This document shows positions 1 through 64,000 of a stretch of 64,000 nt of DNA, one piece after another. A model generated the notes under the pieces. It was given only the letters and a program-made list of their open reading frames with translations, was not told the DNA's origin and did no database searches. Position numbers and translations under genes: made by a program. The stretch is from Pelosinus sp. (lineage in GTDB: Bacteria > Bacillota > Negativicutes > DSM-13327): the NCBI GenBank assembly GCA_029239675.1, contig JARBUM010000011.1, forward strand, positions 1 to 64,000. Direction: 5' to 3'. Every line of letters starts with the position of its first letter. The first letter of the stretch is position 1.

Positions 1-42
1 ATAAATTTCAATTTTTTATTTATTTGGGAGGTAGATTCTTAT

Positions 43-1491
43 ATGAAAGATAGCTTGAAACCACAAGAACTTCCTACACCTACTCCTATAAATTTACGCC
101 AAAGTGAAGACAAGTTTCAATCCCTAGCCAATAATTCTCCTGATGTCATTATCCGTTTTGATAAATATCTAAATTTTATTTATGCGAATCCAGCAATAAA
201 AATTCCAACAGGTATCTCAGCAGAGAATATTGTTGGCACACAACTTTGCAATTTCCCCCTTTCACCGCAAGATTATCAATTATGGAAAACAGAAATTACC
301 AAAGTCCTTAAAACTAAAAAAAGTGTGACCTTTCAATCAGAATTTAGAAAATTTCAAAAGAGAACTTTTCATTTCCATGCCCGCTTAGTTCCTGAGATTA
401 ACTCAAATGGTTCTGTAGAATCTGTGTTGTGTACACTGCGAAATATTACAGATCTGAAACGAGCGGAACAATCTCTAAAAAAGAATCAAGCACGTATACA
501 AAACTTACTTAACGCCATACCTGATACATTATTTATCTTAGACAAAAATGGGACAATCCTCGATTATCAAGCATCTCAGGACCTTTTCCCTTCCCTTTCT
601 GCCACTACCTTTAAAAATAAAAACATCTTTGATATACTGCCTCTAATGATGCCAAAAATTATGCATTATTTTGGAAAAGCATTTACTACCAACACTATGC
701 AATCTTTCGAATTTCAATCTATAGTAGATTCAAATATTTGTTATTATGAAGGAAGAATTACCGCAAATAACAAAAATGATTTTATCTTAATCATTCGTGA
801 TATTAGTGAATTTAAACTAATGCAGCAACATTTAACTCGCTTTGACCGCTTACATTTAGTGGGTGAAATGGCTGTCAGTATTGGTCATGAGATCCGAAAT
901 CCCATGACTACCGTCCGGGGATTTTTGCAAATGTTCTCGCAACGAAATACCTTCCAAAACTATACAGATCTTTTAGATCTCATGATGACTGAAATTGACC
1001 ATGCAAATAAGATCATTAGTGAATTTATCTCCCTAGCAAAGAACAAAGCCTTGACCTTAGAATCACAAAATTTAAATGCTCTCATTCAGTCTTTGTTGCC
1101 ATTAATAGAAGCCGAAGCTATTATTACCAATAAGAAAATCTCTACCCATCTGGAACCAATTCCAAATTTTCCAATGGATGATAAAGAAATTAGACAACTC
1201 ATACTTAACATAGTCCAGAATGGTCTTGAGTCCATGTCCCCCCGCTCCCAATTAGATATTCGTACCTATCTAGAATCAGAGAAAGTAATTCTAGCTATTA
1301 AAGATCAAGGCACAGGTATAGCCCCTGAACATCTAGAAAAAATAGCTACCCCTTTCTTTAGCACCAAAGTCAATCAACTAGGCCTGGGGCTCGCTACATG
1401 CTACAACATTGCACATCGGCACCATGCTGAGATCATGTTTGACACAAGTCCATTTGGAACTACATTTTATGTGAAGTTTGATATTCCATAA
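43..1491 (+). CDS. PAS-domain sensor histidine kinase (orphan)
   Basis: A 482-aa cytoplasmic kinase with no obvious membrane segment. Two PAS-like domains lie at about residues 20-140 and 150-258. They are followed by a HisKA dimerisation domain with the H-box GHEIRNPMTTVRG (His282) and a HATPase domain with an N-box (NIVQNGLESM, about 390), a G1 box (DQGTGIAPE) and a C-terminal GLGLA motif. The start is an ATG preceded by GGGAGGT at the right distance. No response regulator is adjacent. The architecture and the H-box resemble Spo0A-phosphorelay kinases of spore formers, so it may feed Spo0F/Spo0A or a remote regulator; that part is inference. It shares its H-box with the kinase at 57676-58791. 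The signal sensed cannot be read from the sequence. Confidence 0.9.
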   Translation: MKDSLKPQELPTPTPINLRQSEDKFQSLANNSPDVIIRFDKYLNFIYANPAIKIPTGISAENIVGTQLCNFPLSPQDYQLWKTEITKVLKTKKSVTFQSEFRKFQKRTFHFHARLVPEINSNGSVESVLCTLRNITDLKRAEQSLKKNQARIQNLLNAIPDTLFILDKNGTILDYQASQDLFPSLSATTFKNKNIFDILPLMMPKIMHYFGKAFTTNTMQSFEFQSIVDSNICYYEGRITANNKNDFILIIRDISEFKLMQQHLTRFDRLHLVGEMAVSIGHEIRNPMTTVRGFLQMFSQRNTFQNYTDLLDLMMTEIDHANKIISEFISLAKNKALTLESQNLNALIQSLLPLIEAEAIITNKKISTHLEPIPNFPMDDKEIRQLILNIVQNGLESMSPRSQLDIRTYLESEKVILAIKDQGTGIAPEHLEKIATPFFSTKVNQLGLGLATCYNIAHRHHAEIMFDTSPFGTTFYVKFDIP

Positions 1492-1541
1492 TGTGGATAG
1501 TAGGGAAAGGTGCACCGCTCTCTATTACAAGCAAATTTGTA

Positions 1542-1570
1542 TTGACAAGGGAATCAGAAAAAGATAGAAT
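1542..1570 (+). promoter_or_regulatory. sigma-A promoter P1 of the pflB leader
   Basis: TTGACA at 1542-1547 and TAGAAT at 1565-1570 are separated by exactly 17 bp. This would start transcription near 1577, just upstream of the riboswitch aptamer. It is the best consensus promoter in the leader. Confidence 0.75.
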
Positions 1571-1599
1571 TTGTTTCATAAGAAAGATTTGATAAATTC

Positions 1600-1680
1600 A
1601 TAAAACAAATGCAGAACTGGCGGAGAGTGGAATAACCACAAGGGACTGTATTTTGCGATTAGCCGACCGCCTGGGCATAA
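1600..1680 (+). promoter_or_regulatory. ZTP (ZMP) riboswitch, 'pfl' motif
   Basis: The conserved blocks of the pfl RNA motif are present in order: AACTGGCGG at 1615-1623, the GTGG...AACCACAAGGGA hairpin segment at 1627-1645, and GCCGACCGCCTGGGCA at 1662-1677. In the known family this aptamer senses ZTP/ZMP (10-formyl-THF shortage) and turns on one-carbon genes, including pfl, which gave the motif its name. Here it precedes pflB and its 3' conserved block is also the 5' arm of an intrinsic terminator. Ligand binding should therefore prevent termination (an ON switch). Confidence 0.88.
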
Positions 1681-1710
1681 CTTGATTTGTTATGCTCAGG
1701 CGGTTTTTTT
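1667..1710 (+). terminator. riboswitch expression-platform terminator
   Basis: The 15-bp stem CCGCCTGGGCATAAC (1667-1681) pairs with GTTATGCTCAGGCGG (1689-1703) with one G-T pair, followed by seven T residues. The 5' arm contains the conserved CCGCCTGGGC of the ZTP aptamer, so aptamer and terminator are mutually exclusive. Confidence 0.9.
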
Positions 1711-1750
1711 ACTGTAAAAAAACTAAATTTATAATAAAAGTTATTAAGTA

Positions 1751-1793
1751 TATGATATATATCATAGGCAAAGTAAAAAAATATAGTTATAAT
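1751..1793 (+). promoter_or_regulatory. second pflB promoter P2 with Fnr/Crp-type palindrome
   Basis: TATAAT at 1788-1793 has no good -35 box, but a perfect 16-bp palindrome TATGATATATATCATA lies at 1751-1766. Its centre (1758.5) falls at -41.5 relative to a start near 1800. This is the position used by class II Crp/Fnr activators. The half-site ATGAT-N4-ATCAT differs from the Fnr consensus TTGAT-N4-ATCAA at one base per half. P2 would bypass the upstream riboswitch terminator. Confidence 0.55.
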
Positions 1794-1802
1794 AAAGTTG
1801 AA

Positions 1803-1817
1803 TGATAATTATTATCA
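1803..1817. promoter_or_regulatory. Fur-box-like operator
   Basis: TGATAAT-T-ATTATCA is a perfect 7-1-7 inverted repeat matching the classical Fur box. It lies at about +4 to +18 of the predicted P2 start and upstream of the pflB ribosome binding site, so a bound repressor should block P2 and read-through from P1. The match is read directly; binding is inferred. Confidence 0.6.
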
Positions 1818-1839
1818 ATTACCGAGGAGGAATTACTAT

Positions 1840-4071
1840 ATGAAACATGCATGGCAAGAATTTAAACCAGGAAAATGGCAAACAGGTATTAACGTACGAG
1901 ATTTCATTCAAAATAACTATCTCCCTTACGAAGGTAATAGCGAATTTTTATCTCCCGTAACGCCTCGCACTAAACAATTGTGGGACAAATGTAGTTCCCT
2001 ATTATCTCAAGAACGGAAAAAAAATGGTGTATTAGATGTTGATCCTACTATTGTTTCTACCATAACATCACATCAGCCAGGATACATTGCAAGAGAATTA
2101 GAACTTATTGTCGGTCTACAAACAGATGCTCCTCTCAAACGAAGTGTTATCGCCAATGGTGGTGTTCGCATGGCTGAGCAGGCTTGTGAAGCCTATGGTT
2201 ATAAGCTGAACCCTGAAATAAGTAATATTTATCATAACCATGTCACTACACATAATACTGCTGTATTTAATATGTATACGGATGAAATGAAAAAAGCTCG
2301 TAAATTAGGCATTATAACCGGCCTGCCTGACGGTTATGGCCGAGGCCGCATTATTGGTGACTATCGACGCATAGCATTATACGGAATTAATTATCTGCTC
2401 GAAGCAAAAAAAGTTGACTTACAAGATGTTGCCAGTCGTCCCATGGATGAAGAGACACTGCGTTTGCGCGAAGAAGTATCAGCACAGATTGCAGCTCTTA
2501 AAGATATGATACTGATGGGCAAATCTTATGGCTTTGACATTAGTCGTCCGGCTGAGAATGCCCAAGAAGCTATCCAGTGGTTATATCTTGGTTATCTTGC
2601 TTCTATTAAAGAGCAAAATGGAGCAGCCATGTCGATTGGCCGTGTTTCTACCTTCCTTGATATTTATCTCGCCAGAGATTTAGCTAATGGTACCTTATCT
2701 GAAACAGACGCCCAAGAGCTCATTGATCAAATGGTCATCAAACTTCGTTTAGCCCGTCATTTGCGCACACCTGATTATAATGAATTATTTGCCGGTGATC
2801 CATTGTGGGTAACAGAAGCCATTGGGGGCACGGGACTAGATGGACGCACTTTAGTAACTCGTACTTCTTACCGAATATTACACACCTTATATAATTTAGG
2901 CCCTGCCCCTGAACCTAATTTAACAATTTTATGGTCTGTTAATTTGCCTGCTGATTTTAAAAATTTCTGCGCAAAAGTTTCTTTAGATACTAGCGCGATT
3001 CAATATGAGAATGATGATATTATGAGACCCGTATATGGTGATGATTATGCCATTGCCTGCTGCGTATCTGCCATGCGCGTAGGTGAACAAATGCAGCTTT
3101 TTGGTGCCAGAGCAAATTTAGCAAAAGCCTTGCTATTGGCAATTAATGGTGGTCGTGACGAAAATACTGGTGAACAGCTCGCACCTGTCCTGCCTATAGC
3201 TACTGAAGAATATTTAGAATATGATACTGTTAAGAGCAACTTATCAAAAGTCTTAAGTTGGCTTACGGGCTTGTATGTGAATACAATGAATCTGATTCAC
3301 TTTAGCCATGATAAATATGCCTATGAAAGAGCACAAATGGCATTGCATGATACAGATGTAAAACGTATTATGGCCTTTGGCGTCGCCGGCTTATCAGTCG
3401 CAACAGATTCTTTAAGTGCTATTCGTTACGCTAAAGTAAAACCATTACGTGATGAAAGAGGTATCGCAATAGATTTTGCTATTGATGGCGATTTCCCATT
3501 CTACGGCAATGACGATGATAGAGTAGATACTTTGGCAATTGAGTTAAGCCAAGAATTCAGCCAAAAATTAAAAGAGCATGCCGCCTATCGAGGCGCAGAA
3601 CATACATTATCCATACTCACCATTACCTCTAATGTAATGTACGGTAAGAAGACAGGTGCCACTCCTGATGGACGTAAAGCAGGTCAAGCCTTTGCCCCAG
3701 GTGCCAACCCTATGCACGGTCGGGATAAAAAGGGTGCGCTAGCCGCTATGCAATCTATCTGCAAATTATCTTATGATGACTGCCGGGATGGTATCTCTTA
3801 TACTTTCTCAATTCTTCCCGCAACCTTAGGAAAAACCGTTGATACTAGAGTGCAAAATTTAGCAGGTATTTTAGATGGTTATGCTGCCAGCCAAGGGCAC
3901 CATATTAATGTAAATGCTCTTGATCGCAGCATATTGGAAGATGCCAGAATACACCCTGAAAAATATCCCCAACTTACTATTCGTGTGTCAGGTTATGCTG
4001 TTAACTTCATCAAACTCACTCCTGCCCAACAAGCAGAAGTCATTGATCGAACCTTTTACAAGTCATTGTAA
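1840..4071 (+). CDS. pflB: formate C-acetyltransferase (pyruvate formate-lyase)
   Basis: Catalyses the CoA-dependent cleavage of pyruvate to acetyl-CoA and formate in anaerobic metabolism, as a cytoplasmic glycyl-radical enzyme. The active-site pair Cys407-Cys408 (in IACCVSAM) and the radical site Gly718 (in RVSGYA) are present, and the length of 743 aa is normal for PflB. I chose the ATG at 1840 because GAGGAGG sits 8-9 nt upstream; an in-frame upstream extension back to 1798 would run through the Fur box. pflA follows after a repeat-containing gap of 300 bp. Expression appears to be controlled by a ZTP riboswitch, an Fnr-type palindrome and a Fur box. Confidence 0.97.
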
Positions 4072-4082
4072 AAATAAGATCT

Positions 4083-4178
4083 TTTGAAACGCGAAGACGC
4101 AAAGCCGCTATCGCGGGCACGAAGAACACGAAGGAATTTTAGAAATACGTCTTCGTGTTCTTCATATATCTTCGCATT
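4083..4178. repeat. degenerate dispersed palindromic repeat
   Basis: The left half reads GCGAAGACGCAAAG and GCACGAAGAACACGAAGG. The right half reads CGTCTTCGTGTTCTTC and TCTTCGCATTTCG, its approximate complement. This is a diverged relative of the AACCACAAAGACACAAAG family found elsewhere in the window. Confidence 0.55.
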
Positions 4179-4231
4179 TCGGTATTTTTAGCCCAAAACT
4201 TTATGAATTCGGATACATAGAAAAAGAATTT

Positions 4232-4341
4232 GAACCACAAAAGCACAAAGAACACAAAGTTTTTTCACAAAGAGTCTATAAGAAATAGTCTTTTATGCCC
4301 ACTTTGTGTGCTGCGGTAGCAGCATCGTGTCTTTGTGGTTC
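4232..4341. repeat. dispersed palindromic repeat (AACCACAAAG family)
   Basis: Begins GAACCACAAA and ends TTTGTGGTTC, with internal AAAGAACACAAAG facing CACTTTGTGTG. The whole unit can fold into one long imperfect hairpin. Related copies lie near 27.05, 31.5, 51.6 and 62.8 kb. It fills the pflB-pflA gap, where its RNA could act as a processing or attenuation structure. Confidence 0.75.
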
Positions 4342-4371
4342 ATTCGTTCTTACTACTAGGAGGTGCTAGAT

Positions 4372-5091
4372 ATGCAAGGATATTATCACTCGATAGAACA
4401 CTTTGGTACAGTAGACGGACAAGGTATTCGGTATGTTTTATTTTTATCAGGCTGTCAATTGCGCTGTCGTTTTTGTCATAATCCTGATACTTGGCAGCAA
4501 GGCAGTCAGCTCATTAGTACAGAAGAGATCATAAAGGATTTATTGCATTATCGCCACTTTTATGATGGCTCTAAAGGTGGTATCACCGTAAGTGGCGGTG
4601 AACCTTTGCTTCAACCTCAATTTCTTGCTGAACTATTTGCGGCATGTCAAAAGCACAATATCCACACTACCATTGATACTGCAGGTTATTATGATAGAGA
4701 ACATCTTACCGCAGTCTTACCCTACACCAATGCAGCATTATTTAGCATTAAAGCTGTGGACCCTCAAAAACACCGATGGCTAGCAGGATTTGATAATCAA
4801 CAAATTCTTGATAATCTAAAATACTTGGTGCAACATATTCCTGTGACCTTACGCTATGTGATTATTCCAGGGCTCACTAATTCTGTAGAAGATTTGCAGG
4901 CACTTGCTGGCCTTGTACATTCCCTGCCAGCCTCTACTCCAATAGAATTATTACCCTATCACTCTTTAGGACGGCACAAATGGCAAATACTAAATATGAA
5001 ATATACGTTAGATGATGTACTAGATGCTACGGCTCAAGATATATCACTTGCTGCCGATATACTAAAAGGGGAAGATATTACTCTACTATAA
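4372..5091 (+). CDS. pflA: pyruvate formate-lyase activating enzyme
   Basis: A radical-SAM activase that installs the glycyl radical in PflB using SAM and a [4Fe-4S] cluster. The cluster motif CX3CX2C is Cys28, Cys32 and Cys35 within GCQLRCRFCHNPDTW, the usual PFL-AE signature. SGGEPLL follows as the SAM-binding GGE motif. It lacks the extra ferredoxin-like eight-Cys insert seen in the activase at 55865-56767, as expected for a true PFL-AE. Its 239 aa are typical. The ATG at 4372 is used because AGGAGG lies 8 nt upstream; an in-frame GTG at 4363 overlaps that ribosome binding site. Confidence 0.96.
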   Translation: MQGYYHSIEHFGTVDGQGIRYVLFLSGCQLRCRFCHNPDTWQQGSQLISTEEIIKDLLHYRHFYDGSKGGITVSGGEPLLQPQFLAELFAACQKHNIHTTIDTAGYYDREHLTAVLPYTNAALFSIKAVDPQKHRWLAGFDNQQILDNLKYLVQHIPVTLRYVIIPGLTNSVEDLQALAGLVHSLPASTPIELLPYHSLGRHKWQILNMKYTLDDVLDATAQDISLAADILKGEDITLL

Positions 5092-5182
5092 GATAAGAGG
5101 GACTGAAATTCATGCAAAGTTTCCTTCTTCTGATTCTCAGTTCCCCTAATACAAAAAGTTTATCATTGAATGAGTTAAATTT

Positions 5183-5380
5183 TTAACTTATGAAGAACTT
5201 AGCTAGAGTCAAAACTATAATGGCACCTCCAGTCCATATGATCCATTTAGAAACATTATATTTTCCTGCTGTTTCCTCTACTTCCTTATCAATAATAGAG
5301 CCTATTTCTTTCACTTTATTTTCAGCGTCTTTAATCAATTGCTCTGCTTCTTTGCTAATCTTCTCAAAATCATTTCTCAT
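5183..5380 (-). CDS. small membrane-anchored protein of unknown function
   Basis: About 65 aa. The first 45 residues are highly charged and predicted helical or coiled-coil (FEKISKEAEQLIKDAENKVKE). One C-terminal transmembrane segment follows (WIIWTGGAIIVLTLAKFF). The start is taken at the ATG in KVKY-MRNDF; a GTG three codons earlier is also possible, with GGGGGTGG nearby. It is a tail-anchored-looking protein reminiscent of small YtxH- or apolipophorin-like helical proteins, but I do not recognise a family. It stands alone, with nothing informative on either side. Confidence 0.6.
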   Translation of the reverse strand: MRNDFEKISKEAEQLIKDAENKVKEIGSIIDKEVEETAGKYNVSKWIIWTGGAIIVLTLAKFFIS

Positions 5381-5548
5381 ATACTTCACCTTACCACCCC
5401 CTTCTTTATAGATTTTCTTGCTACTAACTACCTGTAATACTATATGCATTATGTATAGTAGATGTTCTTATGGTAATTGAGATGAATTGGTAAGGCAGGA
5501 CTAAAAACCTTTCATTCTTTCTCTCCACAAAAACATCGACTTTCTGTA

Positions 5549-5600
5549 CAAAGCTAAAGGGCATGTTACTTTTTAGAAAGTAACATGCCCTTTAGCTTTG
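5549..5600 (-). terminator. long perfect hairpin after pepT
   Basis: A perfect 22-bp inverted repeat (5549-5570 with 5579-5600, 8-nt loop) ends 2 bp from the pepT stop. There is no clear T-run on the exit side, so it may act as a terminator or as a 3'-end stabiliser. Confidence 0.6.
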
Positions 5601-5602
5601 CT

Positions 5603-6844
5603 CTATTTCAATTCTCCCACTTTGCGAATAATCTCAACTACAGTCTCTGCTGATTTGACCAAGGATGGCACTGGCAGAAATTCGTATTTACCGTGAAAAT
5701 TATGCCCACCAGTAAATAAATTGGGGCACGGTAATCCCATAAAAGATAAGCGGGCCCCATCTGTACCACCACGAATTGGTTTTACACTTGGCTCCACTCC
5801 CACAGATTTCATGGCATCACATGCTACGTCTACAATATACATGACGGGATCAATCTTTTCTCGCATATTATAATATAAATCTTTAGTCTCCATGGTGACA
5901 GTCTCTGTACCATATTTACTATTTATGAATTGAACCAGGGACTCTAGTAAAGCTTTACGTTTTTCAAACTTCTGGCGATCATGATCTCGTACTAATAAAT
6001 GTAGGGATGCAGATTCTACAGTACCACTGAGCTTATGCACATGAAAGAAACCTTCGTAGTCTTCTGTATATTCTGGTCGCTGGGCTGCTGGCAACATCTG
6101 CTGAAATTCAACGGCTATAGAAAGGGCGTTCACCATTTTCCCTTTAGCCGTCCCAGGATGGACACTTCTGCCTTGAATGGATATGGTAGCATTTGCTGCA
6201 TTAAAATTCTCATATTCAATCGCTCCAAGTTCTCCGCCGTCAACAGTATAAGCAAAGTCCGCACCAAAAGCTACTACATCAAACAGATCAGCGCCGCGCC
6301 CAATTTCTTCATCTGGCGTAAATCCAATACGCACCTTACCATGGACAATCTCTGGGTGATCCAGCAAGTATTCTACGGCACTAACAATAGCGCACATACC
6401 CGCCTTATCGTCAGCTCCCAGCAACGTCAAGCCATCCGTGACCAATAAATCTTGTCCAACATAGTTTCCTAACTCAGGAAACTCCTTAGGTGAAAGTAGG
6501 ATCGAAAGCTCAGAATTAAGCACAACATCTTCACCATCATACCCCTCTACCCAACGGGGCTTTACTGGACTTCCCGCCATATCAGGACTTGTATCCAGAT
6601 GAGAAATAAAGCCAACGACTGGCGCCTCTTGGCAGCCATTCGCTAACAAGGTCGCTGTTACATAACCCTTTTCATCCACTTGCACTTCTGATAAACCCAT
6701 CTCACTTAATTCATCCACCACATATTGAGCCAAATCCATCTGGCCTTTAGTGCTGGGACATTGACTACTTTCTCCGTCGGATTGAGTATTAAAGCCAGCA
6801 TACTTGATAAATCGTTGTACTAACTTTTCTTTATTTTTTTCCAT
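5603..6844 (-). CDS. pepT: peptidase T (tripeptide aminopeptidase)
   Basis: An M20-family zinc aminopeptidase that removes the N-terminal residue of tripeptides in the cytosol. Visible metal and catalytic motifs are SHLDTSPD (first metal His-Asp), GADDKAG (bridging Asp), TPDEEIGRGAD (catalytic Glu and metal Glu) and the C-terminal GGTDG/GGHNFHG segment. The length of about 413 aa fits PepT (about 410). The start at 6844 has GGAG about 10 nt upstream; the ATG three codons earlier (6853) lies almost on that ribosome binding site. A long hairpin follows the stop. Confidence 0.95.
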   Translation of the reverse strand: MEKNKEKLVQRFIKYAGFNTQSDGESSQCPSTKGQMDLAQYVVDELSEMGLSEVQVDEKGYVTATLLANGCQEAPVVGFISHLDTSPDMAGSPVKPRWVEGYDGEDVVLNSELSILLSPKEFPELGNYVGQDLLVTDGLTLLGADDKAGMCAIVSAVEYLLDHPEIVHGKVRIGFTPDEEIGRGADLFDVVAFGADFAYTVDGGELGAIEYENFNAANATISIQGRSVHPGTAKGKMVNALSIAVEFQQMLPAAQRPEYTEDYEGFFHVHKLSGTVESASLHLLVRDHDRQKFEKRKALLESLVQFINSKYGTETVTMETKDLYYNMREKIDPVMYIVDVACDAMKSVGVEPSVKPIRGGTDGARLSFMGLPCPNLFTGGHNFHGKYEFLPVPSLVKSAETVVEIIRKVGELK

Positions 6845-6865
6845 TTCAGACATTCTCCTTCTACA

Positions 6866-7759
6866 TTATTCTTCTTTTAGATATTCAAAATTCCTTACAA
6901 GCAATTTTCTGCCTCGCCAACTAAAAGCCCGATTCCCATATCTTCTAATAAACTCTTTATTTGATATACTAACCAATTCTTCATAGCATAGTTCATGAAT
7001 AATATTTTCCTGGAATTCTCTTATATTAGATAAAACAATTTGCGAATTATGAGGGCACACATCCTGACAACGATCACAACCAAAGATTAGACTCGTTTTT
7101 TTTATAATATCGATTTCTGCTGTCGTCAACTCCCCTTTCTTTTGTGTTAAATAGGATTTACACCCTCTTGGATCTATCCCAAAATTGCCAAGAATAATTT
7201 CTCCCGGACATGCCTTTATACATTGACCACACTGCATACAAGTCCGCAGCAACGGCTTATCAGCTTTAAAAGGATAATTAGTCAACATATAACCAATGGC
7301 TACATAAGATCCATACTTATCTGTAACGATATGGCTGTTAAGTCCATAAAAGCCTAATCCCGCCAAATATGCCAAATATCGGTCCACTAAAGGACCATTA
7401 TCAACAAAGGCTTCATATTGAAATTCTGGTAGCTGCTCTGCTAAAAAATTACCGATTGTTGTTAGTTTGTCTCTTATGATTTTATGGTAATCCAAGGCAT
7501 AGGTATATTTGGCTATATTTGCTCTTGACTCTTCTCCCGAATAATAAGGAAAAAGACATACAATAATCGACTGCACATTTTTCATCGTGACTGTAGGATC
7601 GATTCTTTTGTTTAATTCCTTTTCTTCAAATTCAGTAAATTGTCCCTTACCAATACGCTCCTTTAGAATTTTCTTTAATTCCAAATAAGGCCCTATGGCA
7701 GCAATACCCACATTTTCAATCTGCATCGAATTACAAAAATCCCTTAGAACCTCTTTCAT
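6866..7759 (-). CDS. QueG-like double [4Fe-4S] protein (epoxyqueuosine reductase family)
   Basis: 297 aa with the QueG/reductive-dehalogenase-like fold. The N-terminal cobalamin-binding-type region includes YHKIIRDKL and VDNGPLVDRYLAYLAGLGFYG. A ferredoxin-like pair of clusters follows (CMQCGQCIKACP and FGCDRCQDVCPHN), along with the QueG-typical DPRGCKSYLTQKKGEL. QueG reduces epoxyqueuosine to queuosine in tRNA using B12. It is somewhat shorter than most QueG proteins and lacks the C-terminal HEAT repeats, so 'QueG or close paralogue' is the safe call. The ATG has GGAG 9 nt upstream. A second relative lies at 61903-62736. Confidence 0.8.
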   Translation of the reverse strand: MKEVLRDFCNSMQIENVGIAAIGPYLELKKILKERIGKGQFTEFEEKELNKRIDPTVTMKNVQSIIVCLFPYYSGEESRANIAKYTYALDYHKIIRDKLTTIGNFLAEQLPEFQYEAFVDNGPLVDRYLAYLAGLGFYGLNSHIVTDKYGSYVAIGYMLTNYPFKADKPLLRTCMQCGQCIKACPGEIILGNFGIDPRGCKSYLTQKKGELTTAEIDIIKKTSLIFGCDRCQDVCPHNSQIVLSNIREFQENIIHELCYEELVSISNKEFIRRYGNRAFSWRGRKLLVRNFEYLKEE

Positions 7760-7915
7760 CTATCACATCTCCATTTTGCTTAGACACGCACCCTATCTTC
7801 TTTCTATTATAATACCAAAAGAATGACTTTCCTATTTGCGTGAAGGTCACTATTTTATCCCATGACCAATTCTTCTTTAGTCCCTTATGACACTGCGGCA
7901 GAATTCGCCTATATG

Positions 7916-7953
7916 AAAAATGGGTCTCCAGTAAAAACTGAAGTCCCATTTTT
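7916..7953 (-). terminator. intrinsic terminator after the GGDEF gene
   Basis: A 17-bp stem with two mismatches (7916-7932 with 7937-7953) and AAAA loop, flanked by A and T runs so that it can work in both directions. It ends 17 bp past the stop of the diguanylate cyclase gene. Confidence 0.8.
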
Positions 7954-7970
7954 TCTAATAGATAACAATA

Positions 7971-9278
7971 TTATGCATCATCAGCAAATCGATAGGCATT
8001 TTTACCCGATGCTTTGGCTTGATACATGGCATTATCAGCTTCCTTAATTAGGCTGTCCACATCTTCTCCATCAGTAGGATAAATACTTACTCCAACACTA
8101 GTAGAAATCCTAACACTACATTCCAGTAACTCAAATGTCTGATTTAATTGATTTGTAATTTTTGCCGCAACTAATTCAACATCTTGTTTTTTTGTCACTT
8201 CCGGCATGATCAAGGTGAATTCATCGCCTCCCAGCCTGGCAACAAAATCACTTTCCCTTACACATTCTTTTAAACGCAAGGCGACTGCTGACAATAACAA
8301 ATCACCTTTGTCATGTCCTAAGGTATCATTTACATGTTTAAAACCGTCAAGATCAACATACATCACTGCCATCATATGATTATAACGTTTAGCCACTGCA
8401 ATATATTGATTTATTTTTTCATAAAACAATATACGATTAGGCAAGCCAGTTAAGCCATCATGGTAGGCATGGAATCTAATTTTCTCCTCATATCTCATAC
8501 GTTCTGATAGATCTCTAAATATCCCACAATACATCGTAACCTTACCCAGTTCATTTTTTACAGCATCAATTACGACCCATTCGGAATATATTTCACCATT
8601 TTTTCGTTTATTATTAATCTGTCCTCTCCACATTCCTTCAGTATGTAACGATCTCCACATCTCCCGATAAAACTCATCCTCGTGCCTACCTGATCTTAAT
8701 ATTTTAGGTGTCTTTCCGATAATTTCATCCATGGAGTATCCTGTGTTTTTTACAAAAGCGGGATTAACAAATTGAATGATTCCGTTGACATCGGTAACAA
8801 GAATACCATCACTTGTATGCTCGAATACCTGCGAGGCCAATCGCAAACGATTCCGCATCTGCTGCATTTCTGTTACATCTTGTAATGTAGCAATCAGATA
8901 CTGCTCACTACCTAATTGAGCTACTTTAAATGAACTGCTAATAAATAGCAATTGCCCATCTTTAGATTGATATTGACGCAAGGGGATTTCCGTCAGAGAA
9001 TGATTTACCATTCTATTAATATTGGCATTGATCTCTTCAACCTCAGCAACAACTATATCATATATGGAAAACTCTCCCAAATCTTCAGCATTATACTTAA
9101 ATAATTTAAAAAAGGCCTGAGTTGCATCTACAATTATTTTACTTTCCACATGAAAAGCATATGCTATTTCTAGACTATCTTTATCTAAAGAACAACAATA
9201 ATATTTTTTTCCAAGAGCATAATGTATATTATTACTTCTTCTACATAAGAATTCTTTGCCAAAATTAATCTTTTTCAA
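7971..9278 (-). CDS. PAS-PAS-GGDEF diguanylate cyclase
   Basis: 435 aa. Two PAS domains lie at about 35-140 and 145-265, the second with a PAC-type tail (GIFRDLSERMRYEEKI). A GGDEF domain covers about 270-432. The catalytic motif RLGGDEF is intact, and an inhibitory RxxD site (RESD) sits five residues before it, so the product should make c-di-GMP and be feedback-inhibited. There is no EAL domain and no membrane segment, so it probably senses an intracellular signal. The start is TTG at 9278, supported by AGGGGGGC about 7 nt upstream. It reads toward the QueG-like gene and is separated from it by a terminator. Confidence 0.92.
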   Translation of the reverse strand: MKKINFGKEFLCRRSNNIHYALGKKYYCCSLDKDSLEIAYAFHVESKIIVDATQAFFKLFKYNAEDLGEFSIYDIVVAEVEEINANINRMVNHSLTEIPLRQYQSKDGQLLFISSSFKVAQLGSEQYLIATLQDVTEMQQMRNRLRLASQVFEHTSDGILVTDVNGIIQFVNPAFVKNTGYSMDEIIGKTPKILRSGRHEDEFYREMWRSLHTEGMWRGQINNKRKNGEIYSEWVVIDAVKNELGKVTMYCGIFRDLSERMRYEEKIRFHAYHDGLTGLPNRILFYEKINQYIAVAKRYNHMMAVMYVDLDGFKHVNDTLGHDKGDLLLSAVALRLKECVRESDFVARLGGDEFTLIMPEVTKKQDVELVAAKITNQLNQTFELLECSVRISTSVGVSIYPTDGEDVDSLIKEADNAMYQAKASGKNAYRFADDA

Positions 9279-9417
9279 CTTATGCCCCCCTGTGTCTCAT
9301 TTCTAGTATTGGAAATTTTTACTTGTTATGGAGTCGTAATCAATATATTCTTTCCATTATAGTAAAGCACCTTCTATTTTTCATCATAAATCAACTTTTT
9401 TTTACAGAAGACTAACA

Positions 9418-10041
9418 TTACAATGGAATAGGTAATATATAAAAAAACACTGCAATAAAGTGTGAAATACTTCCTGCCAGTACGAACAAATGCCAAATAG
9501 CATGGTTGTAAGGTATTCTTTTCCATAAGTAAAATATACTTCCTAGTGTGTAAAACAAACCGCCCACTAATAACCAAGTCATTCCTAAGGCAGGCACAGT
9601 AGCAAGTAAAGGCTTTATTGCAAAGACAATAAACCAGCCCATTCCCAAATAACATAAAGTTGAGAGCATCTTAAACCTCCCTGTAAAAAATACTTTCAAG
9701 ACAATTCCTATAATGGCAAATCCCCAAACTAAGCCAAAAATAGTCCAACCAAGTACACCATGAAGAGGTACCAGGGTAAAAGGTGTGTAAGTCCCTGCGA
9801 TGAGTAAGTAAATAGCTGAATGATCTAATATTTTAAAGATTCTTTTTACTTTTTCATTGGTAAAGCTATGATAAAGGGTTGAAGCCAAATACAACAACAC
9901 CAAAGTCGTACCATAAATACTAAAACTAACAATATGCCAGAAATCCCCATGTAAATACGCCAATACAATTAACAGTACTAATCCTGCAACAGCCAATAAC
10001 GTCCCGATTCCGTGGGTGACCGCATTCATAACTTCTTCCAT
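9418..10041 (-). CDS. hemolysin III family (PAQR-like) membrane protein
   Basis: 207 aa with seven predicted transmembrane helices. Family signatures are visible: EEVMNAVTHGIGT near the N-terminus, STLYHSF, FKILDHSAIYLLIAGTYTPF and the C-terminal HLFVLAGSISHF. The conserved His and Asp/Ser residues match the metal site of the PAQR/YqfA/HlyIII superfamily. The cellular role is unclear; the name comes from an early Bacillus study and does not prove haemolysis. The ATG at 10041 is preceded by GGGAGG 6 nt away, so upstream in-frame starts are not used. Confidence 0.9.
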   Translation of the reverse strand: MEEVMNAVTHGIGTLLAVAGLVLLIVLAYLHGDFWHIVSFSIYGTTLVLLYLASTLYHSFTNEKVKRIFKILDHSAIYLLIAGTYTPFTLVPLHGVLGWTIFGLVWGFAIIGIVLKVFFTGRFKMLSTLCYLGMGWFIVFAIKPLLATVPALGMTWLLVGGLFYTLGSIFYLWKRIPYNHAIWHLFVLAGSISHFIAVFFYILPIPL

Positions 10042-10244
10042 CTCAAACCTCCCAAAGATATTTTCTAATCTATTACTTAATATCAAATATTATTTAATCC
10101 TTATTTTTGAAAGTCTCTTTTATCATAATACACCCTATAATAATAATTCTCAATCATAAATAATTTTATCCATTTTTTGCAGGGACTATAAATAGTATTG
10201 TCGTATATAGCTTTTAAAACTTTATGATAAGAGGTGTTTTTTTT

Positions 10245-10739
10245 ATGAAGCCAGCCCTTTTGGTCATTGACGTACAAAAAGCATTCTTCAAAAATCCTGA
10301 AACCACTCAATCCCTCAATCAAGCCATCATACAAATCAATGCTGGAATTGAATTGTTTAGAGAGAAGAAGTTGCCAGTTATTTGCATTCAACATATAGTG
10401 AAAGATAGTGGTCTTCTGCCAGGTACAGAAGGCTTTGATCTGCCAGAATCTCTTACCATTCTACCTACAGACCCCCATATCCATAAAACCTATGGTAATG
10501 CTTTTAATAAAACCGCTCTAGAACAATTATTACGTGACCAAGATATTGACACTATTATTATTACGGGCTATTGTGCAGAATACTGTGTCTTATCTACCTA
10601 TAGAGGTGCCCTCGATCTTGATTTTACCCCAGTTCTTCTACGCGGTGCTATCGCCAGCCGTAATCCAAGCAATATTCCCTTTGTTGAAAACGTGAGCGAT
10701 ATTATTTCATATGGAATTTTGAAAAAATTGTTGTCATAG
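10245..10739 (+). CDS. isochorismatase-family cysteine hydrolase
   Basis: 164 aa in the single-domain isochorismatase-like fold. The expected triad can be seen: Asp in VIDVQKAF, Lys in HIHKTYGNAF and the nucleophilic Cys in GYCAEYCVLSTYRGALD. Such proteins hydrolyse amides such as nicotinamide or related compounds, and the real substrate cannot be told here. The ATG at 10245 is preferred because AGAGGTG precedes it, rather than the in-frame start at 10224. It is transcribed away from the hemolysin-III gene and ends at a strong terminator. Confidence 0.88.
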   Translation: MKPALLVIDVQKAFFKNPETTQSLNQAIIQINAGIELFREKKLPVICIQHIVKDSGLLPGTEGFDLPESLTILPTDPHIHKTYGNAFNKTALEQLLRDQDIDTIIITGYCAEYCVLSTYRGALDLDFTPVLLRGAIASRNPSNIPFVENVSDIISYGILKKLLS

Positions 10740-10785
10740 TTTGCAATAAATTATTCTAGGTATCTTCTATCTAAAAATGATATAG

Positions 10786-10822
10786 AAATAGACTGCCCAA
10801 TCTTATGGCAGTCTATTTTTTT
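10786..10822 (+). terminator. intrinsic terminator after the isochorismatase gene
   Basis: AAATAGACTGCC (10786-10797) pairs with GGCAGTCTATTT (10807-10818), followed by a T-run. A-rich sequence on the other side lets it also serve the convergent hrpB transcript. Confidence 0.85.
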
Positions 10823-10867
10823 TATCACTAACAATATTAATTAACTGGTAACAAAGCCTTCTATTTT

Positions 10868-13333
10868 TTAGGAACGAGGCCTAATACGATGAGTTGGCAG
10901 AGCTTGCTTGGGATTATCTGGCCAATAGTGTTTCGGATAACGTCCCATAAGATCTTTCTTTACTTGAACATACGTATTTTCCCAGAAGCTGGCTATGTCC
11001 TTAGTTACCTGTATTGGGCGATGAGCTGGCGATAATAAATGTAAGATAAGAGTTATCTTGCCTTTTCCGATTCTAGGCGTTTCTTGTAACCCAAACATTT
11101 CCTGCAAACGTACAGCTAATACAGGCATGGTAGGATTACTATAGTCAATCGGTATACGTTGACCACTAGGAACAAGGATATGAGTTGGTGCCCATTCATC
11201 TAATTTCTGTCCCTGCTCCCATGTTAGCATCGATCCAAGAGCTGTTACTAGGTTAAGACGCTGTAGATGCTCCCAACTGCTCATACCATATATAAAGGGA
11301 CCAAGCCATTCCTCTAAATTTGCGAGTAGGGCCTCATCCGACACATTCGGCCACGTAGAATCAACAGAATGCATAAAATCAAGTCGTTGGCGAAATTGGC
11401 ATGCTGTTTTTTTCCAAGGAAGAAGAGCTAGACCTTCTTCTACAATACCACGAAGAAGAGCAGAGATAATCTTTTCTGGATCACAATTCATCAGAGGATT
11501 ATTTTCTAGAATTAGTGCCCCTAATTTTTCAACTCGACGTGCTCGCACAGCTTGTGCCTCATGATCCCAAGCAATGACATCCTGTATTTCAATCTGTTCT
11601 TTAAAAGAATTCTTCAAGGTTTTCACATGAATAGATGCTGCTAAAAAAATTCGTTTTTCTCGCCCTTGATCGCCCCCTAACTCAGCTACGACTAAATAAG
11701 GATCTTTTGCAAGATACTGGGCTTCTTTAAAAGCAGCTCCATGACCATTTCGTAATAGAAAGCGTCCATCCCCCCGCCCTTGAGCAATTCGATCTGGGTA
11801 AGCAAAGGCTAGTAACAGACCACAGGCATCTATGTCATCATTATCTCCAGCAGAAATAGAGAATAATTGTTTCCAATGACGAATATCAACCTGAATAGGG
11901 TGAAACGCAGTTGGTTCTTGGCGTAATGCTGCTATACGTGATCGCAAATCAGCATCAGGCATTGCTTGATCACCTTGGAACAAATCCCGGTGGCTAAGTA
12001 ATGCCGCAATTTCACAGGCCAAATTTCCATATCCCAAGGATATCGCCTGAAAAATCATATGAGCAAGACGAGGGTGAAGCCCTGTCTTTACCAACTGTTG
12101 ACCATGAGAAGTAATACGCCCATCCCCTGACAAAGCACCTAATTGAAAAAGCAACTGCCTAGCTTGCCCTACGGCAGCCTTAGGCGGTGAATCAATCCAG
12201 CGTAACTCCTCTGGATTTTGTATTCCCCAAGCAGCTAGTTCTAACACCAAAGACGTCAAATCAGCCTCCATGATTTCGGGAGTACTCCTATCTAGATGAG
12301 CTGCTTCTTCCTGTAGCGTCCACAATCGATAGCATGTGCCAGCTGCTAGACGTCCTGCTCTTCCACGACGTTGATCCGCCACTCCCCGTGCAACCTTTAT
12401 CGTTTCCAAATGCATCATACCAGTACGCGGCGAAAAACGGGGTACACGCATAAGACCACTATCAATTACAACCTGTACTCCCTCCACTGTAATACTAGTC
12501 TCAGCAATGGAGGTCGTTAACACTATTTTTCGTTTTCCCGATGCTTCTGGCAAAATAGCCAAATCTTGTTGCGCTTGTGATAAGGAACCATAGAGTTTTC
12601 TAATTACTATATTTGACGGTATTCCTATTTTCAAAAGCTGTGACTCTACTCTATGTATCTCTCTTAAGCCAGGTAAAAATACTAGAATATCCCCTTGATT
12701 TTCCTCAATAGCTTCCTGTATTTTATGGGCAACAGCCAATTCTATTCGCCCTTCAAGAGGACGCTGTAAGTAATAGGTTTCAACAGGAAAAGACACACCC
12801 TCACTGATAATGACTGGTGCATCATCTAACAAAGCTGCCACTGGTGCTGTATCTAAAGTGGCAGACATAACTAGAATTTTCAAATCTTCTCGTAGTACAG
12901 CCTGAGATTCTAAACAAAGGGCTAACCCTAAATCCGCATGTATACTACGCTCATGGAATTCGTCAAAAATAACCATCCCAACATTTTCTATCCCAGGATC
13001 TTCCTGCAGCATGCGAGTTAGAATACCTTCCGTTATGACCTCAACACTCGTCTTGGGGCCTATGCAAGTATCCATTCTAACCCGATATCCCACTGTCCCT
13101 CCCACTTGTTCTCCTAAAAGTGCTGCCATATGGCGAGCAGCAGCCCTAGCTGCTAAACGACGAGGTTCCAGTATCAATATCTTCTTCCCAGCAAGCCAGG
13201 GTTCTGCTAATAATCCTAGGGGAAGCCGTGTGGTTTTCCCAGCCCCTGGCGAGGCCATCAGAACCGTATTTTTAGTAGAACCTATTATTTTTCTTAGAGC
13301 AGGTAAAATATCATCAATCGGTAGTTTTTTCAT
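10868..13333 (-). CDS. hrpB: ATP-dependent helicase HrpB
   Basis: 821 aa, a DEAH-box helicase. Motif I is ASPGAGKTTRLPLGLL, motif II is DEFHERSIHADL, motif III is MSATLDT, motif V is TSIAETSITVEGV and motif VI is DQRRGRAGRLAAG. An HA2-like region and the HrpB-specific C-terminal domain follow (FPW-like SWEHLQRL, P-rich PTHRIRPRS end). The family resembles spliceosomal DEAH RNA helicases, and its bacterial role is not settled. The start codon overlaps the stop of the DUF2157 gene by four bases (ATGA), so the two are translationally coupled. HrpB is better known from Proteobacteria, and its presence fits the proteobacterial flavour of Negativicutes genomes. Confidence 0.93.
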   Translation of the reverse strand: MKKLPIDDILPALRKIIGSTKNTVLMASPGAGKTTRLPLGLLAEPWLAGKKILILEPRRLAARAAARHMAALLGEQVGGTVGYRVRMDTCIGPKTSVEVITEGILTRMLQEDPGIENVGMVIFDEFHERSIHADLGLALCLESQAVLREDLKILVMSATLDTAPVAALLDDAPVIISEGVSFPVETYYLQRPLEGRIELAVAHKIQEAIEENQGDILVFLPGLREIHRVESQLLKIGIPSNIVIRKLYGSLSQAQQDLAILPEASGKRKIVLTTSIAETSITVEGVQVVIDSGLMRVPRFSPRTGMMHLETIKVARGVADQRRGRAGRLAAGTCYRLWTLQEEAAHLDRSTPEIMEADLTSLVLELAAWGIQNPEELRWIDSPPKAAVGQARQLLFQLGALSGDGRITSHGQQLVKTGLHPRLAHMIFQAISLGYGNLACEIAALLSHRDLFQGDQAMPDADLRSRIAALRQEPTAFHPIQVDIRHWKQLFSISAGDNDDIDACGLLLAFAYPDRIAQGRGDGRFLLRNGHGAAFKEAQYLAKDPYLVVAELGGDQGREKRIFLAASIHVKTLKNSFKEQIEIQDVIAWDHEAQAVRARRVEKLGALILENNPLMNCDPEKIISALLRGIVEEGLALLPWKKTACQFRQRLDFMHSVDSTWPNVSDEALLANLEEWLGPFIYGMSSWEHLQRLNLVTALGSMLTWEQGQKLDEWAPTHILVPSGQRIPIDYSNPTMPVLAVRLQEMFGLQETPRIGKGKITLILHLLSPAHRPIQVTKDIASFWENTYVQVKKDLMGRYPKHYWPDNPKQALPTHRIRPRS

Positions 13334-14370
13334 TTTGGCAAAAACTTCCTAACCCCTTCTGGTACCTTTTCTATAATAAATTGCTCTATTTTTAATTGAT
13401 TTCTATTATATAGAATACCAAGATAAATAATAGCAATACCAGCAAAACTTAAAGCAAAAGGAAACAGCATGGAATCATTAAATACACGATAAGCCAGGTG
13501 TCCAATATAGCCACTTACCCCGATAGCGCCACACACCAGAAATATTTTTCGCTGTACTAGCACACCCCAAATTAATAAGGCAAAATTAATAAGACAATAC
13601 AACATTTTAGACCATTCATGATTACTATCAAGCAGGGTAAGGCCTAGCCAAAAAGCGATGGTTCCAAACAAATATCCCCAAAAGGCATAATCTTCTTTAT
13701 AGTTATTTTTGCGACAATAATAATCAGTAAAAAATGCTATTACCACCATAACTAAGCCAAAAAACAGTGATATCCAACGGGTATCTGTCCAATTGTTTCC
13801 CACCCCAAAAACAAGAGGTGTTACATCTATGGACAATATATATATGGAAAAAAACAAAGGCGCTGTTAAGAAAGGAAATTTAAAAAATCGCAACGCCAAA
13901 CAGGCGCTAGCAATGGTTCCTAATTCAAGCCAAATCCAGCCACCACGTACCCAATCATAACGATCATAATAGTGACCAGGATAAGACTGAGGCCACCACC
14001 CTAGGGCCTTCTCTATACCATATATGGCTAAAGGAGTCATACAAACAGCCATGACAATCATCAACCCACCAGCAACTTGTAAGCCTTTTTTCTCCCATAG
14101 CCTTCTTCCTACAATAACAAAACAAAATGCGTACACAACAGCAATACTAAACATGCCCATGCCACCAAAAATATCCCAAGCATTATCCATAAACCAGCCC
14201 ATGGCTGAAATAACAATCAATGCGCCAACATAATAGGCTAAATGAGACATCTGAAAGCCGCTTCTATCCTCTTTTTCCCCATTCCATAAGTTCCATAAGC
14301 TTTCCCCTTGTTCCCGGGTAATAATCTGTTTGTTAATTGCTTCTTCTATCTCGTTAAAAGTAATTTTCAA
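13330..14370 (-). CDS. DUF2157-type polytopic membrane protein
   Basis: About 346 aa. A short soluble N-terminal helical region (FNEIEEAINKQIITREQGESLWNLW) precedes about ten hydrophobic helices, an arrangement typical of DUF2157 proteins, whose function is unknown. I place the start at TTG 14370 because AGGAGG lies 9 nt upstream; an ATG further upstream at 14448 has no comparable site. It is coupled to hrpB by an ATGA overlap, although no functional link between these two families is known to me. Confidence 0.8.
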   Translation of the reverse strand: MKITFNEIEEAINKQIITREQGESLWNLWNGEKEDRSGFQMSHLAYYVGALIVISAMGWFMDNAWDIFGGMGMFSIAVVYAFCFVIVGRRLWEKKGLQVAGGLMIVMAVCMTPLAIYGIEKALGWWPQSYPGHYYDRYDWVRGGWIWLELGTIASACLALRFFKFPFLTAPLFFSIYILSIDVTPLVFGVGNNWTDTRWISLFFGLVMVVIAFFTDYYCRKNNYKEDYAFWGYLFGTIAFWLGLTLLDSNHEWSKMLYCLINFALLIWGVLVQRKIFLVCGAIGVSGYIGHLAYRVFNDSMLFPFALSFAGIAIIYLGILYNRNQLKIEQFIIEKVPEGVRKFLPK

Positions 14371-14523
14371 TGAAACACACCTCCTGGAAAGTTTATGTAG
14401 ACTTTCGTAAGCAACCATATATAGCCATAAATAGGCGAAGAATAGCATAACTATAAGCGTTAATTAGAAGGTTGGAGCGTTGTTATACTCATTCTTTGCC
14501 ATCCTGAAGAGATTTCTGAAAGT

Positions 14524-15807
14524 CTATTCTACGAATTTTTTGGCGCCTGCTACTATACTCTTTAAAAATACAGATTTAATAGGTTCAATTGCCATGAAAG
14601 CTTTCACGGGAGAAGATTTTTCTATCATCGCAGCAATTCTTCCTAATGCTCGATGACTGAGGCGGGAAGGGTCATCAAAAATAAAGTTAGATAACTTCCC
14701 TCTTTCTATAGCCATGGCAATCATCCGATCAAAGGTAGTTTCAGGAACAAGCACACGTTTTTCCCGAGGTTTCATACGAATACTATCAAACTTACATGCT
14801 GACACACACACACCGCATCCCAAACATAATTCCTCATCACAACGTACGCGCCTGCCACCCTTATTTTTTTGATTTTCGTCCAAACCAATTGCGTCTATTG
14901 GACAAGCCTTAATACATAAGTTACAGCCACGGCACTTTTCAGCATCAATTTGTGCTAGCCAATTGGAGGTTACAACCGCATGACCCATGGAAAAGGTTCT
15001 CATGGAATGCAGCATACCGCAACAACAGCCGCAGCAATTACAAATAAAGCCCACATTTTTCTGTACATTATCGGCAATTTGTGCCAATCCAGCCTCTTTA
15101 CATTGCTGCAAAATAGCCATCGTTTCCTGAACACTGACCTCTTCTGCCATACCTTTCTTGATTAGCATTTGTGCACTGCCATTAAAGGTCATACAAGTTT
15201 TTTGCGGAGCATCACAACTTTTCCCCAAATGACCCGCTTTATGGCGGCAAGCACATAAAGATAAGCCAATGGTTTTTGCTGATTTGATCACAGAGCTAGC
15301 CTTTTCCCAATCTAATATTTCTGTATAATCACCAGAAGGTAACGCTTCTTCTCGCACCAAGGATCGTCCTAGTTGCGTAGTTTCGGCAAATACACTATGG
15401 GCAAAACGATCATCCTGAAACATATATTGTTCAAAAAGCTGAGATAATTCTTTCAAAGGCATTTCATCCCGGGTACGCATAAACACAAATTCAAAAAAGC
15501 CAATGACAACAGGTGCTAATACCACATAGCACTCTTCCTTGTGCTCTACATCGAATACTAAGCCCTTTTCTGCCATGACTGTTATCTTATAATGCAATGT
15601 CTCTACAGGCATATTAAGTTTACGAGCTAGAACTTTTAACGGCGTAGGCCTTAGGGGAATTTGTCTGGCAATATCCGCTTCCTCTACGGAGAATAATAGC
15701 TTTAAAATCTTAATAAAGACTGGCGAATAGGGTGCCCCTGTTATGTTATGGTCTAAGCGTTGCTGCAGTAAACGATATTCCTTTTCACTATTAATAATAT
15801 GCCCCAT
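14524..15807 (-). CDS. Cys-rich [4Fe-4S] protein with HTH-like N-terminus
   Basis: 427 aa. Residues about 45-95 look like a winged helix (PLKVLARKLNMPVETLHYKITVMAEKGLV). The middle has two unusual cysteine groups: CACRH...C...C at about 185-210 and a dense CNCCGCCC cluster at about 258. Two classical ferredoxin motifs follow (CRGCNLCIKACP and CLGCGVCVSACK). The protein could couple an Fe-S or metal state to DNA binding or to electron transfer. I do not know a characterised homologue, and the function is left open. A GGGGGGAG ribosome binding site directly precedes the ATG. Confidence 0.75.
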   Translation of the reverse strand: MGHIINSEKEYRLLQQRLDHNITGAPYSPVFIKILKLLFSVEEADIARQIPLRPTPLKVLARKLNMPVETLHYKITVMAEKGLVFDVEHKEECYVVLAPVVIGFFEFVFMRTRDEMPLKELSQLFEQYMFQDDRFAHSVFAETTQLGRSLVREEALPSGDYTEILDWEKASSVIKSAKTIGLSLCACRHKAGHLGKSCDAPQKTCMTFNGSAQMLIKKGMAEEVSVQETMAILQQCKEAGLAQIADNVQKNVGFICNCCGCCCGMLHSMRTFSMGHAVVTSNWLAQIDAEKCRGCNLCIKACPIDAIGLDENQKNKGGRRVRCDEELCLGCGVCVSACKFDSIRMKPREKRVLVPETTFDRMIAMAIERGKLSNFIFDDPSRLSHRALGRIAAMIEKSSPVKAFMAIEPIKSVFLKSIVAGAKKFVE

Positions 15808-15864
15808 TTTCTCCCCCCGGTAATTTAGATCAGAATAATAGGCCTTTTCTACCTCTACTATAAC

Positions 15865-15903
15865 AAAAAGACGATTGCATTAAAAGATATAAAGCAATCG
15901 TCT
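15865..15903 (-). terminator. terminator of the chemosensory operon
   Basis: AGACGATTGC (15869-15878) pairs with GCAATCGTCT (15894-15903). On the minus strand the stem is followed by a T-run. It lies downstream of cheB. Confidence 0.75.
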
Positions 15904-15989
15904 ATATTATCATCTCCATCTTATTATCTCATTCTTGCATTATTAACCTGTGGATTTACATCACTATGCAAATCTTATCATCTTATTTG

Positions 15990-17021
15990 CTATGGCTTGC
16001 CTGATATAAGAGAATAGAGCAACTTAGAAATATTTTTTAATGTTGTTTGTTTCTGTACGCTTCCTATATCATAGGCTACTTTCGGCATTCCGTAAACAAC
16101 ACAGCTTTGTTCATCCTGACCAATGGTTTTTGCCCCTTGTTTTCTCATATCCAATAGTCCCTTAGCCCCATCATACCCCATACCGGTTAAAATAACGCCG
16201 ATTGCATTAGCACCTACTTTTTCTGCCATAGAATAAAACAAAACATCTACCGATGGGCAATGACCATTTATTTTTTCCCCCTTAAAACATTCAACGAAAT
16301 AACCACTGCCGTTCTTATTAATTTTCATATGATGATCCCCAGGTGCAATCAACACCCTTCCTGGTAAAACCCGGTCTCCATTTTGGGCTTCTACCACTTC
16401 CAGCCTACATGTATTATTAAGTCTTTGGGCATACATCTTCGTAAAAACCGGTGGCATATGTTGAACTATTACGATTCCCGGCATATCTCGAGGCAGTGAA
16501 TGAAGCACTTCATAAATGGCTTCGGTGCCTCCTGTTGATGCTCCTATAGCGATAATCGTTGTATTTGCTCTCTCAATCGTTCCACCATACAGCAGATGAC
16601 TATACTCTTTCTTCATGTGGCCAACTTTTGCCATAGATGCAATCTTTATTTTTATTATTAGTTCCTGGATAAAAACATCTAAGCTTCTTTGGGATTTAAC
16701 ATCAGGCTTATTTACAAAATCAACTGCGCCAGCATTTAATGCCTCAAATACATTTTCGCTTACCGCGCTCACTACCACAGCGGGGAGAGGATATTGTGGC
16801 ATTAGCTTTCTTAGAAATTCTATTCCATTCATTCTTGGCATTTCTACATCAAGAGTAATAACATCTGGCTCTAACTCTAAAATTTTATCCCTGGCCACAA
16901 AGGGATCCGCCGCTGTTCCAACTACCTCCAATCCAGGATCATTTGCTATACTCTTAGCCACTGTCTCTCTAAAAAGTAAAGAATCATCAATAATTAAAAC
17001 TTTTACTCTTTTTTTTACCAT
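15990..17021 (-). CDS. cheB: chemotaxis response regulator / protein-glutamate methylesterase
   Basis: 343 aa. The N-terminal receiver domain has the acidic pair in IIDDS, phospho-acceptor Asp58 in ITLDVEMP and a conserved Lys in VNKPDV. The C-terminal methylesterase has the catalytic Ser in IGASTGGTEA, His in VQHMPP and Asp in TGMGYDGAKG. It removes methyl groups from receptor glutamates (and deamidates glutamines), counteracting CheR. It is the last gene of the operon cheA-cheW-mcp-cheR-cheB, 13 bp after cheR, and a terminator follows. Because cheY is missing from the operon, its receiver domain is the only phospho-acceptor for CheA encoded here. Confidence 0.96.
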   Translation of the reverse strand: MVKKRVKVLIIDDSLLFRETVAKSIANDPGLEVVGTAADPFVARDKILELEPDVITLDVEMPRMNGIEFLRKLMPQYPLPAVVVSAVSENVFEALNAGAVDFVNKPDVKSQRSLDVFIQELIIKIKIASMAKVGHMKKEYSHLLYGGTIERANTTIIAIGASTGGTEAIYEVLHSLPRDMPGIVIVQHMPPVFTKMYAQRLNNTCRLEVVEAQNGDRVLPGRVLIAPGDHHMKINKNGSGYFVECFKGEKINGHCPSVDVLFYSMAEKVGANAIGVILTGMGYDGAKGLLDMRKQGAKTIGQDEQSCVVYGMPKVAYDIGSVQKQTTLKNISKLLYSLISGKP

Positions 17022-17033
17022 CTTTATCCCCCC

Positions 17034-17846
17034 TTATTCTTTGCGATAAACTGCTGGCATTATATATTGATATTGAGTTTCATGTCTACTAATTGATTCC
17101 GAATGACCAATGAATAAATATCCGCCTGGCTCCGTAAATTCATAAAACTTCTGAATAAGCCTCATCTTAGTAACATGATCAAAATAAATCATTACATTTC
17201 TGCAAAATATCACATGAAACTTTCTTTTAAAAGGGAATAAATCATCCATAAGATTAAAAATTCTAAAGATAATTTCTTGTTTTAATTCTTTTGTTATTTG
17301 ATAATATCCCTCGTTTATTTTTCTAAAATACATATTTCTCCAGTATTTAGGTATTCCATTTAATAATTCTGCTGAAAAAACACCTTCTTCTGCTGCTGCC
17401 AATGCTCTAACAGATATATCGGTTGCCAATATTTTTGTATCCCAAGCTGACCTTTCACTTCCAAAATAATCTGCCATAATCATAGCCATCGTGTATGGTT
17501 CTTCGCCAGTAGAACAACCCGCACTCCATATCCTTATATCCTTTTGTCTCACAGTCGCCTTTAAATGGGGCAGAACTTTATTTCTAAAGAATTCAAAATG
17601 TTCTATCTCCCGCAAAAAAAAAGTATGATTTGTTGTTAGTTTACTAATAAGAATCGTTATTTCGGTTTTAGTCTTATCTGCAAATATATATTTTAAATAA
17701 TCCGTGAAATTCGTAAAACCTTTTTCAACTAAAATACTGCTAAGCCGTCCCTCAATGAGATTTTTCTTGCGTGAAAGATTAATTCCATAATTAACATACA
17801 TATATTCTGTTAATTTCTTAAATTCCTGGGGAGTTATTTCTATCAT
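17034..17846 (-). CDS. cheR: chemotaxis protein methyltransferase
   Basis: 270 aa. An N-terminal helical CheR domain (about 1-75) precedes a SAM-dependent methyltransferase domain with IRIWSAGCSTGEEPYTMAM (SAM loop), ILATDIS and the downstream VIFCRNVMIYFD segment. It methylates glutamates on the adjacent MCP. The ATG at 17846 (MIEITPQEF) is used because GGTGA precedes it; the in-frame TTG at 17861 overlaps that site. The chain lacks the TPR extension found in some non-classical CheR proteins. Confidence 0.96.
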   Translation of the reverse strand: MIEITPQEFKKLTEYMYVNYGINLSRKKNLIEGRLSSILVEKGFTNFTDYLKYIFADKTKTEITILISKLTTNHTFFLREIEHFEFFRNKVLPHLKATVRQKDIRIWSAGCSTGEEPYTMAMIMADYFGSERSAWDTKILATDISVRALAAAEEGVFSAELLNGIPKYWRNMYFRKINEGYYQITKELKQEIIFRIFNLMDDLFPFKRKFHVIFCRNVMIYFDHVTKMRLIQKFYEFTEPGGYLFIGHSESISRHETQYQYIMPAVYRKE

Positions 17847-17946
17847 CGTATCACCTGCCAAATAGTAGCCTAGGGCTATGGTAAACCCCTTGATTTATAT
17901 AGCCCCAGGCAGATTTCTGCATCCTTTAGCAGTCTCTGTCTTTCAC

Positions 17947-20343
17947 TTAGTACTTACCAAATTCTCTATCACTTAGGGCAATTCTAGGCTTTTGCGCTGT
18001 AGACGCAGCTTCCTGGCGAGATAACGTCGTACTACTCATCCCTTGTTTGAATTTACCTTTGTCAGCTTCTAGAGTAGGCATCTCAAACATTTCATATCTT
18101 CTTGAGTGTACAGCATTTTTTTTCAATTTAAATTTGGCTACCATCCCTTTAAGAATATCAGCTTGTCCAGAAAGTTCTTCACTTGCAGATGCACTCTCCT
18201 CGGCCGTTGAGGAATTATTCTGCACAACCTCTGCCACTTGCTCTATGCCTTTATTAATTTCTGCAATAGCAGTAGCTTGCTCATTGGAAGCACCAGAAAT
18301 TTCACCGACAATGCTGACTGCCTTTGCAACCCCCTGCACAATGTCTTCCAGAGCCTTCGCTGTTCCGTTAGCAATTTGAGTTCCAACCTCGACATTTTTA
18401 ACAGAGCCTTCAATTAGAGCAGTTGTCTCTTTTGCTGCATTTGCACTTCTTGCAGCTAGATTTCGCACCTCTTCTGCCACAACAGCAAACCCCTTCCCAT
18501 GTTGCCCCGCTCGAGCTGCTTCAACAGCGGCATTTAGAGCCAGTATATTTGTTTGAAAAGCGATCTCATCAATTACTTTAATAATCTTAGAAATTTTAGC
18601 GGAGGATTCATTAATTTCTTCCATAGAGATAAGCATCTTATGCATATGCTGGTTCCCCTGCTCCGCACTTTCTTTGGATTTTATAGCAAATTCATTAGCA
18701 TGATTAGCTTTCATGGCATTATCTTTTGTTTGAGAGGCAACCTGTCCAATCGACACGGTAAGTTCTTCTATGGCGCTTGCTTGCTCCGTAGCACCCTGGG
18801 ATAATGCTTGACTGCCATCTGATACCTGTCGAGATCCAGAGGCAACCTGATCGGCAGCATTATTAATCTCACCGAACACATCATTAAAAGAAGTGACTAT
18901 TAAGTTTAGTGCATCTTTAATCTGAGCGAAATCTCCTTTGTACTCACTGTTAATCTCTACATCAAGATTAGAATTAGACATTTGGTTTAGCACTTCAGAT
19001 ATTTCATTCACATAGGTAGAAAGAGCATCTAACGTTTCATTCATAGCGTTCTTAATGTCTGCATGATCCCCCTGATATTCACCTGTAACCCGCAGCTGTA
19101 AATTTCCATTGGCCATTTCTTTCAATACTGCCCCAGCTTCTTTGATTGGCTTTACGACAGCTTCAAGCAGTTGGTTAAGACCTATAATAAGTTCTTTCCA
19201 GTCCCCTTGGAAGCTCATCCCGTTGGCTCTTGAATCAAGTTTTCCACTAATAGACGCCTTTACAAGTTCTGCAATTTCCTGATTAACCGCTTTCAGGTTC
19301 TTTCTTAGATCTTCTATCGTTTCATTAATAATTCTCTTCTTGCCAGGAAATAGCTCTAATTTGGCATCAAAATTTCCTTTGGCAAACTCCGAAACACAAG
19401 ACATAGCTTTCATCTTGACACCTATGTGACCCCTAACCATCATATTGATACCCTTTGCCATTTCTCTATAGGCTCCTGCGAATTTTTCCTCAGGCACTAT
19501 TGTATCGATCTCTCCCATATCATGTTGCCTAGACATGTGATTCATATCTGCGATCAAGCTGTGTAGCACTGTGTTAATTTGGGAAAGAGCCTGTTCCAAC
19601 CTTCCAGTCTCATCATGTAAATGGTTATCAAAAGTACTATCCAAATGTCCTTCAGAAATTCTTGTTGCCACTGCCACCATTCTATTAATTGGCCTACTAA
19701 TTATTCGGGCAATCAATACTCCAGCACCGATCGCAAGGCACATGGAAAGCAGGGAAACAATAAGCATGATCATTGTGCTTTTGTCTACTAAAGCACGAGA
19801 ACTTTCTAGACGATTTTTCGCTTGCAGCATATTAATTTCCATGAGTCGCTGTGTGGCTTTATCTGCCGCATTCCCAATCTGACTTGTATCTGTATTGCCG
19901 AATTTCGCAAGTTCCTCTGTATTTTTTTCTACAACTATGGTAGCTAATTTGTCTGTATTCAGCCTGTATTTTACCAATAAGGATTTTAGATTGTCGAACT
20001 CTATTTGCTCTTCGTTACCATATATATAGTTTTTTTCATATTGGATTAAATTTTTATCTATTTCGTTAAATAAAACCTTTATTTCTTCCGTTAATTGAAG
20101 TTTATTATTACTATCATTTAATCTTATACTACGTGTAAGTACACGTACCCTTAGAAAATCAGATTCGATATTTCCCATGATAGCTAATGCCACCGTATTT
20201 TCTTGATACATTTTTTCTTCTTCTTCAGCTAGATTACGCAAGTTAGCCACGCCGAATAAACCAACTGCCCCACCCAGTAAAGATACAAGAACGAAACCAA
20301 TAATTAACTTGGACGATATGTTCAGGTTATAATACCACTTCAT
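17947..20343 (-). CDS. methyl-accepting chemotaxis protein with several HAMP-like domains
   Basis: 798 aa. The first TM lies at about 11-31 ([19 protein letters not shown]). A helical periplasmic ligand domain (four-helix-bundle type) spans about 32-185, and a second TM about 188-212. After the membrane-proximal HAMP ([21 protein letters not shown]) come further HAMP-like repeats (about 270-480), two with matching NGNL/NSNL cores. A methyl-accepting signalling domain follows with the hairpin tip [20 protein letters not shown]. There is no CheR-tethering pentapeptide at the C-terminus. The ATG has AGGAGG 6 nt upstream. It is the operon's dedicated receptor; the ligand is unknown. Confidence 0.93.
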
Positions 20344-20374
20344 GATATACCTCCTAATTATATATTCAAGTCTA

Positions 20375-20869
20375 TTACACCACTTCACTAATCACATCTA
20401 TTTCATCATCATTCAGCAATTTATCACAATCAAGTAATAACTTCACCTCACTTCCTGTTTTGCCAATGCCTTTTACATAGCGATTATGAAAACCGATTTT
20501 ACTATCTGGCGGGGGGACAATATTTTCAGTAGTAATAACTAATACCTCAGCAACATGATCTACAATTAGTCCTATCGAAATATCTTTAATATCCACGACG
20601 ATAATACAAGTTCGCTCATTATAATCTCTCGGCTCTTTCTTAAATCGTAAACGGACATCTATAACAGGAATAATTTTCCCTCGCAAGTTAATAATACCTT
20701 TTACATATATTGGCATCTCTGGAATACTGGTTATATCTTGAATGCCAATAATCTCTGTTACATACTTAATTTCTAATCCATAAGACTCTTTACCGATGGA
20801 AAAAGTAAGAAACTTGCCTTTTTGAGTATCCTCAACTGATTCAGATAATGCATCTGCAACATTCAACAC
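20375..20869 (-). CDS. cheW: chemotaxis coupling protein CheW
   Basis: 164 aa, a single CheW domain with the typical [31 protein letters not shown] core. It links receptors to the CheA kinase. The start is GTG at 20869, with AAAGGAGGGG a few bases upstream. It lies between cheA (24 bp upstream) and the MCP gene (31 bp downstream), consistent with a co-transcribed set. Confidence 0.95.
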
Positions 20870-20893
20870 TCATTCCCCTCCTTTAATGCATAG

Positions 20894-22969
20894 TCATTCT
20901 CTCCCTAAAATACCATTAGCATCCAAAATCAGGCTTATCCCGCCATCTCCTAATATGGTACACCCAGCAATACCTTCTATCTTTCTGATGTATCTGGGAA
21001 GTGCCTTTACAACCACCTGTTGCTCACCAACCAGACTATCGACAAACAAACATGCTGCTTTTGTATCTGCTTCAATCATTACCATAATGCCATCACTAAT
21101 AGAAGTAACCTGGGTTTGTATATTAAACATCTTATGGAGCCTTATAAGGGAATAGCATTGGCCTCGAATCATAATCAACTCATTGCCATCACCATCAGAG
21201 ATAACATCCTTTTCATCCATTCTAAATGACTCACGTATGGAAGTAATAGGTATGGTGTAGCGGGATGTACCAACATTAACTTCTATACCATCAATAATGG
21301 CCAAGGTTAAAGGAATTTTCACAAATATTTCTGTGCCTATACCTAGCGTGCTCTGTATCGTTATCTGACCGCCAATCTTTTCAATATTTCTTTTTACCAC
21401 ATCCATCCCCACACCACGCCCAGAAAATTCCGTTACTTTTTCCTTGGTTGAGAAACCAGGAAGAAGGATAAAAGAGAATACTTCTTTGTCTGTAAGTTCA
21501 TTTTCAGGTTTTTTTACTAGGCCTGTTTCTCGTGCTTTTCTCAGAATATTTTCTCGGCTCATACCTCTACCATCATCTCGAATGGTAATGAGTACATCAC
21601 CACCGTAATTCTGGGCTTCCAAAGTGATCTTACCTTTAGCTGGCTTACCAGCTTCTACCCTGCCTTCTTTATTTTCCAGTCCATGATCCATCGCATTACG
21701 AATCAAGTGCATCAGAGGGTCGGATAGCTGATCAATAATGTTTTTATCTACCTCTGTCGTTTCACCGATGATCTCTAATTCCACTTCTTTATTAAGTTTC
21801 TTGCTCATATCTCGTACGATTCGATTCATCTTTTGAAAAATCGCAGAAATAGGCATCATACGAATCGACATCACAATATCTTGTAACTCATCCGTAAGTT
21901 TCCGCAATTGTCTGGTAGCTTTATGAAAACCATCTAACTGTAATCCTTCTAATTCTGGATTTCTTGTAACCATGGCCTCTGAGATAACAATCTCTCCGAC
22001 GATATCCATAAGCATGTCCAATTTGCTAACCGTCACACTAATCATATTTTGCTGGCGATTGTTACTACCTAGCTGATTCTGATTCTCCTTGTCCTCTTTC
22101 ACTACTTCTGCCTGTGGCGCCTTAGCAATCTCAATTGTTTCTTCCAATAAGATTTCTTTTTTCTCCACATGATTCCGATTTACATTTGGGTATTCATCGA
22201 CTTGCTCAACTTCCATTTTTCGCAAGAAAGCTGTCTGGTTTAGAATACTATCCACTTCAGAGGCAGAGACGGCTGTACTAAAATAGATCAAGAAGCCAAC
22301 ATCTCTTATAATTTCATCACTCTCTGAGCTGTTAATAATATCCTCAGGAAAGTGAAAGATTTCCCCCGCTATGTCTTTAAGGTTATGGATAACCATATAA
22401 GCACGCACACTGAGCATTGGGCAATCTTCTTCGAAGAAAATCCTCACACTATACTTACTAATGCTTTCTCTGAGCTGCTCTTGATACCCATCCACATAAT
22501 ACATCGTCTTTTCTTTTGCTTGACTCTCAAGAGGCTCTACATAAGTGTCTTTATAAGATGCTTTCATTTCTTCTAAAAATTTTTCGATTGCCGAAATAAG
22601 AGTCTCAGGCAAACCATCTGCTGTGCTATCATCTTCGATTTTAGCAAATTCAATTTTTACAAAATCAATGGCTAACAATACTAGATCGGATAATCCTACG
22701 TAATCCATTTGCGTGATTTCATTCTCTCGAATAAAATAAAATAGATCTTCTAACGAATGAGCTAATAATGCAATATTAGTAAACATCATCATCGCAGAAG
22801 ATCCTTTTATGGTGTGCATAATCCTAAATATTTCATTTACAGATTCTAGCTCAATTTTTTTACTCTTTTCACATTGAATAATAATCTCTTCCAATTGTTC
22901 AATAAGTTGGTTACCTTCAAAAAGATATATTTCTAGCATGGGCTCACGACTTATACCATCACCAGTCAT
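20894..22969 (-). CDS. cheA: chemotaxis histidine kinase CheA
   Basis: 691 aa. The Hpt domain has the phosphorylated His52 in IMHTIKGSS. A variable P2-like region (about 150-290) is followed by the dimerisation domain (about 315-375) and a HATPase domain with N-box LMHLIRNAMDHGLE, IRDDGRGM and GRGVGMDVVKRN. A C-terminal CheW-like domain with ILGDGGISLILD completes it. It autophosphorylates in response to receptor state and passes phosphate to response regulators. The ATG has GGGGGA 5 nt upstream. It is the first recognised gene of the operon; a 49-codon ORF ends 2 bp before it. Confidence 0.96.
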   Translation of the reverse strand: MTGDGISREPMLEIYLFEGNQLIEQLEEIIIQCEKSKKIELESVNEIFRIMHTIKGSSAMMMFTNIALLAHSLEDLFYFIRENEITQMDYVGLSDLVLLAIDFVKIEFAKIEDDSTADGLPETLISAIEKFLEEMKASYKDTYVEPLESQAKEKTMYYVDGYQEQLRESISKYSVRIFFEEDCPMLSVRAYMVIHNLKDIAGEIFHFPEDIINSSESDEIIRDVGFLIYFSTAVSASEVDSILNQTAFLRKMEVEQVDEYPNVNRNHVEKKEILLEETIEIAKAPQAEVVKEDKENQNQLGSNNRQQNMISVTVSKLDMLMDIVGEIVISEAMVTRNPELEGLQLDGFHKATRQLRKLTDELQDIVMSIRMMPISAIFQKMNRIVRDMSKKLNKEVELEIIGETTEVDKNIIDQLSDPLMHLIRNAMDHGLENKEGRVEAGKPAKGKITLEAQNYGGDVLITIRDDGRGMSRENILRKARETGLVKKPENELTDKEVFSFILLPGFSTKEKVTEFSGRGVGMDVVKRNIEKIGGQITIQSTLGIGTEIFVKIPLTLAIIDGIEVNVGTSRYTIPITSIRESFRMDEKDVISDGDGNELIMIRGQCYSLIRLHKMFNIQTQVTSISDGIMVMIEADTKAACLFVDSLVGEQQVVVKALPRYIRKIEGIAGCTILGDGGISLILDANGILGRE

Positions 22970-22971
22970 AA

Positions 22972-23121
22972 CTATCCCCCTATCTTACCAGAAACCTTAT
23001 TGTTGATCATATTGAATATTACTTTAATGTCATTCATCTCCAAGATTGTATCTGTCATATCTATCAATATTTTATAAAATTGTTTTTGTTTTTTTGCTTC
23101 ATTAATCTTCGGTAACAGCAT
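22972..23121 (-). CDS. possible 49-aa ORF immediately upstream of cheA
   Basis: An ATG-initiated reading frame of 49 codons, lysine- and isoleucine-rich, containing KKQKQFYKILIDMTDTILE, stops 2 bp before the cheA start and overlaps the cheA ribosome binding site. The open frame continues upstream to about 23180 without a good start codon. It has only a weak ribosome binding site. It could be a small coupled gene or chance; I do not recognise a family. Confidence 0.3.
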   Translation of the reverse strand: MLLPKINEAKKQKQFYKILIDMTDTILEMNDIKVIFNMINNKVSGKIGG

Positions 23122-23331
23122 CCTGTTGTGATTTTCGCAATATTCTGTTATTTTTTCATATACTACACACCTTAACGAGGCCTATCAAAATAAAGAATAT
23201 AGCTATAGCAATTACTTTTAAAAGCCTATATCTATATAAGCACCCCCTAAGAAGTTAATACTAACTTGCCATTAATATACAAAAACAAACAAATTTTGTC
23301 AATAACAATATGCATTTTTGTGTCCACCTTT

Positions 23332-23397
23332 CATAAACAATAGAACCTGTTATTTTCTAATACAAGAATAACAGGTTCTATTGTTTATGCTTTTTTT
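23332..23397. other. perfect 23-bp hairpin in the cheA-msrA gap
   Basis: Positions 23332-23354 are exactly complementary to 23367-23389, with a 12-nt loop. The T-run is on the plus-strand side (23391-23397), but the flanking genes are both on the minus strand. It may be the terminator or 3' stabiliser of the msrA transcript. The rest of the gap, 23122-23331, is AT-rich with nothing else I can support. Confidence 0.55.
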
Positions 23398-23454
23398 GTT
23401 GCTTTATCACAGAATTCAATGTTTTTTTCCTTACCATATTTACTTCCTAAGTTC

Positions 23455-23958
23455 TTATCCCTTCTTTTCTTCCGGTTTTGCCAACATTAAATTTATATGA
23501 CAATAACCATTTGGTGTTCTTTGCAAATAATTCTGATGATATGCTTCTGCCAAGTAAAAATTCTTCACGGGCTCTACTTCCACTACAATAGGCTCTGTAT
23601 AGGAAGGCTGCTGTTCTAGAATAAACGCTAAAACAAGCTTTTTTTCCTCTTCATCAGAATAATATACCCCACTGCGGTATTGAGACCCCTGGTCTGGCCC
23701 CTGACGATTGAGAGTCACTGGATCAATAATTCTAAAAAAGTGTTCTAATACATCCTTCAAGGATAGCACAGCTTGGTCATAAGTTATCTCACAAATTTCT
23801 GCATACCCAGTTGTTCCAGAGCAAACTTGCTCATAAGTAGGATTTACTATATTTCCTTGCCCATACCCCACCCTGGTACTCACTACCCCTTTAAGCTGCT
23901 GAAAATAAGCTTCCACACCCCAAAAACATCCTCCTGCCAGCCAGATCTTCTTCATCAT
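23455..23958 (-). CDS. msrA: peptide methionine sulfoxide reductase MsrA
   Basis: 167 aa. It reduces methionine-S-sulfoxide in proteins and repairs oxidative damage. The catalytic signature GGCFWGVEAYF with the nucleophilic Cys is at the N-terminus, followed by the family block GYGQG, YEQVCSGTTGYAE and DPVTLNRQGPDQGSQYRSG. The length is normal for the single-domain form; no MsrB domain is fused. The first ATG of an ATG-ATG pair is used, with GAGGAGG 7 nt upstream. It follows mutY on the same strand after an 87-bp gap. Confidence 0.95.
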   Translation of the reverse strand: MMKKIWLAGGCFWGVEAYFQQLKGVVSTRVGYGQGNIVNPTYEQVCSGTTGYAEICEITYDQAVLSLKDVLEHFFRIIDPVTLNRQGPDQGSQYRSGVYYSDEEEKKLVLAFILEQQPSYTEPIVVEVEPVKNFYLAEAYHQNYLQRTPNGYCHINLMLAKPEEKKG

Positions 23959-24045
23959 TACGTATCCTCCTCTCCTGTTTTTTTACATTTCGCTGTTTCT
24001 GTTACCACACCTGCTTAGATAAGCTAACATATATTAGCTTATTTA

Positions 24046-25125
24046 TTAAGAAAATTGTAAACTCTCTTGGGCACTCTTTTCCTTTAAATATTTCTCCATT
24101 TTACGATGGGGACCAGCAAACGAAAGTCTTTCCCAATTTTCTCGGTTTACCCACTTAAATCCTCGTCCAATAGGCACCTCTTTCTCTGACGTTACTACAC
24201 AGGAGTAGAAGGATATATCCCATTGACGGTGGCTAAAAATATGGGTACATTCCAGCAATAATCTTTCTAATTCAATGACCTGTCCTGTTTCTTCGTGAAT
24301 GAACTTGCGAAAGACATCCATAGCCGCTTCGTCCCCTTGGATTTCTACTGTAGGAAACTCCCACATCCCAGCCAATAAGCCTTTATTCAACCGCTGATGT
24401 AGTAAAAAAGTTTCTCCTTGGCGTATCACCCCTGCCATAAGACGCACTGCTTTAGGTGGTGCTTTTTTCTTTTTAATAGGCAACTGCCCTTCCAAGCCTT
24501 TCCCTTTAGCACAACAACAGGATTTCAATGGACACAGGGTACAGCGAGGTGTTTTGGGAATGCAAATCATGGCTCCTAAATCCATTAACGCCTGATTAAA
24601 GTCTCCTGGATAGTCTTCGGACATTTCACCTTCCACCAGTTTCCTTATTACTTTCTTGGTAGCAGGCATAGAGATATCTCCCTCCACACAAAACAATCGG
24701 CTAAAAACTCGTAGGACGTTCCCATCAATAGCTGGCTCCTTTTTATTGTAGGCAATACTTAAAATAGCCCCTGATGTATAGTCCCCAATACCAGCAATTC
24801 CTATTATTTCTTCTTTAGTCTGAGGTACTTGTCCCCCATAAGATTGGCTTACCTCTCGCACTCCTTGTAGAAGATTTCGTGCGCGAGAATAATACCCCAA
24901 CCCTTGCCAATGGCGGACCACGTCCTCTTCCTTGGCCTCTGCCAAATTTTCTAAGGTAGGATAACTTTCCATCCAGCGTGCAAAATAAGGCTTCACAGCC
25001 TCTACTCGCGTTTGCTGTAACATAATCTCAGAAACCCAAATTTTATAAGGATCTTTATCTTTGCGCCATGGTAAATCTCGCTTACTACATTTATACCAGG
25101 CCAATAATAATTTTGCAATTTCCAT
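24046..25125 (-). CDS. mutY: A/G-specific adenine glycosylase MutY
   Basis: 359 aa. It excises adenine mispaired with 8-oxoguanine. The helix-hairpin-helix region reads GIAGIGDYTSGAILS. The catalytic Glu33 lies in SEIMLQQTRVEAV and the catalytic Asp in AIDGNVLRVFSR. The [4Fe-4S] loop C-X6-C-X2-C-X5-C is seen as CIPKTPRCTLCPLKSCC. The C-terminal third (about 230-345) is the NUDIX-like 8-oxoG recognition domain. It neighbours msrA on the same strand, so two oxidative-damage repair genes sit together. Confidence 0.95.
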   Translation of the reverse strand: MEIAKLLLAWYKCSKRDLPWRKDKDPYKIWVSEIMLQQTRVEAVKPYFARWMESYPTLENLAEAKEEDVVRHWQGLGYYSRARNLLQGVREVSQSYGGQVPQTKEEIIGIAGIGDYTSGAILSIAYNKKEPAIDGNVLRVFSRLFCVEGDISMPATKKVIRKLVEGEMSEDYPGDFNQALMDLGAMICIPKTPRCTLCPLKSCCCAKGKGLEGQLPIKKKKAPPKAVRLMAGVIRQGETFLLHQRLNKGLLAGMWEFPTVEIQGDEAAMDVFRKFIHEETGQVIELERLLLECTHIFSHRQWDISFYSCVVTSEKEVPIGRGFKWVNRENWERLSFAGPHRKMEKYLKEKSAQESLQFS

Positions 25126-25348
25126 TTCTTCTCCTTACTACCTTCAATCAGATCATATTCTACGTATACTGTATTCATGTCCTTTTTATTTTTTCTTTTA
25201 TGTAAAGAACGCACTTTATTTTAGCTGTTTTCTTGTCTCATTGTCAAAAAAGTAAATTTAAATCAGAATAAACATGAAATTTAACAAGGATATTGACTGT
25301 AAATATCTAATTATACTATAGAAGAATCATGAAAAGGAGGCGGATAGA

Positions 25349-26032
25349 TTGAAAATCTTATTTTGGGATATTGATGGTACCTTATTGAAAACCGCTAAGG
25401 CTGGTTTATATGCCTTTGAAGAAGCAATTGAAGAAACCTTACACACACAATTTGACTTTACTACCATCAAAACAGCTGGCATGACTGACTATTATATTTC
25501 ACATCAAGTACTGCTTCTCGCCACGGGGCGTGAGCCACCTGTCCATGAAATATGCAATCTAATTAACCTCTATGAAAAAGTATTGCCAAGTCATTTAGCC
25601 ACTAGAAAAGGTCACCTTACTCCATCAGTAAAAGATATTTTGACCTATCTGCAGAATCGGCAAGACTATGCTTCCCTAATCCTTACAGGCAATACGGAAT
25701 TTGGTGCGAAAGCAAAACTAAGTCACTATGGGCTAGATGGCTTTTTTAATTTCTCTTCCAGTGCTTTTTGTGATAATTGTTTTAATCGTAGAGAAATATC
25801 TCAGCAAGCCCTTGCAAAAATCGAGCAAAATTTTCCTAATGTGGCACTCGATCAGGTTTATGTTATTGGTGATACGCCCAATGATATAGACTGTGGTAAA
25901 GCGATCGGTGCTCGGACTATTGCAGTAGCTACGGGTATGTATTCTTTAGAAGAACTGCAGGATCATTCACCCTGGTGGGCTGTATCTACTTTACCTCCGC
26001 CTGCAGAATTTGTGGAATATTTACAAAATTAA
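25349..26032 (+). CDS. HAD-superfamily phosphatase (phosphoglycolate-phosphatase-like)
   Basis: 227 aa. HAD motif I is DIDGTLLKT with the nucleophilic Asp near the N-terminus. Motif II is ILTGNTEFGAK, the motif III Lys lies in the following segment, and motif IV is VIGDTPNDIDCGKAIGARTIAV. A helical cap lies between motifs I and II (about 18-85). Substrate specificity cannot be set from sequence; phosphoglycolate or another small phosphomonoester is likely. The start is TTG at 25349, with AAAGGAGG 8 nt upstream. It stands alone between divergent mutY and the nitroreductase gene. Confidence 0.88.
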   Translation: MKILFWDIDGTLLKTAKAGLYAFEEAIEETLHTQFDFTTIKTAGMTDYYISHQVLLLATGREPPVHEICNLINLYEKVLPSHLATRKGHLTPSVKDILTYLQNRQDYASLILTGNTEFGAKAKLSHYGLDGFFNFSSSAFCDNCFNRREISQQALAKIEQNFPNVALDQVYVIGDTPNDIDCGKAIGARTIAVATGMYSLEELQDHSPWWAVSTLPPPAEFVEYLQN

Positions 26033-26240
26033 CGACTAATAATTTATCTCCCAAAGTATTGTAATACTATATTGGGAACTAAAGTAGGCTACTTATTTTC
26101 GCCTTTATAGAGTCGTTATCACCCTCCCTCCTAATAATCACATTTTCCGTGGGAGGGGTATTTTCCGTATTGTTCTTGGCGTATATTCTTCTTTTAACTA
26201 CCACTTAGATATTTCGTATACTTTATTGGGAGGTTTTATC

Positions 26241-26978
26241 ATGAATCATGTAATCGAACTGTTAAGAAGACATGTATCCGTTCGAAGTTTCACAACACAA
26301 CCTGTTGATGATGAATTACTGATAGAAATTATAAAAGCGGGGCAACAAGCTTCTACCTCTAATCATATTCAGGCCTATACCATTATCAGAGTAAAAGATA
26401 AAATCAAGAGAAGAGCCATCGCTAAACTAGCAGGCAATCAAGCCTATGTAGAAGAATGCCCCATCTTTTTAGTATTTTGTGCTGATTTAAACAGACTAGG
26501 AAAAGCCTGTAAGATGAATAATAAAAGATTTGAAAGCGGTTATACGGAAAACTTCATTCTGGCTACTGTAGATACCAGCTTGGCAGCACAAAACATTATG
26601 ATTGCAGCAGAATCAGTAGGTCTTGGCGGAGTCTATATTGGTGCATTGCGAAATAATCCTGAGGATGTTTGCGACTATCTTAACCTACCACATAATGTAT
26701 ACCCTGTATTCGGCATGTGCCTTGGATATCCTGAAATCCGGAATAAGGTAAAACCCCGACTCCCCTTGTCCTTAGTTTTTAAGGAAGATAGCTACAATAC
26801 AGAGGGCGATGAAGAAATTTTACAAGAATATGATAACAGTATCAGAGAGTATTATATAGCAAGAACTAATGGTGTAAGAAATAATACTTGGACGGAAGGT
26901 ATGTCAACTTTTCTAAAAGACAAACAGCGACCTCATATGAAAGAGTTCTTAAAGACAAAAGGTTTTGAGATGAAATAA
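26241..26978 (+). CDS. NfsA/FRP-type flavin nitroreductase
   Basis: 245 aa in the oxygen-insensitive NADPH nitroreductase group. FMN-binding features are RRHVSVRSFTTQPV at the N-terminus, QQASTSNHIQAYTII, and the central GGVYIGALRNNPEDV with YPVFGMCLGYP. The enzyme would reduce nitro compounds, quinones or flavins with NAD(P)H. The ATG at 26241 is supported by GGGAGG 7 nt upstream. It ends before a repeat and a strong terminator at 27185-27226. Confidence 0.9.
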   Translation: MNHVIELLRRHVSVRSFTTQPVDDELLIEIIKAGQQASTSNHIQAYTIIRVKDKIKRRAIAKLAGNQAYVEECPIFLVFCADLNRLGKACKMNNKRFESGYTENFILATVDTSLAAQNIMIAAESVGLGGVYIGALRNNPEDVCDYLNLPHNVYPVFGMCLGYPEIRNKVKPRLPLSLVFKEDSYNTEGDEEILQEYDNSIREYYIARTNGVRNNTWTEGMSTFLKDKQRPHMKEFLKTKGFEMK

Positions 26979-27046
26979 TTAGTCTATATCTTTACATTAT
27001 AATCAGAATAATCCTTTGCATTTTTTTACAGCATCAGAACATCATC

Positions 27047-27132
27047 GAACCACCAAGGCACAAAGGGCTCTATTTATATTTTTTATGTTATCTTTTCTGT
27101 ATCACATCAGCAGTATTGTGTCTTATGGGTTC
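27047..27132. repeat. dispersed palindromic repeat (AACCACAAAG family)
   Basis: The left end is GAACCACCAAGGCACAAAGG. The right end includes CACATCAGCAGTATTGTGTC and TATGGGTTC. This is the same hairpin layout as the copies near 4.2 and 51.6 kb, with a T-rich centre. Confidence 0.7.
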
Positions 27133-27184
27133 GCCATGTCTTATATTTTTCCACATTAAAGAATATATAGATTCTTATACGATA

Positions 27185-27226
27185 AAAAAAGTCTGATCCA
27201 TTTTTACACATGGATCAGACTTTTTT
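27185..27226. terminator. bidirectional intrinsic terminator
   Basis: A perfect 17-bp stem (27185-27201 with 27210-27226) has A6 on one side and T6 on the other. It serves the convergent nitroreductase genes at 26241-26978 and 27273-27839. Confidence 0.9.
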
Positions 27227-27272
27227 ATATTCTAGCACTCAGTATTATTTTTGAAAAATTCTCTATGAGCAA

Positions 27273-27839
27273 CTACTTTAAAATAACATCCTGCAATTTA
27301 CGCTTTGGTACATGATGTTCTTGATTCTTATCACGCCAGTATTTAATATCGTCGCCATTTTCAATTTCATCAATTATAACAATCTCTTTTGGTTTACCCA
27401 ATGCTACAACCAATAAGATTTCATATTGATCAGAAATCTCAAGGGCAGCCTTCAGCTCCTCACGATGGATACTTTGGATCAGGCAGCCTCCCAAATCCAT
27501 TGATCTTGCTCCAAGTAAAATGCTTTGTGCAGCAATTCCGTGATCAACGCCACTTGGTCCTATATTCTTATCTTGCAGAATAATAATATAACCAGAAGGT
27601 CTTTCTCCTTCTTCGGGTCCTGCCCAATCTTTTAAATAACCAGCCCACAGTAAATGGGGGAATATTAATTGATTTTTTTCTTTATCTCCTGAAATGATAT
27701 ATTTCAAAGGTTGTTTATTAGCTCCTGAAGGAGACAATCTCCCATAATCAACAAGTTCTCTCAATCTTTCCTCTGAAATACTGTGTTCTTCATAAAAGCG
27801 ACGATAAGAACGATTGGAAACGATTAAATCATAAAACAT
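27273..27839 (-). CDS. nitroreductase family protein
   Basis: 188 aa, smaller than the neighbour at 26241 and from a different nitroreductase subgroup. FMN-contact features are SNRSYRRFYEEHSIS at the N-terminus, RLSPSGANKQPLKYI, and the central GIAAQSILLGARSMDLGGC with VVALGKP. The electron acceptor is unknown. It is transcribed convergently with the larger nitroreductase and shares its terminator. The Nramp-related gene upstream on the same strand is 81 bp away, so co-transcription is possible but not evident. Confidence 0.88.
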   Translation of the reverse strand: MFYDLIVSNRSYRRFYEEHSISEERLRELVDYGRLSPSGANKQPLKYIISGDKEKNQLIFPHLLWAGYLKDWAGPEEGERPSGYIIILQDKNIGPSGVDHGIAAQSILLGARSMDLGGCLIQSIHREELKAALEISDQYEILLVVALGKPKEIVIIDEIENGDDIKYWRDKNQEHHVPKRKLQDVILK

Positions 27840-27920
27840 CTTTTATATACCCCCCATTTTACATTTAAAAATTCCATTCGACATGAAGCCGATAGCAACC
27901 TTTAATTTTCAAAATAGTTT

Positions 27921-29195
27921 TTAGATTCCTAGAGCCCTAATTAGTTCATCCATAAATTCAGGCATTAACGTAGAAGCTAATAACATGAGAGTTAATACTA
28001 TTAATGCAACGGTAAAAGTCCATGAAACCACATTGTACCATGAAGAATTAACATAGCTACCCATAATATTTTTATTATTGGCGATCAGCACCATAAAAAT
28101 AAGAATAGGCGGTAAGAGTACGCCATTAATCACCTGAGAAGTCAGCATCACTTGATATAATGACAGGTCTGGCCATAGTACTAATCCTGCACCAATGACA
28201 ATCAAGGCCGTGTATAAACCAAAAAAAGCAGGGGCTTCTTTGTAGGTTTTACTAACGCCACGTTCAAAGCCTAAAGCTTCACAAACAGCATAAGCAGTAC
28301 TAAGTGGCAAAATAAATGCTGCTAACATAGAAGCTCCTAATAAACCAAAAGAAAATAGCATACTTGCATATTCACCAGCCATAGGTTTTAATGCCAGAGC
28401 TGCATCCTTTACCGTTTCAATGGAAATTTGATTCACATATAAAGTAGCTGCCGTTGCTACAATAATAAAAAAGGCAATCAACCAAGTAAAGAACGCACCA
28501 AACATAACATCCCAAAAGGTATATTTATAATCTTCCGCAGTGATTCCTTTGTCAACAATGGATGCCTGAACATAAAACTGACCCCAGGGAGTAATGGTAG
28601 TACCAATGACACCAATTGCCATAATGAGAAAGTCAGTATCATGTGAAAAGCTAGGTGTGATCGAAGCCACTAGTACTTCTCCCCATGGTGGATCTATAAT
28701 GACACCTGAAATAACATAGCTTAAAAAAGTAGCACACAACACTAAAAAAATCTTTTCGATCTTACCATAATCCGCTTTGAGAACTAGCCACCAAATTAAT
28801 ACGGCCATAATTGGCACTGCAATATATTTACTTACACCAAAAATTTCAAAACTAGTAGCAATACCAGAGAACTCGGATGCCGTAGTACCAATATTGGCAA
28901 TTAACAATACACTCATGGCGAAAAAGGTCCACTTGACGCCAAATAATTCACGAATTAAATCCGATAACCCTCGCCCTGTAACAGCGCCTGTCCTTGCTGA
29001 TATCTCCTGGGCAATCGCCAAACAGATACTGCTGACTAGTACAATAAATAATAGTCCATACCCATACTTTGCTCCTGCGGCAGCATAGGTAGCAATACCA
29101 CCAGCATCATTATCAGCAAATGCTGTGACGATACCTGGGCCCATGACGGCAAAGAATAGGCCTAACCGTTTACGCATATCTTTTATTATATTCAT
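27921..29195 (-). CDS. Nramp-related divalent metal transporter, probably Mg2+ (NRMT-like)
   Basis: 424 aa with about eleven transmembrane helices and the Nramp fold. Its metal site is altered. In helix 1 the usual DPGN is DAGG (within AFADNDAGGIATY), keeping Asp but losing Asn. In helix 6 the usual A-x-x-MPH is TTITPWGQ, losing the Met that selects transition metals and the following His. Such changes are known from the NRMT clade, which carries Mg2+. The context agrees: it follows an MgtE-N/CBS protein by 2 bp and the operon leader holds two M-box Mg2+ riboswitches. The ATG has GGGGGCG 6 nt upstream. Confidence 0.85.
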   Translation of the reverse strand: MNIIKDMRKRLGLFFAVMGPGIVTAFADNDAGGIATYAAAGAKYGYGLLFIVLVSSICLAIAQEISARTGAVTGRGLSDLIRELFGVKWTFFAMSVLLIANIGTTASEFSGIATSFEIFGVSKYIAVPIMAVLIWWLVLKADYGKIEKIFLVLCATFLSYVISGVIIDPPWGEVLVASITPSFSHDTDFLIMAIGVIGTTITPWGQFYVQASIVDKGITAEDYKYTFWDVMFGAFFTWLIAFFIIVATAATLYVNQISIETVKDAALALKPMAGEYASMLFSFGLLGASMLAAFILPLSTAYAVCEALGFERGVSKTYKEAPAFFGLYTALIVIGAGLVLWPDLSLYQVMLTSQVINGVLLPPILIFMVLIANNKNIMGSYVNSSWYNVVSWTFTVALIVLTLMLLASTLMPEFMDELIRALGI

Positions 29196-29197
29196 TT

Positions 29198-30487
29198 TTA
29201 TCGCCCCCGCCCTGCCGTTTTTGTTAGTGCAAACCAGGAGTATGTATCTAGTTTTCCACGTTCTGGCATTAGTATATCAAGAACATCATCCACTGTAACA
29301 ATTCCTACCATAATATTATTCTCATCAACTACAGGTACAGCTAGTAAGCTATACTTATTAATAACTTCTGCCACTTTCTGATAATTGTCCTCATCTTGTA
29401 CTACAGCAACTTTTGTATGCATCAAATCTTCCAGCGTAGTTTGAGGGGCTGCGACAATTAATTCCCTCAAGGAAAGAACCCCTTGAAGATGTTCCGCCTC
29501 ATCCATTACATATAAATAATAAATCGTTTCCGCTGTCGGTGATAATTCTCGCAATTGATTAATTGCTTCTTCAGCTGTAATATGTGAAGAAAACGCAATA
29601 AATTCATTGGTCATTAATGCTCCAGCAGTACCTTCCTCATATTGCATGAGTTCCCTAACATCTTCGGCATCATCGCTTTCCATCAATTGCAATAAGCCTT
29701 CCGATTTTTCCGTAGGCAACTCGCCAAGAATATCAGCGGCTTCATCTGGCGCCATTTCTTCTAGAATATCAGATGCCCGCTGTGCATCCATTTGTTCAAT
29801 AATCTCTACCTGTGTATCCAAGTTCAATTCTGCTAAGGTGTCAATAGCTTGCTGGTCATCCAGATTTTCTATAAAATTAGCACGTCGTTTATAATCCATT
29901 TCTTCCACTAAATCTGCAATATCTGCAGGATGCAGTTCTGTCAACTGCTGTTTCATACGATTCAGCTGAAGGTTTGAATTCCAACTTTCCAATGGTTTAA
30001 TAAACTCCAAGACCAGCCAATTTTGTTTAAACTTTGTAAAGAGAAATTCTAAACCCAATCGTCTAAATAAACCACGCACACCAATATCAACAGCTATTAA
30101 TACCATATGTTGTTTTCCATCCTGAAGGACCCAAGACAAGATAATATCGTTTACCCTTACCATCTTAGAACCTTTTAAATCAATAATCTGTTTATCCAAC
30201 AACCATTTACTGGCATAAATATCACTTTCAAGCAACGGAATCGTTTGATTTACATTAAAATCCCCTGTAAGTTTTACCTCATAATTATCTTTTAATGCAA
30301 TCCATTCAATAGGAATCAAATTATGTATTTTATTTGCGTATTTGATACCTATTACTCGCGGATAAACGCCATCCCAGCGTACTGCAATGTCCTTTATTCG
30401 ACCAAAAGTATTGCCATTTATATCATAAATCGGCTGACCGATAAGTTGGCTAAAGTAGAATTCGCCTACCATTTTTACTTCATGCAT
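29198..30487 (-). CDS. PRC-barrel / MgtE-N / CBS protein without a membrane domain
   Basis: 429 aa, soluble. Two PRC-barrel-like segments (about 10-80 and 90-165) precede an MgtE N-terminal superhelical domain (about 185-285; LHPADIADLVEEMD, MAPDEAADILGELP, LMQYEEGTAGALMTNEF). A pair of CBS domains follows (about 295-410). In the Mg2+ channel MgtE the N and CBS domains bind Mg2+ and gate the pore, but here no transmembrane domain follows. The very next gene is an Nramp-related transporter, so this protein may be its detached Mg2+-sensing gate; that is inference. The ATG has GGAGG 8 nt upstream. Confidence 0.88.
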   Translation of the reverse strand: MHEVKMVGEFYFSQLIGQPIYDINGNTFGRIKDIAVRWDGVYPRVIGIKYANKIHNLIPIEWIALKDNYEVKLTGDFNVNQTIPLLESDIYASKWLLDKQIIDLKGSKMVRVNDIILSWVLQDGKQHMVLIAVDIGVRGLFRRLGLEFLFTKFKQNWLVLEFIKPLESWNSNLQLNRMKQQLTELHPADIADLVEEMDYKRRANFIENLDDQQAIDTLAELNLDTQVEIIEQMDAQRASDILEEMAPDEAADILGELPTEKSEGLLQLMESDDAEDVRELMQYEEGTAGALMTNEFIAFSSHITAEEAINQLRELSPTAETIYYLYVMDEAEHLQGVLSLRELIVAAPQTTLEDLMHTKVAVVQDEDNYQKVAEVINKYSLLAVPVVDENNIMVGIVTVDDVLDILMPERGKLDTYSWFALTKTAGRGR

Positions 30488-30490
30488 ATT

Positions 30491-30592
30491 TTATTCCTCC
30501 TTCTTCACCTGGAATCCGTCCCTCTCGAGAGCGAACAGACAATCCTTACATTTATTTTGCTTTATTATACTGCCACTGGGCCCGGAATCCAT
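30491..30592 (-). CDS. 33-aa ORF between the M-box leader and the MgtE-N/CBS gene
   Basis: The ATG at 30592 has GGAGG 7 nt upstream, as strong as the best genes here. The frame ends with TAA three bases before the MgtE-N/CBS start, and its last codons contain that gene's ribosome binding site. The peptide is hydrophilic, with a CxxC pair (KCKDCLFALERDGF) and an EE tail; there is no membrane segment. It could be a small Fe/Zn-knuckle-like protein, a coupling leader peptide or chance. I recognise no family. Confidence 0.5.
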   Translation of the reverse strand: MDSGPSGSIIKQNKCKDCLFALERDGFQVKKEE

Positions 30593-30636
30593 AAAACCAC
30601 CTCCATATCATTTGAATTTTCATAGATTAGATAGCA

Positions 30637-30667
30637 AAGGACCTTCTATGTGAATAAGAAGGTCCTT
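30637..30667 (-). terminator. terminator of the proximal M-box
   Basis: AAGGACCTTCT (30637-30647) is a perfect 11-bp partner of 30657-30667. On the minus strand the leading arm, GACCTTC, is also complementary to GAAGGTC at the 3' edge of the M-box P1 (30694-30700), so an antiterminator alternative is visible. Confidence 0.75.
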
Positions 30668-30692
30668 CTCATGTCGCCATGATAATACTTTA

Positions 30693-30866
30693 TGACCTTC
30701 CCCAATCGTTGAGTTTCGGCACTGCATAACGTAGAGGTATTATTATCCTCAGCCACCTTAAGTAAAACCTTAATTCGGTAATACCTGTTCTACCCATTGG
30801 CGTCTTTCGACGTTTCCGGGCAGTGGCCTATGTTTATACAGGAGCCTCACCTAACGAAGAAGTTCT
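30693..30866 (-). promoter_or_regulatory. M-box (ykoK) Mg2+ riboswitch, proximal copy
   Basis: On the minus strand the M-box blocks are in order: CTTCGTTAGGTGAGGCTCCTG at the 5' end (first 20 bases conserved), CACTGCCC, GACGCCAATGGGT, TTAAGGTGGCTGAGG, CTACGTTATGCAGTGCC and AACTCAACGATT before P1 closes with GGGGAAGG. High Mg2+ should stabilise P1 and free the downstream terminator, shutting off the transporter operon. Confidence 0.92.
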
Positions 30867-30956
30867 ATACTATATAATTATTACTAATACTCTTTTGCCC
30901 TACTATATTATATAGAACAGCAATAGCATTGTTCATAAAAAAACAAGAAAAATAGA

Positions 30957-30982
30957 TAAAAGCCCCCGTTACCGGAAGGCTT
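30957..30982 (-). terminator. terminator of the distal M-box
   Basis: On the minus strand AAGCCTTCCG, loop GTAA, then CGGGGGCTT and a T-rich tail. CCTTCC in the leading arm can alternatively pair with GGAAGG of the distal M-box P1, the same switch logic as in the proximal copy. Confidence 0.75.
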
Positions 30983-31003
30983 AAAAAGCGAATTTAATAC
31001 ATC

Positions 31004-31182
31004 CACACCTTCCCCACTCGTACGAGTTTTGGCACTGCATAACGTAGAGTACAAGCTAAAAATCCCTCAGCCACCTTAAGTAAAACCTTAATCCGGTAGT
31101 ACCTGTTCTACCCATTGGCGTCTCTCGACATTTCCGGGCAGTGGCCTATGTTTATGCAGGAGCCTCACCTAACGAAGAACTA
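31004..31182 (-). promoter_or_regulatory. M-box (ykoK) Mg2+ riboswitch, distal copy
   Basis: A second full set of M-box blocks: TTCGTTAGGTGAGGCTCCTG, CACTGCCC, GACGCCAATGGGT, TTACTTAAGGTGGCTGAGG, CTACGTTATGCAGTGCC and AAACTCGTACGAGTGGGGAAGG. It is nearly identical to the proximal copy in the conserved core but different in the loops, and lies about 135 bp further upstream on the same strand with its own terminator. Confidence 0.92.
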
Positions 31183-31472
31183 TTTCTCTACTATGAGCGT
31201 ACTACCTTTAAAGAAATGTGTCAATACCTATTTCACTTTTCGTCAAATCTTTAATTTGCCTATTAAGTTGATCTTCAATCACAAAAATGCTCAGCAATAG
31301 CGATTATGTCTGTAAATCTCCCTGTATATCTATATTTATCTCTTTTTCTATATAATATACATAATCACATGACTTTCAATTCTATTTTATACTCTTCCCG
31401 GGAAAAAAACAGTTCACAAAATCCTTAGAAAGAAAAACGCTACACTTTCTTTAAAACATATAAAACATAATC

Positions 31473-31656
31473 GAGGCACAAAGAACACAAAGGGGCTATC
31501 TATATTTTTTAGTGTTCTCCTTTGCGGAATCAGAAAGTATAACACTTTCTTGATTCCAAGTAAGAGCGACTAAGGCCTTTGCCTGCATCTGAGGACTTGG
31601 CACAAGCCAAGTCTTCTCTTATGTGCCACATCAGTGGCATTGTGTTTTTGTGGTTC
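31473..31656. repeat. AACCACAAAG-family repeat carrying a nested insertion
   Basis: The left part is GAGGCACAAAGAACACAAAGG and the right part is CACATCAGTGGCATTGTG then TTTGTGGTTC, as in other family members. Between them, where other copies have a few bases, lies the 96-bp unit at 31518-31613. Confidence 0.7.
31518..31613. repeat. 96-bp repeat unit (first copy)
   Basis: Appears identical by eye to 62881-62976. It contains a small hairpin (GGAATCAGAAAGTATAACAC...TTTCTTGATTCC) and a second one (GACTTGGCACAAGCCAAGTC). A related hairpin occurs alone at 57605-57635. Confidence 0.85.
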
Positions 31657-31681
31657 GTAAAATATTATATTCTAGCATTAT

Positions 31682-31805
31682 AAAGAAGACTTGATTCAGG
31701 TGGAGTTTTAACTCTATCTGAATCTTAGTCGCACTTATCCAGGGACTTAGTTGTTCTTAACCCCACTTATATAAGATGGGAGTCTTAGAGCAACTTGGTC
31801 ATCGG
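31682..31805. repeat. about 124-bp repeat, inverted relative to the copy at 63046-63168
   Basis: Shares AAAGAAGACTTGA, GTCGCACTTATCCAGGGACT, GATGGGAGTCTTAGAGCAA and TTGGTCATCGG with the reverse complement of the 63-kb copy. Its relation to the 96-bp unit is therefore flipped between the two loci. It is also composed of hairpin segments. Confidence 0.8.
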
Positions 31806-31814
31806 ATAACAATA

Positions 31815-31865
31815 AGCACATTAAATATACTTGCTGTAAAAGTCAGCAAGTATATTTAATGTGCT
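31815..31865 (-). terminator. long perfect hairpin at the end of the EamA gene
   Basis: A perfect 22-bp stem (31815-31836 with 31844-31865), 7-nt loop, overlapping the stop codon region of the EamA gene. The minus-strand exit is TTATTGTTA, only weakly T-rich. Confidence 0.65.
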
Positions 31866-32799
31866 ATTCCATGTTGCCCGAGCTTGATGAATTCACTACT
31901 AGGTTATCCGCTGATTCTTCAGGTTTCTTCAGATTTTGAAGCTGAGATAAAAGCATTCCAATAAACATAATCACACACCCCAAGGATTCTTGAAACCCTA
32001 ATTTTTCATTTAAAATCAACCATCCACCAATAGCGGCAAAAACTGTCTCCATACTAAGAATAATCGCTGCATGAGATGGCTGGGCATTCTTCTGAGCAAC
32101 AACCTGCAATGTATAAGCAATGCCAACAGAGCAAATCCCACCATATAGAATAGGGATAGCAGCCTGGTAAATCTTATGAATACTTATAGTTTCTATAAAC
32201 AAGGCTGTGACTAAGCTAAGTATTGAACAGGTAATGAACTGAAAACATGCTAGTTTCAACACAGGTACTCTACGTGAAAAGTGATCAATTAATAAAATAT
32301 GGATTGCCCAAAAAAAGGCTCCTACAAGTTCCAATACTTCTCCATAGGAAATAAAGAAGCTATCTCTTACACAAAGAAGATATAAACCTACAACTGCAAT
32401 CACAGATCCAATCCAAGTACTCATACTAACATATTGTTTTAGGAAAATTCCTAAAATAGGTACAAGCACTATGTATAAACAAGTGATAAAGGCTGCCTTA
32501 CCAGCTGTAGTATATAGTAAACCAATTTGTTGCAACGAAGCAGCAATAAATAAAACTAAACCGGCCCAAAGACCGGCTACTACTACATTCTTCGTGCCAT
32601 GTTCTACCTTCTCTTGCGTTGGAGAACTATTTTTATAAAAAAGAATAAGGGGTACCAAAGAAAGACTTCCTAGAGCAAATCGGACCCCATTAAAAGTAAA
32701 TGGACCTACATATTCCATCCCCACTCGCTGAGCTACAAATGCCAATCCCCATATGGCTGCAGCAAGCAAAAGCAACAAATTCGAAGTTAGTATATTCAT
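31864..32799 (-). CDS. EamA-family (DMT) transporter
   Basis: About 311 aa with ten predicted transmembrane helices forming two EamA repeats (about 5-140 and 150-290). Typical signatures are LLLAAAIWGLAFVAQRVGMEYVGP at the start and ILSMETVFAAIGGWLILNEKL in the second repeat. DMT exporters move amino acids, nucleosides or other metabolites; the substrate is unknown. The start is taken at ATG 32799 with AGAGAG 8 nt upstream; GTG 32808 is an alternative. It is a standalone gene ending in a long hairpin. Confidence 0.9.
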   Translation of the reverse strand: MNILTSNLLLLLAAAIWGLAFVAQRVGMEYVGPFTFNGVRFALGSLSLVPLILFYKNSSPTQEKVEHGTKNVVVAGLWAGLVLFIAASLQQIGLLYTTAGKAAFITCLYIVLVPILGIFLKQYVSMSTWIGSVIAVVGLYLLCVRDSFFISYGEVLELVGAFFWAIHILLIDHFSRRVPVLKLACFQFITCSILSLVTALFIETISIHKIYQAAIPILYGGICSVGIAYTLQVVAQKNAQPSHAAIILSMETVFAAIGGWLILNEKLGFQESLGCVIMFIGMLLSQLQNLKKPEESADNLVVNSSSSGNME

Positions 32800-33016
32800 A
32801 AACAACACTCTCTTTACACAAAATGTTTTTTCATAAGATACAATTTACCACATGAAACAAGATTAGTCAAAATTCATTTTCTTAACCTTAATAGCTAATC
32901 TTCCTTTTTATCGGGTCACCAAACCGCCCTATGACTCCATCTTTTACAAGTGAGAGCTAAAAGCGGCTCCATGTAGCTATTCTGCTGGTGTACATCCTCC
33001 ACCTGAACCATTCTTA

Positions 33017-34207
33017 TTATATCATTACATACTTTTTTACCACTTGTGATAACCGTTGGATCCCTTCTATTATTTTTTCTTCCGACATGTTTGAGTAATT
33101 TAGTCGAAATGTATTTTCAACTCCGCCATTGGGAAAAAAGGAATCACCTGGTACAAACGCTACATTATCTTTTAGACATTCTTTCAACAACTCCATAGCC
33201 TTCATATATGGGGGAAGTTCAACCCAAAGAAATAACCCTCCTTGCGGATGAGTAAAAGTTACTCCTTGAGGCATTGTTTTACCTAGCGTTTCTACCATCA
33301 CATCTCTGCGTTTTCGATATACAGTAACTAGCTTTTGTATATGAGCTTCAAAGTCAAATACATCCATATAGGTTGCGATCTCCATTTGACTTCTCATAGA
33401 TGTGCACAAATCAGCACCCTGTTTTATCAATATATATTTCTCAATGAACTTAGCATCAGCAGCAATCCATCCGATACGCAAGCCCGGACAGAAAGTTTTC
33501 GAGAACGTACTTGTAAAAATTACATTTCCTGACCTATCCATTGATTTTAATGAGGGAAGAATTTCATTCTCAAAACGTAATTCTCCATAGGGATTATCTT
33601 CAATGACTGGGATTTCATATTTTTTTACTAGCTCCATAAACTCATGTCTACGTTCTATTGACCAAGTTTTTCCCGTAGGATTTTGAAAATCCGGAATAAC
33701 ATAGATTAGCTTTATCCCTTTCTGTGTTTCTAGCATTTTTTCAAGTTCTTCTATAATCATCCCCTTATCATCTGTAGGCACTTCTACGAAGCGAGGCCCG
33801 TAAGCTTTAAGAGCACTAATAGCAGCCAAATATGTTGGACTTTCACATAGCACAATATCGCCCTCATCCAAAAGAAGCTTTCCAGAAAAGTCTAGAGCCT
33901 GTTGTGAACCACAAGTAATTAAAATATTATCTGCACAAACACTTGTCTTAAATACTTGATTCATTCTCTCGGCTATTTTTTTTCTTAGGGGCTCATACCC
34001 TTCAGTCGTGGAATATTGAAGGGCTTCTCTGCCCATTTCTTCTAATACTTTTACCGATATTACTTTTAATTCTTCCACCGGAAACAATTCTGGAGCAGGT
34101 AATCCCCCTGCAAAGGATAACACCTCTTCCCGCTGTGTGATTTTCAGTATTTCCCGAATCTCGGATGCCCGTAATGAATCCATACGTTTTGCCAAAGTAA
34201 CCGCCAT
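33017..34207 (-). CDS. PLP-dependent aminotransferase (class I/II, 2-aminoadipate/LysN-like)
   Basis: 396 aa, fold type I. The PLP lysine is in FTSTFSKTFCPGLRIGW, with substrate and phosphate residues in ITCGSQQALDF, IPDFQNPTGKTW and IEDNPYGELRF. The closest groups are 2-aminoadipate/branched-chain or aromatic aminotransferases related to the MocR catalytic domain, as in the neighbouring regulator at 35383. The ATG at 34207 has GGAGGGG 7 nt upstream. An EamA exporter lies just upstream on the same strand (57 bp), suggesting joint expression in amino-acid handling; the substrate is not determinable here. Confidence 0.9.
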   Translation of the reverse strand: MAVTLAKRMDSLRASEIREILKITQREEVLSFAGGLPAPELFPVEELKVISVKVLEEMGREALQYSTTEGYEPLRKKIAERMNQVFKTSVCADNILITCGSQQALDFSGKLLLDEGDIVLCESPTYLAAISALKAYGPRFVEVPTDDKGMIIEELEKMLETQKGIKLIYVIPDFQNPTGKTWSIERRHEFMELVKKYEIPVIEDNPYGELRFENEILPSLKSMDRSGNVIFTSTFSKTFCPGLRIGWIAADAKFIEKYILIKQGADLCTSMRSQMEIATYMDVFDFEAHIQKLVTVYRKRRDVMVETLGKTMPQGVTFTHPQGGLFLWVELPPYMKAMELLKECLKDNVAFVPGDSFFPNGGVENTFRLNYSNMSEEKIIEGIQRLSQVVKKYVMI

Positions 34208-34264
34208 ATTCAAGCCCCTCCTTCATTTATTATCGATCCTTACTATATCCCCATGCCACATCCG

Positions 34265-35221
34265 TTAATTATTCCGATTGCCTACCGAAACCAACACTAC
34301 TTGTTCTTCAGGAGGAGAAGCCACCGTCTTACCATTGTTTGCTTTGTTGATGATAATAACTGATAAGACGATGATTATAGCAGCAAATGCGTCACGATAG
34401 GTCATTTGCTCGCCAGCCAACATCCAACCGAGAATTACAGCTATAACCGGGTTCACATAAGTGTTAGTAGTAACTAAGGTTGGATCAGCAACTTTTAATA
34501 GCCAAATATAAGCACTGAAGCCAATAATAGAACCGAAGAAAATTAAATAACCTAGCGCAATCGCCGAACGCATGGATACCAATGCGAAATCAAGTTGTGG
34601 CCCTTCACCTGTTATAAGACCAAATAGTAAGCACATCAGCCCTCCAGTGAGCATTTGCAGGGCTATAGACATGAATATTGCTGATGGCAACTTTGCTACA
34701 CGGGAGTAGAGTGTCCCTCCCGCCCAAAAAAGCGTTGCAACTACAAGCGCAATATAGCCACTCCATTGGGAGGATGTATTTGATAATTCACCGATGGAAT
34801 TATTCACTAACAAAGTGATGCCAATAAGGCCTAATACTATTCCCCCAAAAACCATACCGTTTGGACGTTTGCCACCTTGCCAAAGCCAAGATAATAACAT
34901 CACCCAGAGGGGTACGGTGGCGAAAACAATCGCCGCAATACCACTTGATACAAACTGTTCAGCCCAGACTATACTGCCATTGCCCCCCAGCAGCATTGTT
35001 CCGCCAACAATAGCAGCATTTTTCCAGTGTCTTATCTGTGGCCTTTCCACGCCACGCGCAGCTTGCCAAATATACATAATTGCTCCAGCTATCAAAAATC
35101 GAATCCCAGCCATCGTAAAAGGAGGCAATGTTTCAATAGCAACTTTCATAGCTAAATAAGTTCCACCCCAAAAAATATATACAACCAATAAGGCTCCCAC
35201 AATAGGCAAAGTCATTCCCAT
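34265..35221 (-). CDS. EamA-family (DMT) transporter, divergent from MocR regulator
   Basis: 318 aa with ten predicted helices in two EamA repeats, containing VYIFWGGTYLAMKVAIETLPPF and DPTLVTTNTYVNPVIAVILGW (a YedA/RhaT-like signature). It probably exports a small metabolite. The start at 35221 is chosen because AAGGAG lies 6 nt upstream; the in-frame ATG at 35236 would put that site inside the gene. It is transcribed away from a MocR-type regulator and followed by an aminotransferase, so an amino acid or amine substrate under MocR control is a fair guess. Confidence 0.9.
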   Translation of the reverse strand: MGMTLPIVGALLVVYIFWGGTYLAMKVAIETLPPFTMAGIRFLIAGAIMYIWQAARGVERPQIRHWKNAAIVGGTMLLGGNGSIVWAEQFVSSGIAAIVFATVPLWVMLLSWLWQGGKRPNGMVFGGIVLGLIGITLLVNNSIGELSNTSSQWSGYIALVVATLFWAGGTLYSRVAKLPSAIFMSIALQMLTGGLMCLLFGLITGEGPQLDFALVSMRSAIALGYLIFFGSIIGFSAYIWLLKVADPTLVTTNTYVNPVIAVILGWMLAGEQMTYRDAFAAIIIVLSVIIINKANNGKTVASPPEEQVVLVSVGNRNN

Positions 35222-35382
35222 TTTGTACTCCTTCATCTTTGTTGATAGTATTTTTTATTTATAATTGTCTCTTCTGTAGCAATATGCATTACGGTTTTTT
35301 TATTTATAATAGCTTGAAGGAGATAAACTGTAAATATCCAATATAATATTATTATAATACCAATTTAAATATTCAAGGAGAA

Positions 35383-36903
35383 ATGCACCAAATGGATATT
35401 TCCAAAATAATTAGTGGTATCCGTGTTAATCAAGCAGATTCAGCACCCATGTATCTGCAAATCGCTAATGGCTTAGCTGCAAAGATTCAAAATTCTACTC
35501 TTTCTGTTGGCACCAAGCTACCTCCCGAACGGGAACTTGCCAAGTTATTGGAGGTTAGTCGCACTACAATAATCAGCGCTTACAGACTCTTAGAAGAACA
35601 AGCTTTAGTAACAACAAGAGTCGGCAGCGGTACCTATGTGGCTGAGCTAGCAAATACAGATAGGCCAACAGCCAATATTCTTTGGGAGCAATTATTTGCA
35701 CCCCAATATAAATCACCTCTGTCATCACTGTTGCGCACTTTAGTTGCTACTCCTACCGCAGATGAAACAATCTCTCTGGCTGCTGGTATGCCAGATCCAA
35801 CTTTTTATCCTCTTGCCATCATCCAAAAAGCTCTTCTATCGGGTAAATATAATTTTGAAAGCTCAGATCTCGGCTACATTGCCACCGAAGGATACCTTCC
35901 CCTGAAGCATTCCTTAGCAGCATGGCAAAGTCACCAAGGAATACAAGCCACACCCGATCAAATTTTGATCGCCTCTGGTTCACAACAAGGTCTGTATCTC
36001 ATCGTAAAAACTTTCGTAGAACCCCGGGACTACGTTATTGTGGAATCACCTACTTACTTAGGAGCTATTCAGGCATTTGAAGCCTCTGGAGCTCGAATTC
36101 TGACCCTCCCCCCATCTGATGGTATTAATTTTGAATTACTTGAAGACTATCTAATACGCTATCGTCCTAAATTAATGTATACGATTCCTACTTTTCAAAA
36201 CCCCACTGGCAGAGTCATGTCTCTACAAGATCGGCAAGAATTAATCCGCTTAGCTGCACGATACCGATTGGTTATCGTAGAAGACGATCCTTATAGCCAA
36301 CTTTACTATGGTCAGCAGCCGCCCCCTTCCCTCAAAAGTCTCGATACCTATGGCGGCGTAATTTATATGGGCACTTTCTCAAAAATACTTTTTCCTGGCC
36401 TACGGACAGGTTGGGTAATTGCAGCCCCACAAGTCATCAATCGATTAGCGCAAGAAAAACAGCATATCGACCTCCACAGTAATAATCTTTCTCAGATTAT
36501 CCTTCACGTCTGCCTAGAAGAAGGCTACCTAGCAAGTCATTTAGCTACTGTCCGTGTAGAATATAAAAAACGCCGGGATGCTATGGTTAGCGCTATCCGG
36601 CGATATTGTAGCGATTACATGAATTTCAGTATTCCTGAGGGTGGTTTTTATCTTTGGTGTACTGTAACTCCTCCTGCCTCGGGAACTGAGTTAATTCGTC
36701 GCGCCGCTGCAGTAGGTGTTTCTTTTGTACCTGGTGAAGCTTTTTATACAAATGGAACGAAAAGCAATGAAATACGCCTTTGCTTTTGTACCCACAACGC
36801 GGATCTCTTAAAAGAAGGAATACGAAGATTAGGCCGCATCTTCACATCAGGTGCTGCCGATGCCGCCCAGCCCTCAAGTACAGCTGGGCGACCTATTATT
36901 TAA
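35383..36903 (+). CDS. MocR-type GntR/aminotransferase transcription regulator
   Basis: 506 aa. An N-terminal GntR winged helix (about 20-85; PMYLQIANGLAAKI, LPPERELAKLLEVSRTTIISAYRLL, GSGTYVAE) is fused to a fold-type-I aminotransferase domain with PLP lysine in GTFSKILFPGLRTGW. MocR proteins use PLP adducts as effectors and usually control divergently transcribed neighbours. The divergent EamA gene at 34265-35221 is the obvious candidate target. Two starts, ATG 35383 and ATG 35392, are possible; AAGGAG is very close to the first. A short GC-rich inverted repeat (CGCCCAGC/GCTGGGCG) lies at the end of the gene and may help termination. Confidence 0.92.
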   Translation: MHQMDISKIISGIRVNQADSAPMYLQIANGLAAKIQNSTLSVGTKLPPERELAKLLEVSRTTIISAYRLLEEQALVTTRVGSGTYVAELANTDRPTANILWEQLFAPQYKSPLSSLLRTLVATPTADETISLAAGMPDPTFYPLAIIQKALLSGKYNFESSDLGYIATEGYLPLKHSLAAWQSHQGIQATPDQILIASGSQQGLYLIVKTFVEPRDYVIVESPTYLGAIQAFEASGARILTLPPSDGINFELLEDYLIRYRPKLMYTIPTFQNPTGRVMSLQDRQELIRLAARYRLVIVEDDPYSQLYYGQQPPPSLKSLDTYGGVIYMGTFSKILFPGLRTGWVIAAPQVINRLAQEKQHIDLHSNNLSQIILHVCLEEGYLASHLATVRVEYKKRRDAMVSAIRRYCSDYMNFSIPEGGFYLWCTVTPPASGTELIRRAAAVGVSFVPGEAFYTNGTKSNEIRLCFCTHNADLLKEGIRRLGRIFTSGAADAAQPSSTAGRPII

Positions 36904-36992
36904 TAAGCGGCTTATAATCTACTATTTTTTATTGCATTATATAGATTTTCTGTATATTCGCTAACATTTAACTTAATACCGCAGTTTCCTCA

Positions 36993-37652
36993 TTAAAACG
37001 TACCAATAATGCCATTTGAATGGAGTAATGGGGCACCTGTTGCAGCAATTACTTCTTCTAAGAGAATTCCTTCGGCGATTTCCATGAGATGTAGTCCATC
37101 TTGACGAACTGCAATAACCGCCATCTCTGTGATAATTAGATCAACTTCAGCCTGCGCAGTAAGTGGTAAGGAACATTTTTTTACGATTTTAGGTGATCCA
37201 TCTTTATTACTATGCTCCATGGCAATTATGATTTTCTTGGCGCCAACCACTAAATCCATGGCCCCGCCCATGCCGGAAATCCGTTTCCCGGGAACCATCC
37301 AATTAGCAAGATTTCCTTGTTCATCCACTTCCAGTGCACCCAATACAGTTGTATCCACGTGCCCTCCTCGAATGATCGCAAATGACATCGCACTATCAAA
37401 ACAGCATCCACTCTCTTGAATGGTTACAGGCTTTCCCCCAGCATTAACTAAATCTTTATCTTCAAAGCCCTGTTGCGGCTCTGGCCCAATTCCCAAAAAT
37501 CCATTTTCCGAATGCAAAACAATAGAAACTCCGCTCGTTAGATAGTTTGCTACCAGTGTAGGTAAACCAATCCCCAAGTTTACCACATCACCATCATGCA
37601 ACTCTTTGGCTACTCGTCTTGCAATGAGAGCTCGCTTATCAATTTCCGGCAT
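36993..37652 (-). CDS. ctfB: acetate/butyrate-acetoacetate CoA-transferase subunit B
   Basis: 219 aa. The catalytic Glu lies in the subunit-B signature HSENGFLGIGPEP. Other family marks are VNLGIGLPTLVANYL and MGGAMDLVVGAKKIIIAMEH. With CtfA it transfers CoA between acyl-CoA and acetoacetate. In lysine fermentation acetoacetate from Kce receives CoA from butyryl-CoA, releasing butyrate. The ATG at 37652 has GGGGGC 7 nt upstream and overlaps the ctfA end by 14 bp; longer in-frame extensions are artefacts inside ctfA. It is the last gene of the lysP operon. Confidence 0.93.
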   Translation of the reverse strand: MPEIDKRALIARRVAKELHDGDVVNLGIGLPTLVANYLTSGVSIVLHSENGFLGIGPEPQQGFEDKDLVNAGGKPVTIQESGCCFDSAMSFAIIRGGHVDTTVLGALEVDEQGNLANWMVPGKRISGMGGAMDLVVGAKKIIIAMEHSNKDGSPKIVKKCSLPLTAQAEVDLIITEMAVIAVRQDGLHLMEIAEGILLEEVIAATGAPLLHSNGIIGTF

Positions 37653-38307
37653 AAACTTTGCCCCCTTTAACCAGAAAATCAACAAAAATTCCAGGAGTTG
37701 CCACATTATCAGGCTCAATTGCACCGGCTGATACGATTTCCTCCACTTCAACAATAACGGTTTTGGCAGCCATCGCCATTAGGGGATTAAAGTTTCTAGC
37801 TGAAAAACGATAGATTAAATTACCACTAGTATCCGCCTTATACGCTTTTAACAAAGCTATATCTGCTTTCAAAGGTTCTTCCAACAAATATGTTTTTTCG
37901 GCTACTACCACCTTTTGTTTTCCCTTTTCCACAACAGTCCCAATACCTGTAGGAGTTAGAACTCCCCCTAAGCCAGAACCACCTGCTCGAATTTGTTCGG
38001 CAAGAGTTCCCTGAGGAGTTAAAATAATGTTTAGCTCCCCATTCTCCATACATTTACCACTGTCAGGGTGCCCACCGATATATGACGTATATAATTTACA
38101 AATTTGTTTACCGTCTTGTAGTTTGCCTACACCAATTCCAGGGAAAGCGCTATCATTTGTAATAATAGTTAGGTTCTTGGTACCTTGATTCACTAACGCT
38201 TGCACCAAATTATCTGGCGTACCAACGCCTAAAAACCCACCAACCATAATACACATTCCCTCAGATATATCTTTAACTGCTTCTTCAGCAGTACAAAGTT
38301 TTACCAT
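37639..38307 (-). CDS. ctfA: acetate/butyrate-acetoacetate CoA-transferase subunit A
   Basis: 222 aa. The glycine-rich GGFLGVGTPDNLVQALV and TNDSAFPGIGVGKL mark the alpha subunit of family I CoA-transferases. The segment AEKTYLLEEPLKADIALLKAYKAD is also typical. It forms a heteromer with CtfB and acts in the cytosol. It lies 29 bp downstream of kamA, which ties it to lysine breakdown rather than to a separate solvent or ketone pathway. Confidence 0.93.
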   Translation of the reverse strand: MVKLCTAEEAVKDISEGMCIMVGGFLGVGTPDNLVQALVNQGTKNLTIITNDSAFPGIGVGKLQDGKQICKLYTSYIGGHPDSGKCMENGELNIILTPQGTLAEQIRAGGSGLGGVLTPTGIGTVVEKGKQKVVVAEKTYLLEEPLKADIALLKAYKADTSGNLIYRFSARNFNPLMAMAAKTVIVEVEEIVSAGAIEPDNVATPGIFVDFLVKGGKVYAGN

Positions 38308-38336
38308 AAGCCACCTCCTAAAACGCTAATCATTTG

Positions 38337-39617
38337 CTATTTTGCGATAAGCAAAGTAGCGTTTTCCTCTTTTACCTCTGTCATTCTCTCTACCGACTGC
38401 ATAGGTGGCGACGAGGCTTCACCACTTAGCATTCCAGCTAATCCTACAGTTGTATCATGATGATAACCGCCGCACACTTCACAAGGTGCTTCCGGGTTTA
38501 CATAGTGTTTTGGCTCCGTATAGGTCGTAAAGACACCTTCATAATTTCGCAATACAACTTTACTAGAATTTTGAGAAACCATATATTGAGGCATAACAGG
38601 AATCTTCCCGCCACCGCCTGGCGCATCTACTACATAGGTAGGAACAGCTAACCCCGAGGTATGCCCTCTTAAATATTCAATTGCTTGTATTCCTGAACTA
38701 ATTGGTGTGCGAAAATGTTGTATCCCTTGGGACATATCACATTGATAAAGATAGTAAGGCTTCACCCGTATCATCAATAGTTGTTGCATCAGCTTTTTTA
38801 TTAGTTCTGGACAATCATTGATACCTTTTAAGAGGACTGACTGATTGCCCAGAGGGATTCCAGCATCAGCTAATAAAGCGCAAGCCTGTTTAGCTGATTC
38901 TGTAATTTCCTTGGGATGATTAAAATGAACATTCACGTAGATCGGATGATATTTCTTTAAAATAGCGCATAAGGCAGGAGTAATTCTTTGGGGTAAGACA
39001 ACTGGCGTTCGTGTGCCGAAACGTATAATTTCTACATGTTTTATTTGTCGTAATTCTTTCAGTATGTATTCAATTAACTCATCACTAATTAAAAAAGCAT
39101 CGCCACCAGACAAAACCACATCCCTGACTACCGGAGTTTCCCGTATATATTGAATACAGTTATCAATTTGGGCTTTGGTACGTGCCTGGTCACAAACTCC
39201 TGCTATACGCCTTCTGGTACAATGGCGACAATACATGGAACATTGGTCCGTAACTAAAAACAGGACTCGATCAGGGTATCTATGAGTAAGACCAGTAACA
39301 GGAGAATCCTTATCTTCATGCAAAGGATCAGCCATATCAAATTGACCAAATTCTAATTCCGTTCCTGTGGGAATTGCCTGCTTACGCATAGGGCAGTCTG
39401 CATTATTAACGTCAATTAACGTTGCATAATAAGGGGTAATTGCCATTCTTAGACTTTGCAAACAATTGAGAATGCCTTCTTCTTCTTTCTGAACTAGAGG
39501 AATAACCTGCTTTAGCATTGCGAGTGAAGTAATTCGATTCGCTACTTGCCATCGCCAATCTTGCCATTCTTCTGCTGTTACATTCGCCCACAAGGGAATA
39601 TCATGATAATCACGCAT
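38337..39617 (-). CDS. kamA: L-lysine 2,3-aminomutase
   Basis: 426 aa. A radical-SAM, PLP and zinc enzyme that converts L-lysine to L-beta-lysine, the first fermentation step. The cluster motif CX3CX2C is Cys126, Cys130 and Cys133 in CSMYCRHCTRRR. LSGGDAFL carries the SAM-binding GGD motif, and the C-terminal VDAPGGGGKIPVMPQY region contains the PLP lysine. The chain ends with cysteines (PCEVCGGYHH) used for zinc. The ATG at 39617 has AAGGGAG 8 nt upstream. It is preceded by lysP and followed by ctfAB in one operon, and is separated from the rest of the pathway genes by the second operon's end. Confidence 0.96.
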   Translation of the reverse strand: MRDYHDIPLWANVTAEEWQDWRWQVANRITSLAMLKQVIPLVQKEEEGILNCLQSLRMAITPYYATLIDVNNADCPMRKQAIPTGTELEFGQFDMADPLHEDKDSPVTGLTHRYPDRVLFLVTDQCSMYCRHCTRRRIAGVCDQARTKAQIDNCIQYIRETPVVRDVVLSGGDAFLISDELIEYILKELRQIKHVEIIRFGTRTPVVLPQRITPALCAILKKYHPIYVNVHFNHPKEITESAKQACALLADAGIPLGNQSVLLKGINDCPELIKKLMQQLLMIRVKPYYLYQCDMSQGIQHFRTPISSGIQAIEYLRGHTSGLAVPTYVVDAPGGGGKIPVMPQYMVSQNSSKVVLRNYEGVFTTYTEPKHYVNPEAPCEVCGGYHHDTTVGLAGMLSGEASSPPMQSVERMTEVKEENATLLIAK

Positions 39618-39685
39618 TTTATAAGCTCCCTTCGGAATTGACTTCATTCTCTTTTTTCTCTATCCTTGCTGTATAGTGCTTATAA

Positions 39686-41182
39686 TTAAGTAGCATCCTG
39701 AGTTAAATCTACTTTTTCTAAAGCAATTAATTTACTTTTCTTAGAAATCTTATACCCAATATAAGTTGCTAAAAATATGGGGATGCCTATATAAGATACG
39801 GCTATTCCATACCAATCGACTTCTCCGCCTAAAAAGGCATTATAGTTTTGCCCTATGATTACAATAAAACAAAGTGCCATAGCAAATATCGGTCCAAAGG
39901 GGAACCATTTTGCTTTATATTTGAGTATATCTAAATCAAGCCCTTGCTTAATGAATGCTTTGCGAAAACGATAGTGGCTAATGGCAATACCTAGCCAAGC
40001 TATAAATCCAATCATGCCCGTAATATTAAGTAACCAAGTATAAGCAGTGCCTTCACCAACTAATGAGGAAAGAAAGGCCAAAAATCCAATGGCAGAGGTA
40101 ATATAAAGCGAATTAACCGGAACACCCCTTTTATTAACTTTGGCAAATATTTGAGGAGCTTTCCCTTCTTTTGCCATGGCATACAGCATACGGGTAGAAG
40201 CATACAATCCTGAATTAGCACAAGATAGCACGGACGTGAGGATGATTGCATTCATCAGCGATGCCGCTGCGGCAAGCCCAGCACGGCTAAATACAAGAGT
40301 AAAAGGACTGACAGCAACATTTTCTACGTCACCTTTTAATAAATTTTCATCCGTATAAGGTAATATAAAGCCGATAATAATTAAGGCACCAATATAAAAT
40401 AAGAGAATACGCCAGAACACTGTATTAATTGCTTTTGGTACATCCTTTTCAGGATTTTCACTTTCACCAGCAGCGATACCAACCAGTTCAGTACCTTGAA
40501 AGGAAAAACCAGCAATCATGAAAATTGCCAAGATGGAGCTTAATCCGCCAACAAATGGCGCCTCTTCAAGATGCCAATTTGCAAACCCAGGGGAAGGACT
40601 TCCTATACCTAGAATCATTAACGTACCTACCAATAGAAATATCATTACTGTCACAACCTTAGCACCGGCAAACCAATATTCACTTTCACCATAAGCCCTT
40701 GTTGATAAATAATTGAGGGTAAATAAAATCACCAAGAATAGTCCGCTCCAATAATAACCAGGAATATCAGGGAACCAAAATTTCATAATTATGGCTCCAG
40801 CAACTAGCTCGACTGCTATACAAGTTGCCCAGTTTAACCAATAGTTCCAGCCTATTGCAAACCCCAGAGCCGGATCAACGAACCTTGCCGCATAAGTTCC
40901 GAAAGATCCCGGAATCGGTAAGTAGGTTGCCATTTCGCCTAAACTCGTCATTAGAAAGTAAACCATAATGCCAATAACACCATAAGCCACTAGTGCTCCA
41001 CCTGGACCAGCAGTACTGACTGATGCACCACTGGCTAAAAACAAACCTGTGCCAATAGCACCCCCAAGCGCTATCATATTCATATGACGCGCTTTCAAAC
41101 TTCGTTTTAGTTCCTCTTTGCCCCCACCACCTGCCTCCTCCCTAAGACTTTGGATTTTTCCAGTTTCCAGGTCGGCATTCAT
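39686..41182 (-). CDS. lysP: amino-acid permease, probably lysine-specific
   Basis: 498 aa, about twelve transmembrane helices, of the amino-acid permease (AAT/APC) family. The signature HMNMIALGGAIGTGLFLASG and the following GPGGALVAYGVIG match LysP-type permeases. An N-terminal hydrophilic tail of about 30 residues precedes helix 1. It should import the lysine used by KamA, encoded directly downstream. The ATG at 41182 has AAGGAG 8 nt upstream. The operon starts at a sigma-54 promoter 100 bp upstream of the gene, with activator-site palindromes further up. Confidence 0.88.
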   Translation of the reverse strand: MNADLETGKIQSLREEAGGGGKEELKRSLKARHMNMIALGGAIGTGLFLASGASVSTAGPGGALVAYGVIGIMVYFLMTSLGEMATYLPIPGSFGTYAARFVDPALGFAIGWNYWLNWATCIAVELVAGAIIMKFWFPDIPGYYWSGLFLVILFTLNYLSTRAYGESEYWFAGAKVVTVMIFLLVGTLMILGIGSPSPGFANWHLEEAPFVGGLSSILAIFMIAGFSFQGTELVGIAAGESENPEKDVPKAINTVFWRILLFYIGALIIIGFILPYTDENLLKGDVENVAVSPFTLVFSRAGLAAAASLMNAIILTSVLSCANSGLYASTRMLYAMAKEGKAPQIFAKVNKRGVPVNSLYITSAIGFLAFLSSLVGEGTAYTWLLNITGMIGFIAWLGIAISHYRFRKAFIKQGLDLDILKYKAKWFPFGPIFAMALCFIVIIGQNYNAFLGGEVDWYGIAVSYIGIPIFLATYIGYKISKKSKLIALEKVDLTQDAT

Positions 41183-41280
41183 GAAATTCACTCCTTTTTA
41201 TTTATGTGACTTTTTTTGAATTTTCAATTAATTATTTACCGTCATGTCAATCAATCATCCTAGATCCTTCGTTATTCATA

Positions 41281-41299
41281 ATTGCAATAAACATGCCAA
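41281..41299 (-). promoter_or_regulatory. sigma-54 promoter of the lysP-kamA-ctfAB operon
   Basis: On the minus strand TTGGCATGTTTATTGCAA has GG and GC separated by exactly 10 bp and matches the -24/-12 consensus closely. The predicted start is near 41272, about 90 bp before the lysP ATG. Confidence 0.8.
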
Positions 41300-41362
41300 T
41301 AGCAACATCGCCAACAACAATCACTTGTATGTCATAGACAACATCCTAATAATTTTAATAAT

Positions 41363-41464
41363 TTACCGATATTGGGCACTGCGTAAATACAATGTGACGA
41401 TACAATACTATTGCCAACCATTTAGCAATTGCTGAAAATTCAGCAATCCGCCCAAAAATCAGCA
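41363..41464. promoter_or_regulatory. activator-site cluster upstream of lysP
   Basis: Four related dyads: TTACCGATATTGGGCA (41363-41378), TTGCCAACCATTTAGCAA (41410-41427), TTGCTGAAAATTCAGCAA (41429-41446) and CGCCCAAAAATCAGCA (41449-41464). They match the kdd upstream palindromes to varying degree. The nearest is centred about 98 bp before the predicted start, as at kdd. They probably bind the sigma-54 activator encoded at 45104-46579. Confidence 0.6.
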
Positions 41465-41549
41465 GAAGCCAGTAAAAATTTGGTAGCAATCTACTACTGG
41501 ATTTTTTCCGGCTTCCACATATCACCTTGTTAATTATCATAGATGTGAA

Positions 41550-42371
41550 TTAAGTTATGCTAGCTAAACCCAAAATTTTTCTAGCTTGATCCGGGGTAGC
41601 AACGGGTCGGCCCAATTCTTTCGCAATCCTTGCTACTCGCTCTACTAATTGGGAGTTACTATCAGCCAATACACCTTTTGTATAATAAACATTATCCTCA
41701 AAACCGACACGAACATGCCCGCCCATGATAATAGCCATCGTCCCAAGGGGTAATTCACTACGTCCGATGCCAGCTACACTCCAAGTAGATCCCAAGGGTA
41801 TGGACTCCACCAAATGCAGTAAATGCCTTACTTCTCCTGGTATACCTCCAGGAACCCCCATCACAAAATCAAAATGCAGGGGCAATTGCAATACTTTATT
41901 TTGCACTAAACGTAAAGCATTATAAATCATTCCCACTTCGAATACTTCAATTTCTGGCTTCACGCCCTGTGCTACCATTGCTTTTGCAAATATTTCAACC
42001 ACGGGCATAGGATTTGAGAATATCTCCTCACCAAAATTAACTGTACCTGTAGTCAATGTTGCCATCTCTGGTTTTAATTCTACTGGCTGTAGTCGTTCCT
42101 CAGCCGTCATCCAGGCTGCTCCGCCTGTAGATGTTTGAATAATTAGGTTACTATTCTTTTTGATCAAAGCAATTGTTTCTTGAAATATAGCTTTCGCCTG
42201 GGTAGCCTTTCCTTCTTCATCTCTAACATGAAGGTGAATAATGGAGGCTCCCTTTTCAGCACATAGTATCGCTTCATCAGCAATTTCCCTAGGAGTAATA
42301 GGCAAATTGGGGTTCTCTTGCCGAGATATTTCTGCTCCTACAGGGGCAACAGTAATAATAAGCGGCTCCAA
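41550..42371 (-). CDS. kce: 3-keto-5-aminohexanoate cleavage enzyme
   Basis: 273 aa, BKACE (DUF849) family TIM barrel with zinc ligands. It cleaves 5-amino-3-oxohexanoate with acetyl-CoA to give 3-aminobutanoyl-CoA and acetoacetate. Family motifs are ITVAPVGAEISRQENPNLPITPREIADEA, SIIHLHVRDEEGKAT with the HxH zinc site, and FEVGMIYNALR. The start is TTG at 42371, one base after the kal stop, with AAAGGGG upstream; the longer ORF start lies inside kal. It is the last gene of the kdd operon. Confidence 0.93.
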   Translation of the reverse strand: MEPLIITVAPVGAEISRQENPNLPITPREIADEAILCAEKGASIIHLHVRDEEGKATQAKAIFQETIALIKKNSNLIIQTSTGGAAWMTAEERLQPVELKPEMATLTTGTVNFGEEIFSNPMPVVEIFAKAMVAQGVKPEIEVFEVGMIYNALRLVQNKVLQLPLHFDFVMGVPGGIPGEVRHLLHLVESIPLGSTWSVAGIGRSELPLGTMAIIMGGHVRVGFEDNVYYTKGVLADSNSQLVERVARIAKELGRPVATPDQARKILGLASIT

Positions 42372-42372
42372 A

Positions 42373-42762
42373 TTATCCACCCCTTTGCTTTTCTTTAGGC
42401 ACAACGCAGGTTCCGCTAGCTATACAAACGACAACCGGTTCCGTTAATACAGCCGCTGCCGAATCATGCTGAGCAGACTGGTCTAATGAAATCACTTTCA
42501 CGGCGATAAATTCCATCCGCCGCGATGTATTACCGAGCTTTACAATCTTGCCCCGAGCCTCGATAAAATCACCTGCATACACAGGGGCTGTAAATTCTAC
42601 ATTGTCATATGCAACAAATAATCCTTCATCACCATCACTGCGAATCAATAATTCAGTTGCCACATCACCAAATAAATCTAACATCCGAGACCCATTTACT
42701 AATCCGCCTGCATAATGAGTGTCATGTTCACTCATACGTACCCGTATTAAGACGTCTTCCAT
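42373..42762 (-). CDS. kal: 3-aminobutyryl-CoA ammonia-lyase
   Basis: 129 aa with a hot-dog fold. It eliminates ammonia from L-3-aminobutyryl-CoA to give crotonyl-CoA. The family segment [39 protein letters not shown] fits Kal closely, including the active-site Asp and Glu region. The length is typical. It lies between kamE and kce, separated from kce by a single base, so translation is coupled. Crotonyl-CoA would then be reduced to butyryl-CoA by an acyl-CoA dehydrogenase encoded elsewhere. Confidence 0.92.
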
Positions 42763-42791
42763 GCTCTCCTCTCCTTTATTACACTTAATGT

Positions 42792-43562
42792 CTAAAGGTT
42801 AACTTGTTCCTTGCCGATTTCCCGCACATTCTTGCGTTTTACTTCCTGTACAAGGAAAGACGCTACATGTTCCGCGTAAGTATTCGAACTAAAACCAGCA
42901 TCATAGCCTAATTCTTTTGCTAATTCATGACTAATTCGTGGTCCCCCCACTACTAACGTTACTTTGTCGCGCACCCCTTCTGCTTCCAGCATATCCACTA
43001 GTCTTGTTAGATTCGCAATATGAATGTTTTTCTGCGTTACCACTTGAGATATTAAAATAGCATCTGCTTTAACTTCATAGACTTTACGAATGACTTCTTC
43101 ACAAGTCACTTGCGCTCCCATATTTACAGCATCAATTTCATGATAACTTTCTAAGCCCTTATGTCCATTAAAGCCCTTTATGTTCATAATGGCATCAATT
43201 CCGACAGTGTGAGCATCGCTTTCAATGCAGGCCCCCACAACATTGAGTTTTCGGTTTAGATGTGTGCGAATAAAGTCATCAATTTCTTTTTTGGGCAATA
43301 CCTCTAACGTAACCTCAGGAACAGTAATCTCAGCAACATTTACGCCATGACTGCATTTCCCATAAACTATAAAAAAACTAAATGTATCGCTAATCCCTTC
43401 AGCATGAGCAACGGCTACTTCTTCCAGTCCCATGTTAGCAACCAATTGCCTTGCCGCTTCTTTTGCTGTGCTGGATAAAGGGATTGGCAGGGTGAAAGAT
43501 AACTGCACCATGCCATCATTTAAGGTGTCACCGTAAGGTTTAACATGCTGTGCATCAATCAT
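42792..43562 (-). CDS. kamE: lysine 5,6-aminomutase beta subunit
   Basis: 256 aa. It carries the B12-binding Rossmann domain with the base-off motif Asp116-x-His118-x-x-Gly121 (DAHTVG). The PLP-binding lysine is expected at Lys129 ([10 protein letters not shown]), eleven residues after the cobalt ligand, which is the spacing I recall for the characterised enzyme. With KamD it converts beta-lysine to 3,5-diaminohexanoate using adenosylcobalamin. Its start overlaps the end of kamD by 8 bp. Confidence 0.94.
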
Positions 43563-45117
43563 TGCCGTTTCCTCCTTTTAATATAAGAGGAATAAAGGGA
43601 TTTAAATAGTCACTTTCCTTTACAATGACTCCCTGTAAACCTTTGCCGCCTTCAGAAGTCCGCGATATATCAGCAAAATATCCTAATGCCAGGGCTTGCA
43701 TGAGTCCAACATCAGCAATTTCCTCCAATAAGCTGATTGCCTTTTCCAGTACTTCCTGTGCTCGTTGCTGAATAAATCCATCTTGGCGAAAATAGATTTC
43801 GTCGGTAAGTCCTCGCAAATTATTAAAAACATATTTAGCTGACTCTATACTTAGAAACCTGTCGTGAATAAGAGGAGTGTGAATGGCCTCTGTTAATATA
43901 CCTAAAAGATGCAGACTTTGCCCTGTCATAATGGAACAAACATTGAAAAGAGTATCTTGCACATGACCTTTAAAAATGTTTCCTGTCATATATTTGGTTG
44001 GTGGCATATATTTAATGGGACTATGAGGAAAAACTTCTCTAACTAATTGCGCTTGAGCCAGCTCATACATAAAACCATTGGGGGTTTGGGGGTCAATTTC
44101 GAAAGCATGCCCAAGGCCCAGTTGCTCAGATATCATACCGCATCGAAAGGCAAACTGTTCATTTATTAGTTCAGAGGCTAGAACCGTGTGGGCACTGCCA
44201 ATGGCATCTGCTGTAGTTAAGTAGTTGTCTTCCCCTGTATTGATTATAATACCAGCATAACCATTGATTAAGCGGGAAAAGTATTGATCTACAAAGGTAC
44301 GCTTCATATTGATATCCCTAAAAATAATCCCATACATGGAGTCATTGAGCATCACATCTAAACGCTCTAATGCCCCCATAACTGCAATCTCCGGCATACA
44401 AAGTCCTGAGCAATAATTAGTCAAATAAATGTAACGATTTACTTCTTTCCCTACTTCATCTAATGCCTGTCGTAAGATTTGAAAATTAGCCTGCGTCGCA
44501 TAAGTACCACCAAATCCAGTGGTAGTTGCCCCATAAGGAACATAATCTAATAGACTTTGTCCCGTAGTACGAATAACAGCAATGATGTCAGCTCCCTGCC
44601 TAGCAGCAGCCTGAGCTTGGATAGCATCTTCATAAACATTACCCGTAGCCACAATCACATATAGCATAGGTTCTTGCCCCTTGCCTAAATCCGCAATTAG
44701 TTCTTCTCTTTCTTTGCGACGCTCTTTAATTTTTTGCAAGGAAAGAATCGCAAGCCGCTGGGCTGTGTTTTTGATTTCTTGTTCTGACACTCTAGGTAAT
44801 TGCACTAAGTCAATCTCCCTATTTATTACACACTCTGTAAGCTGCTGTGGTGACAACTTCGTATTAAGTATCCCATTAACTAGCCAATACATGACTCCTT
44901 TTCCTAATACTCCTGCACTATGCAATTCTTCGACTATTCCATTCACTAATGGCACTCCTGCCTGATCTACTCCATCTATCCCTAGTAATCTTAAAACAGA
45001 TCGTTCTACTGTCACTGTACTATGAGCATCAATGTGCTCTTGCACCTTGTCAACAATCTGTTTTGCATACTGCCGACCCCTATCTATAATACTCTGATCC
45101 AAATTAAGCTTTTTCAA
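43555..45117 (-). CDS. kamD: lysine 5,6-aminomutase alpha subunit
   Basis: 520 aa TIM-barrel catalytic subunit. Family marks include ATGNVYEDAIQAQAAARQGADIIAVIRTTGQSLLDYVPYG, TTGFGGTYATQANFQILR and SGLCMPEIAVM. It binds substrate and adenosyl radical, while PLP comes from KamE. The start overlaps the end of the sigma-54 activator gene by 14 bp, and the end overlaps kamE by 8 bp, so the activator is physically part of the catabolic operon. Confidence 0.95.
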   Translation of the reverse strand: MKKLNLDQSIIDRGRQYAKQIVDKVQEHIDAHSTVTVERSVLRLLGIDGVDQAGVPLVNGIVEELHSAGVLGKGVMYWLVNGILNTKLSPQQLTECVINREIDLVQLPRVSEQEIKNTAQRLAILSLQKIKERRKEREELIADLGKGQEPMLYVIVATGNVYEDAIQAQAAARQGADIIAVIRTTGQSLLDYVPYGATTTGFGGTYATQANFQILRQALDEVGKEVNRYIYLTNYCSGLCMPEIAVMGALERLDVMLNDSMYGIIFRDINMKRTFVDQYFSRLINGYAGIIINTGEDNYLTTADAIGSAHTVLASELINEQFAFRCGMISEQLGLGHAFEIDPQTPNGFMYELAQAQLVREVFPHSPIKYMPPTKYMTGNIFKGHVQDTLFNVCSIMTGQSLHLLGILTEAIHTPLIHDRFLSIESAKYVFNNLRGLTDEIYFRQDGFIQQRAQEVLEKAISLLEEIADVGLMQALALGYFADISRTSEGGKGLQGVIVKESDYLNPFIPLILKGGNGND

Positions 45118-46579
45118 TACAATCCCCTCCCGATAAGGAGTTATCGTTCTTATTCCTTTTGAGTAATCCGTATATTTTCAGTTTATACTGTATGGTTTGA
45201 CGAGGAATACCTAAAGACAATGCTGCCTTGGATATATTTCCTTCACTTCTTTCTAGAGCCTGAATGAGAGTAGTTCGTTCCACATTTGCCAGGATTTCTG
45301 GTAGGCTTTTACCGTTCAATTGACAAAATAATTCACTACTACGCTCTTCATAATAGTTGCGTAAATGTTCTGGAATATGTTCTATTTCGATGACAACACC
45401 TGATGTGATATTCATAGCGTGCTCAATGGCATGCTGCAATTCCCTAACATTCCCTGGCCAAAAATAATTTAGAAATGCTTGATTCACTTCTCCGCTTATT
45501 TTTTGCACTGAACGACCTAGTTTTGCATTATACATCATAATAAAATGTTCCACTAAAGCAGTAATATCACTTTTTCGTTCCCGCAAAGAAGGTACCTGCA
45601 GCGCTACCACATTCAAACGATAATATAAATCAATACGCAATTCCTTCTTACGTACTGCCTCTTGAGGATCTACATTGGTGCAGGCAATGACCCTAGTATC
45701 TACCTCTCTTAACTTGTTATCGCCTAGACGGCGTAATGTTCCATCTTGCAATACTCTAAGCAGTTTACTTTGCAATTCCATAGGCATGGAGTTAATCTCA
45801 TCCAAAAATAGAGTTCCCTTATCAGCAAGCTCAAACAGTCCTGGACGATCTTCCGCTCCCGTAAAACTTCCTTTTACAGTTCCAAATAAAATACTTTCCA
45901 ATAAGGTTGCGGGAAAAGCAGCACAGTTTTGTGCTACAAAAGGTCCTTCCTTGCGAGAAGATGCATTATGAATGGACTGTACTATCAATTCTTTACCTGC
46001 GCCAGTCTCACCGATCACCAATACTGGAGAAGAAGTTGATGCTACCCGCTGACTTAGTACTTTAAGCTTAACCATTAGATCATGACTGCCAATAATGTCA
46101 TTAAATGTGTATCTGGCAAAACTAACGTCTGTCTTCTTCGTTTTCTTACAACTGCTTAATTTCTTATCCAAAAGTACTGCCTGCAAATCCATCACCCGAT
46201 CTGACATCTCTTTAATTTTTGTTATATCCCGAGACAGATCACAGGCACCAACTAATATACCCTCTCGATATAGTGGGAAAGTAGAGTAATGGATTGTTAC
46301 GATTCGCCCAGTCCTGCTTACGATAGTTTGTTGTTGATTCAATACTGGCTTGCCTGTAGCTAATACCTCCATCAAACTACTTGTTTCAAGAGTTAATGAA
46401 GGGTATACCTGAAGAACATGTTTTCCCATAACCTCAGTAGCCTGCAATCCTTCAACTTCAGCCGCTGTCTGATTATAATAAACAGTTATTCCTTCACAGT
46501 TTATTACATGAACGGCTTGATCAAGACGATCCACAACCAAATCAAGACAACTATCGCTGCCAACTAATCCATTGAACAA
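45104..46579 (-). CDS. sigma-54-dependent PAS/AAA+/Fis activator of the lysine genes
   Basis: 491 aa. A PAS domain (about 10-125) precedes an AAA+ domain with Walker A GETGAGKEL, a sigma-54 contact loop GSFTGAEDRPG (Ser in place of the first Ala of GAFTGA) and Walker B LFLDEINSMP. A C-terminal Fis-type helix-turn-helix follows (GNISKAALSLGIPRQTIQYKL). It resembles RocR/PrdR-type regulators of amino-acid catabolism. The TTG at 46579 is used because GGGGGGAG lies 5 nt upstream. Being inside the kdd operon, it should positively autoregulate. Its likely targets are the two GG-N10-GC promoters at 41281 and 48862. Confidence 0.9.
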   Translation of the reverse strand: MFNGLVGSDSCLDLVVDRLDQAVHVINCEGITVYYNQTAAEVEGLQATEVMGKHVLQVYPSLTLETSSLMEVLATGKPVLNQQQTIVSRTGRIVTIHYSTFPLYREGILVGACDLSRDITKIKEMSDRVMDLQAVLLDKKLSSCKKTKKTDVSFARYTFNDIIGSHDLMVKLKVLSQRVASTSSPVLVIGETGAGKELIVQSIHNASSRKEGPFVAQNCAAFPATLLESILFGTVKGSFTGAEDRPGLFELADKGTLFLDEINSMPMELQSKLLRVLQDGTLRRLGDNKLREVDTRVIACTNVDPQEAVRKKELRIDLYYRLNVVALQVPSLRERKSDITALVEHFIMMYNAKLGRSVQKISGEVNQAFLNYFWPGNVRELQHAIEHAMNITSGVVIEIEHIPEHLRNYYEERSSELFCQLNGKSLPEILANVERTTLIQALERSEGNISKAALSLGIPRQTIQYKLKIYGLLKRNKNDNSLSGGDCIEKA

Positions 46580-46604
46580 TCTACTCCCCCCCCAATACCT
46601 AGTA

Positions 46605-47621
46605 TTAGAACTTCGTCTCTTGCACCACATTCATTACAGGTATAGGCGCTAATGATGCGCCCATTTCCTGAAGCAAAACATTTGGGTCAATGCCTTTGCC
46701 TCCTGGATACGTCGGATTTATAGATACCCCTAGTAGAGAAATTTCCTGTATAGCTTGAAAATATATATTGCGTACTTTTAGCTGTCGCCATAAATCAACT
46801 GTAATGAAAATTCTACTACCATCTTGAACAACTACTGTAGGTATTTGCTGTTTTTTAAGCAAAGCCTGAGCTAAGCCATCTCCCACAGCTCCTTTAACGA
46901 TAAGAGCAGAACAATCCTCTTTCATGATTTTTGACCATTCTGTAGTGCTTAATAAAGCTGTATCTACAAAGCATTCTTGACATTGATTATTATTGACTAC
47001 CAGTACTTTAGCTTTTGAATTTTTATATAGTTTAAGATAATAATCACTGCATTTTGATATCGTTAATTGCTCAACGCGACACTTAGTGATATGAAGTAAT
47101 TGATTTAAATCACGACTTAAAGTCACCCCTGTGGCCAAGATCACTTGACTGCTAACCAAAGGGTCAGCAGAACTTTGCCGATCGAAGGCCCCATCAATTA
47201 GGATACACCTTGCTCCCCAATGGGTTAAGCACTGTAGTACTTGCTTTACATCTTCATTTTTGCTTGGTCCTGCTAAAACTACCTGGTTCACAGACTTTGC
47301 CTTTAAAATGACAACGTTACCAAGAGGAGTATAAACATCTGTTTTCTGAAGATAATCCCATACACTCAGATCCGTAACTACCTTTTCAGCAGTAGCCACT
47401 ATTGTTTGTGCCTGCACAACAATCGAAGGCTTCGCTAGATGAGTCAAAGCATCAAAATGCTCTCCATCGCGTCCAATTGACGTCAGTCCTAATACCAAGC
47501 CTCGAGTATATAAGACCTTTTGCATATAATTCAAAGTTACAGTCTTGCCTACATTTTTCGCCATACCAATAACCGTTAGAGCCCTAGGAGTTGCTTTTAA
47601 AATTTCATTCCAATCTAACAT
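46605..47621 (-). CDS. P-loop protein of the lysine fermentation cluster (possibly KamB-type)
   Basis: About 339 aa. The N-terminus has a nucleotide-binding loop TVIGMAKNVGKTVTLNYM and later LGLTSIGRDGEHFD, as in dethiobiotin-synthetase/MobB-like P-loop proteins. The C-terminal half has no motif I recognise (IKGAVGDGLAQALLKK). Clostridial lysine clusters carry kamB and kamC of unknown function between the aminomutase and dehydrogenase genes, and this gene occupies that place; a role in aminomutase maintenance is speculation. No kamC is present. The ATG at 47621 is uncertain; a TTG at 47630 overlaps the kdd stop. Confidence 0.75.
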   Translation of the reverse strand: MLDWNEILKATPRALTVIGMAKNVGKTVTLNYMQKVLYTRGLVLGLTSIGRDGEHFDALTHLAKPSIVVQAQTIVATAEKVVTDLSVWDYLQKTDVYTPLGNVVILKAKSVNQVVLAGPSKNEDVKQVLQCLTHWGARCILIDGAFDRQSSADPLVSSQVILATGVTLSRDLNQLLHITKCRVEQLTISKCSDYYLKLYKNSKAKVLVVNNNQCQECFVDTALLSTTEWSKIMKEDCSALIVKGAVGDGLAQALLKKQQIPTVVVQDGSRIFITVDLWRQLKVRNIYFQAIQEISLLGVSINPTYPGGKGIDPNVLLQEMGASLAPIPVMNVVQETKF

Positions 47622-47626
47622 AATCT

Positions 47627-48667
47627 TCAAGCATAGAGATCATGAAATACTTGCCATAGAATGGGACTTTCTCGAACTGTTTCTAAGGCAACTATGGCAT
47701 GATTCCGGCAATAACCATTCCCTACTAACATGGTTACGTCTTTACCTATGCCTTCCGCCCCCAGGGCAGCACCCGTAAAGCTAGTAGCCATACTAAAGAA
47801 ATATACGGTTCCTCCATCTTTTGTAGCCATAATTGAGGCCATTTCAGTATTCGGTATATTAACGCAATTTATTGTTACATCCACCATCTGTCCATTCGTA
47901 ATCTCTGAAACAGCCTTCATTACTTGCAGGGGATCAGTAGCATCAACTTGTAGTACTTCATCGGCATAGCCTAAGTGCCGCATTCTATCACAGCTACCTT
48001 TACTTGAACCAATACCAATCACTTTACCTGTTACCCCAGCTCTCTTTTTTGCCTCATACAGACAGAGCATACCTGATTTACCACCGCCACCAATGATCAG
48101 TACATTTTGCCCCGGCCTCACTAGATGAGCCGTTTGTGCTGGTGCACCAGCTACATCCAATATTGCTAATGCTAGGGATGGGGACATGTCTGCTGGCAGT
48201 ACTGCATAAATACCACTACTGAATAAAATTGCCTGCGCATCAACCTCAACTTGTTCTTTTTCTATGTGAATTTTTTTAATTTTCCGAATTTTCAGCGGAG
48301 TTAGTGACAAGGAAACTAACGTAGCAATTCTATCGCCCACTTTTACTGGTGTTTTCCCGTTCCAGGCAGAGCCAATTTTGCTTACCGTCCCCATTAGCAT
48401 TCCGCCAGAACCAGTAATGGGATTGTGATGTTTCCCACGCTTCTCCACCATATCAAGCATAATCCGTCCCATAACTTCTGCATCTCTTTGGGCATCTTTT
48501 TTTATTTGCGTAAAACTTGCTGCATCAATATTCAGGGTATCCACTTCAATCAGCAACTCGTTATCATAGATTTCCATGGTATTATCAATTTTCCATGCTG
48601 GTTGAGGTAAAACACCTTGAGGCTCTATTACTCGATGAGTACCATAAAGACAACCATTTTTTTCCAT
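47627..48667 (-). CDS. kdd: L-erythro-3,5-diaminohexanoate dehydrogenase
   Basis: 346 aa. NAD+-dependent oxidative deamination of 3,5-diaminohexanoate to 5-amino-3-oxohexanoate. A Rossmann motif VLIIGGGGKSGMLCLYEAK lies near residue 165, with an MDR-like N-terminal part that includes GTHRVIEPQGVLPQPAW and GSGGMLMGTVSKIG. The ATG at 48667 has GGAGGG 7 nt upstream. It is the first gene of the long operon kdd-P-loop-activator-kamD-kamE-kal-kce, driven by the sigma-54 promoter about 190 bp upstream. Confidence 0.94.
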   Translation of the reverse strand: MEKNGCLYGTHRVIEPQGVLPQPAWKIDNTMEIYDNELLIEVDTLNIDAASFTQIKKDAQRDAEVMGRIMLDMVEKRGKHHNPITGSGGMLMGTVSKIGSAWNGKTPVKVGDRIATLVSLSLTPLKIRKIKKIHIEKEQVEVDAQAILFSSGIYAVLPADMSPSLALAILDVAGAPAQTAHLVRPGQNVLIIGGGGKSGMLCLYEAKKRAGVTGKVIGIGSSKGSCDRMRHLGYADEVLQVDATDPLQVMKAVSEITNGQMVDVTINCVNIPNTEMASIMATKDGGTVYFFSMATSFTGAALGAEGIGKDVTMLVGNGYCRNHAIVALETVRESPILWQVFHDLYA

Positions 48668-48861
48668 TTTTATTCCCTCCAAAATATATTCTGTAATCTG
48701 GAATATAATCCTCTTTTTAAAACACTCTTTAGTCTATCCGACCAATCTTATAAACGTTAACTTTTTACAAAGTTATCGAACTCACCTCCAACCATTGCTA
48801 ATGCCAAACGCGCCTAAAAGTAACAGTCGATGATTTTATTTGGAATGACCTAATAAACTAC

Positions 48862-48880
48862 TATGCAAATTACATACCAA
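48862..48880 (-). promoter_or_regulatory. sigma-54 promoter of the kdd operon
   Basis: On the minus strand TTGGTATGTAATTTGCATA keeps GG and GC exactly 10 bp apart. The predicted start is near 48853, giving a 5' leader of about 185 nt before kdd. Confidence 0.78.
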
Positions 48881-48942
48881 TCCAAAAACACTTCCTGCAC
48901 GCACTAATTCCTCACTATATATTTTCATATTTATTCAATAAA

Positions 48943-49032
48943 TGCCCAAAATTCGGCATGCACTGTGTGTTGTGTATGAAAACCTATATATAAATGCCCA
49001 AAATCCAGCATAATCCTGCCAAATTTTGGGCA
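48943..49032. promoter_or_regulatory. three activator palindromes upstream of kdd
   Basis: TGCCCAAAATTCGGCA (48943-48958), TGCCCAAAATCCAGCA (48995-49010) and TGCCAAATTTTGGGCA (49017-49032, reverse strand TGCCCAAAATTTGGCA). Centres are at about -98, -150 and -172 from the predicted start. Conservation and placement are those of enhancer sites for a sigma-54 activator. The remaining intergenic DNA between 48668 and 49073 shows no other feature. Confidence 0.75.
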
Positions 49033-49073
49033 CTCGTATAGACTCTTATATAATTAAATGGAGAAAATAAAGA

Positions 49074-49463
49074 TCACCGTGCAATATCATCCACATCAAG
49101 AGAATTATTTGATACTAGATGAATCACAATACGATAAGGTAAATTTACAACTTGCTGAGGAGGTTTACTAATCCATCCAGTCTGCACGCCAATCTGTCGT
49201 GGGGAATCATCCTGTCTTATGCGAATTTTTCCATCTTGAACTTGAATAATTGCATATTCAGTTTGGCCACCAATACGAAATTCTTCATTGTAACCTGGTT
49301 GAAGGGTAACTGTTTTATACAATTTGTTATCAACTCGAATTTCGGCAACGGTATTAGCCTGGGCTGGAAAGAGAATTATACTAAGAATTATTCCTATAAG
49401 AGATAGTATTAAAAGTATCCCGATCAGCCATTTATCGCCCAATGTAATTCCCACATTTCTCAT
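49074..49463 (-). CDS. NusG domain II-like membrane-anchored protein
   Basis: 129 aa. One N-terminal transmembrane helix (WLIGILLILSLIGIILSIILF) precedes an extracytoplasmic beta-rich domain with IRVDNKLYKTVTLQPGYNE and the end-on motif WISKPPQQVVNLPYRIVI, which matches NusG_II/DUF1312 proteins. In other Firmicutes such proteins often sit next to FMN-binding or Gx-transporter genes, which are not seen here. The ATG has GGAGG upstream. Function is unknown. It is transcribed toward the lysine operon, but the enhancer sites lie between them. Confidence 0.8.
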   Translation of the reverse strand: MRNVGITLGDKWLIGILLILSLIGIILSIILFPAQANTVAEIRVDNKLYKTVTLQPGYNEEFRIGGQTEYAIIQVQDGKIRIRQDDSPRQIGVQTGWISKPPQQVVNLPYRIVIHLVSNNSLDVDDIAR

Positions 49464-49563
49464 CAAACATCCTCCAAATGGCTATTGTATATTGTAAATT
49501 GTATCTAATTTCTCGAAAGAGTGCAAATCAGTTTTTTCCGCTGACCATGTCCCGCTTATCCCA

Positions 49564-50439
49564 TTACACAGGTAACACTAATTGAATAAACCGATTTAGG
49601 ATAGGAGACAAATACTTATTTTTATGATAAATAATGCTAAACTGTCTTTTAAAAGATACCTCATCTATCTTTATAATAGCCAGCTCTCTTCGCTCTACTT
49701 CCTTGTGTACTGCCATCCATGACATTACTGATAAACCTAGACCAGCAGCTACAGCATTCTTGATAGTCTCCGCATTATTATAAACCCCAATAATGCTCCA
49801 ATTGATTCCCCTATCATGCATCACAGATTCAAATAACTTTCGTGTGCCGCTTCCTTCTTCTCTCAGGAGAAACTCTTCATGTTCAAGTTCTGCTATAGAA
49901 ATTTTCCCTTCTTTTGCAAAAGGATGAGAAACAGAGCTGACTAGTACAAGTTCATCTTCCATAAAAGGCATATGCACTATTCCTTGGGATTGAACCTTAC
50001 CTTCTACAAGACCTATATCTAACTGATCCGCTAGCAGCATTCCTTCAATTACGGTTGTATTGTTAACAGATGATACTACTTTGACTTTAGGATTATAGCG
50101 CATAAATTCCCCTATCATGCTATGTAAGATATAAGTTCCGACAGTAACACTAGCACCGAGCCGCAAAATGCCATTATCATTAACTTCTTTCATAGCCTCT
50201 TCTACTTCTTGGTTTAAATTAACGATATGACGTGCATAGGTTAACAACTTCTGACCGGCAAAAGTAACAAATAATTTCCGGCCAAGCCTCTCAAACAATT
50301 TTACATGATAGTGCTTCTCTAGCTCGAAGATTGCCTGGCTAACGGAAGGCTGTGCTATATAAAGTTTTTTAGCTGCAGCTGTCATATTACCTTCATCACA
50401 TACGCACAAAAAAACATATAAATGCCTTAACGTCATCAT
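49564..50439 (-). CDS. LysR-family transcription regulator
   Basis: 291 aa. An N-terminal winged helix-turn-helix (MMTLRHLYVFLCVCDEGNMTAAAKKLYIAQPSVSQAIFELE) precedes a type-2 periplasmic-binding effector domain (about 90-290). It is the CysB/YeiE-like layout. The adjacent ATG-ATG codons follow AAGGGG; the first is used. It is divergent from the YeiH-type transporter gene, 105 bp away, and probably regulates it. The effector is unknown; a sulfur or anion compound would fit the YeiE/YeiH pairing. Confidence 0.92.
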   Translation of the reverse strand: MMTLRHLYVFLCVCDEGNMTAAAKKLYIAQPSVSQAIFELEKHYHVKLFERLGRKLFVTFAGQKLLTYARHIVNLNQEVEEAMKEVNDNGILRLGASVTVGTYILHSMIGEFMRYNPKVKVVSSVNNTTVIEGMLLADQLDIGLVEGKVQSQGIVHMPFMEDELVLVSSVSHPFAKEGKISIAELEHEEFLLREEGSGTRKLFESVMHDRGINWSIIGVYNNAETIKNAVAAGLGLSVMSWMAVHKEVERRELAIIKIDEVSFKRQFSIIYHKNKYLSPILNRFIQLVLPV

Positions 50440-50544
50440 TATTCCCCTTTCAATAGGCATTTACCTATCATTCTAATTACATTATAGTATTTTACATATT
50501 CTTTTTCAAATGATAGTATCATAGTCAGCACAAAGGGGGTCCAT

Positions 50545-51540
50545 ATGATACAATTCGATACTATAAATAAAACAGCTCCAGGCATTGCTATCATTACTAT
50601 CATGGCTATTCCAGCCTGGTTTTTAGGGAGTAAGATCCCCATAGTAGGAGGCCCCGTATTTGGAATATTATTAGGTATGATAATGGCTTTTTGGCAAAGA
50701 CCTCTCTATTTAAACCAAGGCATTAGCTTTACTGCTAAAAAAATATTGCAATATGCCATTATTCTTCTTGGTTTTCAAATGAATCTGTTTCATATTTTTA
50801 CAGTAGGCAGCCAATCTTTGCTGATCATGATTGCCACCATCGGCGCTGCCTGTGTTACCGCGTGGTTAGTAGGCCGTTATTTACAGCTTACTGGCAACAT
50901 AAGTACTTTAATAGGCGTAGGAACAGCAATCTGTGGCGGTTCAGCAATAGCAGCAACAGCTCCTGTAATCTTAGCAACGGATAAAGAAGTTACCTATTCC
51001 ATATCAACCATCTTTTTGTTTAATATCGCAGCCGTATTTATTTTCCCCTTTATGGGGCATGTTCTAGGGATGAATGATATTGGTTTTGGCATGTGGGCAG
51101 GGACAGCCATCAATGACACTTCTTCCGTGGTAGCTGCAGGATATTCTTACAGCCAAGCCGCAGGCAATTTTGCCACCATAGTAAAACTAACCCGTACTCT
51201 CATGATTATACCAATAACATTAGCGCTTGCTATTTATACTTCAAGAAAAAATCTAAGTAATAGTACTTTCAGCTTTGCCAAAATATTTCCCTGGTTCATA
51301 TTGGGCTTCTTATTCGCTTCTATTCTAAATACTATAGGACTTCTTCCTTCATCTCTTTCCCAAACCCTTGCCCAAATGGGAAAGTTTTTCATCGTAATGG
51401 CCATGGTTGCTATCGGGATAAACACCCATTTGAAACAGCTCATCAGCAATGGCATAAAGCCTATCATTCTGGGACTGTCTTGTTGGATAGTTGTAACTCT
51501 TGTATCCCTTGCCGTGCAGCATTATTTGCAGATATGGTAG
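50545..51540 (+). CDS. YeiH/UPF0324-family putative anion exporter
   Basis: 331 aa with about ten transmembrane helices. Family marks are GGPVFGILLGMIMAFW, GVGTAICGGSAIAATAPVI (with a conserved Cys) and GMWAGTAINDTSSVVAAGYSYS. The family is commonly annotated as putative sulfate exporter, without strong biochemical proof. The GGGGGT before the ATG supports this start. The divergent LysR gene suggests inducible expression. Confidence 0.9.
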   Translation: MIQFDTINKTAPGIAIITIMAIPAWFLGSKIPIVGGPVFGILLGMIMAFWQRPLYLNQGISFTAKKILQYAIILLGFQMNLFHIFTVGSQSLLIMIATIGAACVTAWLVGRYLQLTGNISTLIGVGTAICGGSAIAATAPVILATDKEVTYSISTIFLFNIAAVFIFPFMGHVLGMNDIGFGMWAGTAINDTSSVVAAGYSYSQAAGNFATIVKLTRTLMIIPITLALAIYTSRKNLSNSTFSFAKIFPWFILGFLFASILNTIGLLPSSLSQTLAQMGKFFIVMAMVAIGINTHLKQLISNGIKPIILGLSCWIVVTLVSLAVQHYLQIW

Positions 51541-51557
51541 TAACATAGGATAAGAAA

Positions 51558-51690
51558 AACGCTTCGCACCCTTCAGAACATACCAGAAATAACTAAACCA
51601 CAAAGACACAAAGAACATAAAGGGATTGGTTTATACCTTTTTGTGTTTTCCTTTGTGTGACGTATCAGCGGCATTGCGCCTTTGTGGTTC
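51558..51690. repeat. dispersed palindromic repeat with AACGCTTCGC flank
   Basis: AACGCTTCGC and ATACCAGAAATAACTAAACC precede the core that begins AACCACAAAGACACAAAG and ends GCGCCTTTGTGGTTC. The same flank and core begin the copy at 62798. The core folds as one long hairpin around a T-rich centre. Confidence 0.8.
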
Positions 51691-51705
51691 ATCGAATCTA
51701 ATAAT

Positions 51706-51738
51706 TAAGAGCCTTTGACGCTGTGTCAAAGGCTCTTA
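51706..51738. terminator. intrinsic terminator between yeiH-like and ALDH genes
   Basis: TAAGAGCCTTTGAC (51706-51719) pairs perfectly with 51725-51738. It lies between two convergent genes and could serve both. Confidence 0.75.
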
Positions 51739-51758
51739 GTTTGTAAGTTACTCCATAT

Positions 51759-53213
51759 TTATTTCACATTTTGATTATATTGCATATATACTACATGAGT
51801 TTGGAGATATTCTTCTAAGCCATGTTTGCCATCAGCACCGCCAATACCTGATTTGCGCCAACCAGCATGGAAACCTTGCATGGCTTCGAAGTTTTCTCTG
51901 TTCACATAGGTCTCACCAAATTTAATTTCTTTGCAAGCTCTCATGGCAACGTCAAGACTTTGGGTGTAAATCGAGGAGGTCAAACCAAACTCAGAATCAT
52001 TAGCCAATTCAATGGCTTCATCTAAATCTTTAAAGGTGGCAATTGGCAATACAGGGCCAAAAGTTTCCTTCTGCATAATATCCGTACTTTGTTTACAATT
52101 AGTGAGTAAGGTAGGCTCATAATAGTAACCAACTTTTCTATCCGAACGCTTACCACCCACAACTAAAGTTGCTCCATCTTTAATGGCTTGTTGCACTGAG
52201 GCTTCTACTTGTTCTAACTGCTGTTTGCTCACCAAAGGACCCATATCAATATCAGCATCTACCAGAGGGTTACCGTATTTCACATTCTGCATAGCCACCG
52301 TCATCTTAGCAATAAATTGGTCGGCAATGGACTCATGAACATAGACTCTTTCAGCACAATTGCAAACTTGCCCAGTATTAATAATGCGGGAATCACATAT
52401 CGATTTTACAGCCAGATCAAGATCTGCATCCTTCATTACAATGGCAGGAGCTTTGCCGCCTAACTCCAAGGAAACCTTTGTCACATTCTCTGCCGCAGCT
52501 CTCATAATAGCAATGCCACCCTCTACGCTTCCCGTAAAACTTACCATACCTACCTTAGGATGGCCAGCAATGGCATTCCCCACTACAGAACCTGCACCAG
52601 TTACTAGATTGAAAACACCTTTTGGTAAGGAAGTCTTCGCAACGATCTTTGCAAATTCAAAGGCGTTATTCGGAGTCTCACTGCTTGGTTTAATAACGAT
52701 TGTATTCCCAGTTACTAAGGCAGGTGCCATTTTACGAGCAATTAAGAAAAACGGAAAATTCCATGGTAAGACGCCACCAATAACACCGATTGGCAATTTA
52801 AAAAGGAATATATTCTCATTCGAGCGGTCACTCTGAATAATTTCCCCTTCATAGCGACGAGCAAACTCTGCCATATAATCCATATAATCAGCTGTAAAAT
52901 TGGCTTCCACTCTAGCAAGAGGCATTATCTTCCCTTGCTCTTCTGCTATAACACGGGCAATTTCTTCCGCGTTTTCTCTTATGCCTTGAGCAATTTCCTT
53001 AATGTAGCCAGCACGTACAATGGCTGGAAGTTTCGCCCAAGATTTTTGCGCTTGTTCGGCTGCCTTTACAGCAATATTCACATCTTCCCGCGTTCCCTCA
53101 GGGATCTCAGAGATAATGGCTTCAGTGGCTGGATTTATGACCGATATCATTTTTCTTGACTCATTAGCAATAAACTCACCATCAATGAACATTTGATAAC
53201 TTTTCATTTTCAT
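51759..53213 (-). CDS. NAD-dependent aldehyde dehydrogenase (AldA-like)
   Basis: 484 aa, close in sequence style to lactaldehyde/glycolaldehyde dehydrogenase AldA. The catalytic Cys is in NTGQVCNCAERVYV and the general-base Glu in VSLELGGKAPAI. The NAD motif is FTGSVEGG, and the C-terminal EEYLQTHVVYMQYN is intact. Because it follows a HypD-like glycyl-radical enzyme, it might oxidise glutamate-5-semialdehyde, the open form of the HypD product, to glutamate. Sequence alone cannot separate this from a general aldehyde dehydrogenase. AGGAGG lies 4 nt before this ATG and 10 nt before a second ATG two codons in. Confidence 0.9.
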   Translation of the reverse strand: MKMKSYQMFIDGEFIANESRKMISVINPATEAIISEIPEGTREDVNIAVKAAEQAQKSWAKLPAIVRAGYIKEIAQGIRENAEEIARVIAEEQGKIMPLARVEANFTADYMDYMAEFARRYEGEIIQSDRSNENIFLFKLPIGVIGGVLPWNFPFFLIARKMAPALVTGNTIVIKPSSETPNNAFEFAKIVAKTSLPKGVFNLVTGAGSVVGNAIAGHPKVGMVSFTGSVEGGIAIMRAAAENVTKVSLELGGKAPAIVMKDADLDLAVKSICDSRIINTGQVCNCAERVYVHESIADQFIAKMTVAMQNVKYGNPLVDADIDMGPLVSKQQLEQVEASVQQAIKDGATLVVGGKRSDRKVGYYYEPTLLTNCKQSTDIMQKETFGPVLPIATFKDLDEAIELANDSEFGLTSSIYTQSLDVAMRACKEIKFGETYVNRENFEAMQGFHAGWRKSGIGGADGKHGLEEYLQTHVVYMQYNQNVK

Positions 53214-53437
53214 TCCGCCTCCTACTTTTTACTGTAATGTAACCAAACATTTTCGCCTACAAAGAAATGCTCCTGCCGTCCTCATCAACCCTTACCATTT
53301 CTGTCTCTTTAACCAGCAGGTATCTTCATCGTATACCTTCTCTATCCAAATACAATCTCCTGTCCCGATTTGATTGTTAGCAAAAAATTACCATGATTTG
53401 GGTAAATTCTTACCATGACTATTTGCCTGTTAAATCA

Positions 53438-53493
53438 TTCATTAAAAAGAAGAACTGCAATCAAAAATGATTGCAGTTCTTCTTTTTAATGAA
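53438..53493 (-). terminator. long perfect hairpin at the end of the GRE gene
   Basis: A perfect 26-bp stem (53438-53463 with 53468-53493, AAAA loop) overlaps the stop codon of the glycyl-radical enzyme gene. An internal T-run in the 3' arm may assist termination. Confidence 0.7.
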
Positions 53494-55861
53494 ATCCTTG
53501 TTCTGTTCGTTCGATAATCTCATCTTGCAGTTCCTTACTTAAATTATGAAAATGATCACTATAACCTGCCACACGTACAATTAGATCTTTATACTCCTCA
53601 GGATGTCGCTGAGCATCTAATAATGTTTTAGAATCAATCACATTAAATTGAATATGATGTCCATCCAGATTAAAGTAGGTACGAACTAAGGATACCATAT
53701 TTTCTAAGCCTTGATCACCAGCAACAACGGAAGGAGTAAATTTCTGGTTGAGCAAGGTCCCCCCTGTTTTGATGTGATCCATTTTTGATGCGGATTTTAT
53801 AACAGCAGTAGGCCCCTTTCTATCAGCACCCTTCTCAGGAGATATTCCCTCAGACAAAGGCTTGTAGGCTTTTCTGCCATTAGGACTTGCCCCCATGACC
53901 GAGCCAAAATATACATGGCAGGTAGTAGGCAGCATATCAATACCGTAAACCCCGCCTTTACGCGTCTTTCTGCCCGCGACTTCGTTATGAAAAGCATTAA
54001 ATGCTTCTACCATAATATCATCAGCATAATCATCATCATTACCGTATTTGGGTGTTCGATTTGCCACTAGGTTATGAATGTAGTCATGACCTACAAAATC
54101 ATCTTCCAAGGCCTGAAGCAGTTCTTTTATGTTAAAACGCTTCTGATCATAAACATTATACTTAAGGGCTGACAGACAATCTGTCAACGTCCCTATGCCT
54201 ACTCCTTGTATATAGTTCGTGTTATAAAGGGCTCCACCCCCATTATAATCCTTGCCGCTAGCGATACAGCCACTGGTAATAATTGATAAAAAAGGCACCG
54301 GCATATGTTTTCCATAAAGATGTTCAATAATATGATTGCCTGTAATTTTCACATTGATAAAATAATGAAGCTGTTTTTTGAAGGCTTCAAATAAATCTTC
54401 ATATGTCTTGAAATCTTCCCCATAACCAATTTGCAGGCCTAGCTGTTTCTTGCCAATATGATCAAAACCATTATTTAGTGTTAATTCTAACACTTTGGGC
54501 AGATTAAAATATCCTGTCAGAATGTAAGCCTCTTTACCAAAAGCACCTGTTTCCACACAACCGCTGGACCCGCCCTGCCGCGCATCTACAATACTCTTGC
54601 CTGCCCGTAATAGTTCTTCCACAATCGCTTCTGTATTATAAAAAGCTGGCTGCCCCCAACCTTTACGAGAGATTTCACAGGCTTTCTTGATAAATAAATG
54701 AGGTGACTTCTTGCTGATCTGTACATTGGAACTAGGCTGCAATAACTTCATTTCATCCATGGTTTCCAGTATTAAATAGGATACTTCATTAACACCATCT
54801 GATCCATCATCCTTCACTCCACCTGTGTTTAGGTTCGCAAAATCGGTATAGGTGCTACTTTCTTTTAAGGTAATCCCTACTTTAGGAGGTGCAGGCTGAT
54901 TGTTGAACTTCACCCATAAACATTGTAACAGTTCCTTGGCCTTTTCTTTAGTAAGAGTTCCATCCGCTATACCCTTTTTATAAAAAGGATATAAATGCTG
55001 ATCCAGGCGTCCAGGGCTTAAAGCATCCCAGGGATTTATTTCTGTAGTAACACCAATATGCACAAACCAATACATTTGAATCGCTTGAGCAAAGGTTTCT
55101 GGTTTATGGGCAGGCACTACTTGACAATTTGCCGCAATTCCCAGTAGTTCTGCCTTTCTATTTTCATCTGTCTCATGTTTTGCCAGTTCCTTGGCATATT
55201 GAGCGTAACGCTTTCCATATGTCACAATGGCGTCACAACATAGTTTCATAGCATCCCACTGGCTCTTTTTCTCATAAGCCTGTGCATCTTCTAAGAAATC
55301 AAGAGCTTCTATATGCTCCTCGATATCTGCCTTAAAATCTAAGAAGCCCTTAGCATATATTTTCCCATCTGCTACTGTGTGCCCAGGGCCTCTTTGTTCC
55401 ATAAATTCCGTAAATATGCCGCTTTCATAACAATCTAGCCATTCAGAAGACATTTGCGCTAAAATATTCTTGCGCATGGATCGGTTCTCCCAGAAAGGAA
55501 TAATTTTTTCCCTTTGCACTCTTTTAGCCTGTTCATCCACCTTAAAGAATATTTTCTCTCTTTGATCCATAACCTCAAGATCTTCTTCTGTGTGACAACA
55601 AAGTTCTGGAAAACTAGGTGCATATTGAGGCTGTTCACCTTTCTCACCAACAATTAGTTCTCCCTCATTAATGCACAATGTTTTGTTTTCCATAATATGC
55701 TGAAAGGTAAGAGCTCGCAACATGGGGGTTTCCACCCTCCCCAAGTACTTTTCATAAGCCTCTGTGACCAATGTTGCCCTTTCAATTGACAAATGAGGTT
55801 CTGCCTTTACACTTTGGTTCCTGAGTTTCTGAATCCTTTCATTTATACCTCTTTGCTCCAC
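53486..55861 (-). CDS. hypD: glycyl-radical dehydratase, probable trans-4-hydroxy-L-proline dehydratase
   Basis: 791 aa glycyl-radical enzyme. The thiyl Cys is Cys435 in SSGCVETG, followed by the active-site Glu two residues on. The radical site is Gly766 in RVAGYSDHF. These positions are within one residue of what I recall for HypD, and long stretches such as KVGITLKESSTYTDFANLNTGG resemble it. HypD dehydrates trans-4-hydroxyproline to pyrroline-5-carboxylate. Other GRE dehydratases (propanediol, glycerol, choline lyase) are less likely on this motif. It is 3 bp after its activase gene. No proC-type reductase lies beside it. Confidence 0.85.
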   Translation of the reverse strand: MEQRGINERIQKLRNQSVKAEPHLSIERATLVTEAYEKYLGRVETPMLRALTFQHIMENKTLCINEGELIVGEKGEQPQYAPSFPELCCHTEEDLEVMDQREKIFFKVDEQAKRVQREKIIPFWENRSMRKNILAQMSSEWLDCYESGIFTEFMEQRGPGHTVADGKIYAKGFLDFKADIEEHIEALDFLEDAQAYEKKSQWDAMKLCCDAIVTYGKRYAQYAKELAKHETDENRKAELLGIAANCQVVPAHKPETFAQAIQMYWFVHIGVTTEINPWDALSPGRLDQHLYPFYKKGIADGTLTKEKAKELLQCLWVKFNNQPAPPKVGITLKESSTYTDFANLNTGGVKDDGSDGVNEVSYLILETMDEMKLLQPSSNVQISKKSPHLFIKKACEISRKGWGQPAFYNTEAIVEELLRAGKSIVDARQGGSSGCVETGAFGKEAYILTGYFNLPKVLELTLNNGFDHIGKKQLGLQIGYGEDFKTYEDLFEAFKKQLHYFINVKITGNHIIEHLYGKHMPVPFLSIITSGCIASGKDYNGGGALYNTNYIQGVGIGTLTDCLSALKYNVYDQKRFNIKELLQALEDDFVGHDYIHNLVANRTPKYGNDDDYADDIMVEAFNAFHNEVAGRKTRKGGVYGIDMLPTTCHVYFGSVMGASPNGRKAYKPLSEGISPEKGADRKGPTAVIKSASKMDHIKTGGTLLNQKFTPSVVAGDQGLENMVSLVRTYFNLDGHHIQFNVIDSKTLLDAQRHPEEYKDLIVRVAGYSDHFHNLSKELQDEIIERTEQGFH

Positions 55862-55864
55862 AAT

Positions 55865-56767
55865 TTACCCTCCAATCTTTACTTCATATTGTTCTTGTTG
55901 AAACATGGACTGAATCTCTTCTAGTCTCAGGTCAGATGGCCTACTTAATGTAGCTAAAGTTTTTTTTATATTCATCTTTTTATACTTACACTGTCCCATA
56001 TGGTGATAGGGCAATAAGCTGATAGAATCTATCCTAAGATTGGCAATAAAGTTCATAATATCTTGGATATGTTCATCATTGGTGTTGATCCCCTCAATAA
56101 GGGGTAGTCGTAATTGAATGTTAGCACCATGATTGGATAACAATGCTAAATTCTCTAGTATTAAAGCGTTACCCCTCCCTGTATACTCCTCATGTGCCTG
56201 GGAGTCCATCAGCTTAATATCATATAAAAATACATTGACATCTTTCATAATCCGCAGGAAATTCTCGCTAGGTGCATAACCGCAAGTATCTATAGCAACT
56301 GCTATACCTTGTTCTTTACATGCCTGTACAAGTTCCTCAGCAAAGTCAATTTGAGTCATCACTTCGCCACCAGACAAGGTCACCCCGCCCCCTGATTGTT
56401 CATAAAAGGCCTTATCCTTCTGAATCTCTTTCATTAAATCTTGAACGGTATATTCTTGCCCAGCAACTTCTCTGGCATTGTTATAGCAATGATCAATACA
56501 CATCTCGCAATAATTACATCTACCGTCATCATACAGCAGCTGATTATTCTCCCTGCGGATAGCTTGCTGGCTGCAATGTTTTTCACATTGGCCACAGAGA
56601 GTACAACGATCCGCATCAAGCAAAATTTCTTTTTGGTAACTTTGGCTTTCTGGATTATGGCACCACTGACACGTAAGAGGACAACCTTTAAAAAATATGG
56701 TGGTGCGAATGCCAGGGCCATCATGTACGGAAAATTTTTGGATGTTAAATAGTAATGCTTTTCTCAT
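55865..56767 (-). CDS. glycyl-radical enzyme activating protein with ferredoxin insert
   Basis: 300 aa. Radical-SAM motif GCPLTCQWCHNPES (CX3CX2C), followed by two extra [4Fe-4S] motifs CTLCGQCEKHC and CNYCEMCIDHC in an insert at about 50-105, then SGGEVMTQ (GGE) and LPYHHMGQCKYK. This layout is the activase type that partners GRE dehydratases rather than PflB. It would generate the Gly radical on the HypD-like protein just downstream. The start has a GGTGAG-like site about 7 nt upstream, and the XRE-cupin gene precedes it by 30 bp. Confidence 0.94.
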   Translation of the reverse strand: MRKALLFNIQKFSVHDGPGIRTTIFFKGCPLTCQWCHNPESQSYQKEILLDADRCTLCGQCEKHCSQQAIRRENNQLLYDDGRCNYCEMCIDHCYNNAREVAGQEYTVQDLMKEIQKDKAFYEQSGGGVTLSGGEVMTQIDFAEELVQACKEQGIAVAIDTCGYAPSENFLRIMKDVNVFLYDIKLMDSQAHEEYTGRGNALILENLALLSNHGANIQLRLPLIEGINTNDEHIQDIMNFIANLRIDSISLLPYHHMGQCKYKKMNIKKTLATLSRPSDLRLEEIQSMFQQEQYEVKIGG

Positions 56768-56797
56768 TTACTCACCTCACGCCTATAGAGATGGATT

Positions 56798-57358
56798 TTA
56801 CATTTTAAAAGGATTAGGAGAACTAACAACCAACATCTTTACTATTTTATTAGTGTAATTGGCCCAATTATGTACTGTAGAAGAATTGTAATGAGCAGAA
56901 TCTCCAGGGAATACTTCAACTTGTTCATTGTTGATAAAAAGAGTTAAGATGCCCTCTAAAACGTAAATAAACTCTTCTCCCTCATGTGCATACTGGCTTA
57001 TATCTTCATCACTATTAATCGGTAATAACTCTACCAATCTAGGCAATAAGCTTTTATCTGGTGCACCATTCGTCAAGTGATAATGGATAAATCGAGAATT
57101 GACGACTTGAAATACTTCCTTTTCATAGCTTCGTAAAACATAACTCTCTTTTTTAGCAGGCCTGGTAAAAAAATAAGTTAACTCCACCCCTAAAACTTGA
57201 GCAATTTTTTGCAGTGAATCCGTTGCAATATTTGTCAACCCACGCTCTAACTGAGATAAAAAACCAGTAGAAAGAGTAGTTAACCCACTTACATCCTTCA
57301 ATGTCATCTTTTTTTGAGTTCGCAATTCTTTTATTTTTTTTCCAATGTCTTTATTCAT
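56798..57358 (-). CDS. XRE-family regulator with C-terminal cupin domain
   Basis: 186 aa. An N-terminal helix-turn-helix (KIKELRTQKKMTLKDVSGLTTLSTGFLSQLERGLTNIA, about 5-60) precedes a cupin_2 sensor domain (about 105-180; AHEGEEFIYVLEGILTLFINNEQVEVFPGD). This layout is common in regulators of amino-acid catabolism (PuuR-like). As the first gene of the hypD cluster it may sense the substrate or product of the pathway. The ATG has AAGGG-like sequence upstream. Confidence 0.93.
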   Translation of the reverse strand: MNKDIGKKIKELRTQKKMTLKDVSGLTTLSTGFLSQLERGLTNIATDSLQKIAQVLGVELTYFFTRPAKKESYVLRSYEKEVFQVVNSRFIHYHLTNGAPDKSLLPRLVELLPINSDEDISQYAHEGEEFIYVLEGILTLFINNEQVEVFPGDSAHYNSSTVHNWANYTNKIVKMLVVSSPNPFKM

Positions 57359-57542
57359 ATTTACCCTTCTCTTTTTATTCTAAAATTTCTTAGATTACTT
57401 TAAATACACTATATAACATCAATCCATAACTTTCAATTATTATTTCAGGTAGATGAACATAAATTTCATTACATGAATTATTTCTTTTAAAATTGGCCTT
57501 TTTATTTATCTTTATTATTAAAATGAATATGGCAATAAGAAT

Positions 57543-57575
57543 AAAAGACTGGGCTTGTGCCCAGTCTTTTTGACG
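57543..57575. terminator. intrinsic terminator between kinase and XRE-cupin genes
   Basis: AAAAGACTGGGC (57543-57554), TTGT loop, GCCCAGTCTTTT (57559-57570), with A and T runs outside. Works in either direction; on the minus strand it would be a back-up for the kinase gene. The remaining gap DNA 57359-57542 holds no gene I can support. Confidence 0.8.
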
Positions 57576-57604
57576 AAGGTGGAAGATCAGTACTTTTAAC
57601 TTGA

Positions 57605-57635
57605 AATCAAGAAAGTGCTATACTTTCTTGATTCC
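57605..57635. repeat. solo hairpin related to the 96-bp repeat
   Basis: AATCAAGAAAGTGCTATACTTTCTTGATTCC (positions 57605-57635, shown in two parts: AATCAAGAAAGTGC and TATACTTTCTTGATTCC). The same hairpin is found inside the 96-bp units at 31.5 and 62.9 kb. Confidence 0.65.
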
Positions 57636-57637
57636 AA

Positions 57638-57670
57638 AAAAGATTTGAACTGTGCTAGTTCAAATCTTTT
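57638..57670 (-). terminator. terminator of the second PAS kinase gene
   Basis: AAAAGATTTGAACT (57638-57651) pairs perfectly with 57657-57670. On the minus strand a T-run follows. It begins 6 bp after the kinase stop. Confidence 0.85.
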
Positions 57671-57675
57671 CTGCA

Positions 57676-58791
57676 TTATTCTTGAGAAGGAAATCTAAGA
57701 GAAAAAATACTTCCTGCAGCACTTGTCTGAATATCGAGAAGCGCATTATGTCTAGCAGCAATTTGATAGCATACAGAAAGTCCTAAGCCTGTACCTTTCT
57801 CTTTTGTTGTAAAAAACGGAGTACCTAGTTTTTCTATTATTTCTTTAGGGATTCCCTCTCCCTCATCAATAATCTGCAATACAACATAACTTTCCTCTTT
57901 ATATGTTTTAACAATAATTTTCCCTTTATTCTCCATAGCCTCAAAGCCATTTTTAACTAAGTTAATAAGTGCTTTATGAATATCAATCTTATCTACTAAA
58001 ATATTCGGAATAGGCTGCAAGGAAAATTCAATAGAATGTCCTATTTCACTAGCCATGGCTTCTACAAGAGGACTGATATCCTCGATGATTTCATTTATAT
58101 TTTGTATAGCTAAACCATTCACTCTATTTTTCGCTAGAGCAAGAAAATCTGTAATAATTTCATTTGCCCGATCCAGTTCTCGAATCATCATAGAAAATTG
58201 TTCTGTATATTCACTAAAATTAGGTTTTTTTTGCATAAACCGTAGATATCCTCGTACAGTCGTCATCGGATTACGGATTTCATGTCCAATACTAGCAGCT
58301 AATTGGCCAACAAGATTTAAACCGCTTAACCTTTCAATGTGGCTTTTTAATTCGATTGTTTCTGAAATATCTACAACTGTTATGAGAATCATCTTTTGTC
58401 TATTCCATAGTAGATATTTTATAGTAATTAGTGCCATTCTCCCATCTTGGGATCTTACGTTAAATTTGCACTTATAATCTTTTACACTTTGATTATAGCG
58501 TAAACTCTTTCTTATGCTATTAAAATCTTCAGGAAATATCATTTTTCTTAATCGATTTACATTCCAACTGAGAATTGCCCTGCGATCATATCCTGTCAGC
58601 ACTAAAAAGCGATCATTTACCTTGATCACCTTTTGTGTATCTGCCATTATAAGTACCATCGGACAGGGACTAGAAGAAAATAGTTCATTAAAAGCATCAT
58701 TACTATTTATTACATTTTCAAGTTTTTGATATGGACTTTGTGTAGAGGAATCTATACAAGTAGTACTTTTTTTGTCAGTGAGAACAGACAC
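57676..58791 (-). CDS. PAS-domain sensor histidine kinase (orphan)
   Basis: 371 aa, soluble. One PAS domain (about 30-145; SSSPCPMVLIMADTQKVIKVNDRFLVLTGY) precedes HisKA with H-box SIGHEIRNPMTTVRGYL (His170) and a HATPase domain with NLVKNGFEAM, DEGEGIPKEI and GTGLGLSVCYQ. The H-box is almost the same as in the kinase at 43-1491. The start is GTG at 58791, with AAGGAGG upstream. No response regulator is adjacent. A sporulation-phosphorelay role is plausible but unproven. A terminator follows directly. Confidence 0.9.
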   Translation of the reverse strand: MSVLTDKKSTTCIDSSTQSPYQKLENVINSNDAFNELFSSSPCPMVLIMADTQKVIKVNDRFLVLTGYDRRAILSWNVNRLRKMIFPEDFNSIRKSLRYNQSVKDYKCKFNVRSQDGRMALITIKYLLWNRQKMILITVVDISETIELKSHIERLSGLNLVGQLAASIGHEIRNPMTTVRGYLRFMQKKPNFSEYTEQFSMMIRELDRANEIITDFLALAKNRVNGLAIQNINEIIEDISPLVEAMASEIGHSIEFSLQPIPNILVDKIDIHKALINLVKNGFEAMENKGKIIVKTYKEESYVVLQIIDEGEGIPKEIIEKLGTPFFTTKEKGTGLGLSVCYQIAARHNALLDIQTSAAGSIFSLRFPSQE

Positions 58792-59111
58792 ACCGTGACC
58801 TCCTTAATATACCTCCAAACACCTATTTTATCTAGGCTCGCATTTCTATAGATGATTCTGTAGAAATTGTCGGTAGTAATATATCAGTATCCAGCATTGG
58901 ATTCTTACCCCTTTTCTTCTCACGTTACGAAAAACATTTTATATATTGTCTGAATATTTCGCTATTATATTTCTAAATCCTGCTAAAAACCCCCATCAAA
59001 AACCGACAAATAACCTGTTAAAAATTCATCTGTAATCATCTATCATGTATATAGATGACGTGACCCTGCAGCTTTACTAGTATTATATTTACACTTATTA
59101 TAAACATTGTA
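58792..59111. other. gene-free AT-rich gap
   Basis: Between the kinase and the ABC operon. It should hold the kinase promoter (a TATAAT is visible on the minus strand near 58960), but I could not fix a convincing -35 box. Nothing else is supported. Confidence 0.4.
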
Positions 59112-59151
59112 TAAAAAGGGCTGTAACTATCTCGACAAGTTACAGCCCTTT
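59112..59151 (-). terminator. terminator of the sulfonate-type ABC operon
   Basis: AAAGGGCTGTAACT (59115-59128) pairs with 59138-59151. On the minus strand a run of T follows the stem. It lies 43 bp downstream of the permease stop. Confidence 0.85.
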
Positions 59152-59194
59152 CCAACTCTATATAATTAAGTTTCTAGAAAATCATCCTTTCAAC

Positions 59195-60028
59195 TTATGA
59201 GCGCCGATAGCAAATAATATATTTGCTACTATAGGCTAATAGGGAATCCGTAAGTTTACCAAAAACAGCAAATAAAACAACACTCCCTAAAATAATAGCG
59301 GGGCGTCCAGTCATTTGTCCATCAATCATTAAGAAACCAAGACCTTTACTTGCTCCCATAATCTCAGCAGCAACAACAAACATCCAACCTAAGCCCAAAC
59401 CACTGCGCAAACCCACAATGTAAGACGGCAGGGTTGCCGGAATAATAATCTGCTTAATCATCTGAAAAGAGTTAAGCCCAAAAACGTGGCCTACTTCGAT
59501 CAATTTTCGGTCAACATTTTGGATGCCACTCATAAGGTTTAAATAAACAGGAAACAATACGCCCACAGCAATTAATGTAAGTTTAGAAGTCTCATAAATA
59601 CCCATCCAAAGGAGAAATAAAGGAACCCAGGCCATAGATGGAATATTCCGCAGCGCTTGCAGAGTAGGATCAAGTAAGCGACGATAGGTAGCAGAATATC
59701 CTGTTATTGACCCTAGCACCGTCGCAATGATGGCACCTATGGCAAAACCAACAATCACTCGGTACAAGGTAATACCAATATGAGGTACTAATTCACCTCG
59801 TAATAATAATTGATAAATGGTTGCTATTACAACAGACGGTGCTGGCAATAGATTGGCTGGGATGAGGGCAAATCTTGCCGCCACCTCCCATCCTATTATG
59901 AACAGCAGCGGCAATATCCAGCTCAACCCCCATTGACCATAGACTCCGCTGTTTTTTTTGTTTGCAACGTTACCTGATAGAATTTGTGCATTTGCTTTGC
60001 CTACTATTGCCTCAGAGGATTCGGACAT
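59195..60028 (-). CDS. ABC transporter permease, sulfonate/taurine/nitrate type
   Basis: 277 aa with about six transmembrane helices and the EAA loop GHVFGLNSFQMIKQIIIPATLPSYIVGL, which contacts the ATPase. It belongs to the SsuC/TauC/NrtB group. It is the third gene of an ATPase-binding-protein-permease operon on the minus strand, 8 bp after the substrate-binding gene. The substrate (aliphatic sulfonate, taurine or another small anion) cannot be fixed from sequence; the neighbouring metY-type gene favours sulfur assimilation. Confidence 0.92.
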   Translation of the reverse strand: MSESSEAIVGKANAQILSGNVANKKNSGVYGQWGLSWILPLLFIIGWEVAARFALIPANLLPAPSVVIATIYQLLLRGELVPHIGITLYRVIVGFAIGAIIATVLGSITGYSATYRRLLDPTLQALRNIPSMAWVPLFLLWMGIYETSKLTLIAVGVLFPVYLNLMSGIQNVDRKLIEVGHVFGLNSFQMIKQIIIPATLPSYIVGLRSGLGLGWMFVVAAEIMGASKGLGFLMIDGQMTGRPAIILGSVVLFAVFGKLTDSLLAYSSKYIICYRRS

Positions 60029-60036
60029 GGTATCAC

Positions 60037-61038
60037 CTACTCTTTACTAATTTTGTTTATATACTGGGAATCAATTAAATCATTTACAATTTTACTAATA
60101 TCTGTACCTGCATTTACAATGCCGCTTTTTAGCAATATATCACCTGCAGCAGTAATCGCTTTTTTGTGTTCCTCCCCAATTACAGGATTACTCAAATCTG
60201 TACGCTCCAGCAATTTAGCAGCTACCTTACTATCTAATTTTGCTTCTTTTTCTACGATCTTTTGATACTCTTCTTTATTGGCAACTGCCCATTTACGTGC
60301 TTTTTCATAAACTTTTAGCACTCTCTCCACTTGTTGAGGATTTTGTTTTGCAAATGCTTCCCGTACATTTAACACTCCATAAGTATTCAAACTAGGATCT
60401 CTAAAAAATAATAGCGATCCTTTTTCTAATTCTGTCTGTGCCATAAGTGGATCTAAGCCAGCCCAAGCATCTACATCGCCTTTTTCTAAGGCGAGTTTAC
60501 CATCTGGATGCTGTAAAACAATTAATTGTATATCTTTATCAGTTAAACCGTTTAACTCCAAAGCTCGCAGAAGAAAGATATGTGGATCTGTTCCACGAGT
60601 CACTGCTACTTTCTTGCCTTTTAAATCACTGACTTGTTTTATACCAGAATCAGGCCTCGTTACCAACGCAGTCCATTCCGGCCTAGAATATACATATACA
60701 GACTTAATCGGATTGCCATTGGCTTTACCGATTAAAGCTGCTGCCCCTGCCGTAGAACCAAAATCTACACTACTGCTATTTAATAATTCCAGAGATTTAT
60801 TACTCCCTAAGCTATGTATCCACTCAATTTTAATACCATCTTTGGCAAATTCTTCTTCTAACCAGCCTTTTTCTTTTAGCACTAAACTAATAGGATTATA
60901 GTATGCATAATCCAATTTAATCGTTTCCAGTTTCCCCTGAGTTGAACTGCCTCCGCCGCATCCGGCTAAAAGAGAAGTGATAAATACGAGCATAAGAAAT
61001 ATAACTGCCTTTTTCTTCATCTGTTGCCATGTTTTCAT
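60037..61038 (-). CDS. ABC transporter substrate-binding lipoprotein (SsuA-like)
   Basis: 333 aa. The N-terminal signal peptide ends in a lipobox (LLAGCGGG), so Cys is the lipid anchor. The mature part is a type-2 periplasmic-binding fold with VTRGTDPHIFLLRALELNGL and DAWAGLDPLMAQTELEKG, typical of the SsuA/ThiY/NrtA group. It delivers the ligand to the permease encoded next. It lies 26 bp downstream of the ATPase gene. Confidence 0.93.
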   Translation of the reverse strand: MKTWQQMKKKAVIFLMLVFITSLLAGCGGGSSTQGKLETIKLDYAYYNPISLVLKEKGWLEEEFAKDGIKIEWIHSLGSNKSLELLNSSSVDFGSTAGAAALIGKANGNPIKSVYVYSRPEWTALVTRPDSGIKQVSDLKGKKVAVTRGTDPHIFLLRALELNGLTDKDIQLIVLQHPDGKLALEKGDVDAWAGLDPLMAQTELEKGSLLFFRDPSLNTYGVLNVREAFAKQNPQQVERVLKVYEKARKWAVANKEEYQKIVEKEAKLDSKVAAKLLERTDLSNPVIGEEHKKAITAAGDILLKSGIVNAGTDISKIVNDLIDSQYINKISKE

Positions 61039-61064
61039 AGTAAAAACTCCCTTTATCTTAATTA

Positions 61065-61853
61065 TTAAATCGCATATACAAATGGTCGGTCCTGCTCCTT
61101 AAAAAATTCATGATATATTATTTTTCGAACTTGGCTAAAATCGTCGCTCGTCCGATCTCGGGGGCGAGGCAAATCAATAGGAACAATTTTATTCACTTTG
61201 CCTGGACGGCTAGACATAATCACTACTTGATCACCTAGATAAATGGCTTCATCAATATCATGAGTAACCAAAATCATTGTTGTTTTTTCTAACTGCCAAA
61301 TTCGTAATATTTCTTGCTGCATTTGTATTTTCGTAAAAGCATCCAAAGCACCAAAAGGTTCATCTAACAATAATAACTTAGGCCGATTTACCAATGCTCT
61401 TGCAATTCCTGCCCTTTGCGCCATTCCCCCTGAAAGCTGATGAGGGTAGGCCTTCTCAAAGGTTCTCAAACCAACAAGTTCAATATGTTCTTTAGTAATT
61501 TCTTGCGTTGCTTTTTTATCCACTCCCTGTAAGCCAAAAGCAATATTTTCTTCTACTGTCAGCCAAGGAAATAATCGATGTTCCTGAAACACAATACCCC
61601 TATCAACGCCGGGCCCGAGAATCTTATTGCTACCAATGCTTACATTTCCTAAATACTCAGTATCTAAGCCTGCAATAATTCGTAACAAGGTACTTTTTCC
61701 GCATCCGCTTGAACCAACAATACTGATAAATTCGCCCTGTCTTATGGTCAGATTAATGTCTTGCAGAGCGATAACCTCACGGTCTTGCGAGACAAATCTC
61801 TTATGCAATCCATCAATGACCAAACTTTCATTTTGCCTTAGCCCTTCACCCAT
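61065..61853 (-). CDS. ABC transporter ATP-binding protein (SsuB-like)
   Basis: 262 aa. Walker A is GSSGCGKST, the Q-loop lies in IVFQEHRLFPWLTV, the signature is LSGGMAQRAGIARAL, Walker B is LLLLDEPFGALD and the H-loop is VTHDIDEAIYLGD. This is a standard sulfonate/nitrate/taurine-type ATPase. It is the first ABC gene, about 50 bp after the QueG-like Fe-S gene, suggesting the four genes may form one operon. Confidence 0.95.
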   Translation of the reverse strand: MGEGLRQNESLVIDGLHKRFVSQDREVIALQDINLTIRQGEFISIVGSSGCGKSTLLRIIAGLDTEYLGNVSIGSNKILGPGVDRGIVFQEHRLFPWLTVEENIAFGLQGVDKKATQEITKEHIELVGLRTFEKAYPHQLSGGMAQRAGIARALVNRPKLLLLDEPFGALDAFTKIQMQQEILRIWQLEKTTMILVTHDIDEAIYLGDQVVIMSSRPGKVNKIVPIDLPRPRDRTSDDFSQVRKIIYHEFFKEQDRPFVYAI

Positions 61854-61902
61854 TTATTATCACCCCACCTAACTCTTTTTTAGAAAACTTGAAGTGCCAA
61901 TC

Positions 61903-62736
61903 TCAAAAGATCCGCTCCCCTTTTGACCCGTGAGTACGACAATGAACCCAGCCTTGGTAACGCGGATCTGCTGGATTCTCCTGTAATGCCTGTTTCTCAT
62001 CCAGATATAGCTTAATATCCGTGCTCTTATATAAATTTCGATCTTGACCCACATGGCAAACCTTTATACAGATACCACAGGGATAGCGATGCTCATCACG
62101 CAGCTGATCATGATACTTAGCGCAAGCAATCTTATCCATTTGGGCAACAACACCATCCTCTCGCGTCACAAATGCCTGAGAAGGGCATAATTTCTGACAC
62201 ACACGGCATTTATTGCAAAGCTCCTTCTCTACTAAGGGATCACCCGGTATTGCTGCTGTAGTAAATACAGAGACATATCGTACGCGAGGACCATATTTCT
62301 CATTTAGCAATGTGTTATTATAGCCAACTGTTCCTAAACCTGCATATTTTGCTGCATAGACATGGCCAAAAGCTGCTACTGGTTTTTCTACTAATACTTT
62401 AATGTCACCATAACCATCACGAGGTAAGAAGATAGATCCATGCCCAAGATCATTTAAATATAAGGACAAACGGTAGGCAATTTGATCCAGCATACTATTA
62501 GATGTATCATATTGTTCTACATAGTTGATAGAAGGAGTTGTTTCTAAAATAGGTAAGAGAACGGGTATACCCAATACAATTACGGTTTCCACATGAGGCC
62601 AAATAGCTTTTGGACGATAAGCTTCTTTTACCTCATTAAATTCTTCCCACCTATATACGGGAGCAAAACCAACTAGACTTGCCCCTAAATTCTTCGCATA
62701 TTCAACAACTAGTTTTTTTATATTTTCTTTACTCAT
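61903..62736 (-). CDS. QueG/reductive-dehalogenase-like [4Fe-4S] protein near the ABC operon
   Basis: 277 aa. An N-terminal region with GASLVGFAPVYRWEEFNE and FGHVYAAKYAGLGTVGYNNTLLNEKYGPRVRYVSVFT resembles the cobalamin-binding core of QueG. Two ferredoxin-like cluster motifs follow (CNKCRVCQKLCPSQAF and CGICIKVCHVG). It differs from the QueG-like protein at 6866-7759 and lacks the QueG motif DPRxCxSYLT. Its position before an SsuABC-type transporter suggests it may act on the imported compound, possibly a reductive step; this is speculation. The ATG has AAGGAG upstream. Confidence 0.75.
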   Translation of the reverse strand: MSKENIKKLVVEYAKNLGASLVGFAPVYRWEEFNEVKEAYRPKAIWPHVETVIVLGIPVLLPILETTPSINYVEQYDTSNSMLDQIAYRLSLYLNDLGHGSIFLPRDGYGDIKVLVEKPVAAFGHVYAAKYAGLGTVGYNNTLLNEKYGPRVRYVSVFTTAAIPGDPLVEKELCNKCRVCQKLCPSQAFVTREDGVVAQMDKIACAKYHDQLRDEHRYPCGICIKVCHVGQDRNLYKSTDIKLYLDEKQALQENPADPRYQGWVHCRTHGSKGERIF

Positions 62737-62797
62737 GAATAGTTCTCCTTACTACTTTAAAATTAGAGCGAGATTCTTCTTATTAGACAATAAGATC

Positions 62798-62976
62798 AAC
62801 GCTTCGCGTCCTTTAAAAAATATCAGAAATAATCGAACCACAAAGACGCAAAGGGATTCTTTTTATATCTTTTTGTGTTTTCCTTTGCGGAATCAGAAAG
62901 TATAACACTTTCTTGATTCCAAGTAAGAGCGACTAAGGCCTTTGCCTGCATCTGAGGACTTGGCACAAGCCAAGTC
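62798..62976. repeat. half AACCACAAAG repeat fused to a 96-bp unit
   Basis: Starts with the AACGCTTCGC flank and GAACCACAAAGACGCAAAGG, then at 62881-62976 carries the unit that looks identical to 31518-31613. The right arm of the AACCACAAAG repeat, present in other copies, is missing here. Confidence 0.8.
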
Positions 62977-63045
62977 ATGCTGAATACACCAGCAATTCCT
63001 AACCTTCAGTTTTCTGATCGGCTTTAATGCTTATAAGTTTATTTC

Positions 63046-63167
63046 CGATGACCAAATTGCTCTAAGACTCCCATCTTCTATAAGTGGGAGTTAAGAGCAA
63101 CTAAGTCCCTGGATAAGTGCGACTTGAGTCAGTGGAGTTTAAACTCCACTGACTCAAGTCTTCTTTA

Positions 63168-63168
<1 letters not shown>
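63046..63168. repeat. about 123-bp repeat, inverted copy of 31682-31805
   Basis: Contains two perfect or near-perfect hairpins: GCTCTAAGACTCCCA...TGGGAGTTAAGAGC at 63059-63098 and a 40-bp palindrome at 63121-63160. The second lies 7 bp from the metY stop and may act as its terminator or 3' stabiliser. Confidence 0.8.

Positions 63169-64000
<832 letters not shown>

Follow-up and report, generated by a model that had tools for sequence, protein, structure and literature searches.

The window, that is, the whole stretch of DNA analyzed here (64,000 nucleotides of a Pelosinus sp. contig, JARBUM010000011.1), carries on its minus strand, at 27921-30487, an operon of two genes, the first encoding a soluble protein (hereafter the partner) and the second an NRMT-type transporter. 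Its features, in the order of transcription, are as follows.

31352-31379, minus strand: candidate promoter of sigma-70-like type (TTGAAA-16-TATTAT), ahead of the two M-boxes and matching by consensus only
31006-31183, minus strand: distal M-box Mg2+ riboswitch aptamer (RF00380), full length, 163.2 bits against a gathering score of 44
30960-30982, minus strand: terminator-like hairpin with a T-rich tail, downstream of the distal M-box
30694-30865, minus strand: proximal M-box Mg2+ riboswitch aptamer (RF00380), full length, 161 bits against a gathering score of 44
29198-30487, minus strand: soluble partner gene, an ORF of 429 aa
27921-29195, minus strand: NRMT-type Nramp (SLC11 fold) gene, predicted Mg2+ transporter, an ORF of 424 aa

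A gap of 2 bp separates the partner stop codon from the NRMT start codon, and the ORF coordinates agree with the first-pass annotation, which had placed an MgtE-type gene at this spacing upstream of an Nramp gene. The two M-boxes are arranged in series ahead of the operon, and as both matched RF00380 above the gathering score, the earlier description of an M-box-controlled Mg2+ operon was upheld. The promoter is less distinctive, the scan having returned 19 candidates where 15.1 were expected in shuffled sequences. The nearest relatives are Pelosinus genomes. The tandem M-box leader was also present in the six other genomes of the window genus having the locus (split across contigs in one of them), and it was absent from every other paired locus examined. 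A further riboswitch of the window, a ZMP/ZTP aptamer (RF01750, 62 bits) at 1603-1683 on the plus strand, precedes a formate-acetyltransferase-like ORF starting at 1798, which is the ordinary pfl arrangement.

The transporter matched the Nramp family of Pfam (PF01566, 2e-98), and its best solved relative was EleNRMT of Eggerthella lenta (7qia, E 3e-110), the next Nramp following at 9e-30. NRMT proteins are marked by DxxG in TM1 and TxxA/T in TM6 (PMC8806188). The window transporter bears this DxxG-TxxA/T signature, its metal-site motifs being DAGG (D-x-x-G) and TTIT-PW (T-x-x-T); the replacements read in the first pass, DPGN to DAGG and A-x-x-MPH to TTITPW, are thus present as described. It shares the clade and the DxxG plus TxxA/T site with EleNRMT (7qia, 7qic, 7qji, 7qjj), from which it differs in having TxxT in place of TxxA. 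Canonical Mn2+/Fe2+ Nramps of the MntH type (DPGN, MPH) have the same fold and Pfam family, but they differ in metal-site residues, form a separate clade and have no adjoining partner gene in the genomes examined. In our tree, the window transporter fell inside the NRMT group and the DPGN Nramp of the same genome in the other group, on branches with SH-aLRT support of 100. The phylogenetic check proposed with the NRMT-clade claim therefore separated the transporter from the Mn2+/Fe2+ Nramps, and its similarity to EleNRMT together with the tree placement ruled out an ordinary MntH. By analogy with EleNRMT and Ca_c0685, the window protein would transport Mg2+. That it carries Mn2+ or Fe2+ instead, with the partner sensing that metal, is very improbable: Mn2+ is also transported by EleNRMT (PMC8806188) and the paired protein of A. 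capsulatum rescued an Mn2+ import mutant (PMC4072509), but the signature, the phylogeny, the two M-boxes and the separate canonical DPGN Nramp encoded in the genome all speak for Mg2+.

Loci of this kind were described by Shin et al. in 2014 (PMC4072509), who reported M-boxes upstream of Nramp-related genes, demonstrated that Ca_c0685 and Ca_c3329 take up Mg2+, and introduced the name NrmT for the group. They noted that most members are accompanied by a neighboring gene for a homolog of the cytosolic domain at the MgtE N terminus, which they proposed to act in cytoplasmic feedback or as a chaperone. In the same study, the transporter alone restored Mg2+ uptake, so that complementation did not require the MgtE-like partner; rescue did not visibly change when the A. 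capsulatum partner was co-expressed, and the A. capsulatum transporter, though paired, appeared to carry Mn2+. EleNRMT on its own is active in transport in vitro (PMC8806188). The window operon has both the adjacent MgtE-N-like gene and the M-box leader of that group, and with NrmT of Clostridium acetobutylicum (Ca_c0685, Ca_c3329) and relatives it shares the NRMT-type Nramp, the M-box control and the adjacent gene resembling the MgtE cytosolic domain. It differs from C. acetobutylicum in that the MgtE-like gene, split in two there, is a single gene with a PRC tandem, and in that the leader holds two M-boxes in series. Given the 2014 proposal and the DxxG-TxxA/T match, the trans-control hypothesis, presented as new in the first-pass annotation, repeats an earlier idea, and the locus adds one more member to the group. 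Our search of the later literature found no paper that settles what the MgtE-like gene next to NrmT does. What is new here is the residue evidence and the gene survey given below, which support the hypothesis that the sensor may control the importer from outside the membrane.

Pfam matches of the partner consisted of PRC (5e-5, residues 8-65), MgtE_N (4e-28, residues 185-285) and CBS (1e-17, in two stretches at about 290-407). Since the protein has no membrane domain, the description of an MgtE_N and two-CBS module lacking the channel domain holds. As for the two PRC barrels also claimed, one copy was above the Pfam cut-off, and a second PRC-like repeat (about 85-168) was too divergent for Pfam to reach. 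When the profile of residues 4-76 was compared with that of 85-168, the probability was 87.8% (E 3e-6, 31 columns), so that two PRC barrels are likely. The best solved relative was the cytosolic domain of Thermus thermophilus MgtE (2yvy, E 2e-43). An AlphaFold model built from 11 sequences was weak (mean pLDDT 61, pTM 0.34) and showed no more than the PRC strand pattern and the MgtE_N superhelix.

In TtMgtE, Mg2+ is bound at Mg4 (D91/D247), Mg5 (D226/D250), Mg6 (D95) and Mg7 (E59), and at Mg2 and Mg3 on the plug helix (E258, D259) (PMC5882242). Alignment revealed that partner residues D248, D252, D401 and D216 correspond to D91, D95, D247 and E59, respectively. Across 59 proteins of the partner family, the D91, D95 and D247 positions were kept in nearly all, divergent actinobacterial members included, and the E59 position was acidic in nearly all. 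At the D226 position of Mg5, most paired partners have S, G or N, and a short variable tail stands in place of the plug helix and its Mg2/Mg3 ligands; in the window partner, the C-terminal tail beyond CBS2 is unrelated to MgtE. The D91, D95 and D247 positions were also among 33 near-invariant columns over 47 paired proteins from several phyla. Compared with the MgtE cytosolic domain (2yvy, 2yvx, 2oux), the partner thus shares MgtE_N, the paired CBS domains and the Mg4/Mg6/Mg7 ligand positions, but it lacks the membrane domain, the plug helix and D226 of Mg5, has L in place of F227, and carries an extra PRC tandem at its N terminus. Retention of the Mg4/Mg6/Mg7 acids with loss of the plug helix indicates that the sensing half has been constrained and the half contacting the MgtE channel has not, a residue pattern that fits a protein still closing on Mg2+ and no longer pushing an MgtE plug. 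With regard to the ATP contacts of MgtE (PMC5529423), Y170 and R187 are kept in partners outside the actinobacteria; ATP binding is uncertain, because the stacking residue F227 is mostly L.

To see how specific the pairing is, 150 genomes of the class to which the window belongs were surveyed. NRMT was carried by 42 of them (44 genes), and 41 of these 42 also encoded a partner; one genome had a partner without NRMT and 107 had neither, counts that ignore relatedness. Inspection of the neighborhood of NRMT was what revealed the shortest partners, so a hypergeometric value computed for the co-occurrence is not to be taken as a probability. The partner was directly upstream of 33 of the 44 NRMT genes, with one more pair cut by contig ends, and an M-box directly preceded the gene or pair in 31 of the 44. 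In a second sample, of 149 Bacillota genomes, all 14 NRMT-signature genes had the partner directly upstream, and none of 14 other Nramp homologs (canonical DPGN genes, a DTDAGS type and YcsG-like genes beside 5-oxoprolinase genes) had a partner gene of its own. Pairs were also found on plasmids of Alicyclobacillus, Citrobacter/Serratia and actinobacteria; the Nramp gene precedes the partner in the Citrobacter/Serratia and actinobacterial ones, and all plasmid-borne NRMTs keep DNDAG[GA] and GTT[IV]APW. The gene-neighborhood check proposed in the first pass therefore showed a pairing conserved in other genomes of several phyla. Among the open frames of about 300 genomes, none was seen that joins partner and NRMT in one chain.

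The survey also bears on the relation of the partner to MgtE itself. The MgtE membrane domain (PF01769) was absent from the partner and from the whole window genome (89% complete), as well as from all 42 NRMT genomes of the class. A partner serving a detached MgtE channel is thereby ruled out, and we give next to no credence to the broader reading in which it is a decayed MgtE that has lost its channel, or the gate of an MgtE pore encoded elsewhere. MgtE_N and CBS are clearly of MgtE type, which speaks for that reading, but besides the missing channel domain it has to accommodate open reading frames, ligand sites conserved across phyla and an added PRC tandem.

Natural variants suggest which part of the partner meets the transporter. 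In three genomes of two families, the gene adjoining NRMT encodes a partner of about 265-275 aa (one ORF was called longer) in which the PRC tandem is present, the N domain is reduced, CBS is absent and the D91/D95 positions are lost (L077, L078, L083); no M-box precedes any of the three. It seems that Mg2+ feedback on transcription and on the protein disappeared jointly there, with the PRC part retained. Because PRC remains in partners without a sensor, the tandem is the part likeliest to touch the transporter, and would be the docking part. Near-invariant PRC residues across phyla were S13, G29, D33, P43, D103, D114, D134, R142 and R143. This conservation, with persistence of the tandem beside NRMT where CBS and the Mg2+ ligands are gone, would also suit a factor that uses its PRC barrels in the assembly, stability or membrane positioning of NRMT, and whose MgtE-derived half does no more than tune or stabilize it. 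Such a role is rather unlikely in our judgment, since a pure scaffold leaves the near-invariant Mg2+-bridging acids of full-length partners unexplained and NRMTs work without a partner in other hosts (PMC4072509).

A second kind of variant was found in three families in which NRMT is unpaired and has its own M-box in eight of nine cases. The same families possess a PRC-MgtE_N-CBS relative, 40-44% identical to the partner, in an operon of the order era - partner - DUF502 - CNNM/CorC (L064-L072). A recent move of the adjacent partner gene does not account for this relative, as it formed a clade of its own (support 100), separate from the clade of paired partners in the class, and it represents an old subfamily. 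NRMT is encoded in eight of the nine genomes with this subfamily, and no genome among those examined had both kinds of partner. In Tsukamurella, the partner is directly ahead of a DUF1003 gene. These two arrangements speak for a general cytoplasmic Mg2+ sensor or chaperone with targets beyond NRMT, such as CNNM/CorC or DUF1003 membrane proteins. We nevertheless hold this to be improbable; the co-occurrence with NRMT means that the subfamily may serve NRMT from a distance, and neighborhood alone does not show the target.

The best explanation for the operon, and one that we consider reasonably probable, is a two-layer Mg2+ feedback including a sensor that acts in trans. At high cytoplasmic Mg2+, the tandem M-boxes would fold and transcription would stop, and the PRC-MgtE_N-CBS partner, sensing Mg2+ in the manner of the MgtE cytosolic domain, would act on NRMT already made. 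Via the conserved acids, Mg2+ ions may link the N domain of the partner to its CBS domains, and the compacted partner, docked on NRMT by its PRC tandem, would damp the transporter from the cytoplasmic side. Mg2+ binding by the partner, its contact with NRMT and inhibition at high Mg2+ are each predicted. In favor of this explanation are the specific pairing with NRMT, which recurs on plasmids, the constrained Mg2+ ligands of the sensing half, and the M-boxes ahead of 31 of the 44 NRMT genes or pairs. That no MgtE channel exists in the NRMT genomes means that the partner is not serving a separate MgtE pore. Counting against trans feedback are the activity of NRMT alone in published assays (PMC4072509, PMC8806188), the lack of a visible effect of the co-expressed A. 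capsulatum partner and the apparent Mn2+ transport by its paired transporter (PMC4072509), the three pairs whose partners lack CBS and the Mg2+ ligands, and the three families with unpaired NRMT and a partner-like gene elsewhere. Function without the partner fits an inhibitory regulator, and equally a dispensable helper.

A further step, for which we see some possibility, is that the partner works as an independent and portable sensor subunit for Mg2+, in which a PRC dock and an MgtE-derived N/CBS sensor control an SLC11-fold carrier in trans, and that relatives of it have been joined to further Mg2+ proteins, CNNM/CorC for instance. If so, an Nramp-fold carrier would be under allosteric control by a sensor common to an unrelated channel, and the docking and sensing halves would be separable in evolution. 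If the sensor acts in trans, the Mg2+-gating module of MgtE would be transferable between unrelated transport folds. The ligand residues, the sensor-less variants and the lineage with the gene in another operon make the role of the MgtE-like gene directly testable.

Several single loci were also noticed. On the conjugative plasmid pPSV of Citrobacter freundii, the pair (L111, 1949-4724, plus strand) adjoins genes for a regulator of the ArsR type and for a P-type ATPase for heavy metals, and the same holds for Serratia marcescens (CP068396.1). In L013 (491-2794, plus strand), the partner is followed by an MntP-like gene in place of NRMT, and in L097 (4784-8052, plus strand), the NRMT frame is broken by an inserted segment with a 591-aa ORF on the opposite strand. 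In L079 (3511-4824, plus strand), a second NRMT-like gene stands without a partner behind tandem M-boxes of its own (G012:C1:465884-466059 and 466138-466311); its product has the motifs DNDAGA and GTTIAPW and shares about 33% identity with the window NRMT. An apparently split partner in genome G033 (L093) is probably an assembly gap, as the sequence contains an ambiguous residue.

Most other M-boxes of these genomes are directly upstream of a two-gene ABC transporter, possibly an Mg2+-linked importer; we found no paper linking an M-box with such a transporter. It consists of a two-domain permease of ~580 aa (PF00528 twice), nearest to nitrate/taurine permeases with matches below the cut-off, and an ATPase of ~426 aa with an AAA_assoc_C domain (PF09821). 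An M-box preceded the ABC genes in 13 of the 17 class genomes with PF09821. Loci of this arrangement are L146, L147, L148 and L161 in the window genus and L149-L152, L154-L156, L158 and L081 (upstream of 22-1764, minus strand) elsewhere.
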